From Leucobacter komagatae (lineage in GTDB: Bacteria > Actinomycetota > Actinomycetes > Actinomycetales > Microbacteriaceae): a stretch of 64,000 bases of DNA. Made by a program: the position numbers and the translations under genes. Numbering within the stretch: position 1 is the stretch's first letter; each line of letters begins with the position of its first letter. Positions 1 to 64,000 of the stretch are shown one piece after another. The notes under the pieces were generated by a model, which was not told where the DNA came from, ran no database searches, and was given only the letters and a program-made list of their open reading frames with translations. The DNA is taken from contig NZ_JXSQ01000009.1 in NCBI RefSeq assembly GCF_000834055.1, positions 1 through 64,000 on the forward strand, written 5' to 3'.

Positions 1-1297
1 GTGGAACGTCCGCTCGGTGGGCGTCGAAGTGGATCGGGAGGTGCGCGGAGATCGCCGTTCCCTCCCCGGGCGAACTCTCGACGTCCAGGCCACCGCCGAG
101 CTCGCGGAGGCGATCGCGCATGAAGCGCAGGCCGTAACTCGATGAGGCTGGTTGCCTGTTCCGCTCCCACGAGGAAGCGTCGAAGCCGGTGCCGTCGTCG
201 ATGATGTCAAGACGCACCGAGTCGCCCGCATCGATCAGGCTGAGCACGACCCGGGTCGCGGCCGCGTGGAGCCGCACGTTCGCGAGCGCGGACTGGGCGG
301 ATCGCAGCAACCCAACCTCGATCTCGGTTGGCAGCAGCGGGATGCTCTCGTCGACGTGGAGTTCGACCTGCAGCCCGGTCTCCTCGCCAGCGCGGTCGAG
401 CATGCGCTGTAGCGCCGCGGCGAGCGCCCCGTGTTCGAGTTCCGCGGGAACGAGCTCGGCGACGATCCGCCGCACGTCAGCGAGGCTGTCGCCAGCGAGC
501 GACTCGATCTGGGTGAGGGTGAGCTCGGCCGCTGGATCAGCAGTGCGGCTGCCGCCAGCGTGGGCGAGGAGGCGGATCGACGACAGCGCCTGCGCGATCG
601 TGTCGTGGATGTCGCGCGAGATGCGGGTGCGCTCGGCGATAGCGCCAGCCTCCCGCTGCGCGGCGGCGAGCTCGTCTTGCAGCTCGGCAAGTTCGGCGTG
701 CGCCTGGGTGAGCGAGGCGACGAGCCGCTCGCGTTTGTCGGCCTCGCGAAGCAGCTGGAGGTAGCCGCGGGAGATCCCGTACGCGAAGACCCCGCCGATG
801 AGCGGGCCGAACACGTTCGCGTAGCTCGTGCCGCCGTGGTGCAGGATGGGCGCGACAACGACGACCGCGAACACGGCACCCGAGAACACGAGACCCCACC
901 CGAGCGGCAACAGGTGACCCGCGAGCAGCCAGAGCAGAAACGCGAGCCAGACGAACTCGGGCGAGACGGCGACGGCGGCGATCCACACCGCGGCGAAGCC
1001 GACAAGCCACCAGGTGACGCTGCTTGCTTGGGCGCTCGCCGCGGTCGTAGCGCGGGCGCTCGCCGCAGCGGCCCGGCGGGGGATGAGCGCCCCTGCCGTG
1101 TGCCAGGCGAGGATCGCTACGCCGGCGATGATTGCAGCGGGGGCCGCGACGCCGTCGCCGAGCGCGCGGATGACGCCGATCACCGTGAGCGCGACCGCGA
1201 TGAGGTGCTGGCCGATCGCCATCGCGCGAACTGTCGGCTCCGAGGGGCGCGCGGCGGAGACGTCAGCGCGCGCCAGCGGCGCATCTACGAGGCTCAT
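1..1297 (-). CDS. Sensor histidine kinase, NarL/DesK type (C-terminus beyond window edge)
   Basis: Reading from an ATG at 1297, about 432 residues run to the window edge without a stop. The N-terminal ~175 residues are hydrophobic with several membrane segments. A helical linker follows, then a HisKA_3 dimerisation motif (SRDIHDTIAQ, phospho-acceptor His about residue 231) and an HATPase_c region with N-box (SALANVRLHA) and G-box (DDGTGFD). A kinase of this type would phosphorylate a NarL-type response regulator, expected just outside the window. The start lies 3 bases after the MMPL stop, so the two are probably co-transcribed and the pair may sense envelope stress or the exported compound (inference). 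Confidence 0.9.
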   Translation of the reverse strand, partial: MSLVDAPLARADVSAARPSEPTVRAMAIGQHLIAVALTVIGVIRALGDGVAAPAAIIAGVAILAWHTAGALIPRRAAAASARATTAASAQASSVTWWLVGFAAVWIAAVAVSPEFVWLAFLLWLLAGHLLPLGWGLVFSGAVFAVVVVAPILHHGGTSYANVFGPLIGGVFAYGISRGYLQLLREADKRERLVASLTQAHAELAELQDELAAAQREAGAIAERTRISRDIHDTIAQALSSIRLLAHAGGSRTADPAAELTLTQIESLAGDSLADVRRIVAELVPAELEHGALAAALQRMLDRAGEETGLQVELHVDESIPLLPTEIEVGLLRSAQSALANVRLHAAATRVVLSLIDAGDSVRLDIIDDGTGFDASSWERNRQPASSSYGLRFMRDRLRELGGGLDVESSPGEGTAISAHLPIHFDAHRADVP

Positions 1298-1300
1298 GGG

Positions 1301-3418
1301 TTAATTCTCTCTCTTCGCTGGCACTCGGGTGAGCTTTCCCGGCAACCAGATGCCGTCGCCGACCAAGCTGAAGATCGCGGGGACGATCACGGTGCGCACG
1401 ACGAGCGTGTCAACGAGCACGCCGATGCCGACGATGAGGCCAAGCTGGCCGAGCGTCACGAGCGGCAATACCCCGAGGGCCGCGAACACGGCGGCGAGCA
1501 CGATGCCCGCGCTCGTGATGACGCTGCCTGTGTGCGCGACGGCCTCGACCATTCCGGCGCGGGTGCCGAGCTTCCGAGCCTCAGACCGCGCCCGGTGCAC
1601 GAGGAAGATCGTGTAGTCGATGCCGAGGGCGACGAGGAACAGGAAGGCGAGCAGCGGCACCTGCAGGTCGAGCGCGTGCTGGCCAAACAGCACCCGGCTG
1701 AGCCAGGCGCCGGCGCCGATCGCCGCGACCGCGCTCGCGAGGTTCACGAGCAGCAGCAGCGCCGGCGCGACGAGGGAGCGGAGCAGGAGCATGAGCACGA
1801 GGAAGCTGATTGCGAGCACGAGCGGCGCAATGAGCAAGAGATCCTGCTGGTTGCCGTCGCGCGCGTCGAGGTCAGTCGCTGTCGCGCCGCCGACGTGGGC
1901 TTTGTCGAGCTCCGGGCCACCCGGCACGGCGTGCACTGCGTCCCGTAGCGCGGAAATCTGCTCAAGGCTCGCTGTGGTGCTCGGCGCGTATTCGCTCGTC
2001 ACCATGATCTTCGTGAGCGTGCCGTCTGCGGTCTCGCCGACGGGGTGGGCGCGCACGACGCCCTCGACGTCTTTCGCTGCAGCGACGACGTCGCCCGCGC
2101 TCCCGCTCGCCGACACGATGAAGATCGGTTGGGCCTCGCCGGGCGGGAAGTGCTCCGAGAGCACCTCGAGGCCGGCGGCAGACTCGGACTCGCCGCGGAA
2201 CTTCTCGACCTGGTCGAGCCCGACGGAGGTGCCGATGAGACCCGTCGCCATCACGGCGAGCAGCGCGAGGCCGGCCGTGAGGCTGACTGCGGGGCGGTGC
2301 GAGACGCGGGTGGCGATCGACCGCCAGACGCCGCCGGTGCTGGTGCTGGTGCTGGTGCTGGCCTCGGTCGTGCCGCTGCCAGCGCCTGCCGGGCGGGGAA
2401 TGAACGGCCAGAACACGCCGCGGCCGCACACGGCGAGGAACGGCGGCAGCGCGAACAGCACGGCGGCGAGCGCGATGACGAGCCCGATCGCCGAGGAGAC
2501 GCCGAGGCCGTGCGTGCCGGGGATCGCAGCGAGCGCGAGCGTGAGCAGGGCAGCGACGACGGTGACGTTCGACGCGAGGATCGCGGGGAGCGTCTTGCGC
2601 CAGGCGGTGCTGAGCGCGGCCCGGTGATCCTCGGTGCGGAGGAGCTCTTCGCGGTAGCGGGAGATGAGCAGCAGCGCGTAGTTCGTGCCCGCGCCGAAGA
2701 CGAGCACGCTGATGATGCCAGCGTCGAACTGGAGGTCCCATGCCGCACCGGCCGCCGCGGTCACACGCCCAGCGAGGCCGTCGGCGAGGGCGACGACGAT
2801 GAGCGGAACGATCCACAGCACGGGGGAGCGATACGTGACGATGAGCAGCACCGCAACGATGAGGATCGTCACAAGCAGCAGCGTGAAGTCGGCGCCCTCG
2901 AAGGCCCCTGCGATGTCGGCGCCGAACGCGGGCCCGCCCGTCACCTGGAGGGAGAGGCCGGCGGGTGCGTGCCCGGCGATGTCTGCGCGGAGCCCCTTCA
3001 CGATTTCTGCGGTGTCGGTGTTCGTGTCACCGACCTTGATCGGGGTGACGAGCAGCGCTGCCCTCCCGTCGTCGCTGACCATCGGGCCGCTCGAATCGGT
3101 GTCCGCGTGCGCGTCGAGCACGGGGAGCAGCTGCTCGAGCGCCGCGGTGTCGTTCGTGGTGAGTTCGCCGCCGTCGTCGCGGGAGGCAACGACGAGCACG
3201 GACTGGCGGTCGGCGTTCGGGAACTGCGCGAGGAGCTCGCTCGTGAGGGCCGACTCCGATGTCGCAGGCGCCTGGGCGTTGCGCGCAGGCGCCTGCGCTG
3301 ACCCGAAAACGCCGAACAGCGCGACGAGCGCGATGAGTACGACGCCGAGGGAGATCCAGGCGCCGCGGCGGGACGTGAGCGCGTCGGAAAGATGTCTGCG
3401 TGAGGAGGAATCGGCCAT
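1301..3418 (-). CDS. MMPL/RND-superfamily membrane transporter
   Basis: Encodes 705 residues. I chose the ATG at 3418 (MADSSSRRH) because a hydrophobic segment follows at once; the frame is open further upstream but that part has no membrane-protein character. The layout is MMPL-like: one TM, a large extracellular domain, a TM block containing DAGIISVLVFGAGTNYALLL, a second extracellular domain, and a second TM block containing ALGIDYTIFLVHRAR. MMPL proteins export lipids, peptides or drugs using proton motive force. A short Ser-Thr repeat (STSTSTST) joins the halves and is encoded by a 6-bp microsatellite near 2335-2360. Followed by the sensor kinase after 3 bases. The substrate cannot be told from sequence. 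Confidence 0.9.
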   Translation of the reverse strand: MADSSSRRHLSDALTSRRGAWISLGVVLIALVALFGVFGSAQAPARNAQAPATSESALTSELLAQFPNADRQSVLVVASRDDGGELTTNDTAALEQLLPVLDAHADTDSSGPMVSDDGRAALLVTPIKVGDTNTDTAEIVKGLRADIAGHAPAGLSLQVTGGPAFGADIAGAFEGADFTLLLVTILIVAVLLIVTYRSPVLWIVPLIVVALADGLAGRVTAAAGAAWDLQFDAGIISVLVFGAGTNYALLLISRYREELLRTEDHRAALSTAWRKTLPAILASNVTVVAALLTLALAAIPGTHGLGVSSAIGLVIALAAVLFALPPFLAVCGRGVFWPFIPRPAGAGSGTTEASTSTSTSTGGVWRSIATRVSHRPAVSLTAGLALLAVMATGLIGTSVGLDQVEKFRGESESAAGLEVLSEHFPPGEAQPIFIVSASGSAGDVVAAAKDVEGVVRAHPVGETADGTLTKIMVTSEYAPSTTASLEQISALRDAVHAVPGGPELDKAHVGGATATDLDARDGNQQDLLLIAPLVLAISFLVLMLLLRSLVAPALLLLVNLASAVAAIGAGAWLSRVLFGQHALDLQVPLLAFLFLVALGIDYTIFLVHRARSEARKLGTRAGMVEAVAHTGSVITSAGIVLAAVFAALGVLPLVTLGQLGLIVGIGVLVDTLVVRTVIVPAIFSLVGDGIWLPGKLTRVPAKREN

Positions 3419-3468
3419 GACATCAACTTCACCAGCGCGCGCCAGTTGCGGCATCGGGGGCGATGCTG

Positions 3469-3502
3469 AACTTCTCGTCATCCAAAAGGATGACGAGAAG
3501 TT
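3469..3502. promoter_or_regulatory. Perfect 15-bp inverted repeat, candidate operator
   Basis: AACTTCTCGTCATCC (3469-3483), loop AAAA, then its exact reverse complement (3488-3502). It lies upstream of both the leftward MMPL gene (start 3418) and the rightward ddl-like gene (start 3575), so it cannot be a terminator of either. The most likely role is a regulator-binding site controlling one or both divergent genes; the response regulator partnering the adjacent kinase is a candidate ligand (inference). Confidence 0.7.
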
Positions 3503-3574
3503 GCGGGGGAATCGACCTGGCCGGGGGACCGGCACCACGGCAAACGCCAAGGTTTCGCGGGTACGTTCTGCCGC

Positions 3575-4576
3575 ATGCGCATTTCGGTGCTGTTCGGTGG
3601 CGAGACGGAGGAGCGCGACGTCTCGGTAGCGAGCGCCGCCCAAATCATTCCCGCACTGCGGTCGCGCGGGCACCGGGTGCTCGCGGTCGACACCGTCTTC
3701 GGTGCCGTGCGCGAGGCCGATGAGCCTGAGATTCTCTCGGTCGGCGTTGGGCACGCGCCCCCTTCACCAGCGAGGCTCGCCCCGGCAAGGCGGGCGGGGG
3801 CCGCACTGCGGATCCCGCAGGCGGTGCGACAGAGCGACCTCGTGTTTCTCGCGCTGCACGGCGGGTCGGGGGAAGACGGCAGGCTGCAGGCGCTGCTCGA
3901 CCTCGCAGGCGTCCCCTACACGGGCTCCGGGCCGCTCGGCAGCGGACTCGCAATGGACAAGGATGTGAGTAAGGCGCTGCTGCGGGCCGGAGGCCTTGCG
4001 ACGCCTGACTGGCTCATCGCTCCCGTCGCGCCAGGGATCGTCGAAGCGCAGCTCGGCTTTCCCGTGGTCGTGAAGCCGACCGCGCAGGGGTCAACTGTCG
4101 GGTTATCGCTCGTGCGCAACGCCACAGAGCTGCCGGCGGCGGTCGAACGCGCGGCCGAACACGGCAGCGTGATGATCGAGCGCTTCGTTGCTGGCCGTGA
4201 GCTCACGGTCGGGGTGTTGGCCGGGGAGCCGCTCGCTGTTGGTGAGATTCACCTCGGCGAGCTCGGCGTGTTTGGCTACGCAGAGAAGTACCAGGCGGGC
4301 GCGGTGACCGAGGAATTCCCCGCTGCGCTGCCAAGGTCCGTGAGCGCGGGCGTGCGGTCCGCTGCCGCCGCTGCCCACCGGATCCACCGGCTCGACGGCT
4401 ACAGTCGGTCGGACTTTCGGCTCGACGCGGCCGGCCAGGCGTGGATCATCGAAACGAACAGCCTGCCTGGCATGACGGCAACGAGCCTGCTGCCGCAGTC
4501 GGCTGCCGCTGCCGGGATCGACTATGCGGAGCTGTGTGAACGGATCTGCCAGGAGGCGCTCAAGCGACAGGGCTGA
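3575..4576 (+). CDS. ddl: D-alanine--D-alanine ligase family protein (intact copy)
   Basis: Encodes 333 residues of the ATP-grasp Ddl family, which joins two D-Ala for peptidoglycan precursors. Visible motifs: FGGETEERDVSV near the N-terminus, ALHGGSGEDG, GSGLAMDKDVSK, the ATP loop VKPTAQGSTVGLSLV, an omega-loop FGYAEKY with the tyrosine typical of D-Ala rather than D-Lac enzymes, and the metal/phosphate residues in YSRSDFRLD and ETNSLPGMT. Slightly shorter than the 370-residue actinobacterial housekeeping enzyme. No strong Shine-Dalgarno is visible; the ATG is set by homology. A second ddl at 46.4 kb carries a frameshift, so this may be the working copy. A side role on another dipeptide is possible. 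Confidence 0.88.
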   Translation: MRISVLFGGETEERDVSVASAAQIIPALRSRGHRVLAVDTVFGAVREADEPEILSVGVGHAPPSPARLAPARRAGAALRIPQAVRQSDLVFLALHGGSGEDGRLQALLDLAGVPYTGSGPLGSGLAMDKDVSKALLRAGGLATPDWLIAPVAPGIVEAQLGFPVVVKPTAQGSTVGLSLVRNATELPAAVERAAEHGSVMIERFVAGRELTVGVLAGEPLAVGEIHLGELGVFGYAEKYQAGAVTEEFPAALPRSVSAGVRSAAAAAHRIHRLDGYSRSDFRLDAAGQAWIIETNSLPGMTATSLLPQSAAAAGIDYAELCERICQEALKRQG

Positions 4577-4643
4577 GAGCAGCGCGGCTGAGCGCAGCAG
4601 GGCTGAGCGCGGCGCGCGGGGTCGGAACTGCTGCGGAGACAGG

Positions 4644-4695
4644 TCTGCCCCGAATGTACACAACTGGAATCGCCTAACCGTACACTCGGGGCAGA
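4644..4695. terminator. Bidirectional terminator between convergent genes
   Basis: Inverted repeat with 16-base arms (4644-4659 and 4680-4695, 15 of 16 paired, 20-base loop) in the 156-base gap between the convergent ddl and siderophore-interacting genes. Arm core TGCCCCGAATGTAC against GTACACTCGGGGCA. The location fits a shared terminator. Confidence 0.6.
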
Positions 4696-4732
4696 ACGCG
4701 CGTGGGGAGGCCCGCGCCAGGCTCGCCGCCCG

Positions 4733-5587
4733 CTAGATGGCGAGCGCCAGGTCGTCGAGGTCGTGCACCGAGCGGCCCTCAGCGAGCGCGATCTCGTATG
4801 CGGCGACGCGCTTCTCGTCGATCTGCGTGTTCGTCGTGCCGCGCTTCCAATAGCCGAAGACGGCGACGTCGTCCTTCGCGAGGCCGTTGTCGTTGCGGAA
4901 GAACGAGCGGATCGCCCGCATCTCGTCGCGCTCGCCGGCACCCCAGACGACCACGGAGGCTGGCTCCTGCAGTGTCGCGAGCTGCTCGGTGAAGCCCGTG
5001 CCAGGCGCGATGCGGGTGAGCGTGAGGCCAGGAAGCACGGGCAGCTCGGCGAACGCGCCCTCGTCGTTTGTCGCGACCCAGCCGCGGCCCGCGAGCTGCG
5101 GGTCGGCCTGCTCGAGGATCGCGTAGAGCGCGGGGAGCGACGTCGCATCCGCGAAGATCACCGCGTCGCGCCCGCCAGTCTCGGGGATATCGAAGTGGGG
5201 TCTTGGCCCGCCGAACTTGACGGTGTCACCGACCTGCAGCGTGTCGATCCACTGCATCATCGGGCTCGTCTCGCCGTGCTTGACCACGTCGACCTCGATC
5301 GTCTCGGCGGCCGCATCCGCTGAGCGCACCGTGTAGACGCGGGTCGAGGTGTCGAAGCGCTCGTCGAGGTAGAAGCGGATCGCGACGTTCGGCACCAGCC
5401 AGTTCGGCTCCGTAGCGAGATCCGGGATCCGCAGCACGACGCGGGCGAGCTGCGGGGTCACGTCGCGGAAGGAGACGACGGTCGCGCGGCCGAGCTGGAG
5501 CCCGCGGTTGTGGTCGTCGGACTGCGTCGCCTTCGGGGTGCCCTGCTGAATCGGCTCCGGGGCCTGTTCGCCGGTGGTGTTCGTCAT
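4733..5587 (-). CDS. Siderophore-interacting protein (NADPH/FAD ferric-siderophore reductase)
   Basis: Encodes 284 residues from an ATG at 5587. FAD-binding part with RVYTVRSAD (the RxY[TS] flavin motif) and the loop around KFGGPRPHFDIP; C-terminal nucleotide-binding part with VVWGAGERDEMRAIRSFF and the terminal VFGYWKRG typical of SIP/ViuB-like proteins. These reduce Fe(III) in an imported siderophore to release iron in the cytoplasm. Its start overlaps the stop of the ABC ATPase gene by ATGA, making it the last gene of the uptake operon. Confidence 0.93.
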   Translation of the reverse strand: MTNTTGEQAPEPIQQGTPKATQSDDHNRGLQLGRATVVSFRDVTPQLARVVLRIPDLATEPNWLVPNVAIRFYLDERFDTSTRVYTVRSADAAAETIEVDVVKHGETSPMMQWIDTLQVGDTVKFGGPRPHFDIPETGGRDAVIFADATSLPALYAILEQADPQLAGRGWVATNDEGAFAELPVLPGLTLTRIAPGTGFTEQLATLQEPASVVVWGAGERDEMRAIRSFFRNDNGLAKDDVAVFGYWKRGTTNTQIDEKRVAAYEIALAEGRSVHDLDDLALAI

Positions 5588-6549
5588 GCTGACTCCTGTT
5601 CTGCCACGAGCTGTGACTCGCTGGCGGTTGGGGTGAGGGGTGGATCGGGGAGCGCGCTCGGCTGCGCGCTCGGTCGCGCGCTCGGCCGCGTGTCGCGCGG
5701 CACGATGAGGGGGCGGCCGGTCTCGGGATCGGGGAGCACGAGCGCCTCGAGGTCGAAGACCTCGCGAAGCAGCTCGACGGTGATGAGCGTCTCGGGCGGA
5801 CCCTGCGCGACGATCGCACCGTCGCGCATCGCGACGATGTGGGTCGCGTAGCGGGCCGCGAGGTTGAGATCGTGGAGCACCGCGACGAGTGTCCTGCCGC
5901 CGTTGTGGAGCCGCGAGCACAGGTCGAGCACGTCGATCTGGTGGGAAATATCGAGGTAGGTTGTCGGCTCGTCGAGGAGCAAGATCGGGGTCTCTTGGGC
6001 GAGCGCCATGGCGATCCACGCGCGCTGCCGCTGCCCGCCGCTGAGTTCCTCGACGAGGCGCTCGCGGTGCGCGGTCATCTCGACCTCGGCGAGCGCCGAG
6101 ACGACCGCGGCCTCGTCGGCCGCGCTCCACTGCTGCAGCAGGCTCTGATACGGATTCCGCCCGCGCGCGACGAGATCAGCGACGGAGATCGCCGTCGGCG
6201 TCGCCGGTGCCTGCGCGAGCGTGCTGATGCGCCGCGCGACCTGTTTGGTGCGGATACCAGCAAGATCCTTACCGTCGAGCGTGACAGCGCCCGTGCTCGG
6301 CTTGAGCATCCGCGAGAGCGCACGCAGCAGCGTCGACTTGCCGCAGCCGTTCGGGCCGATGATGACGGTGAAGCCGCCTGCCGGAACGGCGAGATCAAGG
6401 CCCTCGACGATGGTGCGCGCACCGTAGCCGAGTGACAGCGACTGCGCGGCGAGGCCTGCGCTGGCGGCGTTCGATGCTGCGGGTGTGCCGAGAAGCTGTG
6501 GTGCCCGTGGCCGTGGTGTTCGTGGCTGTGGTGTTTGCGATAGCGGCAT
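5584..6549 (-). CDS. Iron-siderophore ABC transporter, ATP-binding protein
   Basis: Encodes 321 residues starting at the ATG at 6549 (MPLSQTPQP); the frame is open much further upstream but that is non-coding extension inside the permease gene. Walker A GPNGCGKST, signature LSGGQRQRAWIAMAL and Walker B ILLLDEPTTYLD match FecE/FepC-type ATPases. A Pro/Arg-rich leader precedes the domain and a Pro/Ser/Ala-rich tail of ~30 residues follows it. It powers the two FecCD-type permeases encoded just upstream. Confidence 0.95.
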   Translation of the reverse strand: MPLSQTPQPRTPRPRAPQLLGTPAASNAASAGLAAQSLSLGYGARTIVEGLDLAVPAGGFTVIIGPNGCGKSTLLRALSRMLKPSTGAVTLDGKDLAGIRTKQVARRISTLAQAPATPTAISVADLVARGRNPYQSLLQQWSAADEAAVVSALAEVEMTAHRERLVEELSGGQRQRAWIAMALAQETPILLLDEPTTYLDISHQIDVLDLCSRLHNGGRTLVAVLHDLNLAARYATHIVAMRDGAIVAQGPPETLITVELLREVFDLEALVLPDPETGRPLIVPRDTRPSARPSAQPSALPDPPLTPTASESQLVAEQESA

Positions 6550-6560
6550 GTGTGTTCCGT

Positions 6561-7589
6561 TCAGATGCGGCGGGCGAGAAGCCAGAGCAGGTAGACGCCG
6601 CCGAGCAGGCTTGTGACGAGGCCGACGGGGGTGCGCATGCCAACGTCGAGGTTCTGGGCGAGGAGGTCGGCGCCCGCGAGCAGCACGGCACCGACGATTG
6701 CGGACAGGCCGACGAGCACTCCTGGCACTGGCGCGAGGTGGCGGGCGATGTGGCCCGAGGCGAACGCGATGAACGCGATGGGGCCGGCGACCGCGGTCGC
6801 GGCGGCCGCCGCCGTCACACCGACGAGCATCGCGATGAAGCGGGTGCGTTCGACGCGCACGCCGACGCTGTATGCGGCATCGTCTCCCATCTCCATGAGC
6901 GCGAGCTTGCGGCCAAGGACGAGCATTAGCGGGGTGACGATGACGAGGGCTGCGAGCGTGAGCCACGCGTGCGTCCAGCCGCGGCCGAGCAGCGATCCCG
7001 ACCCCCAGAGCTGAGCGACCATCGCGTCGTTGATGTCGGCGCGCGTGATGAGGAGCGCCGAAAACGCGCTCACCACTGCGCCGACCCCGATGCCGACGAG
7101 CACGAGCCTGAGCCCGCCAGTGACGCCGTCGCGCCGGGCGAGGAAGTACACGGCGAGGGCTGTGACCATTCCGCCGATGATTGCGGCGAGGGCCGTCGCG
7201 AGCATGCCGCCGCCGAACACGATGATCTGGAACACCGCCGCCGTCGCGGCGCCCGAGGTGAAGCCGATGATGTCGGGGGAGCCGAGCGGGTTTCGCGAGA
7301 TCGACTGGAAGACGGCGCCACTCATGCCGAGGAGCGCGCCAACGAACGCTGCGGTGAGGGCGCGCGGCAGCCGCCTGCCGAGCACGCTGCGCTCGAGCGA
7401 CGGCTTCGCGTCGCCGGCGAACACGGCCGCGAGGTCGCCGAAGCCGAGGCTGACGGTGCCAACCATGAGCGACGCGACGATCGCGGCGGCGAGCACGAGG
7501 AGCGCGATCGCGCCGACAACGATGAGCCGTGGGCGAATGCGGATCGAGGTGCCAGCGATGCGCAGCACCGGCGTCGAGATCGCGGTCAC
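6561..7589 (-). CDS. FecCD-family iron-siderophore ABC permease
   Basis: Encodes 342 residues with about nine or ten hydrophobic segments. The FecCD signature region QSISRNPLGSPDIIGFTSGA is clear, as is GPIAFIAFASGHIARHL before the C-terminal helices. It forms the membrane channel with the second permease. Its ATG overlaps the stop of the upstream permease gene by 4 bases; the ATPase gene begins 12 bases after its stop. Confidence 0.95.
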   Translation of the reverse strand: MTAISTPVLRIAGTSIRIRPRLIVVGAIALLVLAAAIVASLMVGTVSLGFGDLAAVFAGDAKPSLERSVLGRRLPRALTAAFVGALLGMSGAVFQSISRNPLGSPDIIGFTSGAATAAVFQIIVFGGGMLATALAAIIGGMVTALAVYFLARRDGVTGGLRLVLVGIGVGAVVSAFSALLITRADINDAMVAQLWGSGSLLGRGWTHAWLTLAALVIVTPLMLVLGRKLALMEMGDDAAYSVGVRVERTRFIAMLVGVTAAAAATAVAGPIAFIAFASGHIARHLAPVPGVLVGLSAIVGAVLLAGADLLAQNLDVGMRTPVGLVTSLLGGVYLLWLLARRI

Positions 7590-8665
7590 AGTGCGGCAAC
7601 CTTTCGTGAGCGGACAAGGGCGACGAAGAGTGGCCCACCGAAGAGCGCCGCGGCGACGCCGGTCTGAAGCTCCGCCGGTGCGACGGCGATGCGGCCGAGG
7701 GTATCGGCGACGACGAGCAGCGTCGCGCCGAGCAGCACGGACGCTGGGATGAGGCGGCGGTGCTCATTGCCGGTGAAGAAACGGGCGATGTGCGCGGCGC
7801 CCAGGCCGATAAACCCGATGGGTCCGGCCGCCGCGGTCGCGGCTCCGGCGAGCAGCACGACGGCGAACGCGACGCCGATGCGCGCGGCAGTCGTGTTCGT
7901 GCCGAGCCCGGTTGCCACGTCGTCGCCGAGCGTGATCGCGTTGAGCGGGGCGACGAGGGCGAGGCTCGCGAGAATGCCGACGGCGATGAACGGCAGCACC
8001 GTGAGGATCACATCGAAGTCCCGGCCCTGGAGCGAGCCGATCGCCCAGAACCTGAAGGCGTTGAAGGCCGGCTCGTTGCTCAGCAGCACCATCTGTGTGA
8101 GCGCGCCGATGACGATGCTCACGGCCGTGCCGGCGAGCGCGATCCGCACCGGCGTGCCAGCGTTGCCGCGCGCGCTCCCGAGTAGGTAGACGAGGGCGGC
8201 GGCGGCACCCGCACCGACGAAGGCGAACCAGATGTACCCGCTGACGCTCTGCACGCCGAGGAACGCGATCGCGATGACGACGGCGAGCGAGGCGCCAGCG
8301 TTGACGCCGAGGATGCCAGGGTCGGCGAGCGGGTTGCGGGTGACCGACTGCATGAGCGTGCCAGCGAGGCCGAGGGCCGCGCCGACGACGACGCCGAGGA
8401 GAATTCGCGGTACGCGCGACAGCACGACGACGAGGTGGGCGTTGTTCATCGGGTCGTAGGCGAAGACCGCCTCGACGACGGTGGCCGGGTGGATCGGGTT
8501 CGAGCCCAAACCGATGCCGATCACGGCGGTGACCGCGAGCAGCGTCGCTGACCCCACCATGAGCAGGGCGGTGCGGCGCGCGGCGGAGCGCCGGGGGCGT
8601 GGTGCCCCGGCGCTCCGCGTGACCGCGGAGTGAGCGGTGTCAGCCGTGTCGGCGGTATCAAGCAC
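7586..8665 (-). CDS. FecCD-family iron-siderophore ABC permease
   Basis: Encodes 359 residues. After a ~30-residue cytoplasmic N-terminus there are about nine or ten membrane segments, with the family motifs MQSVTRNPLADPGILGVNAG and GPIGFIGLGAAHIARFF. It is the heterodimer partner of the neighbouring permease in a type II importer. Its start lies 3 bases after the binding-protein stop, and it overlaps the next permease by 4 bases. Confidence 0.95.
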   Translation of the reverse strand: MLDTADTADTAHSAVTRSAGAPRPRRSAARRTALLMVGSATLLAVTAVIGIGLGSNPIHPATVVEAVFAYDPMNNAHLVVVLSRVPRILLGVVVGAALGLAGTLMQSVTRNPLADPGILGVNAGASLAVVIAIAFLGVQSVSGYIWFAFVGAGAAAALVYLLGSARGNAGTPVRIALAGTAVSIVIGALTQMVLLSNEPAFNAFRFWAIGSLQGRDFDVILTVLPFIAVGILASLALVAPLNAITLGDDVATGLGTNTTAARIGVAFAVVLLAGAATAAAGPIGFIGLGAAHIARFFTGNEHRRLIPASVLLGATLLVVADTLGRIAVAPAELQTGVAAALFGGPLFVALVRSRKVAAL

Positions 8666-8668
8666 TCG

Positions 8669-9664
8669 TTAGCCCGAGAAGGTGTCCACGAGCAGCTCGA
8701 CGGTCAGCTTTGCGCTGTAGTAGTCGAGGCGGAAGGACTGCGGTCCCATGGTGAACACCCGATCGCTCGTGATGGCGGGGAGATTTGCGAGCAGCGGATC
8801 CTTCGAGAACTCGGCAACCGGGTCGCCGCCGAGCATCGCGACAATCATGATCGTCTCGGCGTCGGCGAGCCCGTCCGGCGCGTTCTCGCTCGTGAGGATG
8901 CCGACGCGGCCGCCCTGGCCCTCGGTGAGAAACTCGTCCTTCGGCGGCTGGTAGTCGAAGCCGAGCGAGCTGAGCAGCATCGCCTGCGGGCTGTCGGGTG
9001 CGAACGGCCACGACCCCTCCGCGCCCATGTAGATGAGGGCGGTCGTCGGCTGCGGCGGCAGCGTGAGCTTCTTCGCCTCGCCGGCGACCCACGCGTCGTA
9101 GTCGGCGAGCACCTCGGTGGCGGTATCCTCCAGGCCCGTGATCTCGGCGAGTTGGGTGGTGAGCTCCTGCCAGGTTGCGTCACCGTAGTCGAGGAGCACC
9201 GTTGGGGCGATCTCAGAGAGCTGCTCGTATGCGTCCAACGCGTTGTCGCCGCCGTTCGCTGAGCCGATGATGAGGTCGGGCTCGAACTGGTCGACGGCGT
9301 CGATGTCGAGCTCGAGATCCTTGTAGGCAACCTCGACGCCGCGTTCGACCGCGACGTCGGCCCACTGCGTGAAGAAGCCGTTTTCGTCGGAGAGCGGTGT
9401 GACGGGGGCCGCGCCCGTCGCGACGAGCGGCGCCTCGATGGAGAGCAGCCCGCCGGTGACGGAGGGCGCGACCGACACGATCCGCAGCGGCTGCTCGTCG
9501 ATCGTTGTGGATCCGGCGGCGTGCTCGATCGTGCGCGGCCAGTCGCCGCCCGATTCGCTCGCGGTGTCTGCGGCCGCTTGCTCTGGGGCGGTCGAACTGC
9601 AACCGGCGAGCAGCAGTGCTGCCGCGGCTGCGGCGGCGACGAGAGTGGGCAGGCGTCTAGCCAT
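8669..9664 (-). CDS. Iron-siderophore substrate-binding lipoprotein
   Basis: Encodes 331 residues. A signal peptide ends in a lipobox LLAGC, so the mature protein is a lipid-anchored extracellular receptor. The body matches the FecB/FepB fold: RIVSVAPSVTGGLLSIEAPLV near the N-terminus and FEPDLIIGSANGG in the linker region. First gene of a five-gene operon (binding protein, two permeases, ATPase, siderophore-interacting protein). An iron-box-like site lies about 60 bases upstream of its start, so iron repression is likely (inference). Confidence 0.95.
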   Translation of the reverse strand: MARRLPTLVAAAAAAALLLAGCSSTAPEQAAADTASESGGDWPRTIEHAAGSTTIDEQPLRIVSVAPSVTGGLLSIEAPLVATGAAPVTPLSDENGFFTQWADVAVERGVEVAYKDLELDIDAVDQFEPDLIIGSANGGDNALDAYEQLSEIAPTVLLDYGDATWQELTTQLAEITGLEDTATEVLADYDAWVAGEAKKLTLPPQPTTALIYMGAEGSWPFAPDSPQAMLLSSLGFDYQPPKDEFLTEGQGGRVGILTSENAPDGLADAETIMIVAMLGGDPVAEFSKDPLLANLPAITSDRVFTMGPQSFRLDYYSAKLTVELLVDTFSG

Positions 9665-9722
9665 GCGGAGGACCTCCGGGGTGTCTAAAGTTGAGTGACG
9701 GCACAGCGGTGCGCGCTATCCT

Positions 9723-9744
9723 CAAAGTTAGCCAAGCCTTACTT
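9723..9744. promoter_or_regulatory. Candidate DtxR/IdeR iron box
   Basis: The segment TTAGCCAAGCCTTACTT and its flanks match 13 of 19 positions of the textbook DtxR/IdeR consensus and form an imperfect palindrome (14 of 20 positions symmetrical over 9725-9744). It sits between the siderophore-uptake operon (start 9664, minus) and the AraC-like regulator (plus), where one repressor site could control both. Confidence 0.6.
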
Positions 9745-9769
9745 TCATCTGTTGATTGGAAACGACACC

Positions 9770-11245
9770 GTGTTACCAGCCGTCACGCTGCCGCCCGTTC
9801 GCCTCTCCGAGGCCATGCTCTACGCCGTGCTCAGGGGATCGGCCGCCGTGACAGTTGGCGGATCGGCGCACACCGTCAGCGCAGGATCGGGGCTGTGGGT
9901 GCCGGCAGGCGAGCTCGTCGGGGTGACGCCGGCCAGCGGCGCGATCGTGCTGCCCGTTCCCGCAGGTGGCTCAGGCCAGACCCTACCTGCCCTCGTGCGC
10001 GTCCCCGAGCACGGGAACGCGGGGCTGCTGCACGCCTTCGCGCACGCGCTCGGACACCTCGACGGGATCCGCAGCCCGACGCAGCTCGAGGTACGGGGCG
10101 CGAGCCCCGAGCCGTTGCCCGCTCCGCCACCGCCCCGCGATGAAGCGCTCCGCGCCATCGTGGAGCTGCTCGCGAGCGCCCCAGGGCTCGGCCTCGCGGC
10201 GGCCGTTGAGGCCGCGGCGCCCGGGTGGAGCCCGCGCACGGTGCAGCGCCGGTTCCAAGCGGAGACCGGGTGGACGCTCACCGCCTGGGCGCGGCGGCAA
10301 CGGATCCGCATCGGCGCGGAGCTCATCTCCGACGGCCGCGACCTCGAGTGGGTCGCAAACCGCGTCGGCTACGAGAGCCTCGCGGCCTTCACCCGCGCGT
10401 TTGCGGAGGCCACCGGGCTGACACCAGGGCAGGGGCGCGCAGGTTCGAGCGCCGCCTGCATGTACGAGACCCTGGCAGAACTCGGGCGGCAGCCGGGCCA
10501 GGCTGACGGGGCGCGACGCACCTGGACCCGGGTGAACGGCGCGCACGTCGCCGTGTGGTCGGCGATCGGCTGCGCCGAGCTCGTCGTCGGAGGCCGCACG
10601 CTTGCGCTGGGCGCGGGCGAGGCCGTCGTGATCCCAGCTGGGACGCCGAACGAGTTCCGCATTCCCGTTGGCACGCTGCTCATGCCGCTCGGCTACCGCT
10701 CGGCCATGACCGGTCCCGTCGGCGCGCCGCTCAGGCCCGCCCGCATCGGCGGCGTCGAGCAGCCGGGCATGCTCGAGGCGATCCTCGCGACCTACACGCG
10801 CATTGGGGTCGTCGACGTGGATCCCGATCGCGGATTCGCCGCGGTGCTCGCGGGCTCGGAGCGCGCGGCCGTCACCCCCGAAAGCGAGCTCCTCGGCCGC
10901 GCGGCGAACCGCTTCGCGCGCGAGCCCGAGCTCGGCCTGCCAGCCGCGGCCGCACGCCTCGGCACGAGCGAGCGTGAGCTCTGCGCCGCCGTCGCCTCGC
11001 AGACGGGGGAGCAGTTCGCGGCCTGGCTCAGGCTGCTGCGCATGACGCGGGCCCGTAACCAGCTCGGCGACGGCGAGACGCCCACCGAAATCTCGCGCGA
11101 GCTCGGCTACGCGCACCTACCCGCGTTCTCGCGCGCCTTCCGCGCGGTGCACGGGGCCGGCCCGACCGTGCTCGGGGTGCCAAACCTGCGACCCACCCGC
11201 GCGGCGTGGGGGCGCGAGATGCGGGTGCCGGCCTCCGCGCTCTGA
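9770..11245 (+). CDS. Tandem double AraC-type regulator (two sensor + HTH modules)
   Basis: 491 residues if started at the GTG at 9770, which has GGAAA about 9 bases upstream; the frame is open to 9695 but that would put the iron box inside the gene. It contains two AraC-like units in series: cupin-like 10-70 and HTH 125-222 (TVQRRFQAETGWTLTAWARR, WVANRVGYESLAAFTRAFAE), then cupin-like 250-305 and a second, more diverged HTH 375-465 (ISRELGYAHLPAFSRAFRAV). Normal AraC regulators of this kind are about half this length. Divergent from the siderophore operon, so it probably activates it in response to the ferric siderophore (inference). Confidence 0.82.
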   Translation: MLPAVTLPPVRLSEAMLYAVLRGSAAVTVGGSAHTVSAGSGLWVPAGELVGVTPASGAIVLPVPAGGSGQTLPALVRVPEHGNAGLLHAFAHALGHLDGIRSPTQLEVRGASPEPLPAPPPPRDEALRAIVELLASAPGLGLAAAVEAAAPGWSPRTVQRRFQAETGWTLTAWARRQRIRIGAELISDGRDLEWVANRVGYESLAAFTRAFAEATGLTPGQGRAGSSAACMYETLAELGRQPGQADGARRTWTRVNGAHVAVWSAIGCAELVVGGRTLALGAGEAVVIPAGTPNEFRIPVGTLLMPLGYRSAMTGPVGAPLRPARIGGVEQPGMLEAILATYTRIGVVDVDPDRGFAAVLAGSERAAVTPESELLGRAANRFAREPELGLPAAAARLGTSERELCAAVASQTGEQFAAWLRLLRMTRARNQLGDGETPTEISRELGYAHLPAFSRAFRAVHGAGPTVLGVPNLRPTRAAWGREMRVPASAL

Positions 11246-11258
11246 GCGCTCGGGCGGT

Positions 11259-11717
11259 TCACTTCAATCGCAGCAGCGTCTCCGTGTCAGTAACTTCGAT
11301 GACGTAGTCACTGTTTTCAGGCCAGCCAGGGGATCGGTCGGTGACCGACGTATGCGGCGCCATATCCGCGCTGCACATCCGCTCCGAGTCTGGGATGTCG
11401 CTCGGCTTGGTGCCGAGGACGATGGTGGAAGGGGGCGGCCCTCGTAGCTCCGTGATCACTGCGGGGCAGGAAGAGCTGCCCCATGTTGTCACCTCGATCC
11501 TCCCGTCCGCCAGCCAGGACACCCCGAGCTCGCCCGGAAGCAGTCCGCCCTCTCGCAGCAGCGGGACGGGCTCTGCTTGGGGTGGATCCGTGGTGTCCTC
11601 GAGTGCGGGTGGTGGGCCGGCTCCGGTGAGGGAGCTGCAGCCGGAGACGGCAGCCGAGAGGAGCGCTGCCGCAGTGCACGCGACCAGCGCGTAGCGAGAG
11701 TGCACCATGCGTTTCAT
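11259..11717 (-). CDS. Hypothetical lipoprotein
   Basis: Encodes 152 residues with a signal peptide and lipobox VSGC, so probably a lipid-anchored surface protein. The mature part has two Cys residues (SSSCPAV and ERMCSADM) that could pair, and resembles small actinobacterial lipoproteins with no assigned function. The start could be the ATG at 11717 or the fourth codon (Met, 11708). It ends 13 bases from the convergent regulator gene; no hairpin is visible between them. Confidence 0.72.
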   Translation of the reverse strand: MKRMVHSRYALVACTAAALLSAAVSGCSSLTGAGPPPALEDTTDPPQAEPVPLLREGGLLPGELGVSWLADGRIEVTTWGSSSCPAVITELRGPPPSTIVLGTKPSDIPDSERMCSADMAPHTSVTDRSPGWPENSDYVIEVTDTETLLRLK

Positions 11718-11810
11718 GAGAGCTGATCCCCGTACGTGACCGGTGTGTCAAGGTTGGACCGCCAGGGTAGCCCGCGTTACTGAGTGTGCCGTGAGACACG
11801 GGTGGGTATC

Positions 11811-11843
11811 GAGGGCGGGCCTGTCGAGAACAGGCCCGCCCTC
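11811..11843 (-). terminator. Terminator of yidC-like gene
   Basis: Perfect 14-bp arms, GAGGGCGGGCCTGT (11811-11824) and its complement (11830-11843), with a 5-base loop, immediately after the stop at 11848 of the leftward insertase gene. No strong T-tract, as is usual in high-GC actinobacteria. Confidence 0.7.
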
Positions 11844-11847
11844 GCCG

Positions 11848-12648
11848 CTAGGCCTCCGGCTTCTCTGGCGCCGGCTTCTGCGCGTGGGGGAGCGTGCCGT
11901 AGATCTTGCCGAGCACGAGCCGCTCGCACAGCGTCCACGTTGTCGTCGTGGCGAGGTAGAGGGCCGCTGCGAGCGGCACGATCGCCGCGATGAATACTGT
12001 GATGAACGGCACGAAGCTCATCATCTTCGTCATTCCCGAGAGGTCGGGCATGCCCTCCGGAAGGTTGGCGGGCTTGGGCGCGGGTGCCTGTGTCGGCGGG
12101 GTGAGGAGCCTGCGGGAGACCTGGGTGACGACCCCGATGAGCACCATGATCGCGACGCCAACGAGGGCGTGGGTGAGCGAGATGGTGCCGCCGAACAGCT
12201 GCGGGGCGAGCCCTGCATCGAGGGGGATCCCGAGGAACGACTTCGTGAGTAGCTCGTTCGGGTGGCCGTCGACGTCGGGCAGGATGAACAGGCCGTACAC
12301 GGCCATGAGCACCGGCATCTGTGCGAGCACAGGCAGGCAGCCGGCGAACGGCGATGCCTTCTCAGTCTGGTAGAGCTCCATCGTCTTGCGCTGGAGCACC
12401 TCGGGGTTCTTGTACTTCCGCTGCAGCTCGGCGAGCTTCGGCGCGATCCGCTGCCGCGCGAGCGTCGCCTTCACCTGCGAGCGGCCGACGGGAATGAGGA
12501 GCAGTCGCACGGCGAGCGTGAGCAAAATGATCGCGACGGCCGCGCTCTGCGCGCCGGCGACGGGTTCGATGAGATCGCTGAGCGTCGTCACGAGCCAGTA
12601 GGCCCCGCGGATGAGCAGTTTGATGGGGAGGAACTCGTAGATGTTCAT
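11848..12648 (-). CDS. YidC/Oxa1-family membrane protein insertase (second copy type)
   Basis: Encodes 266 residues from the ATG at 12648, preceded by AGGGAGGT at good spacing. Membrane segments and the Oxa1 motifs are present: AVRLLLIPVGRSQVKATLAR with the conserved Arg in the hydrophilic groove, then LQRKYKNPEVLQRKTMELYQ and GCLPVLAQMPVLMAVYGLF. It inserts proteins into the plasma membrane. The housekeeping yidC of actinobacteria normally lies with rpmH and rnpA near dnaA; none of those is here, so this is probably a paralogue. A small membrane protein gene lies upstream on the same strand. Confidence 0.9.
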   Translation of the reverse strand: MNIYEFLPIKLLIRGAYWLVTTLSDLIEPVAGAQSAAVAIILLTLAVRLLLIPVGRSQVKATLARQRIAPKLAELQRKYKNPEVLQRKTMELYQTEKASPFAGCLPVLAQMPVLMAVYGLFILPDVDGHPNELLTKSFLGIPLDAGLAPQLFGGTISLTHALVGVAIMVLIGVVTQVSRRLLTPPTQAPAPKPANLPEGMPDLSGMTKMMSFVPFITVFIAAIVPLAAALYLATTTTWTLCERLVLGKIYGTLPHAQKPAPEKPEA

Positions 12649-12848
12649 CGCGCACCTCCCTGTGCGTCTGCTGCTGCTGGCGTCGCTGACGACCCGAAGG
12701 CCGACTCCCGCCTGGAATGGGTGTGCATGATTCGTCTCGTTTCGTTCGCTGGTTCGGCGGCGTTGGTGCCTCGGGCGAACGAATTTCCGCGCGCTCGTGT
12801 GAGCTGGCCTGCGCGCGTAGGCGCCGGCGGGAATGCGCGGTCGGTCGC

Positions 12849-13154
12849 TCAGCCGAGGGCTGAGCGAGCGTGGCTGGGTGCGCGCGGCAGCGCGGCACCG
12901 GCGGTGCCGGGATCCTGCGGGAGGCTGAACGAGCGGAAGATGGCCGAACGCTGTCGGCGGAAACACTGGGGGAGGGCGAGCACAAAGACTCGTCTGCGCG
13001 CGCACACGAAGGCCGTGAGGGCGGGAGCGAGCGCAAGCACCCCGACGGCGCCGAGAAGGATCGCCTGAACGGGCGACTGCGGCTGCGAGGTGCCGAATAC
13101 GACGAGGAGCGTGAGCAGCACGAACTGGGTCATCATCCAGAGCGATAGCAGCAT
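12849..13154 (-). CDS. Small membrane protein, DUF6412-like
   Basis: Encodes 101 residues from the ATG at 13154; GGAGGT (complement of 13162-13167) sits 7 bases upstream, which rules out the nearby GTG at 13163. Two hydrophobic segments (residues ~1-20 and ~30-50) are followed by a basic cytoplasmic tail. It resembles small proteins annotated DUF6412 that accompany a YidC-like gene in Microbacteriaceae (from memory, not searched). A 200-base gap separates it from the insertase; I see no gene there. Confidence 0.65.
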   Translation of the reverse strand: MLLSLWMMTQFVLLTLLVVFGTSQPQSPVQAILLGAVGVLALAPALTAFVCARRRVFVLALPQCFRRQRSAIFRSFSLPQDPGTAGAALPRAPSHARSALG

Positions 13155-13252
13155 GCGCAGCACCTCCGATCAGTTCGATCCGCGCGATCCGTGTGTTCCG
13201 GATCTAAGCCTACCCGCCAGGGGTGGCAGATGGCGCGCAGGCTGCCAACACA

Positions 13253-13286
13253 GGGCGGCCGGCCCACGCTCGTGAACCGGCCGCCC
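13253..13286 (-). terminator. Terminator of large surface protein gene
   Basis: Arms GGGCGGCCGG (13253-13262) and CCGGCCGCCC (13277-13286), perfect, 14-base loop, about 20 bases after the stop at 13307 of the leftward gene. Confidence 0.65.
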
Positions 13287-13306
13287 CGCGCTCTCACGCG
13301 GCTGAA

Positions 13307-15937
13307 CTAGCTGCCGAGGTCGCCGCTCTGGCGGCGGCGGCCGTAGAGCAGGAGGCCCGCGGCGACGAGGAGGATCGATCCACCGGCGACCGCGATCGGC
13401 CAGCCGAAGTCGAGGCCCGAGTCGGCGAGCGGGCCGCCTTCCCCAGGCTTCACAACGGGTGGCGCGGTGGTGTGCTTCGTGTAGTGGTAGCGCACGGTCG
13501 ATACGCCCGAAGTGAATTCGCCCGTGGTCGCGCCGTCGACCCGCACGAAGTCATAGCCATCGAAGGCGAGCTTCTCGGTCGTGTAGGGGTCTCCGATCTT
13601 GCCCTTCAGCGAGATCGGAGCGCGGAGCTGAGCCCCGTGCTCGTCGACGTACTCGACCTTCACCGTGCCCGTCTCGACGGGCGCTGCCTGCTTCTTGTAG
13701 TAGTAGCGCACCGTCGTCGGTTCCGCGGTGATCGTGCCGCTCGTCGATCCCTCAACCCGCACGTAGTCGTAGCCGTCGAAGGTGAGCTGTTGCGTCGTAT
13801 AGTCGGTGCCAACGTCGCCCGTCGTGACCACGGGGTCGCGGAGCGGATCACCGTTCTCGTCGAGGTACTCAGCGGTGACCGTGCCGGTCTCGACTGCTGG
13901 CGCCTCCCAGATCGCGTAGAGCCGCAGGTTGCCAGCGGGAATCGTGATCGTGCCTGCCGGGTAGCTGTCCCCGCTGCCGTCGGCCTTCGTGTTCCATTCG
14001 ACGAACGTCTTCCCCGTTGGTGGCGTCGTTGGTACTGGCTCGGTTGTCGTCTCCGATCCGACGGTACCGACGGTCCACACCATGGCGGCGTCAGGGCGCT
14101 GCACGATCCGCTCGCCGTCGAAGGGCGACGCGGTGTAGTCGGCCCAGTCGCCGCCGTTGGGGTCGTAACGAACGAATGCCTGCTGCAGTGCGCCTGCGTC
14201 GGCTGGGTCGTCCACCGGGAACTTGCGCTGGTCGGTCGTGACCGTCGACGTGCCGTCGCCAACGTTGTCGGCGAGGCCGGTGAGGAAGCCGTCGTCGGCC
14301 GGGTGGAACAGGAAGGTGCCAGGGGTCTGAGCTGTTCCCGTGCGCGAGTCTCCTGCGACCACGCCGCTGCCGTTCGCCGCTGGCACCGCATCGTCGGCAC
14401 CGAGAATCGCCGCGCGGTTGATCACGCTGGGGTCGATCGCTGTTCCGTTGTCGACGCCGACGTTGGTCGCGTGCACGTCGTAGGTGAACGGCATGAAGTC
14501 CCCTTCGTCGCCGTCCGCCGGGAGCTGCGCGCGGTCGGCGAACAGCGGCAAGAGGTCCGCGCGCGTGAGGGCGGGGGCGCCAGGCGAATCGTCGATGGCC
14601 GACACCGTGTCCTCTTCGGCAGGGAGCGTCTCGATGCCACCGCGCGCGGAGACCTGCCTGTAGGCGCTCGACGGTGCGGGCGAGCCGTCATCAAGCCCGA
14701 CGTCGTTGCCGACGAACAGGTTGTGCGAGAGCGTGAGCGGCTGTGCTTGGAGGAAGGCCGTGTCGCCGGTCGCCGAAACGGCCCCGCCTCGCTGGTGGCC
14801 GAAGAGCGAAGTGCCCTTGTGGGCAAAGTTGTTCACGAAGGTGTTGTGTTCAAGCGTGAGCGGTGTACCAAACGCCTCGATCGCTCCTCCGCCGCTCGTG
14901 TCGTCGTACGTTGCCTGCTTCCCCTCGGCACGGTTCGCGTAGAACGTGCTGTTCTGGATCGTGGCCTCTGAGCCGTTGCCCGACTGGATGAGCAGCGCGC
15001 CGCCCTCGTCCCCGGCCACGTTGTTGCTGAACGTGGTCCCCGTGATGAGGGTCTTGCCTGACTGCTGGCCCTCGATGGGCATCTCATTGACCGCGATCGC
15101 GCCACCGTCGTTCAGCGTGCTGTTGTTCGCCGCGATGGGTACCCGGTTTTCGGAAAACACGCTGTCGTGAACGGTGAGGGATCCCTCCATCTGGTGGAAG
15201 GCGATCGCGCCGCCGCGAGTGAGGGAGACGTTCCCGGTAAAGACGGAGCGTTCGATCGTGAGGTTCGTCTTCCGCTGCGGGCGGAGGGCGCCACCGGAGA
15301 AGCCCGACTGTGTGCCCCAGTTCTTGTGCATCGTCGTATCGGTGATCGTGGCGTTGATGCCGTTGGGCAGCTCGATGGCTGCGCCGGCCGCGGAACGGTT
15401 ACCCATGAAGCTCGAGTTGCTGACGGTAAGCGTTGCGACACCACCGAGCGCGAGCCCGGAGGAACCGTCGATTCCGGCGAACGTGGACTTGCTCACGTCG
15501 ACCGAGGTGACCTCGCGAATGCCAACGCCGCCGCCGGGGGTTCCCCCGGCCTGGCCTGCCGGGTCGTCGGAGTTGTGGCCCTTGAACGTGAGCCCCGTGA
15601 CAGTGACGGTTTGCGACTTGTTGCCGACGAGGTCGATGTGTCGCCCGTCTGCGCCGGCCTCCTTGGTGACGGTTGTGCCCTCGCCCGTGCCTGCGAGGGT
15701 GAGGTCGACCCCGGCCGGGATCGTGATGGTCGGAGACGCTCCGACGGGCGCGAAGTCCGCCGCGAACGTGATCGTCGAGGGACCGGCCGCAAGGGCCTCG
15801 ACGGCTGTCTTGAGCTCGCCAACGGAAGAGACCGTGGAATCCGCGGCAAGAGCGGGGCTGCTCGTGCCGAGCATTCCGGCGATCAGTGCCGCGGCGATCC
15901 CGCCTGCAAACAGTGTTCTTGAGGGTTTACGCTCCAC
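13307..15937 (-). CDS. Large cell-surface protein: beta-helix, InlB-like and MucBP repeats, sortase-type anchor
   Basis: 876 residues from a GTG at 15937 with GGAGT 5 bases upstream. A Sec signal peptide ends near SSPALAA. Residues ~40-470 are a right-handed beta-helix of the polymorphic-repeat type (NSSFMGNRSAAGAAIELPNG, GGAIAFHQMEG). Then comes an InlB/Listeria-Bacteroides-like module (YDPNGGDW ... EWNTKADGSGDSYPAG ... LRLYAIWE) and two MucBP-like repeats (VTAEYLDENGDPL, VKVEYVDEHGAQL, each ending YHYTK or YYYKK). The C-terminus has LADSG (837-841), a hydrophobic span and RRRQSG, a variant sorting signal. Likely an adhesin or wall-anchored surface protein. A clear paralogue lies at 56.5-59.1 kb. 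Confidence 0.88.
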   Translation of the reverse strand: MERKPSRTLFAGGIAAALIAGMLGTSSPALAADSTVSSVGELKTAVEALAAGPSTITFAADFAPVGASPTITIPAGVDLTLAGTGEGTTVTKEAGADGRHIDLVGNKSQTVTVTGLTFKGHNSDDPAGQAGGTPGGGVGIREVTSVDVSKSTFAGIDGSSGLALGGVATLTVSNSSFMGNRSAAGAAIELPNGINATITDTTMHKNWGTQSGFSGGALRPQRKTNLTIERSVFTGNVSLTRGGAIAFHQMEGSLTVHDSVFSENRVPIAANNSTLNDGGAIAVNEMPIEGQQSGKTLITGTTFSNNVAGDEGGALLIQSGNGSEATIQNSTFYANRAEGKQATYDDTSGGGAIEAFGTPLTLEHNTFVNNFAHKGTSLFGHQRGGAVSATGDTAFLQAQPLTLSHNLFVGNDVGLDDGSPAPSSAYRQVSARGGIETLPAEEDTVSAIDDSPGAPALTRADLLPLFADRAQLPADGDEGDFMPFTYDVHATNVGVDNGTAIDPSVINRAAILGADDAVPAANGSGVVAGDSRTGTAQTPGTFLFHPADDGFLTGLADNVGDGTSTVTTDQRKFPVDDPADAGALQQAFVRYDPNGGDWADYTASPFDGERIVQRPDAAMVWTVGTVGSETTTEPVPTTPPTGKTFVEWNTKADGSGDSYPAGTITIPAGNLRLYAIWEAPAVETGTVTAEYLDENGDPLRDPVVTTGDVGTDYTTQQLTFDGYDYVRVEGSTSGTITAEPTTVRYYYKKQAAPVETGTVKVEYVDEHGAQLRAPISLKGKIGDPYTTEKLAFDGYDFVRVDGATTGEFTSGVSTVRYHYTKHTTAPPVVKPGEGGPLADSGLDFGWPIAVAGGSILLVAAGLLLYGRRRQSGDLGS

Positions 15938-16141
15938 GGTGACTCCAATGCCCCTACTCACTCGATGAGCGTCACTGCCTTTTACCCCAACGCAGGTGAC
16001 GCGCACACTTCATGTGGCCGAGCGCGCGTGAGAGATTGCCCTCGGACTATGCCAACTATCTGACGAAATCAGCTATCAGTCAAGCTTGTGCATCGGAATG
16101 AGTTTCACTGGGTTAGCTATGTGCTTGAGATCGAGGGGGAA

Positions 16142-16918
16142 TTAGACGATGCTGCGGAGGGCCCGCTTCACGATACGTGCGGTTTCAGGTGTCGGGCTCT
16201 CGCCGATCCACCGCGCGCACAGTTGCCGCGCCCACTCCGGCGCTGACTTCGACGCGTCGTTGATCCAGTTCGCGACGGAATCCTGCACGTAGCGCGAGGA
16301 GTCGGAGCGGAGCGGCTCGAGCAGTGACTCACCGAGGTGAGGATTGCTCTTGAACTCAGCGATGTGGGAGGCCCAGACACCGCGCGGCCTGAGCGACTCG
16401 CTCGCGAAGCGGCGCACGTTCGCCGAGGGGTCAGCAGTCCACGGGGCGAGCAACGTGATTGCGCCTGGAAGGTCCGCAACGAGGCGCGGCCGCGCCGCCA
16501 TCCAGACCCACTCGCGCACCGTGAATCGCTCGTCGTCGGCGAGCGGTTTGAGCGCGTTGAGCAGTTCCGCCGCGGCCTGCGAGGTGTTCGCCGCGGCCGC
16601 GAAGCACCACCAGCCGCGAACGGTGTCTGACGGGTGGCACGCGAGGGTCACAAGCTCCTCGGGGGAGAGACGCCGCGAGAGGGCTGCGCCGATAGCCGCC
16701 ATGCGCTTCAGGATCCCCAGCTCCTGCGCGCTCGCGACCGCCGCAGTCAGCTCAGGCGATGCCGACGGCACGGCAGCCACGAGGAGCACCCGGTGATCGA
16801 TCGCGAGCGCCTCGGCGAGGGTTTTCGCCTGCGCGGTTCCCGCGTTGAGCGCCGCAAGGTGATCGCGCGCGATGTCGCTCATCCGGCTCGCGCCAGGAGC
16901 CGGTTTGGCGCTAGCCAT
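16142..16918 (-). CDS. AlkC/AlkD-like HEAT-repeat DNA alkylation repair protein
   Basis: Encodes 258 residues, almost all helical HEAT-like repeats. The segments HPSDTVRGWWCFAAAA, DERFTVREWVWMAARP and ANVRRFASESLRPRGVWA, then RYVQDSVANWINDASK, match the AlkC-type 3-methyladenine glycosylase family, which excises alkylated bases without flipping them. The start may be Met1 or Met13. The first 8 bases overlap the end of the MarR gene, so the two are co-transcribed; a MarR-controlled alkylation or xenobiotic response is plausible (inference). Confidence 0.75.
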   Translation of the reverse strand: MASAKPAPGASRMSDIARDHLAALNAGTAQAKTLAEALAIDHRVLLVAAVPSASPELTAAVASAQELGILKRMAAIGAALSRRLSPEELVTLACHPSDTVRGWWCFAAAANTSQAAAELLNALKPLADDERFTVREWVWMAARPRLVADLPGAITLLAPWTADPSANVRRFASESLRPRGVWASHIAEFKSNPHLGESLLEPLRSDSSRYVQDSVANWINDASKSAPEWARQLCARWIGESPTPETARIVKRALRSIV

Positions 16919-17441
16919 GCGCTTGCCCGCTGTCTTGGAGGTTGCGCTGGATCACCGCGAGGGCATCAGCCGCCTCACCCGCTGCGGCGGGGGAGAGCCC
17001 GCTCGCTAGCTGCCTCAGCCACGAGCCGTAGACGGGACCGATGCGGACGAGCGCATCGTGACCTGCCGGAGTGAGGGTGATCGCGCTGGATCTCCGGTCG
17101 CCCGGTATCGTCCGCCGTGCAACGAGCGCCTGACGTTCGAGGCCGTCGAGGAGCCCGGTCACTGCGGCGCGGGAAACACTGAGCTGATCGGCGATTGCCG
17201 CGGGCGTCGCACCGGGCTCGCTCGCGACGACGAGGAGTACGCTGAGCCGCCCCTCGGTGAGGTCGAACTCATTGAGCTCTGCCGCGCACGCACGGTCAAT
17301 GAGCGCGGCGGTGCGCAGCAGCGCCATGACGAGGGCGGGGCCGGCCTCGGGGATTGCGTCGGGCGGCGTCTGCTCAGGGTCGCCGGAAAGCCCAGCGTGA
17401 GCGAGCAGCAGCGCGTGCTTGTGGTCCATTAACGATTTCAT
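16911..17441 (-). CDS. MarR-family transcriptional regulator
   Basis: Encodes 176 residues (172 if the ATG at 17429 is used). Winged-helix core: TEGRLSVLLVVASEPGATPA, then the recognition helix AAIADQLSVSRAAVTGLLDG and the wing ALVARRTIPGDRRSSAITLT, with C-terminal dimer helices. MarR proteins repress their own operon until a phenolic or oxidant ligand binds. An inverted repeat overlaps the start codons. Co-directional with the AlkC-like gene downstream and an alpha/beta hydrolase gene upstream. Confidence 0.9.
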   Translation of the reverse strand: MKSLMDHKHALLLAHAGLSGDPEQTPPDAIPEAGPALVMALLRTAALIDRACAAELNEFDLTEGRLSVLLVVASEPGATPAAIADQLSVSRAAVTGLLDGLERQALVARRTIPGDRRSSAITLTPAGHDALVRIGPVYGSWLRQLASGLSPAAAGEAADALAVIQRNLQDSGQAHG

Positions 17442-17447
17442 TAATGG
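17426..17447. promoter_or_regulatory. Candidate MarR autoregulatory site
   Basis: Inverted repeat CCATTAA (17426-17432), 8-base spacer, TTAATGG (17441-17447), AT-rich in a GC-rich context. It overlaps the two possible start codons of the MarR gene, the usual place for self-repression. Confidence 0.5.
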
Positions 17448-17467
17448 CCATACTATTCACCGGTTAA

Positions 17468-18241
17468 CTACATCTCGCTGTGAGTTGCTTGCGCGCGGCG
17501 CGCGACGAACTCGAGCACCATCGAGGCGACCGGCTCAGGGCTCTTGATGATCGCCTCGTGGCCGCGATCGGGGATCTCCTGGTACTCGGAGTCGGGGAGC
17601 GCGTCAGCGACCTCCTGAACCCAGTCGCGGGGGCACACGTGATCCGTCTCGCCGCGCAACACGAGCGTCGGCGTCGTGACGTCCGGGCACACGTCCTCGA
17701 TCCGGTGATCAAGCATGAGGCGCAGCTTGTTCGCGAACCACAGGGGGCTCGTCTTCGTGTACTCGAGGACACCCTCGAACAGGACCTTCGGCGACTCGCC
17801 GTAGAGATCCTGCACCATGCGGGCAGCCTGCTTGGTTGCACTGCGCTCGTGCCGGTTAATCGTCGGCGCAATGAGCACGAGCGTGTCGATGAGCTCCGGA
17901 TGCAGCTTCGCGAGCTCCGCAACGATCTGCGTGCCCATGGAATGCCCAACGAGCGTGACCTGCCCGGTCGCATCCTCGGTGATGAACGCTCGGATGAGCT
18001 CTGCGCTCTCCTCGATCGTCGCAGCCGTCCCCGGTTCGGGTGAGTCACCGAAGCCCGGCAGGTCTGGCACGAGCACCCGGCCACGCAGCGAGAGCACCTG
18101 CGCGACCTCCTCGAAAACGATCCGCCCCATGCCAATGCCGTGGATGAGTACAAAGGTGCGGTCAGCTGGGCCAGCGAACTCCGAGTACGTCATCGTGTAG
18201 TCGCCGCGCTCGTACGTGCGATCTGCGTGTTCCATGCTCAT
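17468..18241 (-). CDS. Alpha/beta hydrolase
   Basis: Encodes 257 residues. Oxyanion region HGIGMG, nucleophile elbow GHSMG with Ser ~101, an acid in TDHVCP, and the catalytic His in PDRGHEAI near the C-terminus. Cytoplasmic, no signal peptide. The substrate is unknown; the fold includes esterases, epoxide hydrolases and haloperoxidase-like enzymes. Two in-frame ATGs lie 6 bases apart. It sits 27 bases before the MarR gene on the same strand, so it may be under the same control. Confidence 0.88.
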   Translation of the reverse strand: MSMEHADRTYERGDYTMTYSEFAGPADRTFVLIHGIGMGRIVFEEVAQVLSLRGRVLVPDLPGFGDSPEPGTAATIEESAELIRAFITEDATGQVTLVGHSMGTQIVAELAKLHPELIDTLVLIAPTINRHERSATKQAARMVQDLYGESPKVLFEGVLEYTKTSPLWFANKLRLMLDHRIEDVCPDVTTPTLVLRGETDHVCPRDWVQEVADALPDSEYQEIPDRGHEAIIKSPEPVASMVLEFVARRAQATHSEM

Positions 18242-18493
18242 ACGCTACCGTCGAACCGGTCGCCCGCGTCGGATCCGCGCCCCCGAGCCTCGTCGCCCCG
18301 GGTTCCTTCCCCCAGCGCCACTCCCACGTCTTAGCGTCAGTTTGCGCCACGTTGTGGGCCGAAAGTGACCGATTCGCGGCGCAAAGTGACCCCAACTCGC
18401 TAGATCCTGCCTACCTGTCTCCCTTCCTGGCTTCTCGCCTGCGGGCGCGCGGGGCCCTTGCGAGCTCATGTCAGCTGGTGTGGAGTAGGGGAC

Positions 18494-19291
18494 ATGAACA
18501 ACGAGCAGCACACTCCGCACTCGCCCTCGGCTGCAACCCAGGCCCCGAACGTCGGGGCAGAAGCGAGCCCCGGGTTTCGTGCCCCGGCTGAGCCCCCGAG
18601 GCTGAGCGCCGGCACCGGTAATCCCGCCCAGCACGCGGCATGGCGCGAGGTCGACGGCTACTTCAACGACGCGTTCCTTTCGGAGGACGCCGCACTCGTC
18701 GAGGCTCGGCGATCCGGAACGAACACGACAATGCCGGGCGCGGAAATCGCGCGCAACCAGGGCGCCTTCCTCAGCATGCTCACGCAGATTTCAGGGGCCC
18801 GACGAGTGCTCGAGTTCGGCACACTTGCCGGCTATTCGACCATTTGCTTTGCACGCGCGGTCGGCGAGCGCGGTGCCGTGACAACGCTCGAACTCTCGCC
18901 GGAGAACGCCGAGGTAGCACGCGCCAACTTCGTGCGCGCCGGAGTTGAGGCGCGGGTGCGGGTACTTCTTGGGCCTGCCGCCGAATCCGCGCAGCACCTC
19001 ATTGACCAGGCGGTCGAGCCCTTCGACCTCGTCTTTATTGACGCGGACAAGCCGAACAACCCCAAGTACCTGGCGGCAGCGCTCGAGCTCACGCGGCCTG
19101 GGGCTGTCATCGTGATTGACAACGTCGTCCGCGGCGGAGCCGTAATCGAGCCAGGCAGCGTCGATCCGGCAGTGCTGGGCGTGCGGCAGGTCGTGAGCGA
19201 TATCGCCGACGATGATCGGCTCGAGGCGGTCGCGCTGCAGGCCGTTGGGGAGAAAGGCTGGGACGGGCTTGTCGTAGCGCGCCGGCGCTGA
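18494..19291 (+). CDS. Class I SAM-dependent O-methyltransferase (family 3)
   Basis: Encodes 265 residues from the ATG at 18494 (AGGGGAC just upstream). After a ~45-residue Pro/Ala-rich, probably disordered N-terminus the catechol-OMT-like fold begins: GTNTTMPGAEIARNQGAFLS, the SAM-binding VLEFGTLAGYSTI, TLELSPENAEVA, the metal-site segment FDLVFIDADKPNN and VIVIDNVVRGG. Acts on a catechol-type or related small molecule. It stands alone, 253 bases after the divergent hydrolase; no other feature is seen in that gap. Confidence 0.9.
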   Translation: MNNEQHTPHSPSAATQAPNVGAEASPGFRAPAEPPRLSAGTGNPAQHAAWREVDGYFNDAFLSEDAALVEARRSGTNTTMPGAEIARNQGAFLSMLTQISGARRVLEFGTLAGYSTICFARAVGERGAVTTLELSPENAEVARANFVRAGVEARVRVLLGPAAESAQHLIDQAVEPFDLVFIDADKPNNPKYLAAALELTRPGAVIVIDNVVRGGAVIEPGSVDPAVLGVRQVVSDIADDDRLEAVALQAVGEKGWDGLVVARRR

Positions 19292-19400
19292 CGCGACACC
19301 CGGTTCTTCGTCGCCCCGGGTCGGCGCCGGGGCCGGGGCCGGGGCCGCGAGTCGGCTGCAACCCTGTCGCAGGCGACGGTGGTCCCCGTAGGGTGGGGGT

Positions 19401-19655
19401 ATGGGGGATTACGTACCACAGGGGCTTTTCTGGTTTTCGCTCGCGCTCATTAACGCCGGACTCGCGGAGCAGAAGAACCGCTCCCGATTCTCGTGGTTTC
19501 TCCTGAGCCTCGTGTTGGGGCCGTTCGCGACGTTCTACGTTGTCGCAACCGCGGCCCCCGCGGCACCCGCCGGGTCGCCTGCTCCCACAGCTTCTGCTGC
19601 GGCCGCGGTGCCGGGGGCAGGAAACGCTGCAGGCTCCGGCGGCGAGGTCAACTAG
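19401..19655 (+). CDS. Small membrane protein, hypothetical
   Basis: Encodes 84 residues. Two hydrophobic stretches (about 6-22 and 31-50) are separated by a charged turn (EQKNRSRF), followed by an Ala/Pro/Gly-rich tail. The hairpin pattern resembles short actinobacterial integral membrane proteins of unknown role. The start ATG follows GGTGGGGGT. The tail composition alone could arise from GC-rich non-coding sequence, so the gene call rests mainly on the two membrane segments and the start. Confidence 0.6.
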   Translation: MGDYVPQGLFWFSLALINAGLAEQKNRSRFSWFLLSLVLGPFATFYVVATAAPAAPAGSPAPTASAAAAVPGAGNAAGSGGEVN

Positions 19656-19803
19656 CTGCCGCTACTTGGGGGCCTGCCCTTCGAACTGTCCGAGCGCGCC
19701 GCTTTGGTCATCAGGCTCCGGGGTGGGGGATGCGCGCGCCCCGCAAATTCTGCTGAGAGCAGAGGTGCAGCTCGGGCGGCTTACTGCGGGGTTACGATCA
19801 GGT

Positions 19804-20373
19804 ATGGCTGAGCAAACACACGGTGACGCGCGCCCGGGCCCTCTGAGATCTCCGAGTTCTACGGGATCTCCGAGTTCCAGGCACTCCCCGGGTTCCGCAG
19901 TTCCCGAGGCCTCGAGTGACGCCTCGCCCGTGGGCGACGGTGAGACCGGGCAGCAGGGCTCGCGACGTCCGCTTCCACTATGGCGGCACATGCTCGGAGC
20001 GGAACTCCGTCGGCTCCGACACAAGCGGGGCGACACTCTCGGAGAAATCGCGTCGCGCGCAGGCCTCTCCCCGCAGTACCTCTCCGAGATGGAGCGAGGC
20101 GTGAAGGATCCCTCGAGCGAGATGGTCGAAGCCGTCGCGGGGGCGCTCGGCGTCACGCTCGTGGACCTCGCGCGCGCGGTCGCAGATGAACTCAGCGGCG
20201 CGCAAGCGCGGGACGTGCGCGCTTCGACCATACGATCCAGCGCCGCCGCTCATCCTCGCGCTGTTGGTACTGACGCTGTTGGTGCTCGCGCTATTGGTGC
20301 TCGCGCTATGGGATCGCCGGCCGTCGTGCTTCTTGCGGCACGCCCCCAGGCGACGCTCGCGCTCGCCGCCTAG
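19804..20373 (+). CDS. XRE-family regulator, ClgR/PopR-like
   Basis: Encodes 189 residues from the ATG at 19804; the longer open frame upstream is non-coding. A disordered Ser/Pro/Gly N-terminus (~55 residues) precedes an HTH_3 domain at ~60-125: RLRHKRGDTLGEIASRAG, then LSPQYLSEMERGVKDPSSEM. This spacing is that of ClgR/PopR, activators of clp genes in actinobacteria (in Streptomyces popR is next to clpP3-clpP4). The C-terminus has short repeats (VGARAIGARAMG) from a 15-base DNA repeat. It faces the clpP pair convergently and likely controls it (inference). Confidence 0.82.
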   Translation: MAEQTHGDARPGPLRSPSSTGSPSSRHSPGSAVPEASSDASPVGDGETGQQGSRRPLPLWRHMLGAELRRLRHKRGDTLGEIASRAGLSPQYLSEMERGVKDPSSEMVEAVAGALGVTLVDLARAVADELSGAQARDVRASTIRSSAAAHPRAVGTDAVGARAIGARAMGSPAVVLLAARPQATLALAA

Positions 20374-20461
20374 GTGCCGCGAAGCCGCCAACCGCGAATG
20401 CTCGAAGTCGCCGAGCAGCTGCGAATCCGCCAACCGCCAACCGCCGAGCCGCCAAGCGGCG

Positions 20462-21055
20462 CTACTTCGCGACTATGACGTGGTCGAGCAGCCCATAGTC
20501 GCGCGCCTCGCTCGCCGTGAAAACCCGGTCGTGGTCGGTGTCCTTCCTGAGCCGCTCCACCGTCTGCCCGGTGTGGCGCGACAACACCTCCTCCAAGTCG
20601 GAGCGGATCCGCACGGCCTCGTCTGCCTCCAGAATGAGGTCCGGGATAGTGCCACGCCTGCCCTCGTTGCTCGGCTGGTGCAGGATCACCCTGGTGTGCG
20701 GGAGCGCCATGCGTTTGCCGGCGGCACCCGCCGCGAGCAGGGCAGCGCCAACTCCGACGGCCTGCCCAACGCAGGTCGTGGCGATGTGCGCACGCACGTA
20801 CTGCATCGTGTCGTAGATCGCGAGCATCGCGCTGGGGTCGCCGCCCTCGCAGTTGATGTACACATTGATATCGGCGTCAGCGCTCGTCGAGTCGAGGTAG
20901 AGCAGCTGCGCGATGATCGCGTTCGCGACGCCAGCGTCGATGGGCGTGCCGAGGTAGATGATCCGCTCGCTGAGCAGGTGCGAGTAGACGTCCATGATCC
21001 TGTCGCCTCGCGGGCTCTGGGACACGACGCTCGGGATGGTGTAGCTCTGGCTCAC
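20462..21055 (-). CDS. ClpP-family protein lacking the catalytic serine (ClpR-like)
   Basis: Encodes 197 residues with the full ClpP fold: DINVYINCEGGDPSAM, VGQAVGVGAALLAAG, PHTRVILHQPS, YGLLDHVI. The nucleophile motif of active ClpP (GQAAS) reads GQAVG here, so Gly101 replaces the serine; I confirmed this in the nucleotide sequence (GGC/GGA codons, no Ser nearby). His126 and Asp191 remain. It should form rings but not cleave by itself, like ClpR of plants and cyanobacteria. Its ATG overlaps the stop of the upstream clpP by 4 bases, implying a mixed complex with that active subunit. It is not next to clpX, unlike the housekeeping pair. Confidence 0.9.
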   Translation of the reverse strand: MSQSYTIPSVVSQSPRGDRIMDVYSHLLSERIIYLGTPIDAGVANAIIAQLLYLDSTSADADINVYINCEGGDPSAMLAIYDTMQYVRAHIATTCVGQAVGVGAALLAAGAAGKRMALPHTRVILHQPSNEGRRGTIPDLILEADEAVRIRSDLEEVLSRHTGQTVERLRKDTDHDRVFTASEARDYGLLDHVIVAK

Positions 21056-21684
21056 AGCGTTTCCCCTTGCTGCGGGGTCGCGACGAACCCGCCGGCAGAC
21101 ACACTCGTCGGTAAAATCGTCGCGAACGAGTCGACGACGGAGTCGGCGAAGCCATACGCGATGGCCTCTTTGGCCGCGTACCAGTGATCGTGCAGCGAGT
21201 CTTCGAAGATCTTGGCTACGGGCTGCCCTGTGTCCTCGCTCGTGAGGCCGAGAACGGTGTCGCGGGTGTGCCTGAGATCTGCGGCCTGCAGCTCAACGTC
21301 GCCGGTTGATCCGCCGATTCCCGCCGACCCCTGGTGCATCAGCACGCGGGTGTGGGGGAGGACGTGGCGCTTGCCGGGCGTGCCAGCAGTGAGGAGGAAC
21401 TGGCCGGCGCTGTACGCGATCCCGAGCGCGAGCGTCGCAACGTCGTTGGGTACGAGGCGGATCAGATCGCGGATCGCGAGCATAGCCGGCACCGATCCAC
21501 CGGGCGAGTGGATCCACAGCGAGATATCGGCCTCGCTGTCGGCCGCGGCAAGCGCGAAGATCTGGGCTGCGAGCAGCAGGCCGTTGTCGTCGTCGAGAGC
21601 GCCGTCGAGCACGAGGATTCGTCGCTCGAACAGCTCCCGCCTGAAGGGTTCCGTGAATACGGGTGGACGTGTTTGTTCGGTCAT
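21052..21684 (-). CDS. clpP: ATP-dependent Clp protease proteolytic subunit (active-site intact)
   Basis: Encodes 210 residues. The triad is visible as Ser92 (GIAYSAGQF), His117 (RVLMHQGSAG) and Asp181 (YGFADSVV), with the oxyanion SPGGSVPAM. It degrades unfolded or tagged proteins handed over by a Clp ATPase. First gene of a two-gene operon with the serine-less paralogue; the 4-base overlap suggests matched synthesis of the two ring types. A PopR/ClgR-like regulator lies downstream, convergent. A near-perfect palindrome ~40 bases upstream of its start is a candidate operator. Confidence 0.93.
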   Translation of the reverse strand: MTEQTRPPVFTEPFRRELFERRILVLDGALDDDNGLLLAAQIFALAAADSEADISLWIHSPGGSVPAMLAIRDLIRLVPNDVATLALGIAYSAGQFLLTAGTPGKRHVLPHTRVLMHQGSAGIGGSTGDVELQAADLRHTRDTVLGLTSEDTGQPVAKIFEDSLHDHWYAAKEAIAYGFADSVVDSFATILPTSVSAGGFVATPQQGETL

Positions 21685-21724
21685 GCACTCAGCTTGCCGC
21701 GGTGTAGTCGCGCAGTGGGGCGAT

Positions 21725-21754
21725 GCTGCTCAGGGCAGCGCTGCCCTGGGCAGC
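21725..21754. promoter_or_regulatory. Palindrome upstream of clpP pair, candidate operator
   Basis: CAGGGCAGCGCTGCCCTG (21731-21748) is a perfect 18-bp palindrome, extended by GCTGC on the left and GCAGC on the right. It lies 41 bases upstream of the clpP start in the 285-base gap before the divergent ABC exporter. The gap holds no other recognisable gene. The binding factor is unknown; the nearby XRE regulator is one candidate. Confidence 0.5.
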
Positions 21755-21969
21755 AGTGGTGCGAGGAGCGGTGGTGCGGGGCGCAGCGGAGACGTCGGCG
21801 GCAGGCGAATACTAATTGACGAGTGTGGCGTAGCTGTGTAGCTTGGTGGGGTGTGCCGCTCACGGTGAGGGTGAACTGCGTACGCGCCGACTTGCAGGCG
21901 CCGCGCTGCGGGGCCGAGTAGTGCTCCTCGAGTCGCACTCAGTGTCGAGGCGAAAGGTCTGAGGTTCGT

Positions 21970-23880
21970 ATGTCGCAGGCACATGACAACATCCCCGGCG
22001 ATGGGGCTGACAGCACGCGTGCTTGGCAGGGGACGCCAGCTGGTGGTCGCGGATCGCTCGCTGCAGGCACGGCGTTGATCGCGTCATACACACGCCCGCA
22101 CCTGCCACGGGTCTTCCTTGCGCTGCTCCTTGGCCTCATCGGCACTGCGACGCTGCTCGCGACCCCACTTGTCACCAAGTGGGTGCTCGACTCGCTCGAG
22201 TCGGGGCTGCACCTCGCCCGCCCGATCGCGTTGCTCCTCGGACTCCTCGTCGTCGGCACCGTTGCGAGCCTGCTCCAGGTCGCAATGCTCGGCAAGGTCG
22301 CAGAGCGCATCGTGTTTACCGCCCGAGAGACGCTGATTCAACGTTTCTTCCGTGCGAAATTGGAACAGATCCAGGCGTTTCGCACCGGTGAGCTCGTCAC
22401 CAGGGTAACCAGCGATACCGTGTTGCTGCGCGAAGCGGCAACGACGAGCCTCGTTGGTCTGGTGAATGGTACGGTCGCGCTCGCAGGGACGGTCGTGCTC
22501 ATGGCAGTGCTCGACTGGGCGCTGCTGGGGACAACGCTCGTCGCCATCGGTGTCGTCGGGGCGTTGTTCGCCGTGTTCATCCCGCAGGTGGGACGGGCCG
22601 ACCGGCGCACCCAGGCAGCGATCGGGGATATCGGTGGCACGCTCGAAACCGGGGTGCGTGCCCTCCGCACCGTGAAGGCGAGTCGTGCCGAGGACCGGGA
22701 AATTGGGAGGGTTGTCGCGCGCGCCAGAGCAGCCGAACGCCACTCGGTGCGATCGGTGTGGTACTCCGCGCTGAGCTGGTCAATCGCAGACGGTGGGATG
22801 CAGCTCGCAATCATCGCGGTCCTCGGGCTTGGCGCCGGGCGCGTTGCCGGCGGCACCCTCGCGGTCTCCACGCTCGTCGCGTTCTTGCTCTACGCCTTCA
22901 ACATCGTCACGCCGATCTCCGAGCTCGCCTCCGCCATCGCGACGCTGCAATCCGGGCTCGCCGCCGCGTGGCGGATTCGGGAAACCGAGCACCTCACGCT
23001 CGAGGACACGCACGCACGCCCACATGTTTCCCCGGCAACGCCCGCCCCTCAGGATGCCCCTGTGCTCGCGTTGCGGGGCGTGACGGCGCACTATCGCGAC
23101 GCCGAGGAAGCCGCAGTAGCCGACCTTACTCTCGAGATCCCGCGCACCGGTCATGTCGCTCTCGTCGGCCCCTCCGGGGCGGGAAAGACGACCGTGTTTT
23201 CGCTGCTCCTGCGCTTCATCGAACCGGCCAGCGGCCAACTCGAACTCCACGGCACTCCGTTCGCTGAGGTGTCGATCGACGACGTTCGCTCGCGCATCGC
23301 ATACGTTGAGCAGGATGCGCCGATAGTGCCTGGCACCTTTCGCGAGAACGTCCTGTTCAGAATTACCGACGACGACGCAAGTGGGGAGCAAGATGCGCCG
23401 CGGACCGGCCGAGGGGTTGCGTCGCTCTCAGGCAAGACAAGGAACGACGCGGAGGCGTGGCAGGCGCTCGCTGCGGTGCTACTCGAAGACAAGGTGCGCG
23501 CGCTCGAAGGCGGCCTCGACGCAGCGGTGACCGACACGAACCTGTCCGGGGGTGAACGCCAACGGCTGGCGGTGGCCCGAGCCCTCGTGCGCAGCCCAGA
23601 CGTGCTTCTCCTCGACGAAGCTACCGCTCAGCTCGACGGTGTCACCGAAGCGGCGATCCAGCGCGCAATAGGCGCGGCTGCCCGCGTCGGTGCGGTCGTG
23701 ACGATTGCGCACCGGCTGTCCACCGTGCTCGAGGCGGATCGCATATTCCTGCTCGACGGCGGTCGGCTCCGCGCGAGCGGAACCCACGAGGAACTCCTCG
23801 AACACGACGGGCTATACCGCGAGTTCGTCGCGGCGTTACGCATCGGGGCGAGTCGGGGAGAGCGCGGTCCGACCGTGTGA
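21970..23880 (+). CDS. ABC exporter, fused membrane and ATPase domains
   Basis: Encodes 636 residues. Six-helix type I exporter domain (~35-330), then the ATPase: Walker A LVGPSGAGKTTVF, Q-loop AYVEQDAP, signature LSGGERQRLAVARALV, Walker B VLLLDEAT, and the H-loop IAHRLSTV. It should work as a homodimer exporting a lipid, peptide or drug. An insert of ~25 residues rich in Asp/Gly follows the Q-loop (ITDDDASGEQDAPRTGRG). Monocistronic, divergent from the clpP operon; substrate not predictable. Confidence 0.92.
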   Translation: MSQAHDNIPGDGADSTRAWQGTPAGGRGSLAAGTALIASYTRPHLPRVFLALLLGLIGTATLLATPLVTKWVLDSLESGLHLARPIALLLGLLVVGTVASLLQVAMLGKVAERIVFTARETLIQRFFRAKLEQIQAFRTGELVTRVTSDTVLLREAATTSLVGLVNGTVALAGTVVLMAVLDWALLGTTLVAIGVVGALFAVFIPQVGRADRRTQAAIGDIGGTLETGVRALRTVKASRAEDREIGRVVARARAAERHSVRSVWYSALSWSIADGGMQLAIIAVLGLGAGRVAGGTLAVSTLVAFLLYAFNIVTPISELASAIATLQSGLAAAWRIRETEHLTLEDTHARPHVSPATPAPQDAPVLALRGVTAHYRDAEEAAVADLTLEIPRTGHVALVGPSGAGKTTVFSLLLRFIEPASGQLELHGTPFAEVSIDDVRSRIAYVEQDAPIVPGTFRENVLFRITDDDASGEQDAPRTGRGVASLSGKTRNDAEAWQALAAVLLEDKVRALEGGLDAAVTDTNLSGGERQRLAVARALVRSPDVLLLDEATAQLDGVTEAAIQRAIGAAARVGAVVTIAHRLSTVLEADRIFLLDGGRLRASGTHEELLEHDGLYREFVAALRIGASRGERGPTV

Positions 23881-23993
23881 AGGTTCTGGAGGCCAGGGGA
23901 GGTTCGCGCCGCTGAATGCGGCTCGCAGAGCAGAACGGCCGATCCGGGCTGACCGGTCACCGCTAACCCCATGCATGGGTCGCTTGAGGCGGC

Positions 23994-24392
23994 CTATGAG
24001 GCTGCGGCCGCCGCACCGGTGCCATCGGCGGCGCCGTGGCCGTCAACGACACCGAAGAACTGAGTTCCGACCCCGTAGACGAACTCTCGATCCGCGCCGG
24101 GCGCTTCGGCGGGTAGCTCGTGAGCATCGTGTTCATCACACGCGAGGAAGGTGAACTCTGGCCACCACTTCTTCGGGCGCGCGTTCTCCTCACGGCCGCA
24201 CACGACACACGTCAGCGTTGCCCACACGGGCTTCTTGCCTGTTCGATTGGAGCGGGACTGCAGCAACCACGCTGGCGGTGCTGCTTCGATCTTGTCGAGC
24301 TCGGCATTGCTGATCTGTGAGGGGATACCGTGGCGCTTCGCCATTTCGAGTGGAATATCGAGGCGGATCGCGGCTTCAAAGCGGGTGGGCAT
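23994..24392 (-). CDS. Hypothetical protein with putative zinc-ribbon
   Basis: 132 residues from the ATG at 24392. The N-terminal half is charged and helical (FEAAIRLDIPLEMAKRHG, LDKIEAAPPAWLLQSR). It is followed by TCVVCGREENARPKKWWPEF and ACDEHDAHEL, giving CxxC then CxxH, which looks like a small zinc-binding fold. The C-terminus is Gly/Ala-rich. Similar short proteins are common in actinobacteria without assigned function. Convergent with the ABC exporter gene. Confidence 0.68.
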   Translation of the reverse strand: MPTRFEAAIRLDIPLEMAKRHGIPSQISNAELDKIEAAPPAWLLQSRSNRTGKKPVWATLTCVVCGREENARPKKWWPEFTFLACDEHDAHELPAEAPGADREFVYGVGTQFFGVVDGHGAADGTGAAAAAS

Positions 24393-24502
24393 CACCCCAG
24401 CGTACGCGGTATTGCCCGTCTCGCGTTGCGCGATGGGCCCGGGCGGTGCTGCTGGAAGGGGCTGATGGAAGCTGCTGATGGCGGCGCACGTGCCGGGGCG
24501 CG

Positions 24503-25219
24503 CTAGCTTTCTCCGGGAGAGGCGAGGTCCACCTCGAAGCTCCTGGCCCGGCCCGTGAGCACCGCCGAGCACAGCTCAGCGTCCCACGCTGCGGTGATCT
24601 CCCCGGTGAGCGACGCCAGCACCGCGCGAATATCGTCTGCGCCCTCCTCGTGGAGGGCTTCGGCGACGATGAGCACGTTGTGTGAGTCCTGCCGCATCGC
24701 CGACGCGGCGCTCTGTCGATTTGTCCATCTTCTGGAGTGCGCTCGGTTCGCGTTGTCAGCGAAGATGATCTCGCCGGGCGCAGGGTGTTCGGCCTCGCCG
24801 GAGAACGACTCGTACGCTTCCGTCCCGGCAGCGTGGCGCACCTCGAGATCCCCCGTGACACGGTCGAGATCGAAGACCGCGATCGGCACGGCGAGGCTCG
24901 CTGAGACGTGGTTGCACAGGTCGACAAGCGGGTGGATCGTCGGCAACGATCCACCGCCGCTTATTCGCCGCAACAGCGATTCTGCCGCGCACCGGTACTT
25001 CGTTGGTTTATATCCCATCGCAGCGAACGCGCGTCGCCACGACCGGATCGCGGGAATCTCGCTGATCGCCCGCTCATCGAGGAGCTCGACCGCTTGCCGC
25101 AGGTAGGAGAGCGTACGAGACCCCAGGTCTGGGACGGCCGTGATTCCCGATGCGCCAATCACGCCAGCAGCGAGAGTCGGATGGTCAACCCAGACGGCCG
25201 ACGAATGCTGAAATCTCAT
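24503..25219 (-). CDS. B3/B4 domain protein
   Basis: Encodes 238 residues from the ATG at 25219 (GGAGGG 11-16 bases upstream). It matches the stand-alone B3/B4 (PheT editing-like) family: SWRRAFAAMGYKPTKYRCAA and SLLRRISGGGSLPTIHPLVD, then FDLDRVTGDLEVRHAAGTE, PGEIIFADNANRAHSRRWTN and the C-terminal DSHNVLIVAEAL. Such proteins may hydrolyse mischarged amino-acyl-tRNA or handle amino acids. Divergent from a MocR regulator across a 100-base gap, a frequent arrangement for its likely target. Confidence 0.85.
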   Translation of the reverse strand: MRFQHSSAVWVDHPTLAAGVIGASGITAVPDLGSRTLSYLRQAVELLDERAISEIPAIRSWRRAFAAMGYKPTKYRCAAESLLRRISGGGSLPTIHPLVDLCNHVSASLAVPIAVFDLDRVTGDLEVRHAAGTEAYESFSGEAEHPAPGEIIFADNANRAHSRRWTNRQSAASAMRQDSHNVLIVAEALHEEGADDIRAVLASLTGEITAAWDAELCSAVLTGRARSFEVDLASPGES

Positions 25220-25320
25220 GGGTGGTTCGCCCTCCGCGCGGGAACTGTCAGGTGCATCCCAGCATGGCCGGGTGCCGGATCGATTGACAGCGCCAAATAC
25301 TGCGGGGAACCTTGTACCAA

Positions 25321-26724
25321 ATGTCTGGCTCGAATTTCCTCTCCCTCGACCCGACCGAGGCAGCAAGCCGGGGCCGCACGACGTGGCTCGCCGCCCGGCT
25401 GCGCTCGGCAATCGTCGAGGGCGAGCTGCAGGTGGGATCCCGCCTGCCAGCCACTCGTGCGCTCGCAGACGAGCTCGCCGTCGCGCGCGGAACCGTTGTT
25501 GAGGCGTACCGCCGGCTGACCGAGGAGGGCCTGCTTGTCAGCAACCGCGGAGGGGGAACAACGGTCGCCAGGGTCCCAGCGGTCCCGGCAGGCGTCACTG
25601 CGACCGGGGCGGCCGACGCGGCAACACCGAGAATGCTGGACATCTCGGCCGGCGTGCCAGACGTGAGCGCATTTCCCCGCGCAGCATGGCTGCGGGTGGA
25701 GCGGCGCGTGCTCGCCCACGCGACTGAACACGACCTCGGCTACTCAGACCCGCAGGGAGTGCTGCCGTTTCGACGAGCCCTCGCCGGGTGGTTGGCCAGA
25801 AGCCGCGGCATCGCGGTGCCACCGGAGCGGATCATCATCACTGCGGGCGTCACAGGGGCGCTCAGCACGGTATCCAACGTGCTGCGTGCGCGGGGAATCA
25901 CTGAGTGCGCGGTTGAGGATCCGGGCGCGGACGGCAACAGGCGCATTCTCGAGTTCTGGCTCGATCGGCTCCACCCCATTCCCGTTGACGCCGATGGGCT
26001 TGACGTGTCGGCGCTCGCCGCCACTGGGGTCAGGGTCGTGCTCGTCACGCCAGCGCATCACTTCCCGAGTGGCGTCGTGCTCTCGCCGACGCGGCGCAGG
26101 GAACTCATTGCGTGGGCCGAACGGACGGGTGGGCTCGTCATTGAAGATGACTACGACTCCGAGTACCGCTACGACCGGGCGCCGGTGCGAGCCATGCACG
26201 CCACGGCGCCCGAGCAGATCCTCCACATCTCCAGCCTGTCGAAGGTGTTGGCGCCGGCGCTGCGAATCGGGTGGATGATTGCCCCGGAGGCGCTCCACGA
26301 GCAACTCGTCCGCACGCGGTGGGCAACTGACCTGGGCTCGCCTGTGCTCCCGCAACTCGTCCTCGCCGAACTCATCGAGTCAGGTGCGCTCGAGCGGCAC
26401 CTGCGAGTGCTTCGCACGCGGCACCGGCAGCGCCGGGACGCGGCCGTCGAAGCGGTGCGCCGGTACCTTCCAGGCTGTGAGGTCGGGGGGATCGCGGCCG
26501 GCCTCCACCTCGTCGTCACGCTCCCCGCTCATATTGATGAGACACGGCTGGTGGCGCGCGCACGAGAGGCGGGTATCGCCGTCCAAGGGATGTCGTCACA
26601 CCGCCTCACCCCAGGCGCCTCAGGCCTGGTGATTGGCTACGGGCCACACCCAACGCAGCGACTCGCAGACGCGATCAGGGTCCTCGGCGCTCTCGCAGGG
26701 TTCTCGTCTGGAGGGAGCGCTTGA
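25321..26724 (+). CDS. MocR/PdxR-family PLP-dependent transcriptional regulator
   Basis: 467 residues from the ATG at 25321 (a TTG three codons earlier is possible). N-terminal GntR winged helix (WLAARLRSAIVEGELQVGSR, RALADELAVARGTVVEAYRR) then a fold-type I aminotransferase domain with IEDDYDSEYRYD, and PLP-lysine in ISSLSKVLAPALRIGWM. MocR proteins sense PLP or an amino-acid aldimine. Divergent from the B3/B4-domain gene; a TTGACA hexamer lies in the shared gap at about 25284-25289. Confidence 0.92.
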   Translation: MSGSNFLSLDPTEAASRGRTTWLAARLRSAIVEGELQVGSRLPATRALADELAVARGTVVEAYRRLTEEGLLVSNRGGGTTVARVPAVPAGVTATGAADAATPRMLDISAGVPDVSAFPRAAWLRVERRVLAHATEHDLGYSDPQGVLPFRRALAGWLARSRGIAVPPERIIITAGVTGALSTVSNVLRARGITECAVEDPGADGNRRILEFWLDRLHPIPVDADGLDVSALAATGVRVVLVTPAHHFPSGVVLSPTRRRELIAWAERTGGLVIEDDYDSEYRYDRAPVRAMHATAPEQILHISSLSKVLAPALRIGWMIAPEALHEQLVRTRWATDLGSPVLPQLVLAELIESGALERHLRVLRTRHRQRRDAAVEAVRRYLPGCEVGGIAAGLHLVVTLPAHIDETRLVARAREAGIAVQGMSSHRLTPGASGLVIGYGPHPTQRLADAIRVLGALAGFSSGGSA

Positions 26725-26731
26725 GCGGGAC

Positions 26732-27355
26732 TCACTGACGCGTGATCGCGAGGATCCCCGCAAGCGCCACGAACGTAACAGCGAATGCGCGCTGGAGCCA
26801 GCGCATCGACACAGGCTTTTCAAGCAGGCGAACACGCAACCACGCGGCGCACGCACCGTAGAGCGCGAAGATCGCGAGCGTGATGCCCATGAAGAGCAGC
26901 CCGAGCACCGCCATGTTGGCGACGGGATGGCCGTCAGCTGGGACGGTGAACAATGGCAGGAACACGAAAAAGAACAGCGTGAGTTTTGGGTTCAAGAGGT
27001 TCACAAGCACTGCGCTTCCGATGACCCGCCACACCGCCGAGCCGGTGCCCGGTGAGGGGTCACCGCTCCCTGGGTCAAACACTCCCGTCTGCTGCCAAGT
27101 GCCCCACGCCATGTAGAGCAGGTAGGCGACTCCAAGCCACTTTATGAGCGCGAAGGCCGCCGGGAAGGTGACGAAGACCGCGGCGACTCCCGAGAGCGCG
27201 AGAGCGATGTGGGGGACTATGCCGAGCGTGCACCCGAGCGCCGCGATCAGGCCCGCCCTGACGCCTCGTGCGAGTCCCGCCGCGATGGTGAACAGGGCGC
27301 CGGTTCCCGGAGTTGCCGTTACGACGATAGAGGTCAGCCAGAAATCGAGACTCAT
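26732..27355 (-). CDS. LysE/RhtB-family amino-acid exporter
   Basis: Encodes 207 residues with about six hydrophobic segments. The family signature region is at the N-terminus (TATPGTGALFTIAAGLARGV), followed by ALGCTLGIVPHIALAL, WLGVAYLLYMAWGTW and LLNPKLTLFFFVFLPLF. It exports amino acids or homoserine-lactone-like compounds by proton exchange. It ends 7 bases from the convergent MocR gene, which may be linked in amino-acid balance (inference). Confidence 0.92.
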   Translation of the reverse strand: MSLDFWLTSIVVTATPGTGALFTIAAGLARGVRAGLIAALGCTLGIVPHIALALSGVAAVFVTFPAAFALIKWLGVAYLLYMAWGTWQQTGVFDPGSGDPSPGTGSAVWRVIGSAVLVNLLNPKLTLFFFVFLPLFTVPADGHPVANMAVLGLLFMGITLAIFALYGACAAWLRVRLLEKPVSMRWLQRAFAVTFVALAGILAITRQ

Positions 27356-27682
27356 GCACTCACAGTGCCGAAGTCATGGTCCTTTCCAAAGGCCCAAACT
27401 CGTCTCTTTTAGGTAAGCCAAGTTGCCCACGGTCATGGTGCCACGGTGGCTGACGTCGGGTCGTAACAGGGGGGAAGGAGCACGCGGTCGGGTGCAACGC
27501 GGAGTGGTGTGCGGTGAATTCCTTTCGATGCGCCCGCGGAGGCACCTACTTGCGGTTTCCCGAAGCCCACTGTACGTTTGGACACACTCACTGAACACTC
27601 TGTCCAGTGAAACGAACAGTGGTGTTCGACAAATTGGCCGAACTGGCCAGCGAACCCGCTCCGGAGTAGGAACAGGTTTCGT
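27356..27682. other. 327-base intergenic region with regulatory repeats
   Basis: No convincing gene on either strand; the open frames here have no recognisable domain and arise from GC-rich sequence. It separates the leftward lysE-like gene from the rightward XRE-cupin regulator and holds two adjacent inverted repeats at 27588-27628, listed separately. Confidence 0.6.
27588..27628. promoter_or_regulatory. Two adjacent inverted repeats, candidate operators of the polyamine cluster
   Basis: Site 1 (27588-27610): TCACTGAACA, spacer CTC, TGTCCAGTGA, arms 9 of 10 matched. Site 2 (27613-27628): CGAACA, GTGG, TGTTCG, perfect. Both share the half-site GAACA/TGTTC. They lie 55-95 bases upstream of the XRE-cupin start, the expected place for autorepression and control of the transporter genes. 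Confidence 0.6.
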
Positions 27683-28276
27683 ATGACTGAAGAGCTCGAA
27701 CTCGGCCGTCGTGTCGCTCAATTCCGAGAGCTGCGTGGTCTGAGCCTCAGAGCGCTCGCCGCAGAAGCCGGCGTGAGCTCAAGCTTCCTCAGCCAGCTCG
27801 AGAACGGGCATTCCAATGCCTCGGTGGCCTCGCTCCGTAAGATCGCCGGAGCTCTCGGTGTTACCCCAGCGGCGCTGCTAGACGCCTCAACCGGGCACAC
27901 CCGTGGTGTCTTGCGCGGCTCAGAGCGGCCAACGTTACCGCTCGACGGCGCGGAGAAGTTTGTAATCTCACAGGAGCCGCTGCGCAACCTCGAAATCTAC
28001 GCAGGAACGTTTGCGCCTGGCGGAAGCACGGGGCCAGATGCCTACTCGCATGGCAATGCCCAAGAATTCTTCATTGTTGTCGCAGGTTCCATCACGCTCG
28101 AACTCGGCTCGGAGCGATACGTCATGTACAAGGACGACTCCATCGAGTTCTTGAGTTCGGTGCCGCACCGCATTGTCAATCAGTCCGGAGCCCCAGCCGA
28201 AGTGCTCTGGATTAACAGCCCCCCTACCGGAGCCGAGGAAGTGCATGCGCCTCTGCCCACGGAAAGCCCAAAATAG
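27683..28276 (+). CDS. XRE-cupin transcriptional regulator (PuuR-like)
   Basis: 197 residues. HTH_3 at ~10-65 (RGLSLRALAAEAGVSSSFLS, QLENGHSNASVASLRKIAGA) and a C-terminal cupin_2 domain at ~110-180 with SHGNAQEFFIVVAGSITLEL and SSVPHRIVNQS. This two-domain layout is that of PuuR and relatives, whose cupin binds the substrate. The start has GGAG 17 bases upstream, so spacing is loose. The next gene is a polyamine-type binding protein, so it most likely controls the uptake and oxidation genes that follow. Confidence 0.87.
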   Translation: MTEELELGRRVAQFRELRGLSLRALAAEAGVSSSFLSQLENGHSNASVASLRKIAGALGVTPAALLDASTGHTRGVLRGSERPTLPLDGAEKFVISQEPLRNLEIYAGTFAPGGSTGPDAYSHGNAQEFFIVVAGSITLELGSERYVMYKDDSIEFLSSVPHRIVNQSGAPAEVLWINSPPTGAEEVHAPLPTESPK

Positions 28277-28357
28277 GAGCCTTTCTGGGCGAAGAACCCG
28301 CCAAGCCCCGGTTTCTCAGCAGACCTTTTTCATCCCACCCACGCAAGGAGATCAACA

Positions 28358-29473
28358 ATGATCAAGAATCAGCGAACCGTGCTCACCACCGTCGGTGGGC
28401 TCGCACTCGCAGCGACCCTCGTTGGCTGTTCAGGCGGCGGAGCACCGGTCGAGGTCGACCTCGGCTCCGGCCCGGCCGTCGCTGGCACCGTGAAGGAGGG
28501 CGCGCTCGAAGGCGTTACGCTTACCCTCGCCTCGTGGGGCGGCCTGTTCCAGGAGGGCCAGGTTGAGGCGGCATCGGTGCCGTTCGCCAAGGAATCGGGC
28601 GCGACTATGCTCGACGACGGTCCGACAGAGTACTCAAAGGTGAAGGCACAGGTCGAGAGCAAACAGGTCACCTGGGACATCGTTGACAGCGACATCATTT
28701 GGGCCGACATGCAGTGCGGCGATGATGGGCTGCTCATGGATCTCGATACCACCATCGTCGACACCTCAAACATCCCCGAGGGCCTTGTTGGCGACTGCTA
28801 CGTGCCCGCGATGCAGTATGGCTACGTCATTATGTATAACAAAGACGCGTATACAACGGCACCCACGGGCTGGGCTGACTTCTTCGACACCGACAAGTTC
28901 CCCGGAAAGCGCAGCATCGCTGGCTTCGAGGACATCGGCCCGGGCGTCTACGAAGGGGCACTGCTTGCGGAAGGCGTCGCACCCGACGAGCTGTACCCGC
29001 TTGACATGGATCGCGTTTACAAGAAGCTCGACGGGCTTCGCGACCACCTCATCTACTGGAAGACCGGCGCAGAGTCGCAGCAGATGATCGAATCCGGCGA
29101 CGCAGACATGGCGCTGGTGTGGTCGGGACGCGGCTTTGGTGCAGTTGAAAACGGCGCGAACTATGCCCCAATCTGGGACCAGTCCCTCGTGGTTGCTGAC
29201 GCGCTGAGCGTTCCAAAGAACGCGAAAAACCCTGACGCAGCGTTTGCGTACATCAACTACTATCTCGGCGCGGAACAGCAGGCGAAGCTCAGCGAGATCA
29301 CCTCGTACTCGCCGGTGCACAAAGATTCCAAGCCGAATCTCACCGAGCTCGGTCAGGACTACCTCATCACGAACCCGGAGATCGCCGACGTCATGGTGCC
29401 GACCGATGCGGCGTGGTGGTCAGCGAACTACGACACCGAACTCAACCGCTGGCTCGATTGGATCCAGGGCTAA
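28358..29473 (+). CDS. Polyamine-type ABC transporter substrate-binding lipoprotein
   Basis: Encodes 371 residues; signal peptide with lipobox TLVGC (Cys24). The mature part is a PotD/PotF-like (cluster D) binding protein: LTLASWGGLFQEGQ, WDIVDSDIIWAD, the hinge-side segment PAMQYGYVIMYNKDAY, FPGKRSIAGFED and the C-terminal WWSANYDTELNRWLDW. The AAGGAG ribosome site is just upstream. Ligand is probably putrescine or spermidine, but other amines cannot be excluded. First gene of a four-gene transporter operon. Confidence 0.9.
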   Translation: MIKNQRTVLTTVGGLALAATLVGCSGGGAPVEVDLGSGPAVAGTVKEGALEGVTLTLASWGGLFQEGQVEAASVPFAKESGATMLDDGPTEYSKVKAQVESKQVTWDIVDSDIIWADMQCGDDGLLMDLDTTIVDTSNIPEGLVGDCYVPAMQYGYVIMYNKDAYTTAPTGWADFFDTDKFPGKRSIAGFEDIGPGVYEGALLAEGVAPDELYPLDMDRVYKKLDGLRDHLIYWKTGAESQQMIESGDADMALVWSGRGFGAVENGANYAPIWDQSLVVADALSVPKNAKNPDAAFAYINYYLGAEQQAKLSEITSYSPVHKDSKPNLTELGQDYLITNPEIADVMVPTDAAWWSANYDTELNRWLDWIQG

Positions 29474-29476
29474 TCC

Positions 29477-30361
29477 ATGACTGAAACCGCTCTGATCGGA
29501 GGGGCGCGACAGCCGAAGTCGCCGCGCGCTTCCTCCGGTCGGGCGTGGCTGCTCCTGCTGCCCGCCTACGCCCTCCTAATCGGGGTATTTGCTTACCCCG
29601 TGCTGGACAGCGTCTGGCGGAGCGTAAGCGACCCCACGCTCGGCTTCGACAACTACGCTTGGGCGCTCGGCAACGAGAATAACCTCGGGGTCATCCTCCG
29701 CACGTTCAGCAACGGGCTCATCGCCACGGTGATCTGCCTTGCCCTCTCTTACCCGTACGCCTACCTCATGACGATCGTAAGCGCGAAGGCACGCATGGCG
29801 CTCGTGGTCATCGCGCTGATCCCCTTCTGGACCTCGCTTATGATTCGCACGTTCGCGTGGATCGTGCTGCTGCAGGACAACGGAGTCGTCAACAACCTCC
29901 TTGGTGTCATCGGCATCGGCCCGCTCGAACTTTTGCGAACGAACACAGGCGTGATCATCGGATTGAGCCAGGTGCTTATGCCGTTCATGGTGTTGCCGCT
30001 CTATGCGGTGATGAGCGGCATAGACCTGCGGCTCGTTACTGCCGCTCGCTCCCTGGGGGCTCGCCCCTCGGTTGCCTTCATGAAGGTCTTCGTGCCGTTG
30101 AGCATGCCTGGCGTGGTCGCGGGCTCGCTCCTCGTCTTCATTCAGGCGCTCGGGTTCTACGTCACACCCGCCCTGCTCGGTTCCCCATCCGACAGTATGC
30201 TCGCCCAGTCAATCTACGCCCAGGTCTCAGGCCTGCTTGCGTGGGGCCGAGGGGGAGCTCTCGGGGTGATCCTGCTCGTGATCACTGTCGTGTTGCTCGG
30301 CATTATTGGCCTCATCGCCAAGCTGAGTAGCCGCAAGGGCATCAAAGTGAAGGTGCTGTAA
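29477..30361 (+). CDS. Polyamine-type ABC transporter permease (PotB-like)
   Basis: Encodes 294 residues with six membrane segments and the EAA loop AARSLGARPSVAFMKVFVPL. The PotB-type segment LIPFWTSLMIRTFAWIVLLQ is clear. Starts 3 bases after the binding-protein stop; its stop shares a base with the start of the next permease (TAATG). Confidence 0.93.
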   Translation: MTETALIGGARQPKSPRASSGRAWLLLLPAYALLIGVFAYPVLDSVWRSVSDPTLGFDNYAWALGNENNLGVILRTFSNGLIATVICLALSYPYAYLMTIVSAKARMALVVIALIPFWTSLMIRTFAWIVLLQDNGVVNNLLGVIGIGPLELLRTNTGVIIGLSQVLMPFMVLPLYAVMSGIDLRLVTAARSLGARPSVAFMKVFVPLSMPGVVAGSLLVFIQALGFYVTPALLGSPSDSMLAQSIYAQVSGLLAWGRGGALGVILLVITVVLLGIIGLIAKLSSRKGIKVKVL

Positions 30362-31167
30362 TGCTGAAAACACATCCAGTCACCCGCGTGATCCTCTGGA
30401 TCGTCGCGATGATCGTCGCAGTGTGGCTTGTCGCCCCCAGCCTCATCGTTATCCCGCTCAGCTTCACCGACAAGGCATCGCTCGTCTTCCCGCCGACCGG
30501 CTGGTCGCTGCGGTGGTACGAATCGTTCTTTACGAATCCGCAGTGGACCGCGGCACTCGGCAATTCCCTGCTCATCGGACTCCTTGTCGCGGCGCTCGCC
30601 ACCCTGCTCGGCCTCTTGGCTGCGCTTGGGCTGCGGCAAATGGCGAATAAGAAGCTCATTGCTGGCCTCACGTTCGGGTTGCTCGCGCCGATGGTGGTGC
30701 CCGGAATCGTCGTGGCTATCGGCCTGTACGCTGTCTTCCTCAAGCTCGGCCTCGTTGGTACGCTGCTCGGATTCGTGCTCGCGCACACCGTGCTCGCGCT
30801 CCCGTTCACCGTGGTTGCGATAACCGCGGGCTTTGCGGGCTTCGACTCGCGCCTCGAGCAGGCCTCGATGAGCCTCGGCGCCGACCGAGTCACCACGTTC
30901 CTGAAGGTGACCCTGCCGAACATCGTTCCAGGAATGGTGTCGGGCGCGCTGTTCGCGTTCGTTACCTCCTTCGACGAAGTGATGCTCTCCCTATTCATCA
31001 AGAGCCCATACCTGAACACGCTGCCCGTGATGATGTACGCCAGTGTCACCCGAGACACGGACCCGACGCTCGCTGCCGCGGCCACCGTGATTCTCCTCAT
31101 TGTTACCGCCCTCGTCATCCTGGGGCTCACCCTCTCCGGAAGGAAAAAGCGTGTCCGAGCAAAGTAA
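30361..31167 (+). CDS. Polyamine-type ABC transporter permease (PotC-like)
   Basis: Encodes 268 residues with six membrane segments. PotC hallmarks: SLIVIPLSFTDKASLVFPPT at the N-terminus, WYESFFTNPQW, and the EAA loop QASMSLGADRVTTFLKVTLP. Pairs with the upstream permease. The 3' end overlaps the ATPase gene by 17 bases. Confidence 0.93.
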   Translation: MLKTHPVTRVILWIVAMIVAVWLVAPSLIVIPLSFTDKASLVFPPTGWSLRWYESFFTNPQWTAALGNSLLIGLLVAALATLLGLLAALGLRQMANKKLIAGLTFGLLAPMVVPGIVVAIGLYAVFLKLGLVGTLLGFVLAHTVLALPFTVVAITAGFAGFDSRLEQASMSLGADRVTTFLKVTLPNIVPGMVSGALFAFVTSFDEVMLSLFIKSPYLNTLPVMMYASVTRDTDPTLAAAATVILLIVTALVILGLTLSGRKKRVRAK

Positions 31168-32176
31168 CCGCGGTGCGGAGATCCGCCTCGACGGAGTCTC
31201 CAAGCACTACCCGAAATCGATCGCGCTAGACAAGGTCAGCCTGACGGTCCAGCCGGGGGAGTTCATGACCTTCCTCGGCCCCTCAGGCTCGGGCAAGACG
31301 ACCACACTCAACCTCATCGCTGGCTTCACTGATCCCACGACAGGCAGCGTGCGCATTGATGGCAAACAGATGGACGATGTCCCCGTGCACAAACGCGACC
31401 TCGGCATCGTATTCCAGCACTACGCCCTGTTCCCGCACATGAGTGTCTTCGATAATGTGGCGTTTCCGCTGCAGCGTCGGAAGACACCGAAGAGTCAAGC
31501 GGCGCAGATGGTGCACGAGGCTCTCGAGACCGCTGGTCTCTCGGGCTTCGCGGATCGCTTCCCTGGCGAGCTGTCTGGTGGTCAGCAGCAACGCGTCGCG
31601 CTCGCGAGAGCCCTCGTTTTCCAGCCGAAGGTGCTGCTTCTCGATGAGCCGCTTGGCGCGCTCGATAAGAACCTGCGCGAGCGGCTGCAGCTCGAGCTGC
31701 GCCGGATCCACCGCGACGTCGGGCGCACCTTTGTGTTCGTCACACACGATCAGGAGGAGGCGCTCACGCTTTCAGACCGGATCGCAGTGTTCAACGAGGG
31801 GCGGATCGAGCAGGTCGGCACCGCGAAAGAACTCTACGAGAACCCGGCATCGAAGTTCGTGGCAGGCTTCATCGGAGAATCCACGATGGTGCCGAGCGAG
31901 ACCGGTCGCGAGGTGACCGTCGTCCGGCCGGAGAACGGCGAGCTGTTTCCAGTCGGTGCTGACCTGCCGCTCGGCTACCGCGCGGTTCCGGTCACCGTCC
32001 GCCAGTCCGTCTACCTTGGCTCGGGCTGGAAGCACGAAATCGTGCTCGATAGCCAGGGGTCCGACGACGCAGCTGGCGTGATCCGCGGGGTAGAGCAGCT
32101 CGACTGGCTCGGCTCCGGCAACACACCAGCACAGCTCGCATGGCGCCCTGAACGCGTCACCGAGCTCGCCGCCTAG
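31151..32176 (+). CDS. Polyamine-type ABC transporter ATP-binding protein (PotA-like)
   Basis: Encodes 341 residues from a GTG at 31151 with AGGAAAA 5-9 bases upstream; a longer frame exists but lies inside the permease gene. Walker A GPSGSGKTTTLNL, signature LSGGQQQRVALARALV, Walker B VLLLDEPLGALD, H-loop THDQEEALTLSDRI, and a C-terminal TOBE-like domain (VTVVRPENGELF, VTVRQSVYLGSGWKHE). The overlap with the permease gene implies translational coupling. Confidence 0.94.
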   Translation: MSEQSNRGAEIRLDGVSKHYPKSIALDKVSLTVQPGEFMTFLGPSGSGKTTTLNLIAGFTDPTTGSVRIDGKQMDDVPVHKRDLGIVFQHYALFPHMSVFDNVAFPLQRRKTPKSQAAQMVHEALETAGLSGFADRFPGELSGGQQQRVALARALVFQPKVLLLDEPLGALDKNLRERLQLELRRIHRDVGRTFVFVTHDQEEALTLSDRIAVFNEGRIEQVGTAKELYENPASKFVAGFIGESTMVPSETGREVTVVRPENGELFPVGADLPLGYRAVPVTVRQSVYLGSGWKHEIVLDSQGSDDAAGVIRGVEQLDWLGSGNTPAQLAWRPERVTELAA

Positions 32177-32263
32177 CGCCGCTCGCGTAGCGGTCGCACA
32201 ACGTCATCGGGCATCACACCGCCCGGAACTACCCACCGGCGTTCGCGCCAGGAAAGAAGCATC

Positions 32264-33634
32264 ATGATCAACGGCAACGTATCCCACTGGTGGCAACAGA
32301 TCGGCGTTCCCAAGGCACGCCCTGAGCTTCCAGGATCGATCACCGCAGACGTCGCCATCGTCGGCGGCGGCTACACAGGCCTGTGGACGGCCTACTACCT
32401 GAAACAGCAGAAGCCTGAGCTGAAAATCGTCGTCATCGAGCAGCGCCATATCGGGTACGGTGCGTCGGGACGCAATGGCGGGTGGCTGACGAACGCGATC
32501 ACGGGTGGCCGCGAGCAGTATGTGAAGACCCACGGCCGCGATGCGGCGGAACGCTTCCAGGTCGCCATGAATGAGACCGTCGACGAAGTGATACGTATCG
32601 CGGAAACCGAGGGCATTGAAGCCGACATCAAGAAGGGCGGCGAGTTCAACGTCGCCTACACACCTGCGCAAGAGGCGCGGATACGTGAGTTCGCCGCGGC
32701 TGAGCAGCACTGGCAGTCGGCGGATCTCGAGCTCCTCGAAGCCAAAGAAGCGATGGCGAAAATCAACGTCACGGGTACCCGGGCAGCAGTGTGGCACCCG
32801 CACGCGGCCCGGATTCAGCCAGCGAAGCTTGCGGCGGGTCTCGCAGAAGCTGTCGAGCGGCTTGGCGTCGAGATCTACGAGAACACGCGCGCTGTCGAGA
32901 TCACCCCGCATACGGTGCGCACTACACATGGCACCGTGACTGCCGACTTTGTGGTGCGTGCGACCGAAGGCTTCACTGCAGGGTTGAAAGGCCTGAAGCG
33001 GCTGTGGCTGCCGATGAACTCATCGCTCATCGCGACCGAGCCGCTCGACCAGTCGGTCTGGGACGAGCTCAACTGGAACAAGGGGGAGGTGCTCGGTGAC
33101 TTCGCGCACGTCTATATGTACGCGCAGCGCACCGCCGACGACCGCATCGCCATTGGTGGACGCGGTGTCCCGTACAAGTGGGCATCCGGTGTCGATCTCG
33201 ACGGCGAGACTCCGCCAGTGACGGCGAAGACGCTCGCTGACATCATGCATCGTTTCTTCCCAGCGACCCGCGACGCGAAGGTCGATCACCTGTGGTCGGG
33301 TGTGCTCGGCGTGCCCCGTGACTGGGCAGCTACCGTTGGATTGGACCGTGAGACAGGTCTTGCCTGGGGTGGCGGATACGTCGGTACCGGCGTCACGACG
33401 ACGAATCTCGCCGGACGCACGCTCGCCGACCTGATTCTCGGAAATGACTCGGATATCACCCATCTGCCATGGGTCGGGCACCAAGTGCGCAAATGGGAAC
33501 CTGAGCCGCTGCGCTGGATCGCGACGAAGGGACTCTACACGGCATACGGCATCGCCGACCGGAGCGAGCTCAACGGACGCGCGAAGACGTCGCCGATCGC
33601 AAAGATCGCCGACGTCGTCACTGGGCGCGGCTAG
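32264..33634 (+). CDS. FAD-dependent amine oxidoreductase (DAO family, PuuB-like)
   Basis: Encodes 456 residues. FAD Rossmann motif VAIVGGGYTGLWTAYYL, then IGYGASGRNGGWLTNA, and FAD-contact region AWGGGYVGTGVTTTNLAGR near the C-terminus. The family includes gamma-glutamylputrescine oxidase (PuuB) and D-amino-acid oxidases. Position 87 bases after the polyamine ATPase, with AGGAAAG upstream, suggests oxidation of the imported amine or its glutamyl conjugate. No puuA, puuC or puuD is present in this window, so the exact substrate is open. Confidence 0.85.
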   Translation: MINGNVSHWWQQIGVPKARPELPGSITADVAIVGGGYTGLWTAYYLKQQKPELKIVVIEQRHIGYGASGRNGGWLTNAITGGREQYVKTHGRDAAERFQVAMNETVDEVIRIAETEGIEADIKKGGEFNVAYTPAQEARIREFAAAEQHWQSADLELLEAKEAMAKINVTGTRAAVWHPHAARIQPAKLAAGLAEAVERLGVEIYENTRAVEITPHTVRTTHGTVTADFVVRATEGFTAGLKGLKRLWLPMNSSLIATEPLDQSVWDELNWNKGEVLGDFAHVYMYAQRTADDRIAIGGRGVPYKWASGVDLDGETPPVTAKTLADIMHRFFPATRDAKVDHLWSGVLGVPRDWAATVGLDRETGLAWGGGYVGTGVTTTNLAGRTLADLILGNDSDITHLPWVGHQVRKWEPEPLRWIATKGLYTAYGIADRSELNGRAKTSPIAKIADVVTGRG

Positions 33635-33701
33635 CGCAACAGTGCTGCGCGCCGCCGCATGAAAACAAGAGACGCACTCACGAGAAAGCACAAGAAACGT
33701 T

Positions 33702-34055
33702 ATGAGTAACAGCCAGACAGTAGTACTCCACGATGCTGCAAACGCGAGCCTCGGGTCCTTCGAACCGAAGCCGACCGCCGTCACCGAGGGGCTCCAGGAA
33801 GCAACACTTGAGATCTGGGAGGGCGGGAAAACCTCGACGGGACTCTGGGCGTCAGAAGTCGGTACCTTTACCGCAGAGCGGATCGGCTATTCCGAGATCT
33901 GCTACTTCATTGAAGGTTCAGTGACGGTTGAGGTTGAGGGTGAAGAGCCCGTGAAATACGGTGCTGGGGACGTCATGGTGATGCCGTCAGGTTGGAAGGG
34001 AATCTGGCACGTTCACTCACCCGTGCGTAAACACTTCACCGTCATTGAGGATTAG
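33702..34055 (+). CDS. Cupin_3 (DUF861) domain protein
   Basis: Encodes 117 residues forming one cupin: GLWASEVGTFTAERIGYSEI, CYFIEGSVTVEVEGEEPVKY, GAGDVMVMPSGWKGIWHV. The strong (S)E.CY..EG..T pattern marks the EutQ/DUF861 group often found with amine or amino-acid oxidation genes. It lies 68 bases after the oxidoreductase, co-directional, and closes the cluster. Confidence 0.88.
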   Translation: MSNSQTVVLHDAANASLGSFEPKPTAVTEGLQEATLEIWEGGKTSTGLWASEVGTFTAERIGYSEICYFIEGSVTVEVEGEEPVKYGAGDVMVMPSGWKGIWHVHSPVRKHFTVIED

Positions 34056-34154
34056 GCGTGCCGCATCTGCGCTGTGAAGAGTGCCCGCGGGGCAGCTTCG
34101 AGGGCGGCAGCGGGGACATGAGCGCACTTGGGGCCGGGAACCCCTGCGGGCTCG

Positions 34155-34694
34155 CTACCCAGCGAGCAGGCTCGGCTTCAGCGGCTCGCAGTCACAGCTC
34201 GGGGGCTCGTCGGCTGAACCTGGGCCGGCGAGTGCTGCGGCGCGTTCGCGAAGCAGCGGGAGTGCTTCGCTGAGGCTGTGTCCGAGCAGGTAGAGCGAGT
34301 TCATACCGCGAGACTCCCACACGGTGACCTCGCCGTGCTCGTCGCGTGATGAGGTGTCCCAGAGCAGCGCATCGCCGTTTTCGCTCCAACCGAAGACCGT
34401 AAGTGTCTCCGCGACCTGCCAGCTGCCGTCGGGTTCGATCATCCAGTCGAACTCCTCTGCCCTGCCGTCCACGTAGCTCGCGCGAAAACGCTCGGTGAGA
34501 TGGCGGGAGCGCCCGCGCAATCCATCGGCGTACCCGGGAAGCACTGGCGGATAGATCAGCCAGATACCGAACGAACGCGCCCAGCCTGCCGCAGTGATGA
34601 ACTCGCGGTACGACGGCGGGAATTCGTCACCGTCGAGCGCCGCGAGATCAACGTGGTCGTGCGTCGGGGTGCCGCTCACCGTGATCGGCGTCAT
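34155..34694 (-). CDS. SMI1/KNR4 (SUKH)-like protein
   Basis: 179 residues. The N-terminal segment FPPSYREFITAAGWARSFGI and the later FDWMIEPDGSWQVAETLTVF, FGWSENGDALLWDTS resemble SUKH-superfamily proteins, many of which are immunity proteins to contact-dependent toxins. No toxin gene is adjacent. The C-terminus has CDCE, likely unstructured. It could instead be a housekeeping member of the superfamily. A HEAT-repeat gene lies 42 bases upstream on the same strand. Confidence 0.65.
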   Translation of the reverse strand: MTPITVSGTPTHDHVDLAALDGDEFPPSYREFITAAGWARSFGIWLIYPPVLPGYADGLRGRSRHLTERFRASYVDGRAEEFDWMIEPDGSWQVAETLTVFGWSENGDALLWDTSSRDEHGEVTVWESRGMNSLYLLGHSLSEALPLLRERAAALAGPGSADEPPSCDCEPLKPSLLAG

Positions 34695-34736
34695 GTCTTG
34701 TTCATCCCTGGGTCGGGGCGGCCAGATATCCCAGAC

Positions 34737-35309
34737 TTAGCGTGTGCTTGGGAATCGCGAGCGCAGGGTCTCGATGCCCTGCTGCGCGCTGCGGCGTACC
34801 TCGAGCACGGGGTCCTTCGTAAAGGTACGAATGCCCTCAATGTCTTCGGGTGATCCGACGGCACCGAGCGCTCGCGCTGCGGCAGCACGAACGCGGGGCG
34901 TTCCGTCACCGATCAACGCAAGCAGCTCCTCCGCAGCTGGCAGTCCGCGGAGTGCAATAACTCGGCATCCCATTTCGCGGACGCGCCAGGCAGGGTTGCG
35001 GAGCGCGTCGAGCACGGGCGAAATGGCTGCGTCTGACCAGACGTGCTGCAACGCGCGAAGGCCCCAAAGCTCGGGCCAGTAAAGCACGGGTGCGCCGTTC
35101 AAGATTCCCTGTGCGTGCTCGCCGCCAACGTAGAGGAGGAAATCCTCGCCCTCGTATTTCCCGTCCATCAACGAGATCGATCGGGCAATCACTTCTGCCT
35201 CGCCGTAGTGCTCAACTGCCTGAGCGATCCGCTGCGCAACTGGCAGGTCAAGTGTGGTTTGGGGAAATGATGGACCTTGCTGAGAGTTTTCTGGCACGAG
35301 TCCAATCAT
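34737..35309 (-). CDS. HEAT-repeat protein
   Basis: 190 residues from the ATG at 35309. N-terminal helical region (QRIAQAVEHYGEAEVIARSI) and then HEAT/PBS-lyase-like repeats: VWSDAAISPVLDALRNPAWR, VREMGCRVIALRGLPAAEEL, PRVRAAAARALGAVGSPEDI, LEVRRSAQQGIETL. Such repeats bind proteins or nucleic acids. Same strand as the SUKH-like gene, and possibly an operon with it. No catalytic motif seen. Confidence 0.75.
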   Translation of the reverse strand: MIGLVPENSQQGPSFPQTTLDLPVAQRIAQAVEHYGEAEVIARSISLMDGKYEGEDFLLYVGGEHAQGILNGAPVLYWPELWGLRALQHVWSDAAISPVLDALRNPAWRVREMGCRVIALRGLPAAEELLALIGDGTPRVRAAAARALGAVGSPEDIEGIRTFTKDPVLEVRRSAQQGIETLRSRFPSTR

Positions 35310-35367
35310 AGGCACCCTGCAGCGATAGTTGCGGTGAACGCGCACAGGGGGCGCGGCGGCTGGCTTG

Positions 35368-35823
35368 CTACTGAGCGAACGGGGGAGCGACGGCTTCGCA
35401 GGACACTGGCTCGCCTGGCGCGCCTGTCTGGGTGGCGATTTCACGTTCGCCGTCGAGCAGGATCTTGCAGGTGAGACGATCCCCCTCTGCCGGAGTGGCG
35501 GAAATGCTCGTCGTGTCGCCAACGATCACGAGTGACTCCGTTGACCACAACGCGTGGCCGCCCTCGGCGCTCTTGGCCAGCACCTCGCTCTCCGATACGG
35601 TGCTGCGCTCGTCTGTGCGCGACGCCTGGTCCAGATACGAGACATCAGTCAGCGTGACTGGCGACTCAGAGTCGACGCTCAGCTCATAGGTGACCTTCCA
35701 CGCGTCGGCAGTTGAATTCTTGATGTTTTCCAATGCGCTGCAGCCAGTGAGGGATCCACCGATGAAGATGGCGGCGCCAACGAAGGCGGCGGAGCGAAGG
35801 ATGGTTCGTTTCGTGAAGTGCAT
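35368..35823 (-). CDS. Lipoprotein resembling MmpS
   Basis: 151 residues from the ATG at 35823 with GGAAGAG upstream. Lipobox SLTGC (Cys28). The mature part follows the MmpS pattern: AWKVTYELSVD, LTDVSYLD, then ALWSTESLV and near the end LTCKILLDGEREIATQTG with a final VSCEA, two Cys likely paired. MmpS proteins assist MMPL exporters. The only MMPL gene in the window is 32 kb away, so a physical link is not shown. Confidence 0.6.
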   Translation of the reverse strand: MHFTKRTILRSAAFVGAAIFIGGSLTGCSALENIKNSTADAWKVTYELSVDSESPVTLTDVSYLDQASRTDERSTVSESEVLAKSAEGGHALWSTESLVIVGDTTSISATPAEGDRLTCKILLDGEREIATQTGAPGEPVSCEAVAPPFAQ

Positions 35824-35910
35824 GGTTCCAACTCTTCCAGCAGGATGAGCCGCTGCCATCGGCCCGCGGTACCAGGAGTGTGATGCTGTGGTTCCGCACT
35901 CATTGGTACC

Positions 35911-35955
35911 GGGGTGCCGTGCTGCGGGGTGCCGCGCTGCTGGGTGCCGCGCTGA
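35911..35955. repeat. Three 15-bp tandem repeats
   Basis: Units GGGGTGCCGTGCTGC, GGGGTGCCGCGCTGC, TGGGTGCCGCGCTGA in head-to-tail array, upstream of the MmpS-like lipoprotein gene and outside the coding frame I chose. 15-base period keeps any reading frame, so it could also be part of an extended N-terminus. Confidence 0.75.
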
Positions 35956-36048
35956 GGCGAGCACCCGTCGGATACGCAGCGGCAGCGGCAGCGGCGAGCG
36001 TTCGCGTACGCCCTCTGTCGTGAACGCACGCTGGTCCACCTTTGGCGG

Positions 36049-36732
36049 CTACGCCCGGGTTTCGTTCACGGTTGCTTGCCGCCGCGCAGCGACTGCGAGG
36101 AACACTACCCACGCCAGGGCAGGCCAAATGACGAGCCGCTCAACGATTCCACCGAAGCCGTACACCCAGTCAGACGTGCTGAAGATGACGCCGAGGGCGA
36201 GGGCGACGATGCCCAACGTTGCTCCAGTGATGCGCACGCGGCCGGTGAACTGGAACGCGCCAACCAAGATCGCGAGGGGCCCACCGAAGAAGAGCGGCAT
36301 CGACACGACCTGGTGAAGCACAGGCGAAGTGTCGAGCGAAATGAAACCCGTCGTGATGCTGCCGGCGCCCGCAAGGATCCAAAGAATCCCCGCAAAGCCA
36401 GCGAAGCCTCGCGAGCGTCGGAGGAGGAGCACGAGGAGGATCAGGCAAAGCCCGGAAAACACCATCGCACCGTTCATCACCCCTGCCAGTGGAGAACAGG
36501 CTTCGACGCCCTTGCGGGGGTCGAACTCGCTGGTGCATCCGCCTACGCCCAGCTCGCTGATCGTGTTCGTTACCCAGTTGTACTTGGGGCGAAAGGCGAT
36601 TGAAGTGATGATTTCCGCGACGATGGTCGCCAGCTGGAGGACGGCGAGGGGTACTGCCAGGCGTCGAACGGCCCAGCCGCGAGGGTGCGCGGCTGTCTCG
36701 TTGGATCCTGAGATTTGAGGGGCAGTAAGCAC
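36049..36732 (-). CDS. DUF998 integral membrane protein
   Basis: Encodes 227 residues with about six membrane segments. Signature NWVTNTISELGVGGCTSEFD with the conserved N..SELG, then FSGLCLILLVLLLRRSRG and GFISLDTSPVLHQVVSMPLF. DUF998 proteins occur widely in bacteria and their role is unknown. Its start region is 115 bases from the tRNA-Leu gene, both on the minus strand. Confidence 0.85.
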   Translation of the reverse strand: MLTAPQISGSNETAAHPRGWAVRRLAVPLAVLQLATIVAEIITSIAFRPKYNWVTNTISELGVGGCTSEFDPRKGVEACSPLAGVMNGAMVFSGLCLILLVLLLRRSRGFAGFAGILWILAGAGSITTGFISLDTSPVLHQVVSMPLFFGGPLAILVGAFQFTGRVRITGATLGIVALALGVIFSTSDWVYGFGGIVERLVIWPALAWVVFLAVAARRQATVNETRA

Positions 36733-36811
36733 GGAGCTTTCCTTTCGCCGAGGCGCGGGTGTTCTGGCCGCGCGGAGAGGCGCAGCGGTTCTCTTCGTAT
36801 AGAGAGACAGA

Positions 36812-36843
36812 ACGGGTGAGAGAGCTTTCGCTCTCTCACCCGT
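36812..36843 (-). terminator. Terminator after tRNA-Leu
   Basis: Perfect 14-bp arms (ACGGGTGAGAGAGC at 36812-36825, complement at 36830-36843), loop TTTC. It directly follows the 3' end of tRNA-Leu in the direction of transcription. Confidence 0.8.
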
Positions 36844-36847
36844 CGTG

Positions 36848-36932
<85 letters not shown>

Positions 36933-37073
36933 CTGCGCCGCGAACGGCACCGATCCAGACTACCGGGTCACGGCGGTCGTTGCGGACACGGCGAGTGAGC
37001 GAGGTAGCTCTGCGACGGGTACGACCCGCATTCTCTCCCCGTAAATGTCGGTGGTGTGTGTCTTAATTAACAC

Positions 37074-38447
37074 ATGGAATCTAACGGGCGCTTCGGGCAG
37101 ACGCAGCTGACGGTAATCGATGCCGCGGTGAGTCGCATCGAGCGCCGTGAAGCGCGAAAGCGTGAGCTCGAAGCGGAGCAGCTTCTTGACTTCGCAGCAG
37201 CGATGGAAGCGGCAGTTGGGCGGGGGATCGGCGCCGGTGACGAGCGCGAACTGGCATACCGATCGTTGCGCCTAGAGCTCGCTACGGCGCTGCGTGAGAG
37301 CGAACGCACCGTGGATCGTTTGCTGACGACCGCATACCTGGCTCAGCAAGATTTCCCCGCTACGCTCGCAGCGCTCAAGCGTGGAGAGATCGCGCTGAGC
37401 CATCTGCGCGTCGTGACCGACGAAGGGGCACCGCTAGAGACCGGGCAGCCAGCGATCGATAATCCCCGCAGGGCGGCTTACGAAAGAGAAGTGCTCGTTA
37501 TCGCGCGCGAGGAGACCCCGGCTCGTCTGCGCCCGATTGCTCGGCGACTTGCAGCGGCGCACGCGGAGAGTACCGTCGCACAGCGGCACGAGCAGGCGAT
37601 GAAGCGGCGGGGTGTCCGCGTTGTTGATTGCGACAACGGAATGGCAGACCTGGTCGCGTCGCTGTCTGCTGAAGACGCCTACGCGATTCGTGACAGAATC
37701 GCTCAGCTGGCGAAGCGGGCAGTGGAGGGCGGGCGCCTTGACACGCGTGTCGGGGCTCCGGAGAGGTTGGCCCCATCGGATGCTGGCCGCGCTGATACCG
37801 CTAACGGTGAAGCCGTCAACAGAGATGCCGTCAACGGAGATGTCGTCTCTCAGCAGCAGCAGCAGGCGAAGCGATCGAGAGACGAGCTTCGCGCGGATAT
37901 ATTCAGGGATCTGCTGCTCTGTCGAGAGAGTGAGGAGACAGCTGAGCGGGAGCAGGTCAAGGCTCACATCCAGGTAGTTATTCCAGCGCATGGGGCTGCG
38001 GAGCTCATGGGATACGGGCCAATTGACTCGCTCACCGCCTCGCGGCTCGCCGGCGGTGCCGACGCGTGGGAGCGGATCAGGGTGAACGACGACGGCGGCA
38101 TCGTCTCAGTTGACCGCTACCGCCCCTCGCAGCACATGAAGCGCTTGCTCGCTGCTCGCGACCTCCACTGCCGGGCGCCAGGCTGCCGCGTCCCTGCGAG
38201 TCGCTGTGACATCGACCACACAATCGACGCGGCGCACGGCGGGCCGACATCCACCGCAAACCTTGCTCATCTGTGCCGTGGTCATCACACACTGAAGCAT
38301 CACAGTGATTGGACAGTTTCTCAGCAGGGCAACGGCGAAATGCGATGGACAAGCCCTACGGGACGCGAATACCTCGATAGGCCGGCGAGCAGGGTGCGCT
38401 TCCGAAGACCCGAAGCCGAAGAAGCATCACGGCCGTCTCGAACCTAG
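37074..38447 (+). CDS. DUF222 / HNH endonuclease-signature protein
   Basis: Encodes 457 residues from the ATG at 37074. The DUF222 helical region covers ~60-290 (REETPARLRPIARRLAAAHA, SLSAEDAYAIRDRIAQLAKR). The HNH motif near the C-terminus reads DLHCRAPGCRVPASRCDIDH, then AHGGPTSTANLAHLCRGHH. Such proteins are abundant and multi-copy in Micrococcales; nuclease activity is inferred, with a proposed mobile-element origin. A short low-complexity part (AVNRDAVNGDVVSQQQQQ) lies at ~245-262. Confidence 0.9.
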   Translation: MESNGRFGQTQLTVIDAAVSRIERREARKRELEAEQLLDFAAAMEAAVGRGIGAGDERELAYRSLRLELATALRESERTVDRLLTTAYLAQQDFPATLAALKRGEIALSHLRVVTDEGAPLETGQPAIDNPRRAAYEREVLVIAREETPARLRPIARRLAAAHAESTVAQRHEQAMKRRGVRVVDCDNGMADLVASLSAEDAYAIRDRIAQLAKRAVEGGRLDTRVGAPERLAPSDAGRADTANGEAVNRDAVNGDVVSQQQQQAKRSRDELRADIFRDLLLCRESEETAEREQVKAHIQVVIPAHGAAELMGYGPIDSLTASRLAGGADAWERIRVNDDGGIVSVDRYRPSQHMKRLLAARDLHCRAPGCRVPASRCDIDHTIDAAHGGPTSTANLAHLCRGHHTLKHHSDWTVSQQGNGEMRWTSPTGREYLDRPASRVRFRRPEAEEASRPSRT

Positions 38448-38556
38448 AACGAACGGGGCAGACAGCGCGCGCCGCTCTGCCCAACGCGCTACTCGTGTGT
38501 CGCCAGGGCTGCTCAGCCCGTAGCGAGGAGAGCAGGCTACCGCCCGCTTCCGCCCG

Positions 38557-39369
38557 CTACCGCCCGCTTCCGTCAACAATCTCGGCCCCCTCAGGGAGCG
38601 CTGAACCTGCTGGCATCCGCACGGTCACATACCCGTCCGAGATGACGGGTGCGCCCGCCGCGGCGCGGGTCGCTACTTCGCCCCCTGCTGAAACGCCGGT
38701 GGTAGCACCGTGATCTCCGGCGAGGCTCGCCTCGATAGCTCCCGCAGTGACCTCATCGCGTCGCACTGCTGGGTGGTGCTGCGACATACGGTCGATCCAG
38801 GCGAGTGCCAGCGCCGAAACGATGAACGCGAGGTGGATCATGACCTCCCAGAACACGCCGTCGTTCGAGTAGATCACCTGTCCGTCGGTGCCGCGCACAA
38901 TTCCGTCGTCCATGCGGCCAACCTCGATGAAGGTCTTGAGTAGGTGGATCGACGAGATCGAGATGATCGAGACCGCGAGCTTCACCTTGAGGAGGTTCGT
39001 GTTCACGTGCGACAGCCACTCTGGCTCGTCGTGGTGGCCCTCAACCCTGATCTTCGATACGAATGTTTCGTAGCCGCCAATGATGACCATGATGAGGAGG
39101 TTCGCGATCATCACGATGTCGATGAGCGCCAGCACACTGAGCATGACGTCGGTCTCGGTGATCTTTCCCGAGATGATCACGTTTTCAAACAGGTGCCAAA
39201 GCTCAACGAAGAACAGTACGACGTACACGCCCTGGGCGATGATGAGGCCGAGGTACAGGGGAGCCTGCAGCCAGCGGCTTGCGAAAATAAACGCAGCGAG
39301 CGTCCGTGAGGCAGCGCCGGGACCCCGGTCAGTGCTGCGCTGTATCGGTGGCGTCAAGCGTTCGTCCAC
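38557..39369 (-). CDS. YqhA/UPF0114-family membrane protein
   Basis: 270 residues from a GTG at 39369 preceded by GGGAGAA at good spacing. Four or so membrane segments in the order of UPF0114: FASRWLQAPLYLGLIIAQGV, the conserved IIGGYETFVSKI, then HVNTNLLKVKLAVSIISISS with IHLLKTF, and a final segment VMIHLAFIVSALALAWIDRM. It has an extra ~60-residue C-terminal tail not usual for the family. Function unknown. Confidence 0.88.
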   Translation of the reverse strand: MDERLTPPIQRSTDRGPGAASRTLAAFIFASRWLQAPLYLGLIIAQGVYVVLFFVELWHLFENVIISGKITETDVMLSVLALIDIVMIANLLIMVIIGGYETFVSKIRVEGHHDEPEWLSHVNTNLLKVKLAVSIISISSIHLLKTFIEVGRMDDGIVRGTDGQVIYSNDGVFWEVMIHLAFIVSALALAWIDRMSQHHPAVRRDEVTAGAIEASLAGDHGATTGVSAGGEVATRAAAGAPVISDGYVTVRMPAGSALPEGAEIVDGSGR

Positions 39370-39514
39370 GTGTGTTCTCCCAAAGTGATGCTGCAAGCTA
39401 AAACGAAGAACCATATGTTATCCCAGTGAGACAGCTAAATACTGGGGAAGTGTGGCGCAGGTTTCGTCCGAGTCGCGGGGTCGAAACCCTTCGGTAACTT
39501 CACAGGGATATACT

Positions 39515-39665
39515 GGCGTCTGCGAAGGGGAGTATTCCACCTCGCTCGTGTCGTCAATACGCTGTGCGCAGATCGCGCGGCCGGTGCGAGCGCGGCGCCA
39601 CCTGTGAGGGTGGCACCGGGGAGAGACTTTCGGAGTTTTGCGCACCCCGCGCTATCCCGAAGGAG
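39515..39665 (+). promoter_or_regulatory. yybP-ykoY (Mn2+) riboswitch upstream of terC
   Basis: Landmarks of the class appear in order: GAAGGGGAGTA (39523-39533), TCGTCAATACG (39551-39561), a GC-rich hairpin (39574-39620) and GAGAGACTTT (39621-39630). A TerC-family gene, the commonest target, follows. CTTTCGG (39627-39633) is able to pair with CCGAAGG (39657-39663), which overlaps the AAGGAG ribosome site (39660-39665). This suggests translational control: ligand-bound aptamer holds the 3' strand and frees the ribosome site (inference). Confidence 0.75.
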
Positions 39666-39677
39666 AATTTCTCTACC

Positions 39678-40733
39678 GTGACAACTGCCCTACCGCTCTG
39701 GTTCGAGGTCGGATCAATGATCCTCCTCACCGTCATCCTTATCGTTGACCTGCTACTCATCATCAAGCGCCCACACGTGCCCTCGATGCGTGAGGCCAGC
39801 CTTTGGGTCGGCTTCTATGTGCTCCTCGCGCTCATCTTTGCCGGGGCTATCTATCTGCTCGGCGACGCACAGCACGCAACTGAATTCGTTGCGGGCTGGC
39901 TTACCGAGTACAGCCTGTCGATCGACAACCTATTCGTATTTGTGCTCATCCTCGGCGCATTCAAGGTGCCGAGCGCCTACCAACAGCGCGCGCTCATGAT
40001 CGGCATCGTGCTCGCGCTCATCTTCCGAGGCATTTTCATTCTCGTCGGCGCAGCGATCATCGAGCGTTTCATCGCCGTATTCTTCATCTTTGGTGCATGG
40101 CTCATCTGGACTGCTTGGCAGCAGGTCAAGCCGGGCGGGCATGAGGACCAGGGCGACAGCTGGATCATCCGTCAGGTCAAGAAGGTCATGCCGTTCTCCG
40201 ACGAGTACGACGGTGGGAAGCTCCGCACGACCGTTGACGGCAAGCGCATGTTTACGCCGTTCCTGCTCGTGCTTATTGCGCTCGGCGCGACCGACCTGCT
40301 GTTCGCACTCGATTCGATCCCCGCGATCTTCGGGATCACCCAGAGCCCGTTCATCGTGTTCACCGCAAACGTGTTCGCGCTGATGGGGCTCAGGCAGCTG
40401 TACTTCCTGCTCGGTGGCCTCCTCGAGAAGCTCCCGTACCTCAAGTACGGCATCGCCGCGATCCTTGCATTCATCGGTGTGAAGCTCATCCTCCACGCGC
40501 TCCACGAGAACGAGCTGTCGTTCATCAACGGTGGACAGCCGGTCCCTGTGCCCGAGATCACAACCGGAATGTCGCTGCTGTTCATCGTCGCCGCGATGGC
40601 CATCGCCACCGTTGCGAGTATCTGGAAGGCCAAGCAGGTAGCCCGCGCAACAGGCGAAACGCTGCACCTCGGTGCGGCTGAACCGCACGGCGAAAGCGAG
40701 CATCCTGCTGGAGATACATCGAGCGGGAATTGA
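39678..40733 (+). CDS. TerC-family membrane protein (probable Mn2+ exporter/metal homeostasis)
   Basis: 351 residues from the GTG at 39678 downstream of AAGGAG; the longer open frame overlaps the riboswitch and is rejected. Signature segments: YSLSIDNLFVFVLILGAF, ALMIGIVLALIFRGIFILVG, and LIALGATDLLFALDSIPAIF with the conserved Asp residues thought to bind metal. Eight or so membrane helices. TerC proteins handle Mn2+ efflux, for example for exported metalloenzymes. The riboswitch call agrees with this role. Confidence 0.9.
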   Translation: MTTALPLWFEVGSMILLTVILIVDLLLIIKRPHVPSMREASLWVGFYVLLALIFAGAIYLLGDAQHATEFVAGWLTEYSLSIDNLFVFVLILGAFKVPSAYQQRALMIGIVLALIFRGIFILVGAAIIERFIAVFFIFGAWLIWTAWQQVKPGGHEDQGDSWIIRQVKKVMPFSDEYDGGKLRTTVDGKRMFTPFLLVLIALGATDLLFALDSIPAIFGITQSPFIVFTANVFALMGLRQLYFLLGGLLEKLPYLKYGIAAILAFIGVKLILHALHENELSFINGGQPVPVPEITTGMSLLFIVAAMAIATVASIWKAKQVARATGETLHLGAAEPHGESEHPAGDTSSGN

Positions 40734-40756
40734 TCGAACGGGTGCGGTGTTAGACT
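40730..40756 (+). promoter_or_regulatory. Candidate leu promoter
   Basis: TTGATC at 40730-40735 and TAGACT at 40751-40756 with a 15-base spacer, slightly short. Transcription would begin at about 40763-40764, at the ATG of the leader peptide, giving a leaderless message. Confidence 0.4.
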
Positions 40757-40763
40757 CTTCAAC

Positions 40764-40808
40764 ATGCGTCAGCGGCACCTTCTTCTTCGTGGCCGCGACG
40801 GGATCTAG
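40764..40808 (+). CDS. leu leader peptide
   Basis: A 14-residue frame, MRQRHLLLRGRDGI, ending in TAG. Three consecutive Leu codons are all CTT, rare in this high-GC genome, where CTC and CTG dominate. Ribosomes stalled there for lack of charged tRNA-Leu would block the hairpin that begins inside the frame at 40793. A suitably placed TAGACT means the ATG could be at the +1 base. The downstream genes are leuC and leuD. This is the classic layout of amino-acid attenuation. Confidence 0.75.
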   Translation: MRQRHLLLRGRDGI

Positions 40809-40836
40809 CCTACGGCCGCCCGTCGCGGGGTTCTTG
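40793..40836 (+). promoter_or_regulatory. Transcription attenuator hairpin of leuCD
   Basis: Arms CCGCGACGGG (40793-40802) and CCCGTCGCGG (40819-40828), perfect, 16-base loop, then GGTTCTT. The left arm lies within the last codons of the leader peptide, so ribosome position can decide whether it forms. Confidence 0.7.
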
Positions 40837-40904
40837 CACGGCCGATCCACTCGCGTGTGTAGCACTATGGCTCGTTCACGCGAAGCAAGAGAATGAAGAG
40901 AACA

Positions 40905-42347
40905 ATGACTGAGACGAAGCCCCGTACCCTGGCTGAGAAACTCTGGGACGACCACGTAGTCGTCAAAGGTAATGAGGGAGATCCCGACCTCATTTACATC
41001 GATCTGCACCTCATTCACGAGGTCACCAGCCCGCAGGCCTTCGATGGCCTGCGGGTTGCGGATCGGCCCCTGCGGCGTGTCGATCTGATGATCGCCACCG
41101 AGGATCACAACACTCCGACGCTGAACATCACGCGCGAGATCGAGGATCCAACGAGCCGCATTCAGATCGAGACGCTCCGCAAGAACGTCGAGGAGTTCGG
41201 CGTTCGCTCACACCCCCTCGGGGACAAAGAGCAGGGGATCGTGCACGTCGTCGGCCCGCAGCTGGGCCTGACGATGCCCGGCATCACGGTTGTTTGCGGC
41301 GACAGCCACACCTCGACACACGGCGCGTTCGGTGCCCTCGCCTTCGGCATTGGCACGAGCGAGGTTGAGCATGTCATGGCGACCCAGACTCTCTCGCTCA
41401 AGCCGTTCAAGACGATGGCGATCAACGTCGACGGCGAGCTCCGCCCCGGCGTCACCGCGAAAGACATCATCCTTGCGGTGATCGCCAAGATCGGAACCGG
41501 CGGGGGACAGGGCTACGTCCTCGAATACCGCGGGTCCGCTATTCGGAACCTCCCGATGGACGGTCGCATGACGATCTGCAACATGTCGATCGAGGCTGGC
41601 GCCCGCGCAGGCATGATCGCGCCTGACGAGACGACGTTCGAGTACGTTCAGGGTCGCGAGGCAGCCCCGACCGGCGCCGACTGGGACGAAGCCGTCGCGT
41701 ATTGGAAGACGCTTCCCACAGACGAGGGCGCCGTGTTCGACGCCGAGGTGAACATCGACGCGAGCGAGCTCGAGCCTTTCGTTACCTGGGGCACGAACCC
41801 CGGACAGGGCGTTCACCTCAGTGACACTGTGCCGAACCCGTCAGATATTACTGACCCGAATGAGCGCGCAGCTGCAGAGCGTGCCCTCGAATACATGGAC
41901 CTCGAAGCTGGAACTCCGATGAAGGAGATCCAGGTAGACGCCGTATTCATGGGTTCCTGCACGAATGCTCGGCTCGACGACCTCCGCGAATTCGCGAGCA
42001 TCATCAAGGGCAAGAAGAAGGCGGACGGTGTTCGCCTCATGGTTGTCCCAGGCTCCGCGCGCGTTCGCCTCGAGGCTGAAGCCGAGGGCATCGACAAGAT
42101 CGTCGAAGAGTTCGGTGGGGAATGGCGCTTCGCCGGTTGCTCGATGTGCCTCGGAATGAACCCCGATCAGCTCGCCCCCGGCGAGCGGTGCGCATCGACA
42201 TCGAATCGTAACTTCGAGGGAAGGCAAGGCAAGGGTGGGCGCACCCACCTGGTCTCGCCGCTCGTTGCAGCGGCTACCGCGATCCGCGGCACGCTGTCGA
42301 GCCCCTGGGACTTGCAGGCTGACGCGACGACGAAGGTGGAGGCATAA
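40905..42347 (+). CDS. leuC: 3-isopropylmalate dehydratase large subunit
   Basis: Encodes 480 residues from the ATG at 40905 (GAAGAGAAC upstream; an ATG four codons earlier is possible). Aconitase-fold motifs: [20 protein letters not shown], the iron-sulfur cysteines in [14 protein letters not shown] and [20 protein letters not shown]. It isomerises 2- to 3-isopropylmalate in leucine synthesis together with LeuD, encoded 2 bases downstream. A leader peptide and attenuator precede it. Confidence 0.97.
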
Positions 42348-42349
42348 CC

Positions 42350-42952
42350 ATGGAGAAGTTCATCACGCTCGATGCGACGGCCACGCCGCTGCGTCGTTCA
42401 AACGTTGACACCGACCAGATCATCCCAGCGGTGTTCCTCAAGCGCGTCACTAAGACAGGTTTCGAAGACGCGCTGTTCTACCACTGGCGTCAGGATCCCG
42501 ACTTTGTGCTGAACAAGCCGGAGTTCGCGGGATCAGAGATCCTCATCGCGGGCCCAGACTTCGGTACGGGATCCTCGCGAGAGCACGCCGTGTGGGCGCT
42601 GCGTGATTACGGCTTCAAGGTCGTGATCTCGGCGCGTTTCGCCGACATCTTCCGGGGCAACTCTGGCAAGCAAGGGCTGCTCGCGGCTCAGGTGTCAGAG
42701 GCCGACGTTGAGCGCCTGTGGGCGGTCATCGAAGCTGACCCGAAGACCACCGTGACTGTGAACCTCGAGGACCGCACGGTCTCTGCGGGCGACCTTACAG
42801 TTTCATTTGACATTGACGACTACACTCGGTGGCGGCTCATGGAGGGTCTTGACGACATCTCCTTGACGCTGCGCAACGAGTCTGCGATTACCGAGTTTGA
42901 GGCACGTCGTCCGGGCTGGATGCCCAGGACCCTGTCTTCGAAAACCGCCTAG
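42350..42952 (+). CDS. leuD: 3-isopropylmalate dehydratase small subunit
   Basis: 200 residues. Swivel-domain motifs: [20 protein letters not shown] near the N-terminus, [20 protein letters not shown] with the substrate-binding SSREH, and [19 protein letters not shown]. Forms the heterodimer with LeuC. The start is 2 bases after the leuC stop and murA follows 11 bases downstream. Confidence 0.97.
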
Positions 42953-42963
42953 GAGGCAACCAC

Positions 42964-44409
42964 GTGAGCAACGCAGAGCAGACGGACGCCCTGGAGATCC
43001 CGGTCGGCGTATCGAAGCCGAATGAGGAGGAGGCGGCACCCCGCACCCTCGAATACGACGCCGCGAATCAGGGCGCCAAGGTAGGCCTGAGCGCCGATGA
43101 GATCATCATCAAGGGCGGCAAGCCGCTCGAGGGGCGCATCGAGGTGCGCGGGGCGAAGAACCTAGTCACCAAGGCCATGGTTGCGACCCTGCTCGGCAAG
43201 ACTCCGAGCGTGCTCCGCAACGTGCCGAACATCTCGGATGTCCGCGTCGTCGCCGGCCTGCTCGCGCTGCACGGCGTGCTCATCACGAAGGGCGAGGATG
43301 CCGACGAGTGGCATTTCGATCCCTCGAACGTCGAAGTTGCCCACAAGGCCGACATTGACGCGCACGCCGGATCTTCGCGTATCCCGATCCTGTTCTGCGG
43401 CCCGCTGCTGCACCGGCTTGGCGAGGCGTTCATCCCTGATCTCGGTGGCTGCCGGATCGGCGACCGCCCCATCGACTTCCACCTTGACGCGCTGCGCGAG
43501 TTTGGTGCCGTCGTAGAGAAGCTGCCGAGCGGCATCAGCCTCACCGCGCCGAACGGTCTCAAGGGCGCAAACATCGAGCTGCCCTACCCCTCGGTCGGCG
43601 CGACGGAGCAGGTACTGCTCACTGCCGTACTTGCGGAGGGGCAGACCGAGCTGCGCAACGCCGCTATCGAGCCCGAGATCATCGACCTCATCTGCATCCT
43701 GCAGAAGATGGGCGCGATCATCTCGATGGAGCCAAACCGCGTCATCTTCATCGAGGGTGTCGAGGAGCTCCGCGGCTACGAGCACAAGGCGATCTTCGAT
43801 CGCAACGAGGCTGCGAGCTGGGCCGCTGCGGCGCTTGCGAGCAAGGGCGATATCTTCGTTGGCGGTGTCCGCCAGGAAGAGATGATGACCTTCCTCAACG
43901 CCTACCGCAAGGTCGGTGGCGACTTCTCCGTGCACGACGATGGGATGCGCTTCTGGCACCCGGGCGGTGCACTCAAGCCTGTGTCCATCGAGACAGACGT
44001 CCACCCGGGCTTTATGACCGACTGGCAGCAGCCCCTCATCGTCGCGCTTACGCAGGCGGAGGGCGTCTCCACCATTCACGAGACCGTCTATGAGGATCGC
44101 TTTGGGTTCACCGACGCGCTGAACACGATGGGCGCGAACATCGTGGTGCACCCGCAGGGCCTCCACGATTCCACGCGTCGGGTGAAGCGTCGCGAATTCG
44201 AGCAGGCGGCCGTGATCACGGGGCCAACACCGCTCACTGCGGCGGATGTTGTTGTCCCAGACCTGCGCGGTGGCTTCAGCCACCTCATCGCGGCGATGAT
44301 CGCCGACGGTGAGTCGAAGGTGTCGAACATTGGCATCATTGCGCGCGGCTACGAGAACTTCATCGAGAAGCTTCGGCTGGTCGGTGCAGACTTCGTGTTC
44401 GAGGGCTAG
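42964..44409 (+). CDS. murA: UDP-N-acetylglucosamine 1-carboxyvinyltransferase
   Basis: 481 residues from a GTG at 42964 preceded by AGGAGGCAA. It performs the first committed step of peptidoglycan synthesis, moving enolpyruvate from PEP to UDP-GlcNAc. Motifs: RGAKNLVTK (Lys/Asn of the active site), PDLGGCRIGDRPIDFHL with the catalytic cysteine that also marks fosfomycin sensitivity, and GGFSHLIAAMIADGES. About 43 residues precede the usual start of the fold (DEIIIKGGKP); they are acidic and probably disordered. An internal start is possible but has no better ribosome site. Confidence 0.95.
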   Translation: MSNAEQTDALEIPVGVSKPNEEEAAPRTLEYDAANQGAKVGLSADEIIIKGGKPLEGRIEVRGAKNLVTKAMVATLLGKTPSVLRNVPNISDVRVVAGLLALHGVLITKGEDADEWHFDPSNVEVAHKADIDAHAGSSRIPILFCGPLLHRLGEAFIPDLGGCRIGDRPIDFHLDALREFGAVVEKLPSGISLTAPNGLKGANIELPYPSVGATEQVLLTAVLAEGQTELRNAAIEPEIIDLICILQKMGAIISMEPNRVIFIEGVEELRGYEHKAIFDRNEAASWAAAALASKGDIFVGGVRQEEMMTFLNAYRKVGGDFSVHDDGMRFWHPGGALKPVSIETDVHPGFMTDWQQPLIVALTQAEGVSTIHETVYEDRFGFTDALNTMGANIVVHPQGLHDSTRRVKRREFEQAAVITGPTPLTAADVVVPDLRGGFSHLIAAMIADGESKVSNIGIIARGYENFIEKLRLVGADFVFEG

Positions 44410-44427
44410 GCCTTTCTTTTCGACGAG

Positions 44428-44468
44428 TCCCGCGCCGCACGGCTGCCTATGCAGTTGTGGGCGCGGGA
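44428..44468 (+). terminator. Possible terminator between murA and plsC
   Basis: Arms TCCCGCGCC (44428-44436) and GGCGCGGGA (44460-44468), 23-base loop, preceded by CTTTCTTTT. May partly end the leu-murA message or be part of the plsC promoter region. Confidence 0.4.
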
Positions 44469-44486
44469 TTCCGGGATAATCGAACT

Positions 44487-45263
44487 ATGACGAAAACGGT
44501 GAAGCTGCGAAGCCTCTCGGGCCCCGAGAAGCGCAAGCCCTCGATGTTCTGGGTGCTCGCGTCATTGACGCTCCCTGCGTGGTCGCTTATGGTGCGCTAT
44601 CGATTCACCCCGAATTCCAAGCTCCCGAAGACCGGTCCGTTCATCCTCGCGCCGAATCACTTCAGTGAGATCGACCCCATCGCGATGGGCGCCGCGGTTT
44701 GGCACCTTGGCAGAGTTCCCCGCTTCCTCGCGAAGGAGAGTCTGTTCAAGATTCCCGTCTTCGGCTGGATGCTTCGCAAGAGCGGTCAGATCCCCGTTGA
44801 GCGTGCCGGTGCGGTCATGCGATCCACCGGGCTCGACAACCCACTGAGCTCGGCGAGCAAACTCATCGAGAGCCAGGGTGGCGTGATCGTCTACCCAGAG
44901 GGCACCCTCACCCGCGACCCTGACCTCTGGCCGATGCGCGGCAAGAGCGGCGCAGTGCGGCTCGCGCTTGAGAGCGGGATCCCACTGATCCCTGCAGCGC
45001 ACTGGGGAACACAGGAACTGATGCCGCGCTACGGCAAGTCGATCCGCCCCTTCCCGCGCAAAACGATCGAGGTTGCCATCGGCGATCCGATGGACATGAG
45101 CGAGTTTCGCGACCGGCACATCGACCAGCGGCTCATCAACGAAGCGACGACGAAGCTTATGAATGAAATCACCAAGCTCCTTGAGGGGCTCCGCGGCGAA
45201 AAGGCACCGCCTGAGCGCTGGGACCCGTCCAAGCATCAGCAGAACGAAACGGGCCGTTTTTGA
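44487..45263 (+). CDS. plsC: 1-acyl-sn-glycerol-3-phosphate acyltransferase family protein
   Basis: 258 residues from the ATG at 44487. Motifs: NHFSEIDPI (the HX4D catalytic site), FLAKESLFKIPVFGWMLR, VYPEGTLTRD (phosphate site) and AHWGTQELMPRYG. It acylates lysophosphatidic acid in membrane lipid synthesis. Its stop overlaps the TTG proposed as the start of gpsA, also a phospholipid gene. Confidence 0.93.
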   Translation: MTKTVKLRSLSGPEKRKPSMFWVLASLTLPAWSLMVRYRFTPNSKLPKTGPFILAPNHFSEIDPIAMGAAVWHLGRVPRFLAKESLFKIPVFGWMLRKSGQIPVERAGAVMRSTGLDNPLSSASKLIESQGGVIVYPEGTLTRDPDLWPMRGKSGAVRLALESGIPLIPAAHWGTQELMPRYGKSIRPFPRKTIEVAIGDPMDMSEFRDRHIDQRLINEATTKLMNEITKLLEGLRGEKAPPERWDPSKHQQNETGRF

Positions 45264-46399
45264 ACGCCGTGGGCGGCGGAACCGCCGCCGCTGCGCGCCG
45301 AGGCGGAGCGCAGCCCCGTGGCGTGCGCCCGGGCGCTAAAGTCGCGGTGATCGGAGCAGGCAGCTGGGGGACCACGTTTGCGAAGGTGCTGTGCGACGCC
45401 GGGGCTGACGTCACCGTTTGGGCGCGGCGCGCAGAGGTCTCCGACGAGATCCAGGTCGCGAAGCGTAACAGCCAGTATCTGCCAGGCATCAACCTGCCGA
45501 AGACACTGAAGGCGACCGCGAACCTCGCGGAAGCGCTCAGCGGGGCGAGACTCGTGTTCCTTGCAGTGCCAAGCCAGTCACTGCGCCAGAACCTCCTCGA
45601 GATTGAGCCATTCCTCGACCCGGCGAGCGTGCTAGTCAGCCTGGTGAAGGGTGTGGAGCGCACCACGACGATGCGCATGAGCGAGGTCATCCATGACACG
45701 CTCGACCTCGAGCCCGAACGCATCGCCGTGGTTTCGGGCCCAAACATCGCACTTGAGATCGCGAAAGAGCAGCCGACCGGCGCCGTAGCATCCTGCGCAT
45801 CCCTGGAGATCGCGCAGGAAGTGGCGAAGGCCTGCTCTGCGCCCTACTTCCGAACCTACGTGAATACCGACGTCGTTGGGACCGAGCTTGGCGGTGTGCT
45901 GAAGAACCTCATCGCGCTCGCGATCGGCATTGTCGATGGCGTCGGCTACGGCGAAAACACGAAGGCCTCGATCATCACCCGCGGGCTCGCGGAGATGACG
46001 GAATTCGCCGTCGGCCAGGGCGGAGACCCGATCACGCTCTCCGGACTCGCTGGCCTCGGCGATCTCATTGCGACGTGCCAATCACCGCTTTCGCGAAACA
46101 ACACCGCCGGTCGGCTCATCGGTCAGGGATACTCCATGGAGGAGATCCGCGAACAGATGCAGCAGACAGCGGAGGGCATCACTTCGGTCGCACCGATCCT
46201 TGAGATCGCGAAGGCGCAGAACATCGTCATGCCCATCGTTCAGCAGGTGTCCATGGTACTCGACGGTGAAATGGAGCCGAAGAACCTCGGCCCCCACCTC
46301 GCGACAGAGGACGGCATCCCGCAGCGCGAACTCGTGCTTGGCGGAGAATCAACATCGGTGTGGCGGCGCCTTTTCCGGCGCCGGAAGGAGCGTTCCTAG
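45260..46399 (+). CDS. gpsA: Glycerol-3-phosphate dehydrogenase [NAD(P)+]
   Basis: 379 residues from a TTG at 45260 overlapping the plsC stop (a GTG at 45269 is an alternative). The conserved fold starts at VAVIGAGSWGTTFAKVL after ~27 Ala/Gly/Arg-rich residues. Further motifs: VSLVKGVERTT, VVSGPNIALEIAKEQPT, LGGVLKNLIALAIGIVDGVG with the catalytic lysine, LSGLAGLGDLIATCQSPLSR. Reduces dihydroxyacetone phosphate for phospholipid backbones. The frame ends one base before the ddl start codon finishes. Confidence 0.95.
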   Translation: MNAVGGGTAAAARRGGAQPRGVRPGAKVAVIGAGSWGTTFAKVLCDAGADVTVWARRAEVSDEIQVAKRNSQYLPGINLPKTLKATANLAEALSGARLVFLAVPSQSLRQNLLEIEPFLDPASVLVSLVKGVERTTTMRMSEVIHDTLDLEPERIAVVSGPNIALEIAKEQPTGAVASCASLEIAQEVAKACSAPYFRTYVNTDVVGTELGGVLKNLIALAIGIVDGVGYGENTKASIITRGLAEMTEFAVGQGGDPITLSGLAGLGDLIATCQSPLSRNNTAGRLIGQGYSMEEIREQMQQTAEGITSVAPILEIAKAQNIVMPIVQQVSMVLDGEMEPKNLGPHLATEDGIPQRELVLGGESTSVWRRLFRRRKERS

Positions 46400-47518
46400 T
46401 GATCGAAGTTCATGCTGAAAAGCGGACGATTGCGTTACTTTTCGGCGGACGCTCAAGTGAGCACGGAATCAGCTGCGTCACCGCTGCCGGGATCCTCCGC
46501 GCGATCGACCGCGAGCAGTTCGACGTCGTCCTCGTTGGCATCACCAAGCGTGGCGCGATGGTCCTCATGCAGGAGGACGACCTCGCCGACTTCCGCCTCG
46601 ACGCCGCCGCGCTCCCTGAGGTGCGCGACAACGGCACCCGCGTCGTCTGGCCAGCGTCCCTCGACACTCGCTCGCTCACGCTGATCTCGAGCGACGGCTC
46701 GCTGAGCTCGCTCGGCCACGTCGACGCGGTGATGCCGATGCTGCACGGCCCGTACGGTGAGGACGGTACCGTCCAGGGCATGCTCGACCTCATCGATATG
46801 CCTTATGTCGGCTCGGGCGTGCTCGGCTCTGCACTGTGCATGGACAAGCACCTCGTGAAGGTCGTGCTGCAGAGCGATGGGGATCCCCGTCGCGCCGTGG
46901 CGCACAGTCACCCGTGGCGAGCTGGATCGTGACCCGTCGATCATCGACGGCCTCGATGCGGGCCTCACGTATCCACTCTTCGTGAAGCCCGCCCGTGCGG
47001 GATCCTCCGTGGGTGTTAGCCGCGTGACCGAGGCGTCCGAGATCCCCGCCGCACTCGAGGTCGCGTTCGCGGAGGATCGCACGGTGCTCATCGAATCCGG
47101 CATCACTGGCCGAGAGGTCGAGATCGCCGTACTCGAGGGGCGCGACGGCCAGCCGACGCGCACGTCCAGCGTGATCGGCGAGATCGTCGTCACCGGGCGG
47201 CCCTTCTACGACTTCGAGTCAAAGTACCTCGGCGCGGGCGGGGTCGAGCTCGTGCTGCCTGCGAAGGTGACCCCAGAGGAATTCGAGGCGATCCGCGATG
47301 CCGCAGTGCGCGCGTTCGAGGGCACACAGGCGCGCACCCTCTCACGCATCGACTTCTTCCTCACCGAGAACGGGCCCGTGCTCAACGAGCTCAACACGCT
47401 GCCAGGCTTTACCCCCGCGTCGATGTACCCGATGCTGTGGGAGGCCTCCGGCATGAGCTACACCGAGCTCATCACCGAACTCATCGAGCTCGCGCTCGAA
47501 AAGCGCCCGTCGTACTAG
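46399..47518 (+). pseudogene. ddl: D-alanine--D-alanine ligase with a one-base frameshift
   Basis: A GTG at 46399 with GGAAGGAG upstream opens the frame: LLFGGRSSEHGISCVTAAG, then PMLHGPYGEDGTVQGMLDLI and SALCMDKHLVKVVLQSDG. There the frame shifts by one base and continues from ~46882 as IPVAPWRTV, VKPARAGSSVGVSRV, EIAVLEGRDGQ, YDFESKYLGAGG, RIDFFLTENGP and ELNTLPGFTPASMYP. Removing one G from the GGGG at 46879-46882 restores about 372 residues with every Ddl motif. All else is conserved, so this is a very recent mutation, a homopolymer slip that may revert, or a sequencing error. The gene order gpsA-ddl is the normal one for this family. Confidence 0.85.
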
Positions 47519-48176
47519 AGCGGATCGCCGCGCTGTACCGCCCCGAAGGGAGCGGTGGCGCGCGTGGTTGGCAGCTGCGAGTGCGGCACATGGCCGGCGG
47601 CTCTCACGGAACGAAGCGCGAGCGGACCGCGTTCGCAGCCCGCCTGGCTGCGTTTGTGGTGTGAATGCGGTGGCTTATGTTGACCTTGCTGGGTCGATAA
47701 GCCGATTCCAGGAGTCCAGTTCCACACTCAACCAGGCCTGCACGATGGTGTGCCGGCACTTCTGGGTCCGCAGTGGTCGCTGCACGCACGGGTAGTGCGG
47801 CGTCGAGACGGGCCGGCTGGAACTGCTCCACTGGTCAGGGCCGATCGCATCGGTTGACGACGGGCGACCGCTCTTCGAGAACGTGCGAATCAGGCGGCTG
47901 AAGGCGCGTCGCTCGAATCTGGGATTCAGTGTGTTTCGAAACGTAGTGATCGATGGAATCGATATCGACACTCACTCGTCGTTCCTCGACGCGAACGAGT
48001 ACTACGGGGTGACGAATCGGGTCACTGGGACACGATTCTCGCGGCCGATGGCAATGCGGAGGATTACGAAGATCAAGTAGCGCTGATCCACCTCCTGCGC
48101 GAGAAAGGCATCGCAGAGTGACACGTCGGCATGGCTGACCGACCTGGCCCGGTGAAGTGCGCGGGCCGGGGAAGAT
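47519..48176. other. 658-base region without an intact gene
   Basis: Between ddl and the DUF3515 gene. The first 210 bases show nothing recognisable. The rest contains a decayed coding sequence (47745-48121), listed separately. Confidence 0.6.
47745..48121 (+). pseudogene. Decayed gene of unknown function
   Basis: Protein-like segments occur in order but are broken. MVCRHFWVRSGRCTHG from an ATG at 47745 ends in TAG (47793-47795). The same frame resumes with CGVETGRLELLHWSGP, DGRPLFENVRIRRL and RNVVIDGIDIDTHSSFL. A one-frame shift near 48005-48020 then joins GHWDTILAADGNAEDYEDQV and ALIHLLREKGIAE before TGA at 48121. A reading frame from the GTG at 47883 to 48080 survives, but it departs from the protein-like frame at its end. 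I do not recognise the family. Confidence 0.5.
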
Positions 48177-48731
48177 TTACTCGCCTTCCGGCGGGGCCTC
48201 ATCGGTATTCGGCGCGACATCGGTCTGAGGCACCTCTCCGAACTGCGAGTCATCGATGCTGTCGGTGATCGAAGTGCACTTGCGTTCCTGCGGCAGTTTC
48301 TTCACCGATCCGCTCAGCTCCGTGATCACGTTCGTGCCGCTCACTCCGTCTTCGAAGTTCACGATGACCTCAAGCCCGGGGCTGCGGCCGTAAGCCTCGA
48401 ACCGGAAAAGCGGGGCGCGCGAATCATCAATGATCCAGTCAACCCCGTTCACCGTGACACAGCTATCGGTCGTCGGGCCGCTCGGCTCGATGCCGCAATA
48501 GAGCAGCACGCTGGCTGGGTCGCCCCAAGCTCCGGTCGACTGCGCGTTTGTGAAGCGCCTATCGAGCCCATCGACGGTGGCTGGGAGCCGCACAATCACA
48601 TCTGCGCAGGCCGCATTGTTCGCGTCTGTGGCAGGCTCCATTGGCACGTCAGACGAACACCCGGTGAGGACCATCGCGATGGCCCCGGTCGCGAGGACAA
48701 GGGCGCCTGAACGGAGTGCACGAGCTTTCAC
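48177..48731 (-). CDS. DUF3515 family lipoprotein
   Basis: 184 residues. Signal peptide with lipobox VLTGC. The mature protein carries CADVIVRLPATVDGL, then TGAWGDPASVLLYCGIEPSG, SCVTVNGVDWIIDD and FEAYGRSPGLEVIVNF, the normal pattern of DUF3515. Cysteines are likely paired outside the membrane. The Asp/Pro/Glu-rich tail is disordered. DUF3515 genes commonly sit between ddl and thiL in this lineage; the role is unknown. Confidence 0.85.
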   Translation of the reverse strand: MKARALRSGALVLATGAIAMVLTGCSSDVPMEPATDANNAACADVIVRLPATVDGLDRRFTNAQSTGAWGDPASVLLYCGIEPSGPTTDSCVTVNGVDWIIDDSRAPLFRFEAYGRSPGLEVIVNFEDGVSGTNVITELSGSVKKLPQERKCTSITDSIDDSQFGEVPQTDVAPNTDEAPPEGE

Positions 48732-48854
48732 GCACTAAGCCTATCCGTTGCGCTGCCTGGCAGTCGGGGAGGTGCCTGAGTGGCGCGGCGCGATGCTAGG
48801 TACGCGCGCGGGTAGATTCACGCGCCAGCGTTGGGTCCGCGGTACCGTAGTGAG

Positions 48855-49913
48855 GTGAACAGCGTTGGAGAACTTGGCGAATCAGGCGTGCTTGCACGTA
48901 TCTTGGCTCAGCTCAGCGCGGCTGAGGCCGCGACGATAGGGCCGGGTGACGATTGCGCCGTGCTCGAACACGCAGGCGAGATCGCCATCACGACGGACAC
49001 CATGATCGAGGGCCCAGACTTTCGGCTCGCGTGGCACGAGGGCTTTGATCTCGGCTGGAAGCTCGCTGCGACAAATCTCTCAGACGTCGCCGCAATGGGA
49101 GCCCGCCCGACGGCGTTGACGGTTGCGCTCGCCTGCCCGAAAAGCACGCAGGTGGCATTGCTCGAGGAGATTGCGCGTGGCCTCGACGCTGCGTGCCGGG
49201 AACTCGCTCCCGGCTGCGGTGTCGTTGGGGGAGACCTCGGGCAGGCCCCGGTGCTCACGGCCGCCGTTACAGCGCTAGGCGACTTCTCTGGGCGGGCGCC
49301 CGTGACGCGGTCGGGCGCAGCGCCTGGCGATACCGTCGCATACTCGGGATCGCTGGGTCTCGCGGGGATGGGCCTCGCCCTCCTGTTTGCGCACTGCGCC
49401 GACGCAGACGGCATCGCCCATTCGACAGGTCTCGCCGAGCTGCGCCGCTCGCACCCGAGTGAGCTCGCCGCGCAGTTCGCGCCGAGCGCTCCGATCCACA
49501 ACGGCGTTGCGGCGAGCATCGCAGGGGCGAGCGCGATGATGGATGTCTCTGACGGGCTCGCGCTCGACGCTCAACGTCTCGCTGTGGCGTCCGGAGTGCG
49601 GGTCGAACTGCGCCCAGAGCTGCTCGAAGCGGGGTTTGGTGAGCAACTGGGGGTGACCGTCCCGCTGCGCGCCATGCTCGAGGGCGGCGAAGATCACGGG
49701 CTGCTCGCCTGCTTCCCTGCCGGTGCAGTGCTGCCGGCCGGCTTTGTCGCGATCGGCGAGGTGTGCGAGCGGGAGAGCGTTGTGGCCGACGGGCCGTCGG
49801 TCACAGTTGGGGGAGCGACCTATGCGCCGCACGGGTGGGATCCCTACAATAAGCTCACGACGCTGAGCGGGTTTGAAGCGACGCGCGCCCGAGGAGAGAG
49901 GCATAACGCATGA
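48855..49913 (+). CDS. thiL: Thiamine-monophosphate kinase
   Basis: 352 residues from a GTG at 48855. Motifs of the PurM-like ThiL fold: IGPGDDCAVL, TTDTMIEGPDFRLAWHEGFD, KLAATNLSDVAAMGARPTAL, VVGGDLGQAP, and MMDVSDGLALDAQRLA. Makes thiamine pyrophosphate from thiamine monophosphate. The stop overlaps the next start by 4 bases (ATGA). Confidence 0.94.
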   Translation: MNSVGELGESGVLARILAQLSAAEAATIGPGDDCAVLEHAGEIAITTDTMIEGPDFRLAWHEGFDLGWKLAATNLSDVAAMGARPTALTVALACPKSTQVALLEEIARGLDAACRELAPGCGVVGGDLGQAPVLTAAVTALGDFSGRAPVTRSGAAPGDTVAYSGSLGLAGMGLALLFAHCADADGIAHSTGLAELRRSHPSELAAQFAPSAPIHNGVAASIAGASAMMDVSDGLALDAQRLAVASGVRVELRPELLEAGFGEQLGVTVPLRAMLEGGEDHGLLACFPAGAVLPAGFVAIGEVCERESVVADGPSVTVGGATYAPHGWDPYNKLTTLSGFEATRARGERHNA

Positions 49914-50533
49914 CCAATATCACTGTCACCGGAGCGGCCGAGGCGAGAGTTTCCGCCGATCAGGCCGACGTGTTCGCTTCGGTATCGCGTCACGATGCGT
50001 CGCGTGAGACCGCCTTGCAGGGCGCAAACGAGGCGCACGGAAAGCTTGTCGAGAAGGCAAAATCCCTCGTAGCAGAGGGGATCGCGAGCCACTACGTTGC
50101 CGAACCGGTAGCCACGTACTCGAATTCATGGCGCGATGAACGAGGGAACAACGTCGTTGAACACCAGGCGCACGCAAGCATTCGGATCGTGATCACCGCG
50201 CTCGATCATGCCGGGCAGGTCGCGGCCGAGCTGACGGAAAGCGGCGCTGATGTTCGCGTGCAGTGGGAGCTTGGGGCTGCGCTGCGGGACGAGTGGACAC
50301 GCAAGCTGCGCAGCGAGGCCGTTGCCGACGCGCGCGCGGCCGCTGAGGACTTCGCGGCCGCGATTGCCGCGGCCGATCTCACCCTGCTGTCGTTGCGCGA
50401 TGGCCGCACCGGCGGCGGCCCGTCACCGGTCGGGGACGTACGCATGGCTATGGCAGCCGCTGCTGCGCCCGAGGTCACCGTGGGACAGATCGCTGTCGGC
50501 GTGCAGGTCGAAGCAACCTTTACCGCTGAGTAG
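49910..50533 (+). CDS. SIMPL (DUF541) domain protein
   Basis: 207 residues with no signal peptide. TVTGAAEARVSADQADVFAS at the N-terminus, WRDERGNNVVEHQAHASIRI in the middle, and EAVADARAAAEDFAAAIAAA in the long helix match the SIMPL family (DUF541), which ranges from outer-membrane proteins to signalling partners. Translationally coupled to thiL by a 4-base overlap, and its 3' end overlaps the convergent PucR gene by 14 bases. Confidence 0.82.
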   Translation: MTNITVTGAAEARVSADQADVFASVSRHDASRETALQGANEAHGKLVEKAKSLVAEGIASHYVAEPVATYSNSWRDERGNNVVEHQAHASIRIVITALDHAGQVAAELTESGADVRVQWELGAALRDEWTRKLRSEAVADARAAAEDFAAAIAAADLTLLSLRDGRTGGGPSPVGDVRMAMAAAAAPEVTVGQIAVGVQVEATFTAE

Positions 50534-51776
50534 CAGGAGGCGCAGCGATCCGCATCGCCGTCCAGAGCTCCGCCCGAGTGTCGGGTGAATCAATATCGCG
50601 CTGGAGCAGACTCGCGGCGGTGCGGATCCGCGCCCGCAACGTATGCCGGTGTATCCCGAGTTCTTCGGCTGCGGGGGAGAGCTGACCGTTGTGCCTGAGC
50701 CACGCTTCGAGGCTGTGCTCGATCTCGTCGCTGTGGCGCTGATCGTGTGAGCGCACGGGGGAGAGGAAGCCTGATGCGCGGCGACGCGCGTCCTGGCTCT
50801 CCCCGATGAGGGTCAGGAGGCCGGCGTGCATCGCTGGCCGGTACTCGACGATTTTCCCCGTGAGCATTCCTGCCGCGGAGGGGCGCGGTTCCCCTGCGTT
50901 CCCCTGAGATGCTTCGCCCGCGCCGGCTATTGCTGCAGCTCGCGCGTGCTCGAGGGCGCGGTCGGCCTGAGCGACGAGTTCCCCGAGGTCGTCCAGCGAC
51001 CCGCGCTCCGAGAGCCCTCCTGGCAGGCCGCGGGTGAGCTTCCGCGCTGCCGATATTTTTGCCGCCTCTGCGACGAGCAACACCCGCCCGTCAACGACGC
51101 CGGCCGCCGTGCCCTCCCCGAGTGCCCCCAGCCCGTGATCGTGTTGCGTCGGAGGGAACGCAAACACGGAAACCTGCCCGCGCGGAAGCCGGGGAAAGAG
51201 CGTGCCGGCCACGTCTTCCGCGAGGGCGCGATTGCCTGAGATGAGTAGCTTGAGCACCGCGGTGGCTAGCGCCCCTTCGGAACGCGCGAAGCTCGACGAT
51301 TTCGGCGAGCGGGATCGGGTGAGGCGATCGATGGTCTGCGCGTCAACGGCAGCATCGATGAGGCGAGCTGCGGCGCGGGTAATCGCGATGAACGGTGTGT
51401 CGTAGGGTACCCGGATGAGTGGCAGACCCAGTCGTTCGCACGCCTCAACGAGCGTTGGGGGGATCCTGTCCCACCGAATGCCGACGCCAACGCCGAGCGC
51501 GGTTGTCCCTGCGGCGACGAGGCGAGAGACGTACGCCTCTGCTGTGCGAATGCCGAGCGTGCCCTTGAACTGCTCGCCCGTGGTGAGCAGCACCGTGCGG
51601 GGGGTGAGGAACGGTGCGGGATCCGCGAGGTCGCTCGAGTGGACCCACTGCACGGTGCGGGAGCCCGTCTCGTCATCGCCGCCCGCAACGACGACGAGGC
51701 CGAGCTCGTAGTCCCGCAAGAGGGTGTCGAGGTCGATCCAAGAGTGGATTGCCGGTTCGGCGAAATATGGCATCAT
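50520..51776 (-). CDS. PucR-family transcriptional regulator (GABA operon)
   Basis: 418 residues from the ATG at 51776 (neighbouring TTG 51779 and ATG 51773 also possible). An N-terminal PucR domain (VQWVHSSDLADPAPFLTPRT, VLLTTGEQF) is followed by a central GGDEF-like part and a C-terminal HTH_30: EIEHSLEAWLRHNGQLSPAA then EELGIHRHTLRARIRTAASL. PucR/GabR2-type proteins activate amine or purine catabolism. Divergent from gabT, hence the likely activator of gabTD. Confidence 0.9.
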   Translation of the reverse strand: MMPYFAEPAIHSWIDLDTLLRDYELGLVVVAGGDDETGSRTVQWVHSSDLADPAPFLTPRTVLLTTGEQFKGTLGIRTAEAYVSRLVAAGTTALGVGVGIRWDRIPPTLVEACERLGLPLIRVPYDTPFIAITRAAARLIDAAVDAQTIDRLTRSRSPKSSSFARSEGALATAVLKLLISGNRALAEDVAGTLFPRLPRGQVSVFAFPPTQHDHGLGALGEGTAAGVVDGRVLLVAEAAKISAARKLTRGLPGGLSERGSLDDLGELVAQADRALEHARAAAIAGAGEASQGNAGEPRPSAAGMLTGKIVEYRPAMHAGLLTLIGESQDARRRASGFLSPVRSHDQRHSDEIEHSLEAWLRHNGQLSPAAEELGIHRHTLRARIRTAASLLQRDIDSPDTRAELWTAMRIAAPPATQR

Positions 51777-51795
51777 CAATCGCCATTATGGCATC
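51765..51795. promoter_or_regulatory. Repeats in the pucR-gabT gap
   Basis: ATATGGCATC (51765-51774) and TTATGGCATC (51786-51795) are direct repeats 21 bases apart, two helical turns. ATGGC/GCCAT also forms an inverted pair. They overlap the regulator start, the normal place for an autoregulatory PucR site. Confidence 0.45.
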
Positions 51796-51890
51796 TCCGG
51801 CTGAGGGTCTGCGCTCGTATCCTGGGAGGTATCAAGCGCACCGTCGGCAATCGGCTGTGCGGCAACACCACACCTCGTAAGGAGACATCC

Positions 51891-53225
51891 ATGACTCTCA
51901 CCGGCGGCCCTTCACTTCCGCAGGAGCGCAAGCTCGTCACCAGCATCCCCGGCCCGAAGTCGCAGGAGATGCTCGCACGCAAGAACGCAGCGGTTCCCGC
52001 CGGCGTCGGCGTTGCGCTCCCCGTCTCCATCGTCGCAGCAGGCGGCGGCGTCATGGTTGACATCGACGGCAACTCGCTCATCGACCTTGGTTCAGGCATC
52101 GCAGTGACCGGCGTCGGCAACTCGGCACCCGCCGTAGTCGAGGCAGTCACCGCGCAGGTCCAGCAGTTCACCCACACCTGCTTCACCGTCACCCCTTACG
52201 AGGGCTACATCGCCGTCGCCGAGAAGCTCAACGCGATCACCCCGGGCGACCACGAGAAGCGCACCGCGCTGTTCAACTCGGGCGCAGAGGCAGTAGAGAA
52301 CGCGATCAAGATCGCTCGCCACTTCACCAAGAAGAACGGCGTCGTTGTCTTCGATCACGCGTACCACGGCCGCACGAACCTCACGATGGGTATGACGGCG
52401 AAGAACATGCCGTACAAGGACGGATTCGGCCCGTTCGCCCCTGAGGTGCACCGCGTAGCGACCTCGTACCCGTACCGCGACGGCCTCACCGGCGCAGAGG
52501 CAGCGCAGGTTGCCATCACGCAGATCGAAAAGCAGGTCGGCGCGAACAACCTCGCAGCAATGATCATCGAGCCCATCCAGGGCGAGGGCGGATTCATTGC
52601 TCCGGCTGAGGGCTTCCTCCCCGCGCTGCAGGAGTGGGCAACCGCCAACGGCGTTGTCTTCATCCTCGACGAGGTGCAGACCGGCTTCGCTCGCACCGGA
52701 GACCTCTTCGCTGCGAACCACGAAGGCGTCGTTCCTGATCTCGTGACGACCGCTAAGGGCATCGCGGGCGGCCTTCCGCTGTCAGCAGTCACCGGCCGCG
52801 CCGAGATCATGGATTCGGCGCACGCAGGCGGCCTCGGCGGCACCTACGCAGGCAGCCCGATCGCGTGTGCAGCTGCCCTCGCAACGATCGACACCTACGA
52901 GGCAGAGAACCTTGCCGAGCGCGCAAGCGAGATCGGCGCGATCATCAGCGAGTTCTTCACCGAGCTGCAGAAGACCGACGACCGCATCGGAGATATCCGT
53001 GGCCGCGGCGCAATGATGGCAGTCGAGTTCGTCGAGTCGGGCACCAAGACCCCGGCTGCCGCGCTCACCGGCGCGATCGCGAAGCACGCAGGGAACGAGG
53101 GCGTCATTCTCCTCACCTGCGGCACCTACGGCAACGTCGTACGTTTCCTGCCGCCGCTGTCGATCTCGGACGACCTGCTGCGCGAGGCGCTCCAGATCGT
53201 TGCCGACGCACTCGCAGCGAACTAA
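51891..53225 (+). CDS. gabT: 4-aminobutyrate aminotransferase
   Basis: Encodes 444 residues from the ATG at 51891 with AAGGAG upstream. Class III aminotransferase motifs: FNSGAEAVENAIKIAR, FDHAYHGRTNLTMGMT, IIEPIQGEGGF, FILDEVQTGFARTG and the PLP lysine in VTTAKGIAGGLPLSAVTG. Converts GABA and 2-oxoglutarate to succinate semialdehyde and glutamate. GabD follows after 45 bases. Alanine codons include many GCA, unlike the GCG/GCC-rich neighbours, which may reflect high expression. Confidence 0.95.
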   Translation: MTLTGGPSLPQERKLVTSIPGPKSQEMLARKNAAVPAGVGVALPVSIVAAGGGVMVDIDGNSLIDLGSGIAVTGVGNSAPAVVEAVTAQVQQFTHTCFTVTPYEGYIAVAEKLNAITPGDHEKRTALFNSGAEAVENAIKIARHFTKKNGVVVFDHAYHGRTNLTMGMTAKNMPYKDGFGPFAPEVHRVATSYPYRDGLTGAEAAQVAITQIEKQVGANNLAAMIIEPIQGEGGFIAPAEGFLPALQEWATANGVVFILDEVQTGFARTGDLFAANHEGVVPDLVTTAKGIAGGLPLSAVTGRAEIMDSAHAGGLGGTYAGSPIACAAALATIDTYEAENLAERASEIGAIISEFFTELQKTDDRIGDIRGRGAMMAVEFVESGTKTPAAALTGAIAKHAGNEGVILLTCGTYGNVVRFLPPLSISDDLLREALQIVADALAAN

Positions 53226-53270
53226 CTCCCGGTAACCCGCAGCAACACCAGGCTGAAAGGACACCCAATC

Positions 53271-54737
53271 ATGGCTCTCAAGCCCAACGAACAGGAACTC
53301 CTCGACCGCGTCCCATCAGGGCTCGCGATTGGTGGCAAGTGGGAGGACTCCACCTCCGGCGCGACCTTCGACGTTCGCGATCCAGCAACGGGCGAGGTCA
53401 TCAAGACCATCGCTGATGCAACGGTAGAAGACGCGGTGCGCGCACTCGACTCGGCAGTTGCCGTGCAGGACGAGTGGGCAGCAACGTCGACGCGTGAGCG
53501 CTCGAGCATTCTCCGCCGCGCATTCGATCTCCTCATGGAGCGCAAGGAAGAGTTCGCGCTGCTCATGGCTATGGAGATGGGCAAGCCCATCGCTGAAGCC
53601 CGCGGCGAAGTGAACTACGGCGGCGAGTTCCTCCGCTGGTTCTCGGAAGAAGCTGTGCGCGTGCGCGGCGACTACCGTCCGAACCCAGAGGGAACAGGCA
53701 ACATGGTTGTCTCGCACATCCCCGTCGGGCCGTGCTACTTCATCACGCCGTGGAACTTCCCCCTCGCAATGGCGACCCGCAAGATCGCTCCGGCCCTCGC
53801 AGCGGGTTGCACCGTCGTTATCAAGCCGGCAGCGCTCACGCCCCTCACGACTATGTTCTTCGCGCAGCTGCTCGAGGATGCAGGCCTCCCGGCCGGCGTC
53901 GTGAACGTGGTGCAGACGTCGAAGTCGAGTGCGCAGTCGAGCGCGCTACTCTCCGACACCCGCCTGCGCAAGCTCTCGTTCACCGGCTCAACCCCGGTCG
54001 GCGTGACGCTGCTTCAGGCCGCCGCACAGAACGTGCTTCGCACCTCGATGGAGCTCGGCGGCAACGCCCCGTTCGTCGTGTTCGAAGACGCTGACCTTGA
54101 CAAGGCAGTGGAGGGCGTACTGCTCGCGAAGTTCCGCAACATCGGCCAGGCATGCACCGCTGCGAACCGCATCATCGTGCACGAGTCCGTCGCTGACGAG
54201 TTCGCTCGTCGTGTCGGCGAGAAGGTCTCGGCAATGTCGATCGGCCGCGGCGCGGACGAGGGCAACGACATCGGCGCGCTTGTCGAGGAGAAGGCAGTCG
54301 CAAACACGGCTCGTCTCGTCGCAGACGCAGTGGAAACCGGCGGGACCATCGTCACCGGTGGCGAAGCGATCGATGGCCCAGGCTACTTCTTCCAGCCGAC
54401 GGTTATTGACAAGCTCAGCCCGCAGTCGGCGATCATGCGCGAGGAAATCTTCGGTCCGGTCCTCGGCATCATCCGCTTCTCCACCGAGGAGGAAGCAATC
54501 GAGCTCGCGAACGCGACCGAGTACGGCCTCGTCAGCTACGTCTTCACCGAGAACATCGCTCGGGGACACCGCATGATCGAGAAGCTCGAAACCGGCATGA
54601 TGGGCCTGAACACCGGCATCGTCTCGAACGCTGCAGCACCGTTTGGCGGGCTGAAGCAGTCGGGCATCGGCCGCGAGGGTGGCTTCGAGGGCATCCACGA
54701 GTTCCTCTCAACGAAGTACACGCTCATCCCGCGCTAG
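53271..54737 (+). CDS. gabD: Succinate-semialdehyde dehydrogenase
   Basis: Encodes 488 residues. Aldehyde dehydrogenase motifs: TPWNFPLAMATRKIAPALAA, SFTGSTPVGVTLL, MELGGNAPFVVFED with the general base Glu, and the catalytic Cys in GQACTAANRI. The C-terminal SGIGREGGFEGIHEFLSTKY is typical. Oxidises succinate semialdehyde to succinate, completing the GABA shunt after GabT. Followed by a strong hairpin. Confidence 0.95.
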   Translation: MALKPNEQELLDRVPSGLAIGGKWEDSTSGATFDVRDPATGEVIKTIADATVEDAVRALDSAVAVQDEWAATSTRERSSILRRAFDLLMERKEEFALLMAMEMGKPIAEARGEVNYGGEFLRWFSEEAVRVRGDYRPNPEGTGNMVVSHIPVGPCYFITPWNFPLAMATRKIAPALAAGCTVVIKPAALTPLTTMFFAQLLEDAGLPAGVVNVVQTSKSSAQSSALLSDTRLRKLSFTGSTPVGVTLLQAAAQNVLRTSMELGGNAPFVVFEDADLDKAVEGVLLAKFRNIGQACTAANRIIVHESVADEFARRVGEKVSAMSIGRGADEGNDIGALVEEKAVANTARLVADAVETGGTIVTGGEAIDGPGYFFQPTVIDKLSPQSAIMREEIFGPVLGIIRFSTEEEAIELANATEYGLVSYVFTENIARGHRMIEKLETGMMGLNTGIVSNAAAPFGGLKQSGIGREGGFEGIHEFLSTKYTLIPR

Positions 54738-54761
54738 TTCACAGCGCTGAGCGGTAATACG

Positions 54762-54794
54762 AGTGCGGCCCGGGTCAATGACCCGGGCCGCACT
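54762..54794 (+). terminator. Terminator of gabTD
   Basis: Perfect 15-bp arms (AGTGCGGCCCGGGTC at 54762-54776 and its complement at 54780-54794), loop AAT, 24 bases after the gabD stop and before the convergent rsmD. Confidence 0.85.
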
Positions 54795-54976
54795 TGTGCG
54801 TTGCGGCCCGGGGCTGATGTGGGCGGGGCGCGTGAGCAGGGGGAGAGGATCCGCGATTCCTCTGCAAACGGCGGAAGTGAGGCCGTTTCCCTCGGATTTC
54901 GCACTAAGGAACGCCGTTAACCGAGATATCGCAGCGCGCCCGGGCCGAGATGCTGGCCGGGCACGCGGATCGATGC

Positions 54977-55612
54977 CTACGGAGTTGCTGGCTCCGACCA
55001 CCACAGGACAGTTTCACCGTAGGCGCGATCTCGAATGGGTACGAGGCCGTGAGGGAGCGTCGGTTCGGGGGAGCGGCTGCTCCGCTCAACGAGCACGATT
55101 GCGTCGGGCTTGAGGAGCGGGGCGAGCGAGGTGAGGTTCGCGGTGAGCTCCGCCTCGCTGAGATCGTACGGCGGGTCGAGGAGCGCGACGTCCCACGTCT
55201 TGCGAGCGGCTGCGCCCGCATCGGGGCCAAGCTTCGACAGCTCGCGGTCGAGGAACGTCTGCACAGCGTGACGTTCGATTTTCACCGTCGGCGAAGGTGC
55301 TGGGGATGCATCGCGCGCAGCCTTTCCTGCTCCCCAGGCTTGAAGTACGGTGGTCGCGTTTCGCGAAGCGACTCCCGCAGCCTGAGGGTGTTTCTCAACG
55401 AGCGTCACCGCCGCCGCACCCCTGCTCGCTGCCTCAAGCCCGAGCGCCCCAGAGCCGGCGTAGAGGTCGAGCACGTGTGCCCCGTCGATAACTCCCCACG
55501 ACTCCAGCGCAGAGAAGATGGCCTCGCGGACGCGGTCGCTTGTTGGTCGAGTGCCAGCCTTGGGTACTTCGAGCCTGAGTGATCCCGCCCGGCCCGCGAT
55601 AATCCGTGTCAC
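54977..55612 (-). CDS. rsmD: 16S rRNA (guanine(966)-N(2))-methyltransferase
   Basis: 211 residues. Starts TRIIAGRAGSLRLEVPK, then GTRPTSDRVREAIFSALESW, SAM site VLDLYAGSGALGLEAASRGA, and catalytic DPPYDL (NPPY type). Methylates G966 of 16S rRNA in the small subunit. The upstream phosphatase gene ends 3 bases away on the same strand, so they may be co-transcribed. Confidence 0.93.
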   Translation of the reverse strand: MTRIIAGRAGSLRLEVPKAGTRPTSDRVREAIFSALESWGVIDGAHVLDLYAGSGALGLEAASRGAAAVTLVEKHPQAAGVASRNATTVLQAWGAGKAARDASPAPSPTVKIERHAVQTFLDRELSKLGPDAGAAARKTWDVALLDPPYDLSEAELTANLTSLAPLLKPDAIVLVERSSRSPEPTLPHGLVPIRDRAYGETVLWWSEPATP

Positions 55613-55615
55613 GGG

Positions 55616-56467
55616 TCAACCCGCCGAAACGAAGCGGTCGCGCAGCACCTCGAGGCGATGCGCGTCGAGGCCGAGACCACGCGTGAAGTACTCCTCGATG
55701 GTGCCGTAGCTTGCACGCATCGCGTCGAACGCAGCTTCAAGCATCTCGGGCTGCACAGTGAGTACGGGGCGGAGCACATCGGGATCGATCCCGTGTGCCT
55801 CGGCGCGTGCGAGCATCGGTTCGATCATTGGCAGGATGTCGGTGTTCGTGAGCAAGTAGTCCGCAACAATGGTCGCCTCATCTGCGCCGAGCAGCGCAAG
55901 GAAGGACGCAGCGGCCCACCCCGTGCGATCCTTACCCGCTGAGCAGTGAAAGAGCGTTGGAGCGTAGTCGCCCTCCTCGGTGAGCGCACTGTAGAACTCC
56001 CGGTATGCAAGCAGGGCAGAGTCGGCTGTGACAAAGTGCCGGTAGGAGTCCTGCAGCAGCGCGATGCCGCGGCCGCCGCCGATAGTTTCAGTGATCCCGC
56101 GCACGACCTCCGCGGCCTTCTCTGGCGAGAGTTCGCGCTGGCCTCGGTCACCGGGCATACCGATGTGCGCAAGGCTTGCAGCGATGCTGTTCGGCTGGTC
56201 GCCGAGCACATCAAAACTCACGCCCACGATTGCATCTGGGAGCACATCCGGTGCGCTCTTTCGTTCACCCGCGGTGCGGAGGTCAGCGACGCGCCGGATC
56301 CCGAGATCGATCAGCGTTGCGCTGTCTTCCTCGGAGAGTGCCCCGAGCGTCGCGGAACGGAAGATCGTGCCGTGAGCAACGGTGCCGCCCGCCACGGGGA
56401 GGCCACCGAGGGATCGAAAATTGGGAACGGTTGCGAGATGGACGCGGCGGTCTGAAAGTTCGGTCAC
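55616..56467 (-). CDS. Tyrosine-protein phosphatase family protein (PtpB-like)
   Basis: Encodes 283 residues. NFRSLGG then TIFRSATLGALSEEDSATLI at the N-terminus and the P-loop HCSAGKDRTGWAAA (Cys175, Arg181, CX5R) identify the Y_phosphatase3 family that includes mycobacterial PtpB and lipid phosphatases. No signal peptide. Substrate unknown: phosphotyrosine or phosphoinositide. Confidence 0.9.
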   Translation of the reverse strand: MTELSDRRVHLATVPNFRSLGGLPVAGGTVAHGTIFRSATLGALSEEDSATLIDLGIRRVADLRTAGERKSAPDVLPDAIVGVSFDVLGDQPNSIAASLAHIGMPGDRGQRELSPEKAAEVVRGITETIGGGRGIALLQDSYRHFVTADSALLAYREFYSALTEEGDYAPTLFHCSAGKDRTGWAAASFLALLGADEATIVADYLLTNTDILPMIEPMLARAEAHGIDPDVLRPVLTVQPEMLEAAFDAMRASYGTIEEYFTRGLGLDAHRLEVLRDRFVSAG

Positions 56468-56473
56468 CTCTTC

Positions 56474-56510
56474 AGACTACTCCCGGTCACTCAGAAACCG
56501 GGAGTAGTCT
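56474..56510 (-). terminator. Terminator of second surface protein gene
   Basis: Arms AGACTACTCCCGGT (56474-56487) and ACCGGGAGTAGTCT (56497-56510), perfect, 9-base loop, starting 9 bases after the stop at 56519. It also lies in the promoter region of the phosphatase gene. Confidence 0.75.
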
Positions 56511-56518
56511 GCGGCAGG

Positions 56519-59068
56519 TTATCCGCGAAACCTGTTGCTGCGCCGTCCGCTCGCGACCATGAGTCCCGCACCGGCAGCGAGCAGGATCGCGCTTCCTGCA
56601 AGCAGCCCCCAGTTTGCGCCGCTGCCCGACACGCTCAGGTGATCGTCGGTGGCGGGTGCTGGGCTGGGAGGGCCAGCAGGACCGTTGGGATCCTCTGGGT
56701 CACCAAGATCTTCAGGATCGTTGGGGTCGTCAGGATCGTCTGGGTCGTCAGGATCGTCTGGGTCCTCCGGGTCGACAGGAGGAGCTACCTGGGCTACCTC
56801 GTATACGTAGCTGACCTTGGTCGCCTCAACGGCAAACACGCCCTCGGCGGCTCCGTCAATGCGGAGGAGTTCGTAGCCGTCGAACTCGAGGCGCTCGGTC
56901 GTGTACGGAGCCCCGATGGCACCGCGCAGCGTGAGCGGGTCGCCGAGCTGGTCGCCTGCGTCATCGACGTACTCGACCGTTACGCTGCCCTCGGTAATAG
57001 GTGGCTCGCGCTGTTCCCACTGGGCGAACAGTTGGATACGTTCCGCCTGGAGCGAGATGTCGCCCGGCTGGTAGGAAGTACCCGAGCCGTCGGCGCTCGT
57101 GTTCCAGCCGGTGAATTCCATATCGGCCGGTGTAGTTGTTGGGGGCGCCTCCGTCTGCACGACCGATCCGACTGGGGCGATCGCCCACACAATCGCCACC
57201 TCATCGCTGTTGCGCTGCACGATGCGGTTGCCGTCGAACGGCGCGTTCTCGTATGATTCCCAGTCGCCACCGTTCGGGTCAAATCTCACGATCGACTGCT
57301 GCACTGAGCCGGCGTGGGCGGGCTGGGCGACGGGGTAGCCGCGCTGGTCGGAGGCGATGCCAGCGGCAGCGGGGTATACGCCCCAGGCAATCCCGGTGAG
57401 TTCTTCCCCATCTGCCGGGTGGATCACGAAGGTGCCAGGAGTCTGCGTCAGGCTCGCGTTCGGGTCCCCAGCAACAACGCTGCTCCCGTTCGGTGCAGGG
57501 GCGGGTGTGTCGGTGCCGAGGACCAGGGCCGCGTTGATCACGGTCCTGTCGATGGCTTTCCCGTTGTCCACACCGATGTTGCTCGCCAGCGCCGCCGCCG
57601 GATCATCGGAGTCTGGTGAGATGATGCCAGCCTCAGCGTTCACCTGCCTGTATGCGCTCGTGGCTGGGGAGGCCCCTCGAGAGTCGAGCGTGTCGTTTCC
57701 GACAAAGAGATTGTGCGAGAGCGTGAGCGGCTGCACGGGGAGGGCAGCCTTGTCGCCGGCTGCGGAGACCGCGCCGCCGCGCTGCGTTGGCACAAGAACC
57801 AGATTGCCACGCTCGGCGATGTTGTTGATGAAGGTGTTGTGGAGCAGTGTCACCGGAGTGCCGAACGCCTCGATCGCGCCGCCGCCGCTGTTGTTGTCTA
57901 CCGGGCTCTGCAGCCCCCGCGCGACGTTCTCAAAAAACGTACTGTTTTCGACGATGAACGAGGAACCCACCCCAGACTGCGCAAGAATCGCGCCGCCCTC
58001 GTCGCCTGCAGAGTTTCCGGTGAACGTCGTGCCCGTGATTCGGGTCTGCCCTGTCTGTTGCCCGGTGATCGGACGCTCGTTGACGGCGATAGCACCGCCG
58101 TCGTTGAGGGTGCTGTTGTTGCCAGCAATCGGCACGGTATTACGTTCGAATACACTGTCGCGGATGGTGAGCGTTCCGTCCATCTGATGGAACGCGATAG
58201 CGCCGCCGCGAGTGGTCGACAGATTGTCAGCGAACACCGACCGTTCGATGGTGAGGTGCGACTTGCCCTGAAGGCGGATGGCGCCGCCACTGTAGCCCGA
58301 TGACGTTCCGTGGTTTTTCGCGAATGAGGAATCCGTGATTGTCGCAGCGATGCCGGTGGGCAGGCCGATGGCAGCGCTGTTGCCCGCGCGATTTCCGAGA
58401 AAGCTGGATCGTGTGACGTCGAGCGTTGCAACCCCCGCCAGGGCAAGTCCACTCGATCCGTCGATTCCAGAAAACTCGGAGTCTGACACCTCGACGGCGC
58501 CGATTCCTTCGATGCTCACACCGCCACCGCTCGTTCCGCCAGGAGCGCCAGCCGGGTTCGTTGGATTGTGGCCGATGAATGCGAGGCCATTGAGCGTCAG
58601 CGACTGGGCGGAGCTGCCCGAGAATCGGACGTGGGGGCCGGTAGTCCCGGCTTGGAGGGTGACCCGTGTCCGTGGAACCGCGCCCGTGAGGGTGAGTTCG
58701 ACGCCGGCGGGGAGCGCGATGCTCTGCGTGCCGTCTGTCGCGGCGAAGTCCTCCGCAATCACGATCTCCGCCGGCCCGGGCTCGAGCGCTTCGACCGCAC
58801 GTTTCAGTGCAGCCATGTCGCTCACCGCGCCGTCGTCGCTGACAGCGAAGCCTTCCGGCGCGGTGTCGTCCGCGCCGGGTGATTCGTCAGTAGTGTCGGT
58901 CGCTCCGCTTTCCAAGCTTTGAGGCTCCTCAGCGCGCTCTTGCGGGCTCACGGGCGTGCCTTCGGTCGCGGCGGATGCGGGTGGCACGGGCGATGTCGCG
59001 CCGAGCATGCCAACGACGAGCAGAGTGCTCAAGCCGCCGGCGAGTAGGAACGGTGACTTCTTGAGCAT
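56519..59068 (-). CDS. Large cell-surface protein, paralogue of the one at 13.3 kb
   Basis: 849 residues from the ATG at 59068 with GGAGAA upstream; the frame is open further but that lacks signal character. Signal peptide ending PPASAA; Glu/Asp-rich linker; beta-helix with the same repeats as the first protein (FLGNRAGNSAAIGLPTG, GGAIAFHQMDG, QPLTLSHNLFVGND); InlB-like module (FDPNGGDWESY, GWNTSADGSGTSYQPG); one MucBP-like module instead of two; then a Asp-Pro repeat stalk (DDPDDPDDPDDPNDPED). The C-terminus has LSVSG (811-815), a hydrophobic span and GRRSNRFRG, an atypical sorting signal. Likely wall-anchored adhesin-like protein. Confidence 0.86.
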   Translation of the reverse strand: MLKKSPFLLAGGLSTLLVVGMLGATSPVPPASAATEGTPVSPQERAEEPQSLESGATDTTDESPGADDTAPEGFAVSDDGAVSDMAALKRAVEALEPGPAEIVIAEDFAATDGTQSIALPAGVELTLTGAVPRTRVTLQAGTTGPHVRFSGSSAQSLTLNGLAFIGHNPTNPAGAPGGTSGGGVSIEGIGAVEVSDSEFSGIDGSSGLALAGVATLDVTRSSFLGNRAGNSAAIGLPTGIAATITDSSFAKNHGTSSGYSGGAIRLQGKSHLTIERSVFADNLSTTRGGAIAFHQMDGTLTIRDSVFERNTVPIAGNNSTLNDGGAIAVNERPITGQQTGQTRITGTTFTGNSAGDEGGAILAQSGVGSSFIVENSTFFENVARGLQSPVDNNSGGGAIEAFGTPVTLLHNTFINNIAERGNLVLVPTQRGGAVSAAGDKAALPVQPLTLSHNLFVGNDTLDSRGASPATSAYRQVNAEAGIISPDSDDPAAALASNIGVDNGKAIDRTVINAALVLGTDTPAPAPNGSSVVAGDPNASLTQTPGTFVIHPADGEELTGIAWGVYPAAAGIASDQRGYPVAQPAHAGSVQQSIVRFDPNGGDWESYENAPFDGNRIVQRNSDEVAIVWAIAPVGSVVQTEAPPTTTPADMEFTGWNTSADGSGTSYQPGDISLQAERIQLFAQWEQREPPITEGSVTVEYVDDAGDQLGDPLTLRGAIGAPYTTERLEFDGYELLRIDGAAEGVFAVEATKVSYVYEVAQVAPPVDPEDPDDPDDPDDPDDPNDPEDLGDPEDPNGPAGPPSPAPATDDHLSVSGSGANWGLLAGSAILLAAGAGLMVASGRRSNRFRG

Positions 59069-59466
59069 TCCGGATTCTCCATGGGTAGGAACTGTTGTGT
59101 GGCGTGGCGCTGTCATGCTGTCGAGGCTCTGATACTGGCGCTGCCGTGAAGTTGGCGCCGCCCCGTTGTCCCTACCGGTGAGCGCGGTCGAGTGGGCGAC
59201 TACAGTTCCTTGGCAGCTCAGAGAGCCCGCCCGCATATCCGCCGTCCCAACACTGCGACACGAGCGAGCATAGGAGCCTCATGCGCGACTACTGCAGGAT
59301 CGAGGCGCAGTTGAGCGGAGAAGCCGAGGAACAGGCGAAGAGGACTGCGAAATTGAGTATCCGCGGCGAACTACTCAGCCAGCGGATCTCCGCGCGCTTC
59401 CCCGGGAGTCACGAACTCCCCGAGATTTCGCCACCGAGTGTCTGCGGCTCGCGCTAGCCTAAAGGT
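59069..59466. other. 398-base intergenic region
   Basis: Separates the leftward surface protein gene and rightward recG, so it holds two promoters. A 58-codon frame (59281-59457, plus strand, MRDYCRIEAQLSGEAEE...) is present but matches nothing I know and is probably chance. No hairpin or RNA gene is apparent. Confidence 0.5.
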
Positions 59467-61671
59467 ATGACTCGCGTGACACTCGATACCCCACTGAGTG
59501 GGATTATCGGTGGGAAGAGCGCGAAGCCGTTCGAGAAGGCCTTCGGCGTCAGCACAGCTGAGGAGCTCCTCTGGCACCTCCCACGCAGGTATTCGCGTCG
59601 CGGTGAACTTACGCCGCTCACCGGGTTGCCGGTTGGCGAACAGGTCACCGTTGTCGCGCAGGTGCTTGACGTGCAGGTGCGCCGGATGCAGCGCCGCCCA
59701 GGGCAGATTGTTGAGGCCCGGATCACCGACGGTGTCGGCACGCTTACTCTCACCTTCTTCAACCAGGGGTTTCGAGCGAAAGAGCTTCGTGCCGGGCGGC
59801 AGGGCATTTTTGCTGGCAAGGTGTCGGAGTATCGGGGGGCCTACCAGCTGCAGCACCCCGACTATGAGTTCTTCGACGCCGACGAAGAGGTGCCGGGCGG
59901 TGCCCAACTCGAAGAAGCCGCAGCGAAAGCGTGGGCGGAGACGCCCGTGCCGATCTACCCCGCGACCTCGCAGCTGCCGAGCTGGACGATTGCTCGCTCC
60001 GTCGAGATGGTGCTTGACGCGCTCGCAGAAGTTCCTGATCCGCTTCCCCCTGAGCTGCTTCGCTCAGAAGACGTGTTGCCGCTCGGCGCGGCGTTGGAGA
60101 AGGCTCACCGGCCACGCAATGATGCCGACTGGCGCGCAGCGCAGCGCAGCCTGAAGTTCCGCGAGGCGTTTGACCTGCAGCTCGCGCTCCTGCACAGGAG
60201 AAGGCAGCAGTCAGCGGAGCCGAGTGCGCCGCGCGCTGCAGGGGTGCTGCTCGAACGGTTCGACGCGGCACTGCCGTTTACGTTGACGGGGGACCAGCTC
60301 GCCGTTGGCGGCGTCATTAGCGACGAACTGGCGCTCCCGCACCCCATGCACCGTCTGCTTCAGGGCGAGGTCGGTTCAGGCAAGACGCTCGTTGCCCTGC
60401 GAGCGATGCTGCAGGTAGCGCAGTCCGGTGGCCAGAGCGCGCTGCTCGCGCCGACCGAGGTTCTCGCGTCGCAGCACTTCCGTTCGGTCATTGAGGCCCT
60501 TGGCTCTGATCTCGCTGCGGCATTGAACCCGGTGCTCATTACCGGCCGAATGCCCGCCCCCGAGCGGCGCCGTGCACTGCTGTCGCTCGCTTCGGGAAAC
60601 GCCCTCATTGCGGTTGGTACTCACGCGCTGATGAGCGAAGGGGTGACGTTCTACGATCTCGGGCTGACCGTCATTGATGAGCAGCACCGGTTTGGCGTCG
60701 ACCAGCGTGAGGCGTTGCGGCAGAAGGGCACTCAGCCGCACGTGCTCGCGATGACCGCGACGCCAATCCCGCGCACCGTTGCGCTCACCGCCTTCGGTGA
60801 CCTTGAGACCCTCACCATCAGGGAGCTGCCTCCCGGGCGGCAGGGGATCGAGACGTTCGTTGTGCCGGAAATCGAGATGCCACGGCGTGCAGCTCGAGTG
60901 TGGGAGCGCGCCGCGGAAGACGTCGTCGCAGGCCGGCAGGTGTATGTCGTGTGTCCGGCTATCTCCGGGGGCACATCGCCGAGCCTCGAAGAGGGCGTCG
61001 GAGAAGCGGCCGACCCGCTCCCAGCCGATGCCCCGGCTGCCGGGCCGCAGGCCGCGAAGCGACCGCTCGCGAACGTCACCGATTCGGTGGCGGAAATCCG
61101 CGCGATGCCGCAGTTCTCAGGAATGCGCGTCGAAGCGTTGAGCGGAGATCTACCCGGGCCAGAGAAGGACCGGATCATGAGCGAGTTCGCTTCTGGTGCG
61201 ATCAATGTGCTCGTCGCGACGACGGTCATTGAGGTCGGGGTGAACGTGCCGAACGCGTCGATCATGATTGTGCGCGACGCAGACAGGTTCGGAGTCTCCC
61301 AGCTGCACCAGCTCCGCGGCAGGGTGGGGCGCGGTGCGCACAGCGGGTTGTGTCTCCTCATGAGCGTTGCGGAGCAGGGCACGACGGCGCGCGAGCGGAT
61401 CGAGGCCGTCGCGGCAACGAGCGACGGTTTTGTGCTCGCAGAAATCGATCTCGAACTCCGCCGCGAGGGTGACATTCTCGGGACGCTGCAGTCCGGGGGA
61501 AGGTCCACACTGAAGCTGCTTCGCGTCACCCACGACGGCGACCTGATTGCGCACGCCCGCGACCTCGCTGGCGCGCTGCTCGACGTCGATCCGCAGCTGC
61601 TTGGCCATCCCGGCCTCGCCGCGACGATCGAACGGGAAGAAACGCACCTCGAAAACCTCGCAAAGTCGTAA
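59467..61671 (+). CDS. recG: ATP-dependent DNA helicase RecG
   Basis: Encodes 734 residues. Wedge OB-domain (VVAQVLDVQVRRMQRRPGQI), then Walker A LLQGEVGSGKTLVAL, APTEVLASQHF, the DExH box VIDEQHRFGVDQREALR, MTATPIPRTVALTAFGD and the helicase-C motif QLHQLRGRVGRGAHSGLCLL. Remodels stalled replication forks and Holliday junctions. An insert rich in Ala/Pro/Gly (~residues 500-535, SGGTSPSLEEGVGEAADPLP) is longer than usual. Confidence 0.96.
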   Translation: MTRVTLDTPLSGIIGGKSAKPFEKAFGVSTAEELLWHLPRRYSRRGELTPLTGLPVGEQVTVVAQVLDVQVRRMQRRPGQIVEARITDGVGTLTLTFFNQGFRAKELRAGRQGIFAGKVSEYRGAYQLQHPDYEFFDADEEVPGGAQLEEAAAKAWAETPVPIYPATSQLPSWTIARSVEMVLDALAEVPDPLPPELLRSEDVLPLGAALEKAHRPRNDADWRAAQRSLKFREAFDLQLALLHRRRQQSAEPSAPRAAGVLLERFDAALPFTLTGDQLAVGGVISDELALPHPMHRLLQGEVGSGKTLVALRAMLQVAQSGGQSALLAPTEVLASQHFRSVIEALGSDLAAALNPVLITGRMPAPERRRALLSLASGNALIAVGTHALMSEGVTFYDLGLTVIDEQHRFGVDQREALRQKGTQPHVLAMTATPIPRTVALTAFGDLETLTIRELPPGRQGIETFVVPEIEMPRRAARVWERAAEDVVAGRQVYVVCPAISGGTSPSLEEGVGEAADPLPADAPAAGPQAAKRPLANVTDSVAEIRAMPQFSGMRVEALSGDLPGPEKDRIMSEFASGAINVLVATTVIEVGVNVPNASIMIVRDADRFGVSQLHQLRGRVGRGAHSGLCLLMSVAEQGTTARERIEAVAATSDGFVLAEIDLELRREGDILGTLQSGGRSTLKLLRVTHDGDLIAHARDLAGALLDVDPQLLGHPGLAATIEREETHLENLAKS

Positions 61672-61813
61672 GGCGCTACCTCGCAAGGCTGATGGGCAAG
61701 GCGCTGAGACGGTACCCAGGTACCACTGCATTAATACTCGAGTGGGATACGGTGCGAAGCAAGAGTTTCTAAGCTGAAGGCATACGCTCAACCTCTCTCG
61801 CAAAGGAGACACC

Positions 61814-62728
61814 ATGATCGAGGCTCGCGGACTCACGAAGCACTACGGGGCGAAGAAGGCTGTCGACAACGTCAGCTTCACCATCAAGCCAGGCACGGTG
61901 ACCGGCTTCCTCGGCCCAAACGGTGCTGGCAAGTCCACCAGCATGCGGCTCATGGTTGGCCTCGACAAGCCAACCGCTGGCACGGTCACGGTGAACGGTC
62001 AGCGGTACTCGGGGCTTCGCGCACCGCTCGCCGAGATCGGAGTGCTGCTCGATGCGAAGGGTGTTCACCCCGGTCGCAGCGCCCGCAGTCACCTGCGTGC
62101 GCTGGCTGCGACACACGGCATCTCGGATGCACGAGTGAACGAGGTGATTGCGCTCACCGGGTTGGAGACCGTTGCAAACAAGCGCGTTGGCGGGTTCTCG
62201 CTCGGCATGGGGCAGCGATTGGGGATCGCGGCTGCACTCCTCGGCGACCCAAAGGTACTCATCCTGGATGAGCCAGTCAACGGGCTCGATCCCGACGGCG
62301 TGCTCTGGGTTCGCAACCTCCTCAGGCACCTCGCGAGCGAGGGCAGGACGGTGCTGCTCTCGAGCCACCTGATGAGCGAGATGGCGCAGACCGCTGACCA
62401 CGTGATTGTGCTTGGACGCGGCAGGGTCGTCGCCGACGCCCCCATCACCGATTTCATCCGGAACGGCGTTGAACGTGTTACCGTGCGCAGCCCACAGGCG
62501 GCACAGCTCGCCTCCCTCGTCATGACGGGGCGTGAGGGCATCGACCTGCAGCCCCTCAGCCAGGGCGAGGGCGCAGGGTTCTCAGCGACGGGCCTCACCG
62601 CAGCCGAAATCGGTGAGATCGCTGCGACCCACAAGATTGTGCTGCACGAACTCACGCCGGTCATTGGCAGCCTGGAAGACGCCTACATTCAGCTCACCCG
62701 CGATGAGCTCGAGTACGCCGCGGGCTGA
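61814..62728 (+). CDS. ABC-2 type transporter, ATP-binding protein
   Basis: 304 residues from an ATG with AAGGAGA upstream. Walker A LGPNGAGKSTSM, signature SLGMGQRLGIAAALLGD, Walker B VLILDEPVNGLDPDG and SSHLMSEMAQTADHVI. This DrrA/BcrA-like ATPase powers the permease encoded 56 bases later. Family members export antibiotics, lipids or peptides. The signature LGMGQR replaces LSGGQ, as commonly seen in this subfamily. Confidence 0.94.
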   Translation: MIEARGLTKHYGAKKAVDNVSFTIKPGTVTGFLGPNGAGKSTSMRLMVGLDKPTAGTVTVNGQRYSGLRAPLAEIGVLLDAKGVHPGRSARSHLRALAATHGISDARVNEVIALTGLETVANKRVGGFSLGMGQRLGIAAALLGDPKVLILDEPVNGLDPDGVLWVRNLLRHLASEGRTVLLSSHLMSEMAQTADHVIVLGRGRVVADAPITDFIRNGVERVTVRSPQAAQLASLVMTGREGIDLQPLSQGEGAGFSATGLTAAEIGEIAATHKIVLHELTPVIGSLEDAYIQLTRDELEYAAG

Positions 62729-62784
62729 GCCACGCACCCGGCAACTGACACTTCCGAAGACACTTCTGACGGACTGGAAACACC

Positions 62785-63654
62785 ATGACTTCTGCACCAT
62801 ACACACCCCCGGTCGCGCGTGAGACTTTCGCTGGCTCGGGCGTCGCACCCAAGCTCACGTTCGGCGGCGTGCTCAAATCTGAGCGCATCAAGCTCAGTTC
62901 ACTCCGCTCGATCCGGGTGACGCTCCTCGTGACGCTGCTCGCCAGCGCGGGCCTTAGCCTGCTCAGCGCTTGGGCGATGAAGAGCAGCTTCTCGTATGAG
63001 AACATCGACCCTGCGACGTTGCCGGCCGACGCGCTGCAAAACTACCTCCTCACGGTGTCGACATTCGCGTCCCCGTTCCTCGCGCTGATCTTCGGCGTCC
63101 TCGGGGTATTCGTGATGTCGAGCGAGTACTCGAGCGGCATGATTCTCTCGAGCCTCTCCGCCGTCCCTCGGCGCACGCCGATGTTCTTCGGCAAAGCCAT
63201 CGTGCTCGCCGCCATCGCCGCCATCACCGCGCTGCTGCTCGTCGTCATCGGAGTGGGGATCGCCATCGCGTTCCTGCCGGACGCGGCCTCCGAGGTGTTC
63301 TCTGCAACCGTGCTTACCGGCGCAATCGGCGCGATCGTGTACCTCGTGTGCGTCGCCTTGCTCGGCTTCGGGCTCGCGGCTATTCTCCGATCCACCGCGG
63401 GCGGTATCTCGCTCATCGCCGGACTCATCTTCGTGCTCCCCATTGGCCTGCAGGTGCTCTCAATGACCGGCTGGGAGTGGGTGCCGACGGTGAGCAGGTA
63501 CCTCCCGATGTCGCTCGGCTCTACGCTCGGAATGGGTGATATTGCGGCCAGTGTCGACCCGACTTACTGGGTTGCGATGCTCGCGATCGCCATCTGGGCT
63601 GCCGTTCCGGCCGCCCTCGGGCTGCTCGTGCTGAAGACGCGGGACGCGAAATAG
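62785..63654 (+). CDS. ABC-2 type transporter permease
   Basis: 289 residues with about six hydrophobic spans. N-terminal SERIKLSSLRSIRVTLLVTL is typical of BcrB-like permeases; then FGVLGVFVMSSEYSSGMILS, SAVPRRTPMFFGKAIVLAAI and a conserved C-terminal pair of helices. Pairs with the preceding ATPase. A truncated membrane protein gene follows at 63718. Confidence 0.9.
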   Translation: MTSAPYTPPVARETFAGSGVAPKLTFGGVLKSERIKLSSLRSIRVTLLVTLLASAGLSLLSAWAMKSSFSYENIDPATLPADALQNYLLTVSTFASPFLALIFGVLGVFVMSSEYSSGMILSSLSAVPRRTPMFFGKAIVLAAIAAITALLLVVIGVGIAIAFLPDAASEVFSATVLTGAIGAIVYLVCVALLGFGLAAILRSTAGGISLIAGLIFVLPIGLQVLSMTGWEWVPTVSRYLPMSLGSTLGMGDIAASVDPTYWVAMLAIAIWAAVPAALGLLVLKTRDAK

Positions 63655-63717
63655 CGCTTCACTACAGGTGTCGCACGAGCCGCCACTAGGCTTAAGAGCG
63701 TGACGGGGGGAACGCCG

Positions 63718-64000
63718 ATGACTGAGGCCGCGAGAGCCGCTTCTGAGGCGATCCTCCCGAACCCGCCCGGTGCGATCAGGCGCTGGGTCGCCGCGCATCC
63801 GCGAGCGATCGACATGGCGATCCTCGTTTGCTACCTGTTGGGGGCGATCCCGCTATCGCTGCTTGACCTGTTCACGCTGCACTTCGACAGGGCCGACGCC
63901 ACCGTGCTCGGGTCGGCCGCATACGCGCTCACTGTTTCGCTTCGCCTCGCGGCAGGCACGATCGCCCTGATCCTCCGCAGAAGGGCGCCGCTTCTCGGCC
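63718..64000 (+). CDS. N-terminal part of a membrane protein, probably a sensor histidine kinase
   Basis: Reads from an ATG at 63718 (GGGGGA upstream) and remains open at the window edge, 94 codons. After a charged N-terminus there are two hydrophobic segments (MAILVCYLLGAIPLSLLDLF and ALTVSLRLAAGTIALIL) and then a RRRAPLLG turn. This pattern, following an ABC-2 pair, is common for DesK/NarL-type kinases, as in the gene at the other window edge. The catalytic part lies outside the window. Confidence 0.5.
   Translation, partial: MTEAARAASEAILPNPPGAIRRWVAAHPRAIDMAILVCYLLGAIPLSLLDLFTLHFDRADATVLGSAAYALTVSLRLAAGTIALILRRRAPLLG

Follow-up and report, generated by a model that had tools for sequence, protein, structure and literature searches.

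The closest described relatives of the locus presented here are the paired ClpP peptidases of actinobacteria; statements on these systems, here and below, are taken from the accessible portions of the cited papers. In Mycobacterium tuberculosis the Clp ATPases bind, and need, exclusively the ClpP2 face of ClpP1P2 (PMC4416901). In Streptomyces hawaiiensis the Clp ATPases dock via ClpP2, catalysis is supplied by ClpP1, and a core assembled from ClpP1 and the mutant ClpP2 S131A is fully active (PMC9765437). Viability of S. lividans requires clpP1clpP2 or clpP3clpP4, either one being sufficient, and removal of PopR depends on ClpP1P2 (PMC9765437). A PopR site with the core TCTGCC-N3-GGCAGA has been quoted, and the C-terminal alanines of ClgR and Lon are considered their likely ClpP degron (PMC9775585); the ssrA tag ends in ALAA (PMC7142297). 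ADEP-resistant mutants of S. lividans devoid of ClpP1 express ClpP3P4 (PMC12607617), which gives this second pair a bearing on ClpP-targeting antibiotics. The ClpP3P4 backup, PopR with its box, and the occurrence of ClpR in other organisms are not new. Here we describe a locus of this type in which one of the two subunits has lost its catalytic triad, and we follow this loss through the actinobacteria.

The clpP pair of Leucobacter komagatae

The window, i.e., the 64,000 nucleotides at positions 1 to 64,000 of contig NZ_JXSQ01000009.1, contains two adjoining clpP genes on the reverse strand. The upstream gene (21052..21684, ATG start) encodes a ClpP3-type, ClpP1-like subunit of 210 aa, termed subunit B; the downstream gene (20462..21055, GTG start) encodes a ClpP4-type subunit of 197 aa, termed subunit A. 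According to the ORF positions the stop of B and the start of A overlap by 4 bases (21052..21055, reverse strand), a spacing of -4 common to 169 of the 205 pairs introduced below. The PF00574 (Pfam) scores of the two proteins, 212 and 163 bits at a cut-off of 20.2, identify both as clear ClpP proteins.

Where active ClpP reads GQAAS, subunit A reads CVGQAVGVGA. In a HMMER alignment to solved ClpP, G101 of A stands opposite the serine, H126 opposite the histidine, and D176, part of HDRVF, opposite the Asp of the DRDY motif. An earlier note, made from the sequence alone, had reported the Gly at the serine position of the gene at 20462-21055 and the retention of His126 and Asp191. The alignment confirms the glycine and the histidine; the triad Asp, however, is D176, and D191 is a different conserved residue. 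With G101-H126-D176, subunit A lacks a complete Ser-His-Asp triad. The triad of B, S92-H117-D166, is intact and the 4-base overlap is real, both as described in that note.

Among 54 genomes of the genus searched, A is present at 78% identity or more in nine, with B adjoining each time, and Gly101 is found in all nine orthologues, the window copy included. A sequencing error at the Ser codon is thus ruled out, and the glycine must reflect more than chance. Some match at E 0.001 exists in 53 of the 54 genomes. Four Leucobacter genomes additionally have long frames with weak ClpP-like matches of 21-27 bits (G021:C9:379951, G049:C1:1179983, G026:C4:67594, G001:C1:1494320), perhaps phage head-maturation proteases.

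That no Clp ATPase is nearby was borne out: a profile search of the 62 contigs of the assembly located the Clp ATPase C-terminal domain PF10431 four times, on contigs C14, C18, C2 and C1, and not on the window's contig C9. A housekeeping locus, which the earlier note had advised to look for elsewhere in the genome, exists on another contig. Its clpP1P2 genes are normal (C2:15233-16456), and beside them a 458-aa frame of the Clp ATPase type, with the PF10431 match at C2:17587-17823, is presumably clpX. Crude clustering of the neighbours in 147 loci with 59 genus labels yielded four clusters only that occur in more than 9 genera, namely the clpP pair, the frames antisense to it, the regulator, and one cluster of 28 genera which we take for frames antisense to the regulator. 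None of these clustered neighbours links the module to another pathway.

One-sided loss of the catalytic triad

Pairs were sought in 211 loci, comprising the window, contigs of named genomes (80 retained of 394 relatives), four plasmid records, and genomes from searches of the genus, the phylum and the class; some genomes are included twice. An A/B pair is present in 205 of these loci, with 191 distinct A. Six loci have no pair; five are housekeeping ClpP in the tree and the sixth, L250, is outside the tree. A complete Ser-His-Asp triad is found in B of all 191 distinct pairs vs 41 of the 191 A. Five A hits with intact triads (L244, L247, L248, L252, L253) were removed before further counting: four fall among housekeeping ClpP2 in the tree, and L252, outside the tree, was excluded because it resembles L248 in having the same motif and a similar spacing. 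In the resulting 186 distinct pairs B is intact without exception (186/186), A is intact in 36 and broken in 150.

The manner in which A is broken varies. At the serine position we find Ala (85), Gly (23), Glu (10), Trp (4), Asp (1) and Phe (1); at the histidine position Gly (17), Gln (1) and Asp (1); at the aspartate position Asn (10), His (6), Thr (3), Glu (3), Ser (2), Ala (1) and Gln (1). Some A proteins carry two triad changes. The 17 proteins with Gly for His are those of S. fungicidicus (L037), which is thus broken at the His instead of the Ser, and of 16 genomes sharing one genus code (f5/g9), taken for Streptomyces; 16 of the set read SGD and one SGE. A second change close to the active site may track the loss: GGD in place of the ClpP motif GGS (D73 of the window protein) occurs in 100 of the 150 broken A vs 1 of the 36 intact ones.

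A sample of 394 genomes drawn evenly from the class, 125 of which matched at E 1e-58 and in which each listed place was examined, permits an estimate of frequency. The A type is present in 107 of the 394 genomes; by manual tally, 18 of the 125 matched with housekeeping ClpP only. One A (G511) starts at a contig end, has no readable B and was left out of the scoring. Of the 106 pairs that could be read, 71 have a broken and 35 an intact A, and B is intact in all 106. Sampling started from a broken A, which may favour broken relatives, and this query and the strict cut-off may have missed some of the intact or distant A types. The phylum-wide search was of little use for prevalence, as 17 of its 29 new loci are ordinary single ClpP. 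It is evident from the survey of pairs that the loss is not limited to the Microbacteriaceae. The earlier note had been uncertain whether actinobacterial paralogues already include forms without a nucleophile; the ClpP4-types do, and they are widespread and not peculiar to Leucobacter. Outside the window's class, a more distant pair in genome G166 (L127) has an A that keeps Ser and His and carries Ala for Asp; its position in the tree has weak support, and the module with its one-sided loss may not be restricted to the class.

The regulator and its boxes

A PopR/ClgR-like XRE regulator (19930..20373, forward strand, about 147 aa) is convergent with the pair; from its stop at 20373, 88 bases separate it from the clpP stop. 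Comparison with relatives by eye favours the GTG at 19930 as the start rather than the mechanical ORF start at 19540. The protein terminates in ATLALAA, an ending similar to that of the ssrA tag of E. coli. Upstream of the pair lies a dyad resembling a PopR box, GCTGCC-CAG-GGCAGC (21740..21754, reverse strand; 2 mismatches), 56-70 bases ahead of the ClpP3-type start. A second dyad, GCTGCC-CTG-AGCAGC (21725..21739, reverse strand), adjoins it back to back, so that both cover 21725-21754; with 3 mismatches by manual count it is weak when taken alone. The convergent orientation, the LALAA tail and the dyads support the previous assignment of a PopR-like gene beside the pair. ClgR itself is ruled out (NF041677, 54.1 bits at a cut-off of 170); a better ClgR candidate of the same genome is on contig C1, scores 102 bits and ends in LVSR. 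By its likeness to PopR the regulator is predicted to be an activator.

When dyads upstream of B were counted blind, TCTGCC-N3-GGCAGA, the published PopR core, was the commonest, with 52 of 186 regions vs 2 for the best shuffled dyad. With up to 2 mismatches a PopR box is present in 167 of 186 upstream regions and, after base shuffling, in 2 of 186. Downstream sequence of 500 bases or more was available in 182 of the 186 loci. A convergent HTH gene like that of the window is present in 170 of these and was not found in the other 12. Of the 170 regulators 165 end in AA and 160 in LAA; as a rough background, 72 of 1998 long frames, spurious frames among them, end in AA. The AA ending accompanies intact A (30/31) as often as broken A (135/139).

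Repeated loss and purifying selection

For the tree, 24 housekeeping ClpP sequences were combined with 89 sequences representing the called A rows, of which 85 are A-type and 4 turned out to be housekeeping; the triad columns were omitted. The A clade has a support of 98; some inner branches are below 50. Parsimony requires seven losses and one regain at gain costs of 1, 2 and 5, and 14 losses when regain is forbidden; in view of this quick tree with several weak inner branches the figure of seven depends on the tree. Lineages that have lost only the Ser, only the His or only the Asp indicate at least three separate losses independently of any tree, unless residues were restored. The apparent regain of a nucleophile concerns Frigoribacterium sp. 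JB110 (L066, 4001-4579), whose A has Ser (CVGQAISVGA) and is nested in an Ala group.

The dead subunit is under purifying selection. In pairs with broken A the median dN/dS is 0.076 for A (714 comparisons) and 0.103 for B (762), the comparisons overlapping and not being independent; in pairs with intact A the values are 0.153 and 0.196, from only nine comparisons each.

As a control, housekeeping ClpP2 was searched in 35 genomes with broken A. All 35 matched, and in the 30 loci returned ClpP1 and ClpP2 are intact without exception (30/30), as they are in all 21 further loci taken from Leucobacter genomes that have no A (21/21). Both triads are therefore complete in 51 of 51 housekeeping loci, a general loss of ClpP catalysis in broken-A genomes is ruled out, and among the sequences examined triad loss is confined to the PopR-linked A. 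A housekeeping-like cluster, tig-clpP1-clpP2, was also encountered on a record of 465 kb labelled as a plasmid of Microbacterium sp. NIBRBAC000506063 (L039).

A proposed docking ring and cutting ring

Tree, sequence and fold agree that A is ClpP2-like and B is ClpP1-like. Subunit A of the window has the ClpP2-like docking features N-loop Pro8, Y66 and Y86. In the 186 A proteins the N-loop Pro is conserved in 185, Y66 in 182, and Phe or Tyr at position 86 in 155. At the position equivalent to 86, B has Leu in 138 of 186. The AlphaFold model of A (mean pLDDT 91.7) possesses an N-terminal hairpin; that of B (mean pLDDT 90.4) does not. The top PDB matches of the A model are chains of M. tuberculosis ClpP1P2 entries, including 4u0g_A, which is labelled subunit 2; those of the B model are other M. 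tuberculosis ClpP1P2 chains, and 6pbu and 2c8t (titled ClpP1) are among the 50 listed.

We start from what was observed, i.e., the sequences and their conservation, the one-sided triad loss, the selection, the regulator tail and the boxes. The locus is probably a PopR-controlled ClpP3P4 backup peptidase which forms an asymmetric barrel, with a ClpP4-type ring that docks the ATPase and a ClpP3-type ring that cuts. The loss on one side with an intact partner on the other suggests such a bisected barrel. The particle would consist of one heptameric ring of A and one of B. Subunit A, without an active site of its own, retains the axial N-loop and the hydrophobic cleft used for docking of Clp ATPases; B would carry all active sites. 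ClpX or ClpC would sit on the dead ring and thread substrate across it to the live ring with its seven active sites. Healthy ClpP1P2 would destroy the regulator, which has an ssrA-like tail; upon failure of ClpP1P2 the regulator would accumulate, bind the upstream boxes and switch the spare protease on. Drawing in part on the work in Streptomyces and Mycobacterium, we infer that the rings are separate, that A is the docking side, that A by itself would be inactive, and that the module would be inducible in Leucobacter. An antitoxin had a shorter half-life in E. coli BL21 when any one of S. cattleya ClpP 1, 3, 4 and 5 was present together with ClpX (PMC4989188). Because this host possesses a ClpP itself and the ClpP numbering differs, the result is ambiguous concerning the activity of a lone A-type subunit.

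The split between docking and catalysis known from ClpP1P2, taken to its end, would explain a dead A. The loss is not obligatory, as 36 of 186 A have a full triad. Two observations speak against the docking-ring reading: position 86 of A is His in 31 of 186, and the equivalent position of B is Phe in 20. Further, no examined housekeeping ClpP2 has lost its triad despite a serine that is dispensable in vitro. Dispensability alone is therefore insufficient, and the backup role must matter.

One may ask whether the repeated killing of the docking ring was selected and not tolerated as drift. We regard this as rather unlikely; if true, it would explain the frequent triad loss of ClpP4 vs none in the examined housekeeping ClpP2. 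The backup would be needed when ClpP1P2 is poisoned, e.g., by naturally occurring inhibitors of ClpP. A barrel with only one live half would offer fewer reactive serines, no cutting or self-processing at the docking face, and no competing homomeric peptidase. According to the accessible part of a review, S. coelicolor without clpP3 and clpP4 is killed by beta-lactones (PMC9775585), which is in keeping with a spare function when ClpP is inhibited and is no test of the poison idea.

Alternative explanations

The earlier note had proposed a structural ClpR-type subunit in a hetero-ring. Its core, a selected subunit without nucleophile that works with an intact partner, is well supported. By its scores, however, A is apparently not a member of the cyanobacterial and plastid ClpR family: against NF009204/PRK12552, which we take to be the ClpR model, A reaches 154.5 bits at a cut-off of 263 and scores better with six other ClpP models. 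In our tree, calculated without cyanobacterial ClpR, it groups beside actinobacterial ClpP2. From these comparisons A is ClpR-like in logic and apparently not by family.

Each ring could still be composed of both subunits, in the manner of cyanobacterial ClpP3/ClpR; live and dead subunits would then occur on both faces, with the dead ones tuning the rate. In the ClpP3/R rings of Synechococcus three P3 alternate with four R (PMC4673316), and the frequent 4-base overlap may suggest coupled synthesis. Nevertheless we judge mixing unlikely. The apical cleft and the N-loop are not alike in A and B, fitting two different faces, and the closest folds of both subunits are chains of M. tuberculosis ClpP1P2, an assembly whose ATPases need the ClpP2 side only; by this analogy two separate rings appear likelier than a mixed hetero-ring.

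Alternatively, the dead subunit might chiefly be a modulator which enters or breaks up housekeeping ClpP1P2 and dampens or redirects it, in the manner of ClpP_ADEP of S. hawaiiensis, which disrupts ClpP1 complexes and pairs with ClpP2 (PMC12607617). This appears quite improbable considering that B directly adjoins A in 205 of 211 loci, that A is ClpP2-like whereas the described disruptor is ClpP1-like, and that the requirement of S. lividans for clpP1clpP2 or clpP3clpP4 implies a working protease (PMC9765437).

The retention of His and Asp in Leucobacter A might point to continued cutting by another nucleophile. We give this very little credence: within five residues of position 101 of the window protein (VGQAVGVGAAL) there is no Ser, Thr or Cys, and other lineages lose the His or the Asp instead, which no single replacement nucleophile explains. 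Finally, decay of the A gene, with loss of catalysis as a first step towards a pseudogene, would account for the many different letters at the triad and is largely refuted, indeed almost inconceivable, given the dN/dS of 0.076, the preserved docking residues, N-loop and gene overlap, and the lack of inner stops among the listed genus and class matches (pair calling accepting open frames only).

Comparison with known systems

The module is most similar to PopR-ClpP3-ClpP4 of Streptomyces. Both share the gene order, a convergent HTH regulator that ends in AA, PopR boxes, and separate housekeeping clpP1P2. In S. fungicidicus (L037) the layout is that of the window and the PopR box is exact; its ClpP4-type subunit keeps the Ser and has Gly for His, whereas that of Leucobacter has Gly for Ser and keeps the His. 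The accessible portions of the Streptomyces literature treat ClpP3P4 as a functional backup and make no mention of a broken triad. In the literature passages covered we found no report of ClpP4-type subunits broken by different routes across the Actinomycetes; the loss of His in Streptomyces may have been remarked earlier, for instance in the primary Streptomyces paper.

ClpR of cyanobacteria, plastids and apicoplasts is likewise a subunit of ClpP fold without a working triad that has an active partner (PMC7966870, PMC4673316). The present module apparently belongs to another lineage as judged by scores, is a simple two-gene pair, and has ClpP2-like docking features. With ClpP_ADEP of S. hawaiiensis it shares the character of an accessory actinobacterial ClpP acting through partners; unlike A, ClpP_ADEP is ClpP1-like, is encoded near the ADEP antibiotic cluster, and forms an active complex with ClpP2 (PMC12607617).

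The housekeeping ClpP1P2 of M. tuberculosis and S. hawaiiensis resembles the pair in that ClpP2, like A, has the N-loop and an aromatic cleft, and ClpP1, like B, has less of both. In the Streptomyces enzyme catalysis is carried out by ClpP1, yet both housekeeping triads are complete in every locus we examined. The broken A subunits appear to be, in effect, natural repeats of a Ser-to-Ala type experiment, which in the sequences examined always affected the same subunit of the backup protease and never its partner or the housekeeping pair. Consequently, the division of labour between docking and cutting becomes directly testable, which is relevant for the stoichiometry and the purpose of mixed ClpP barrels.
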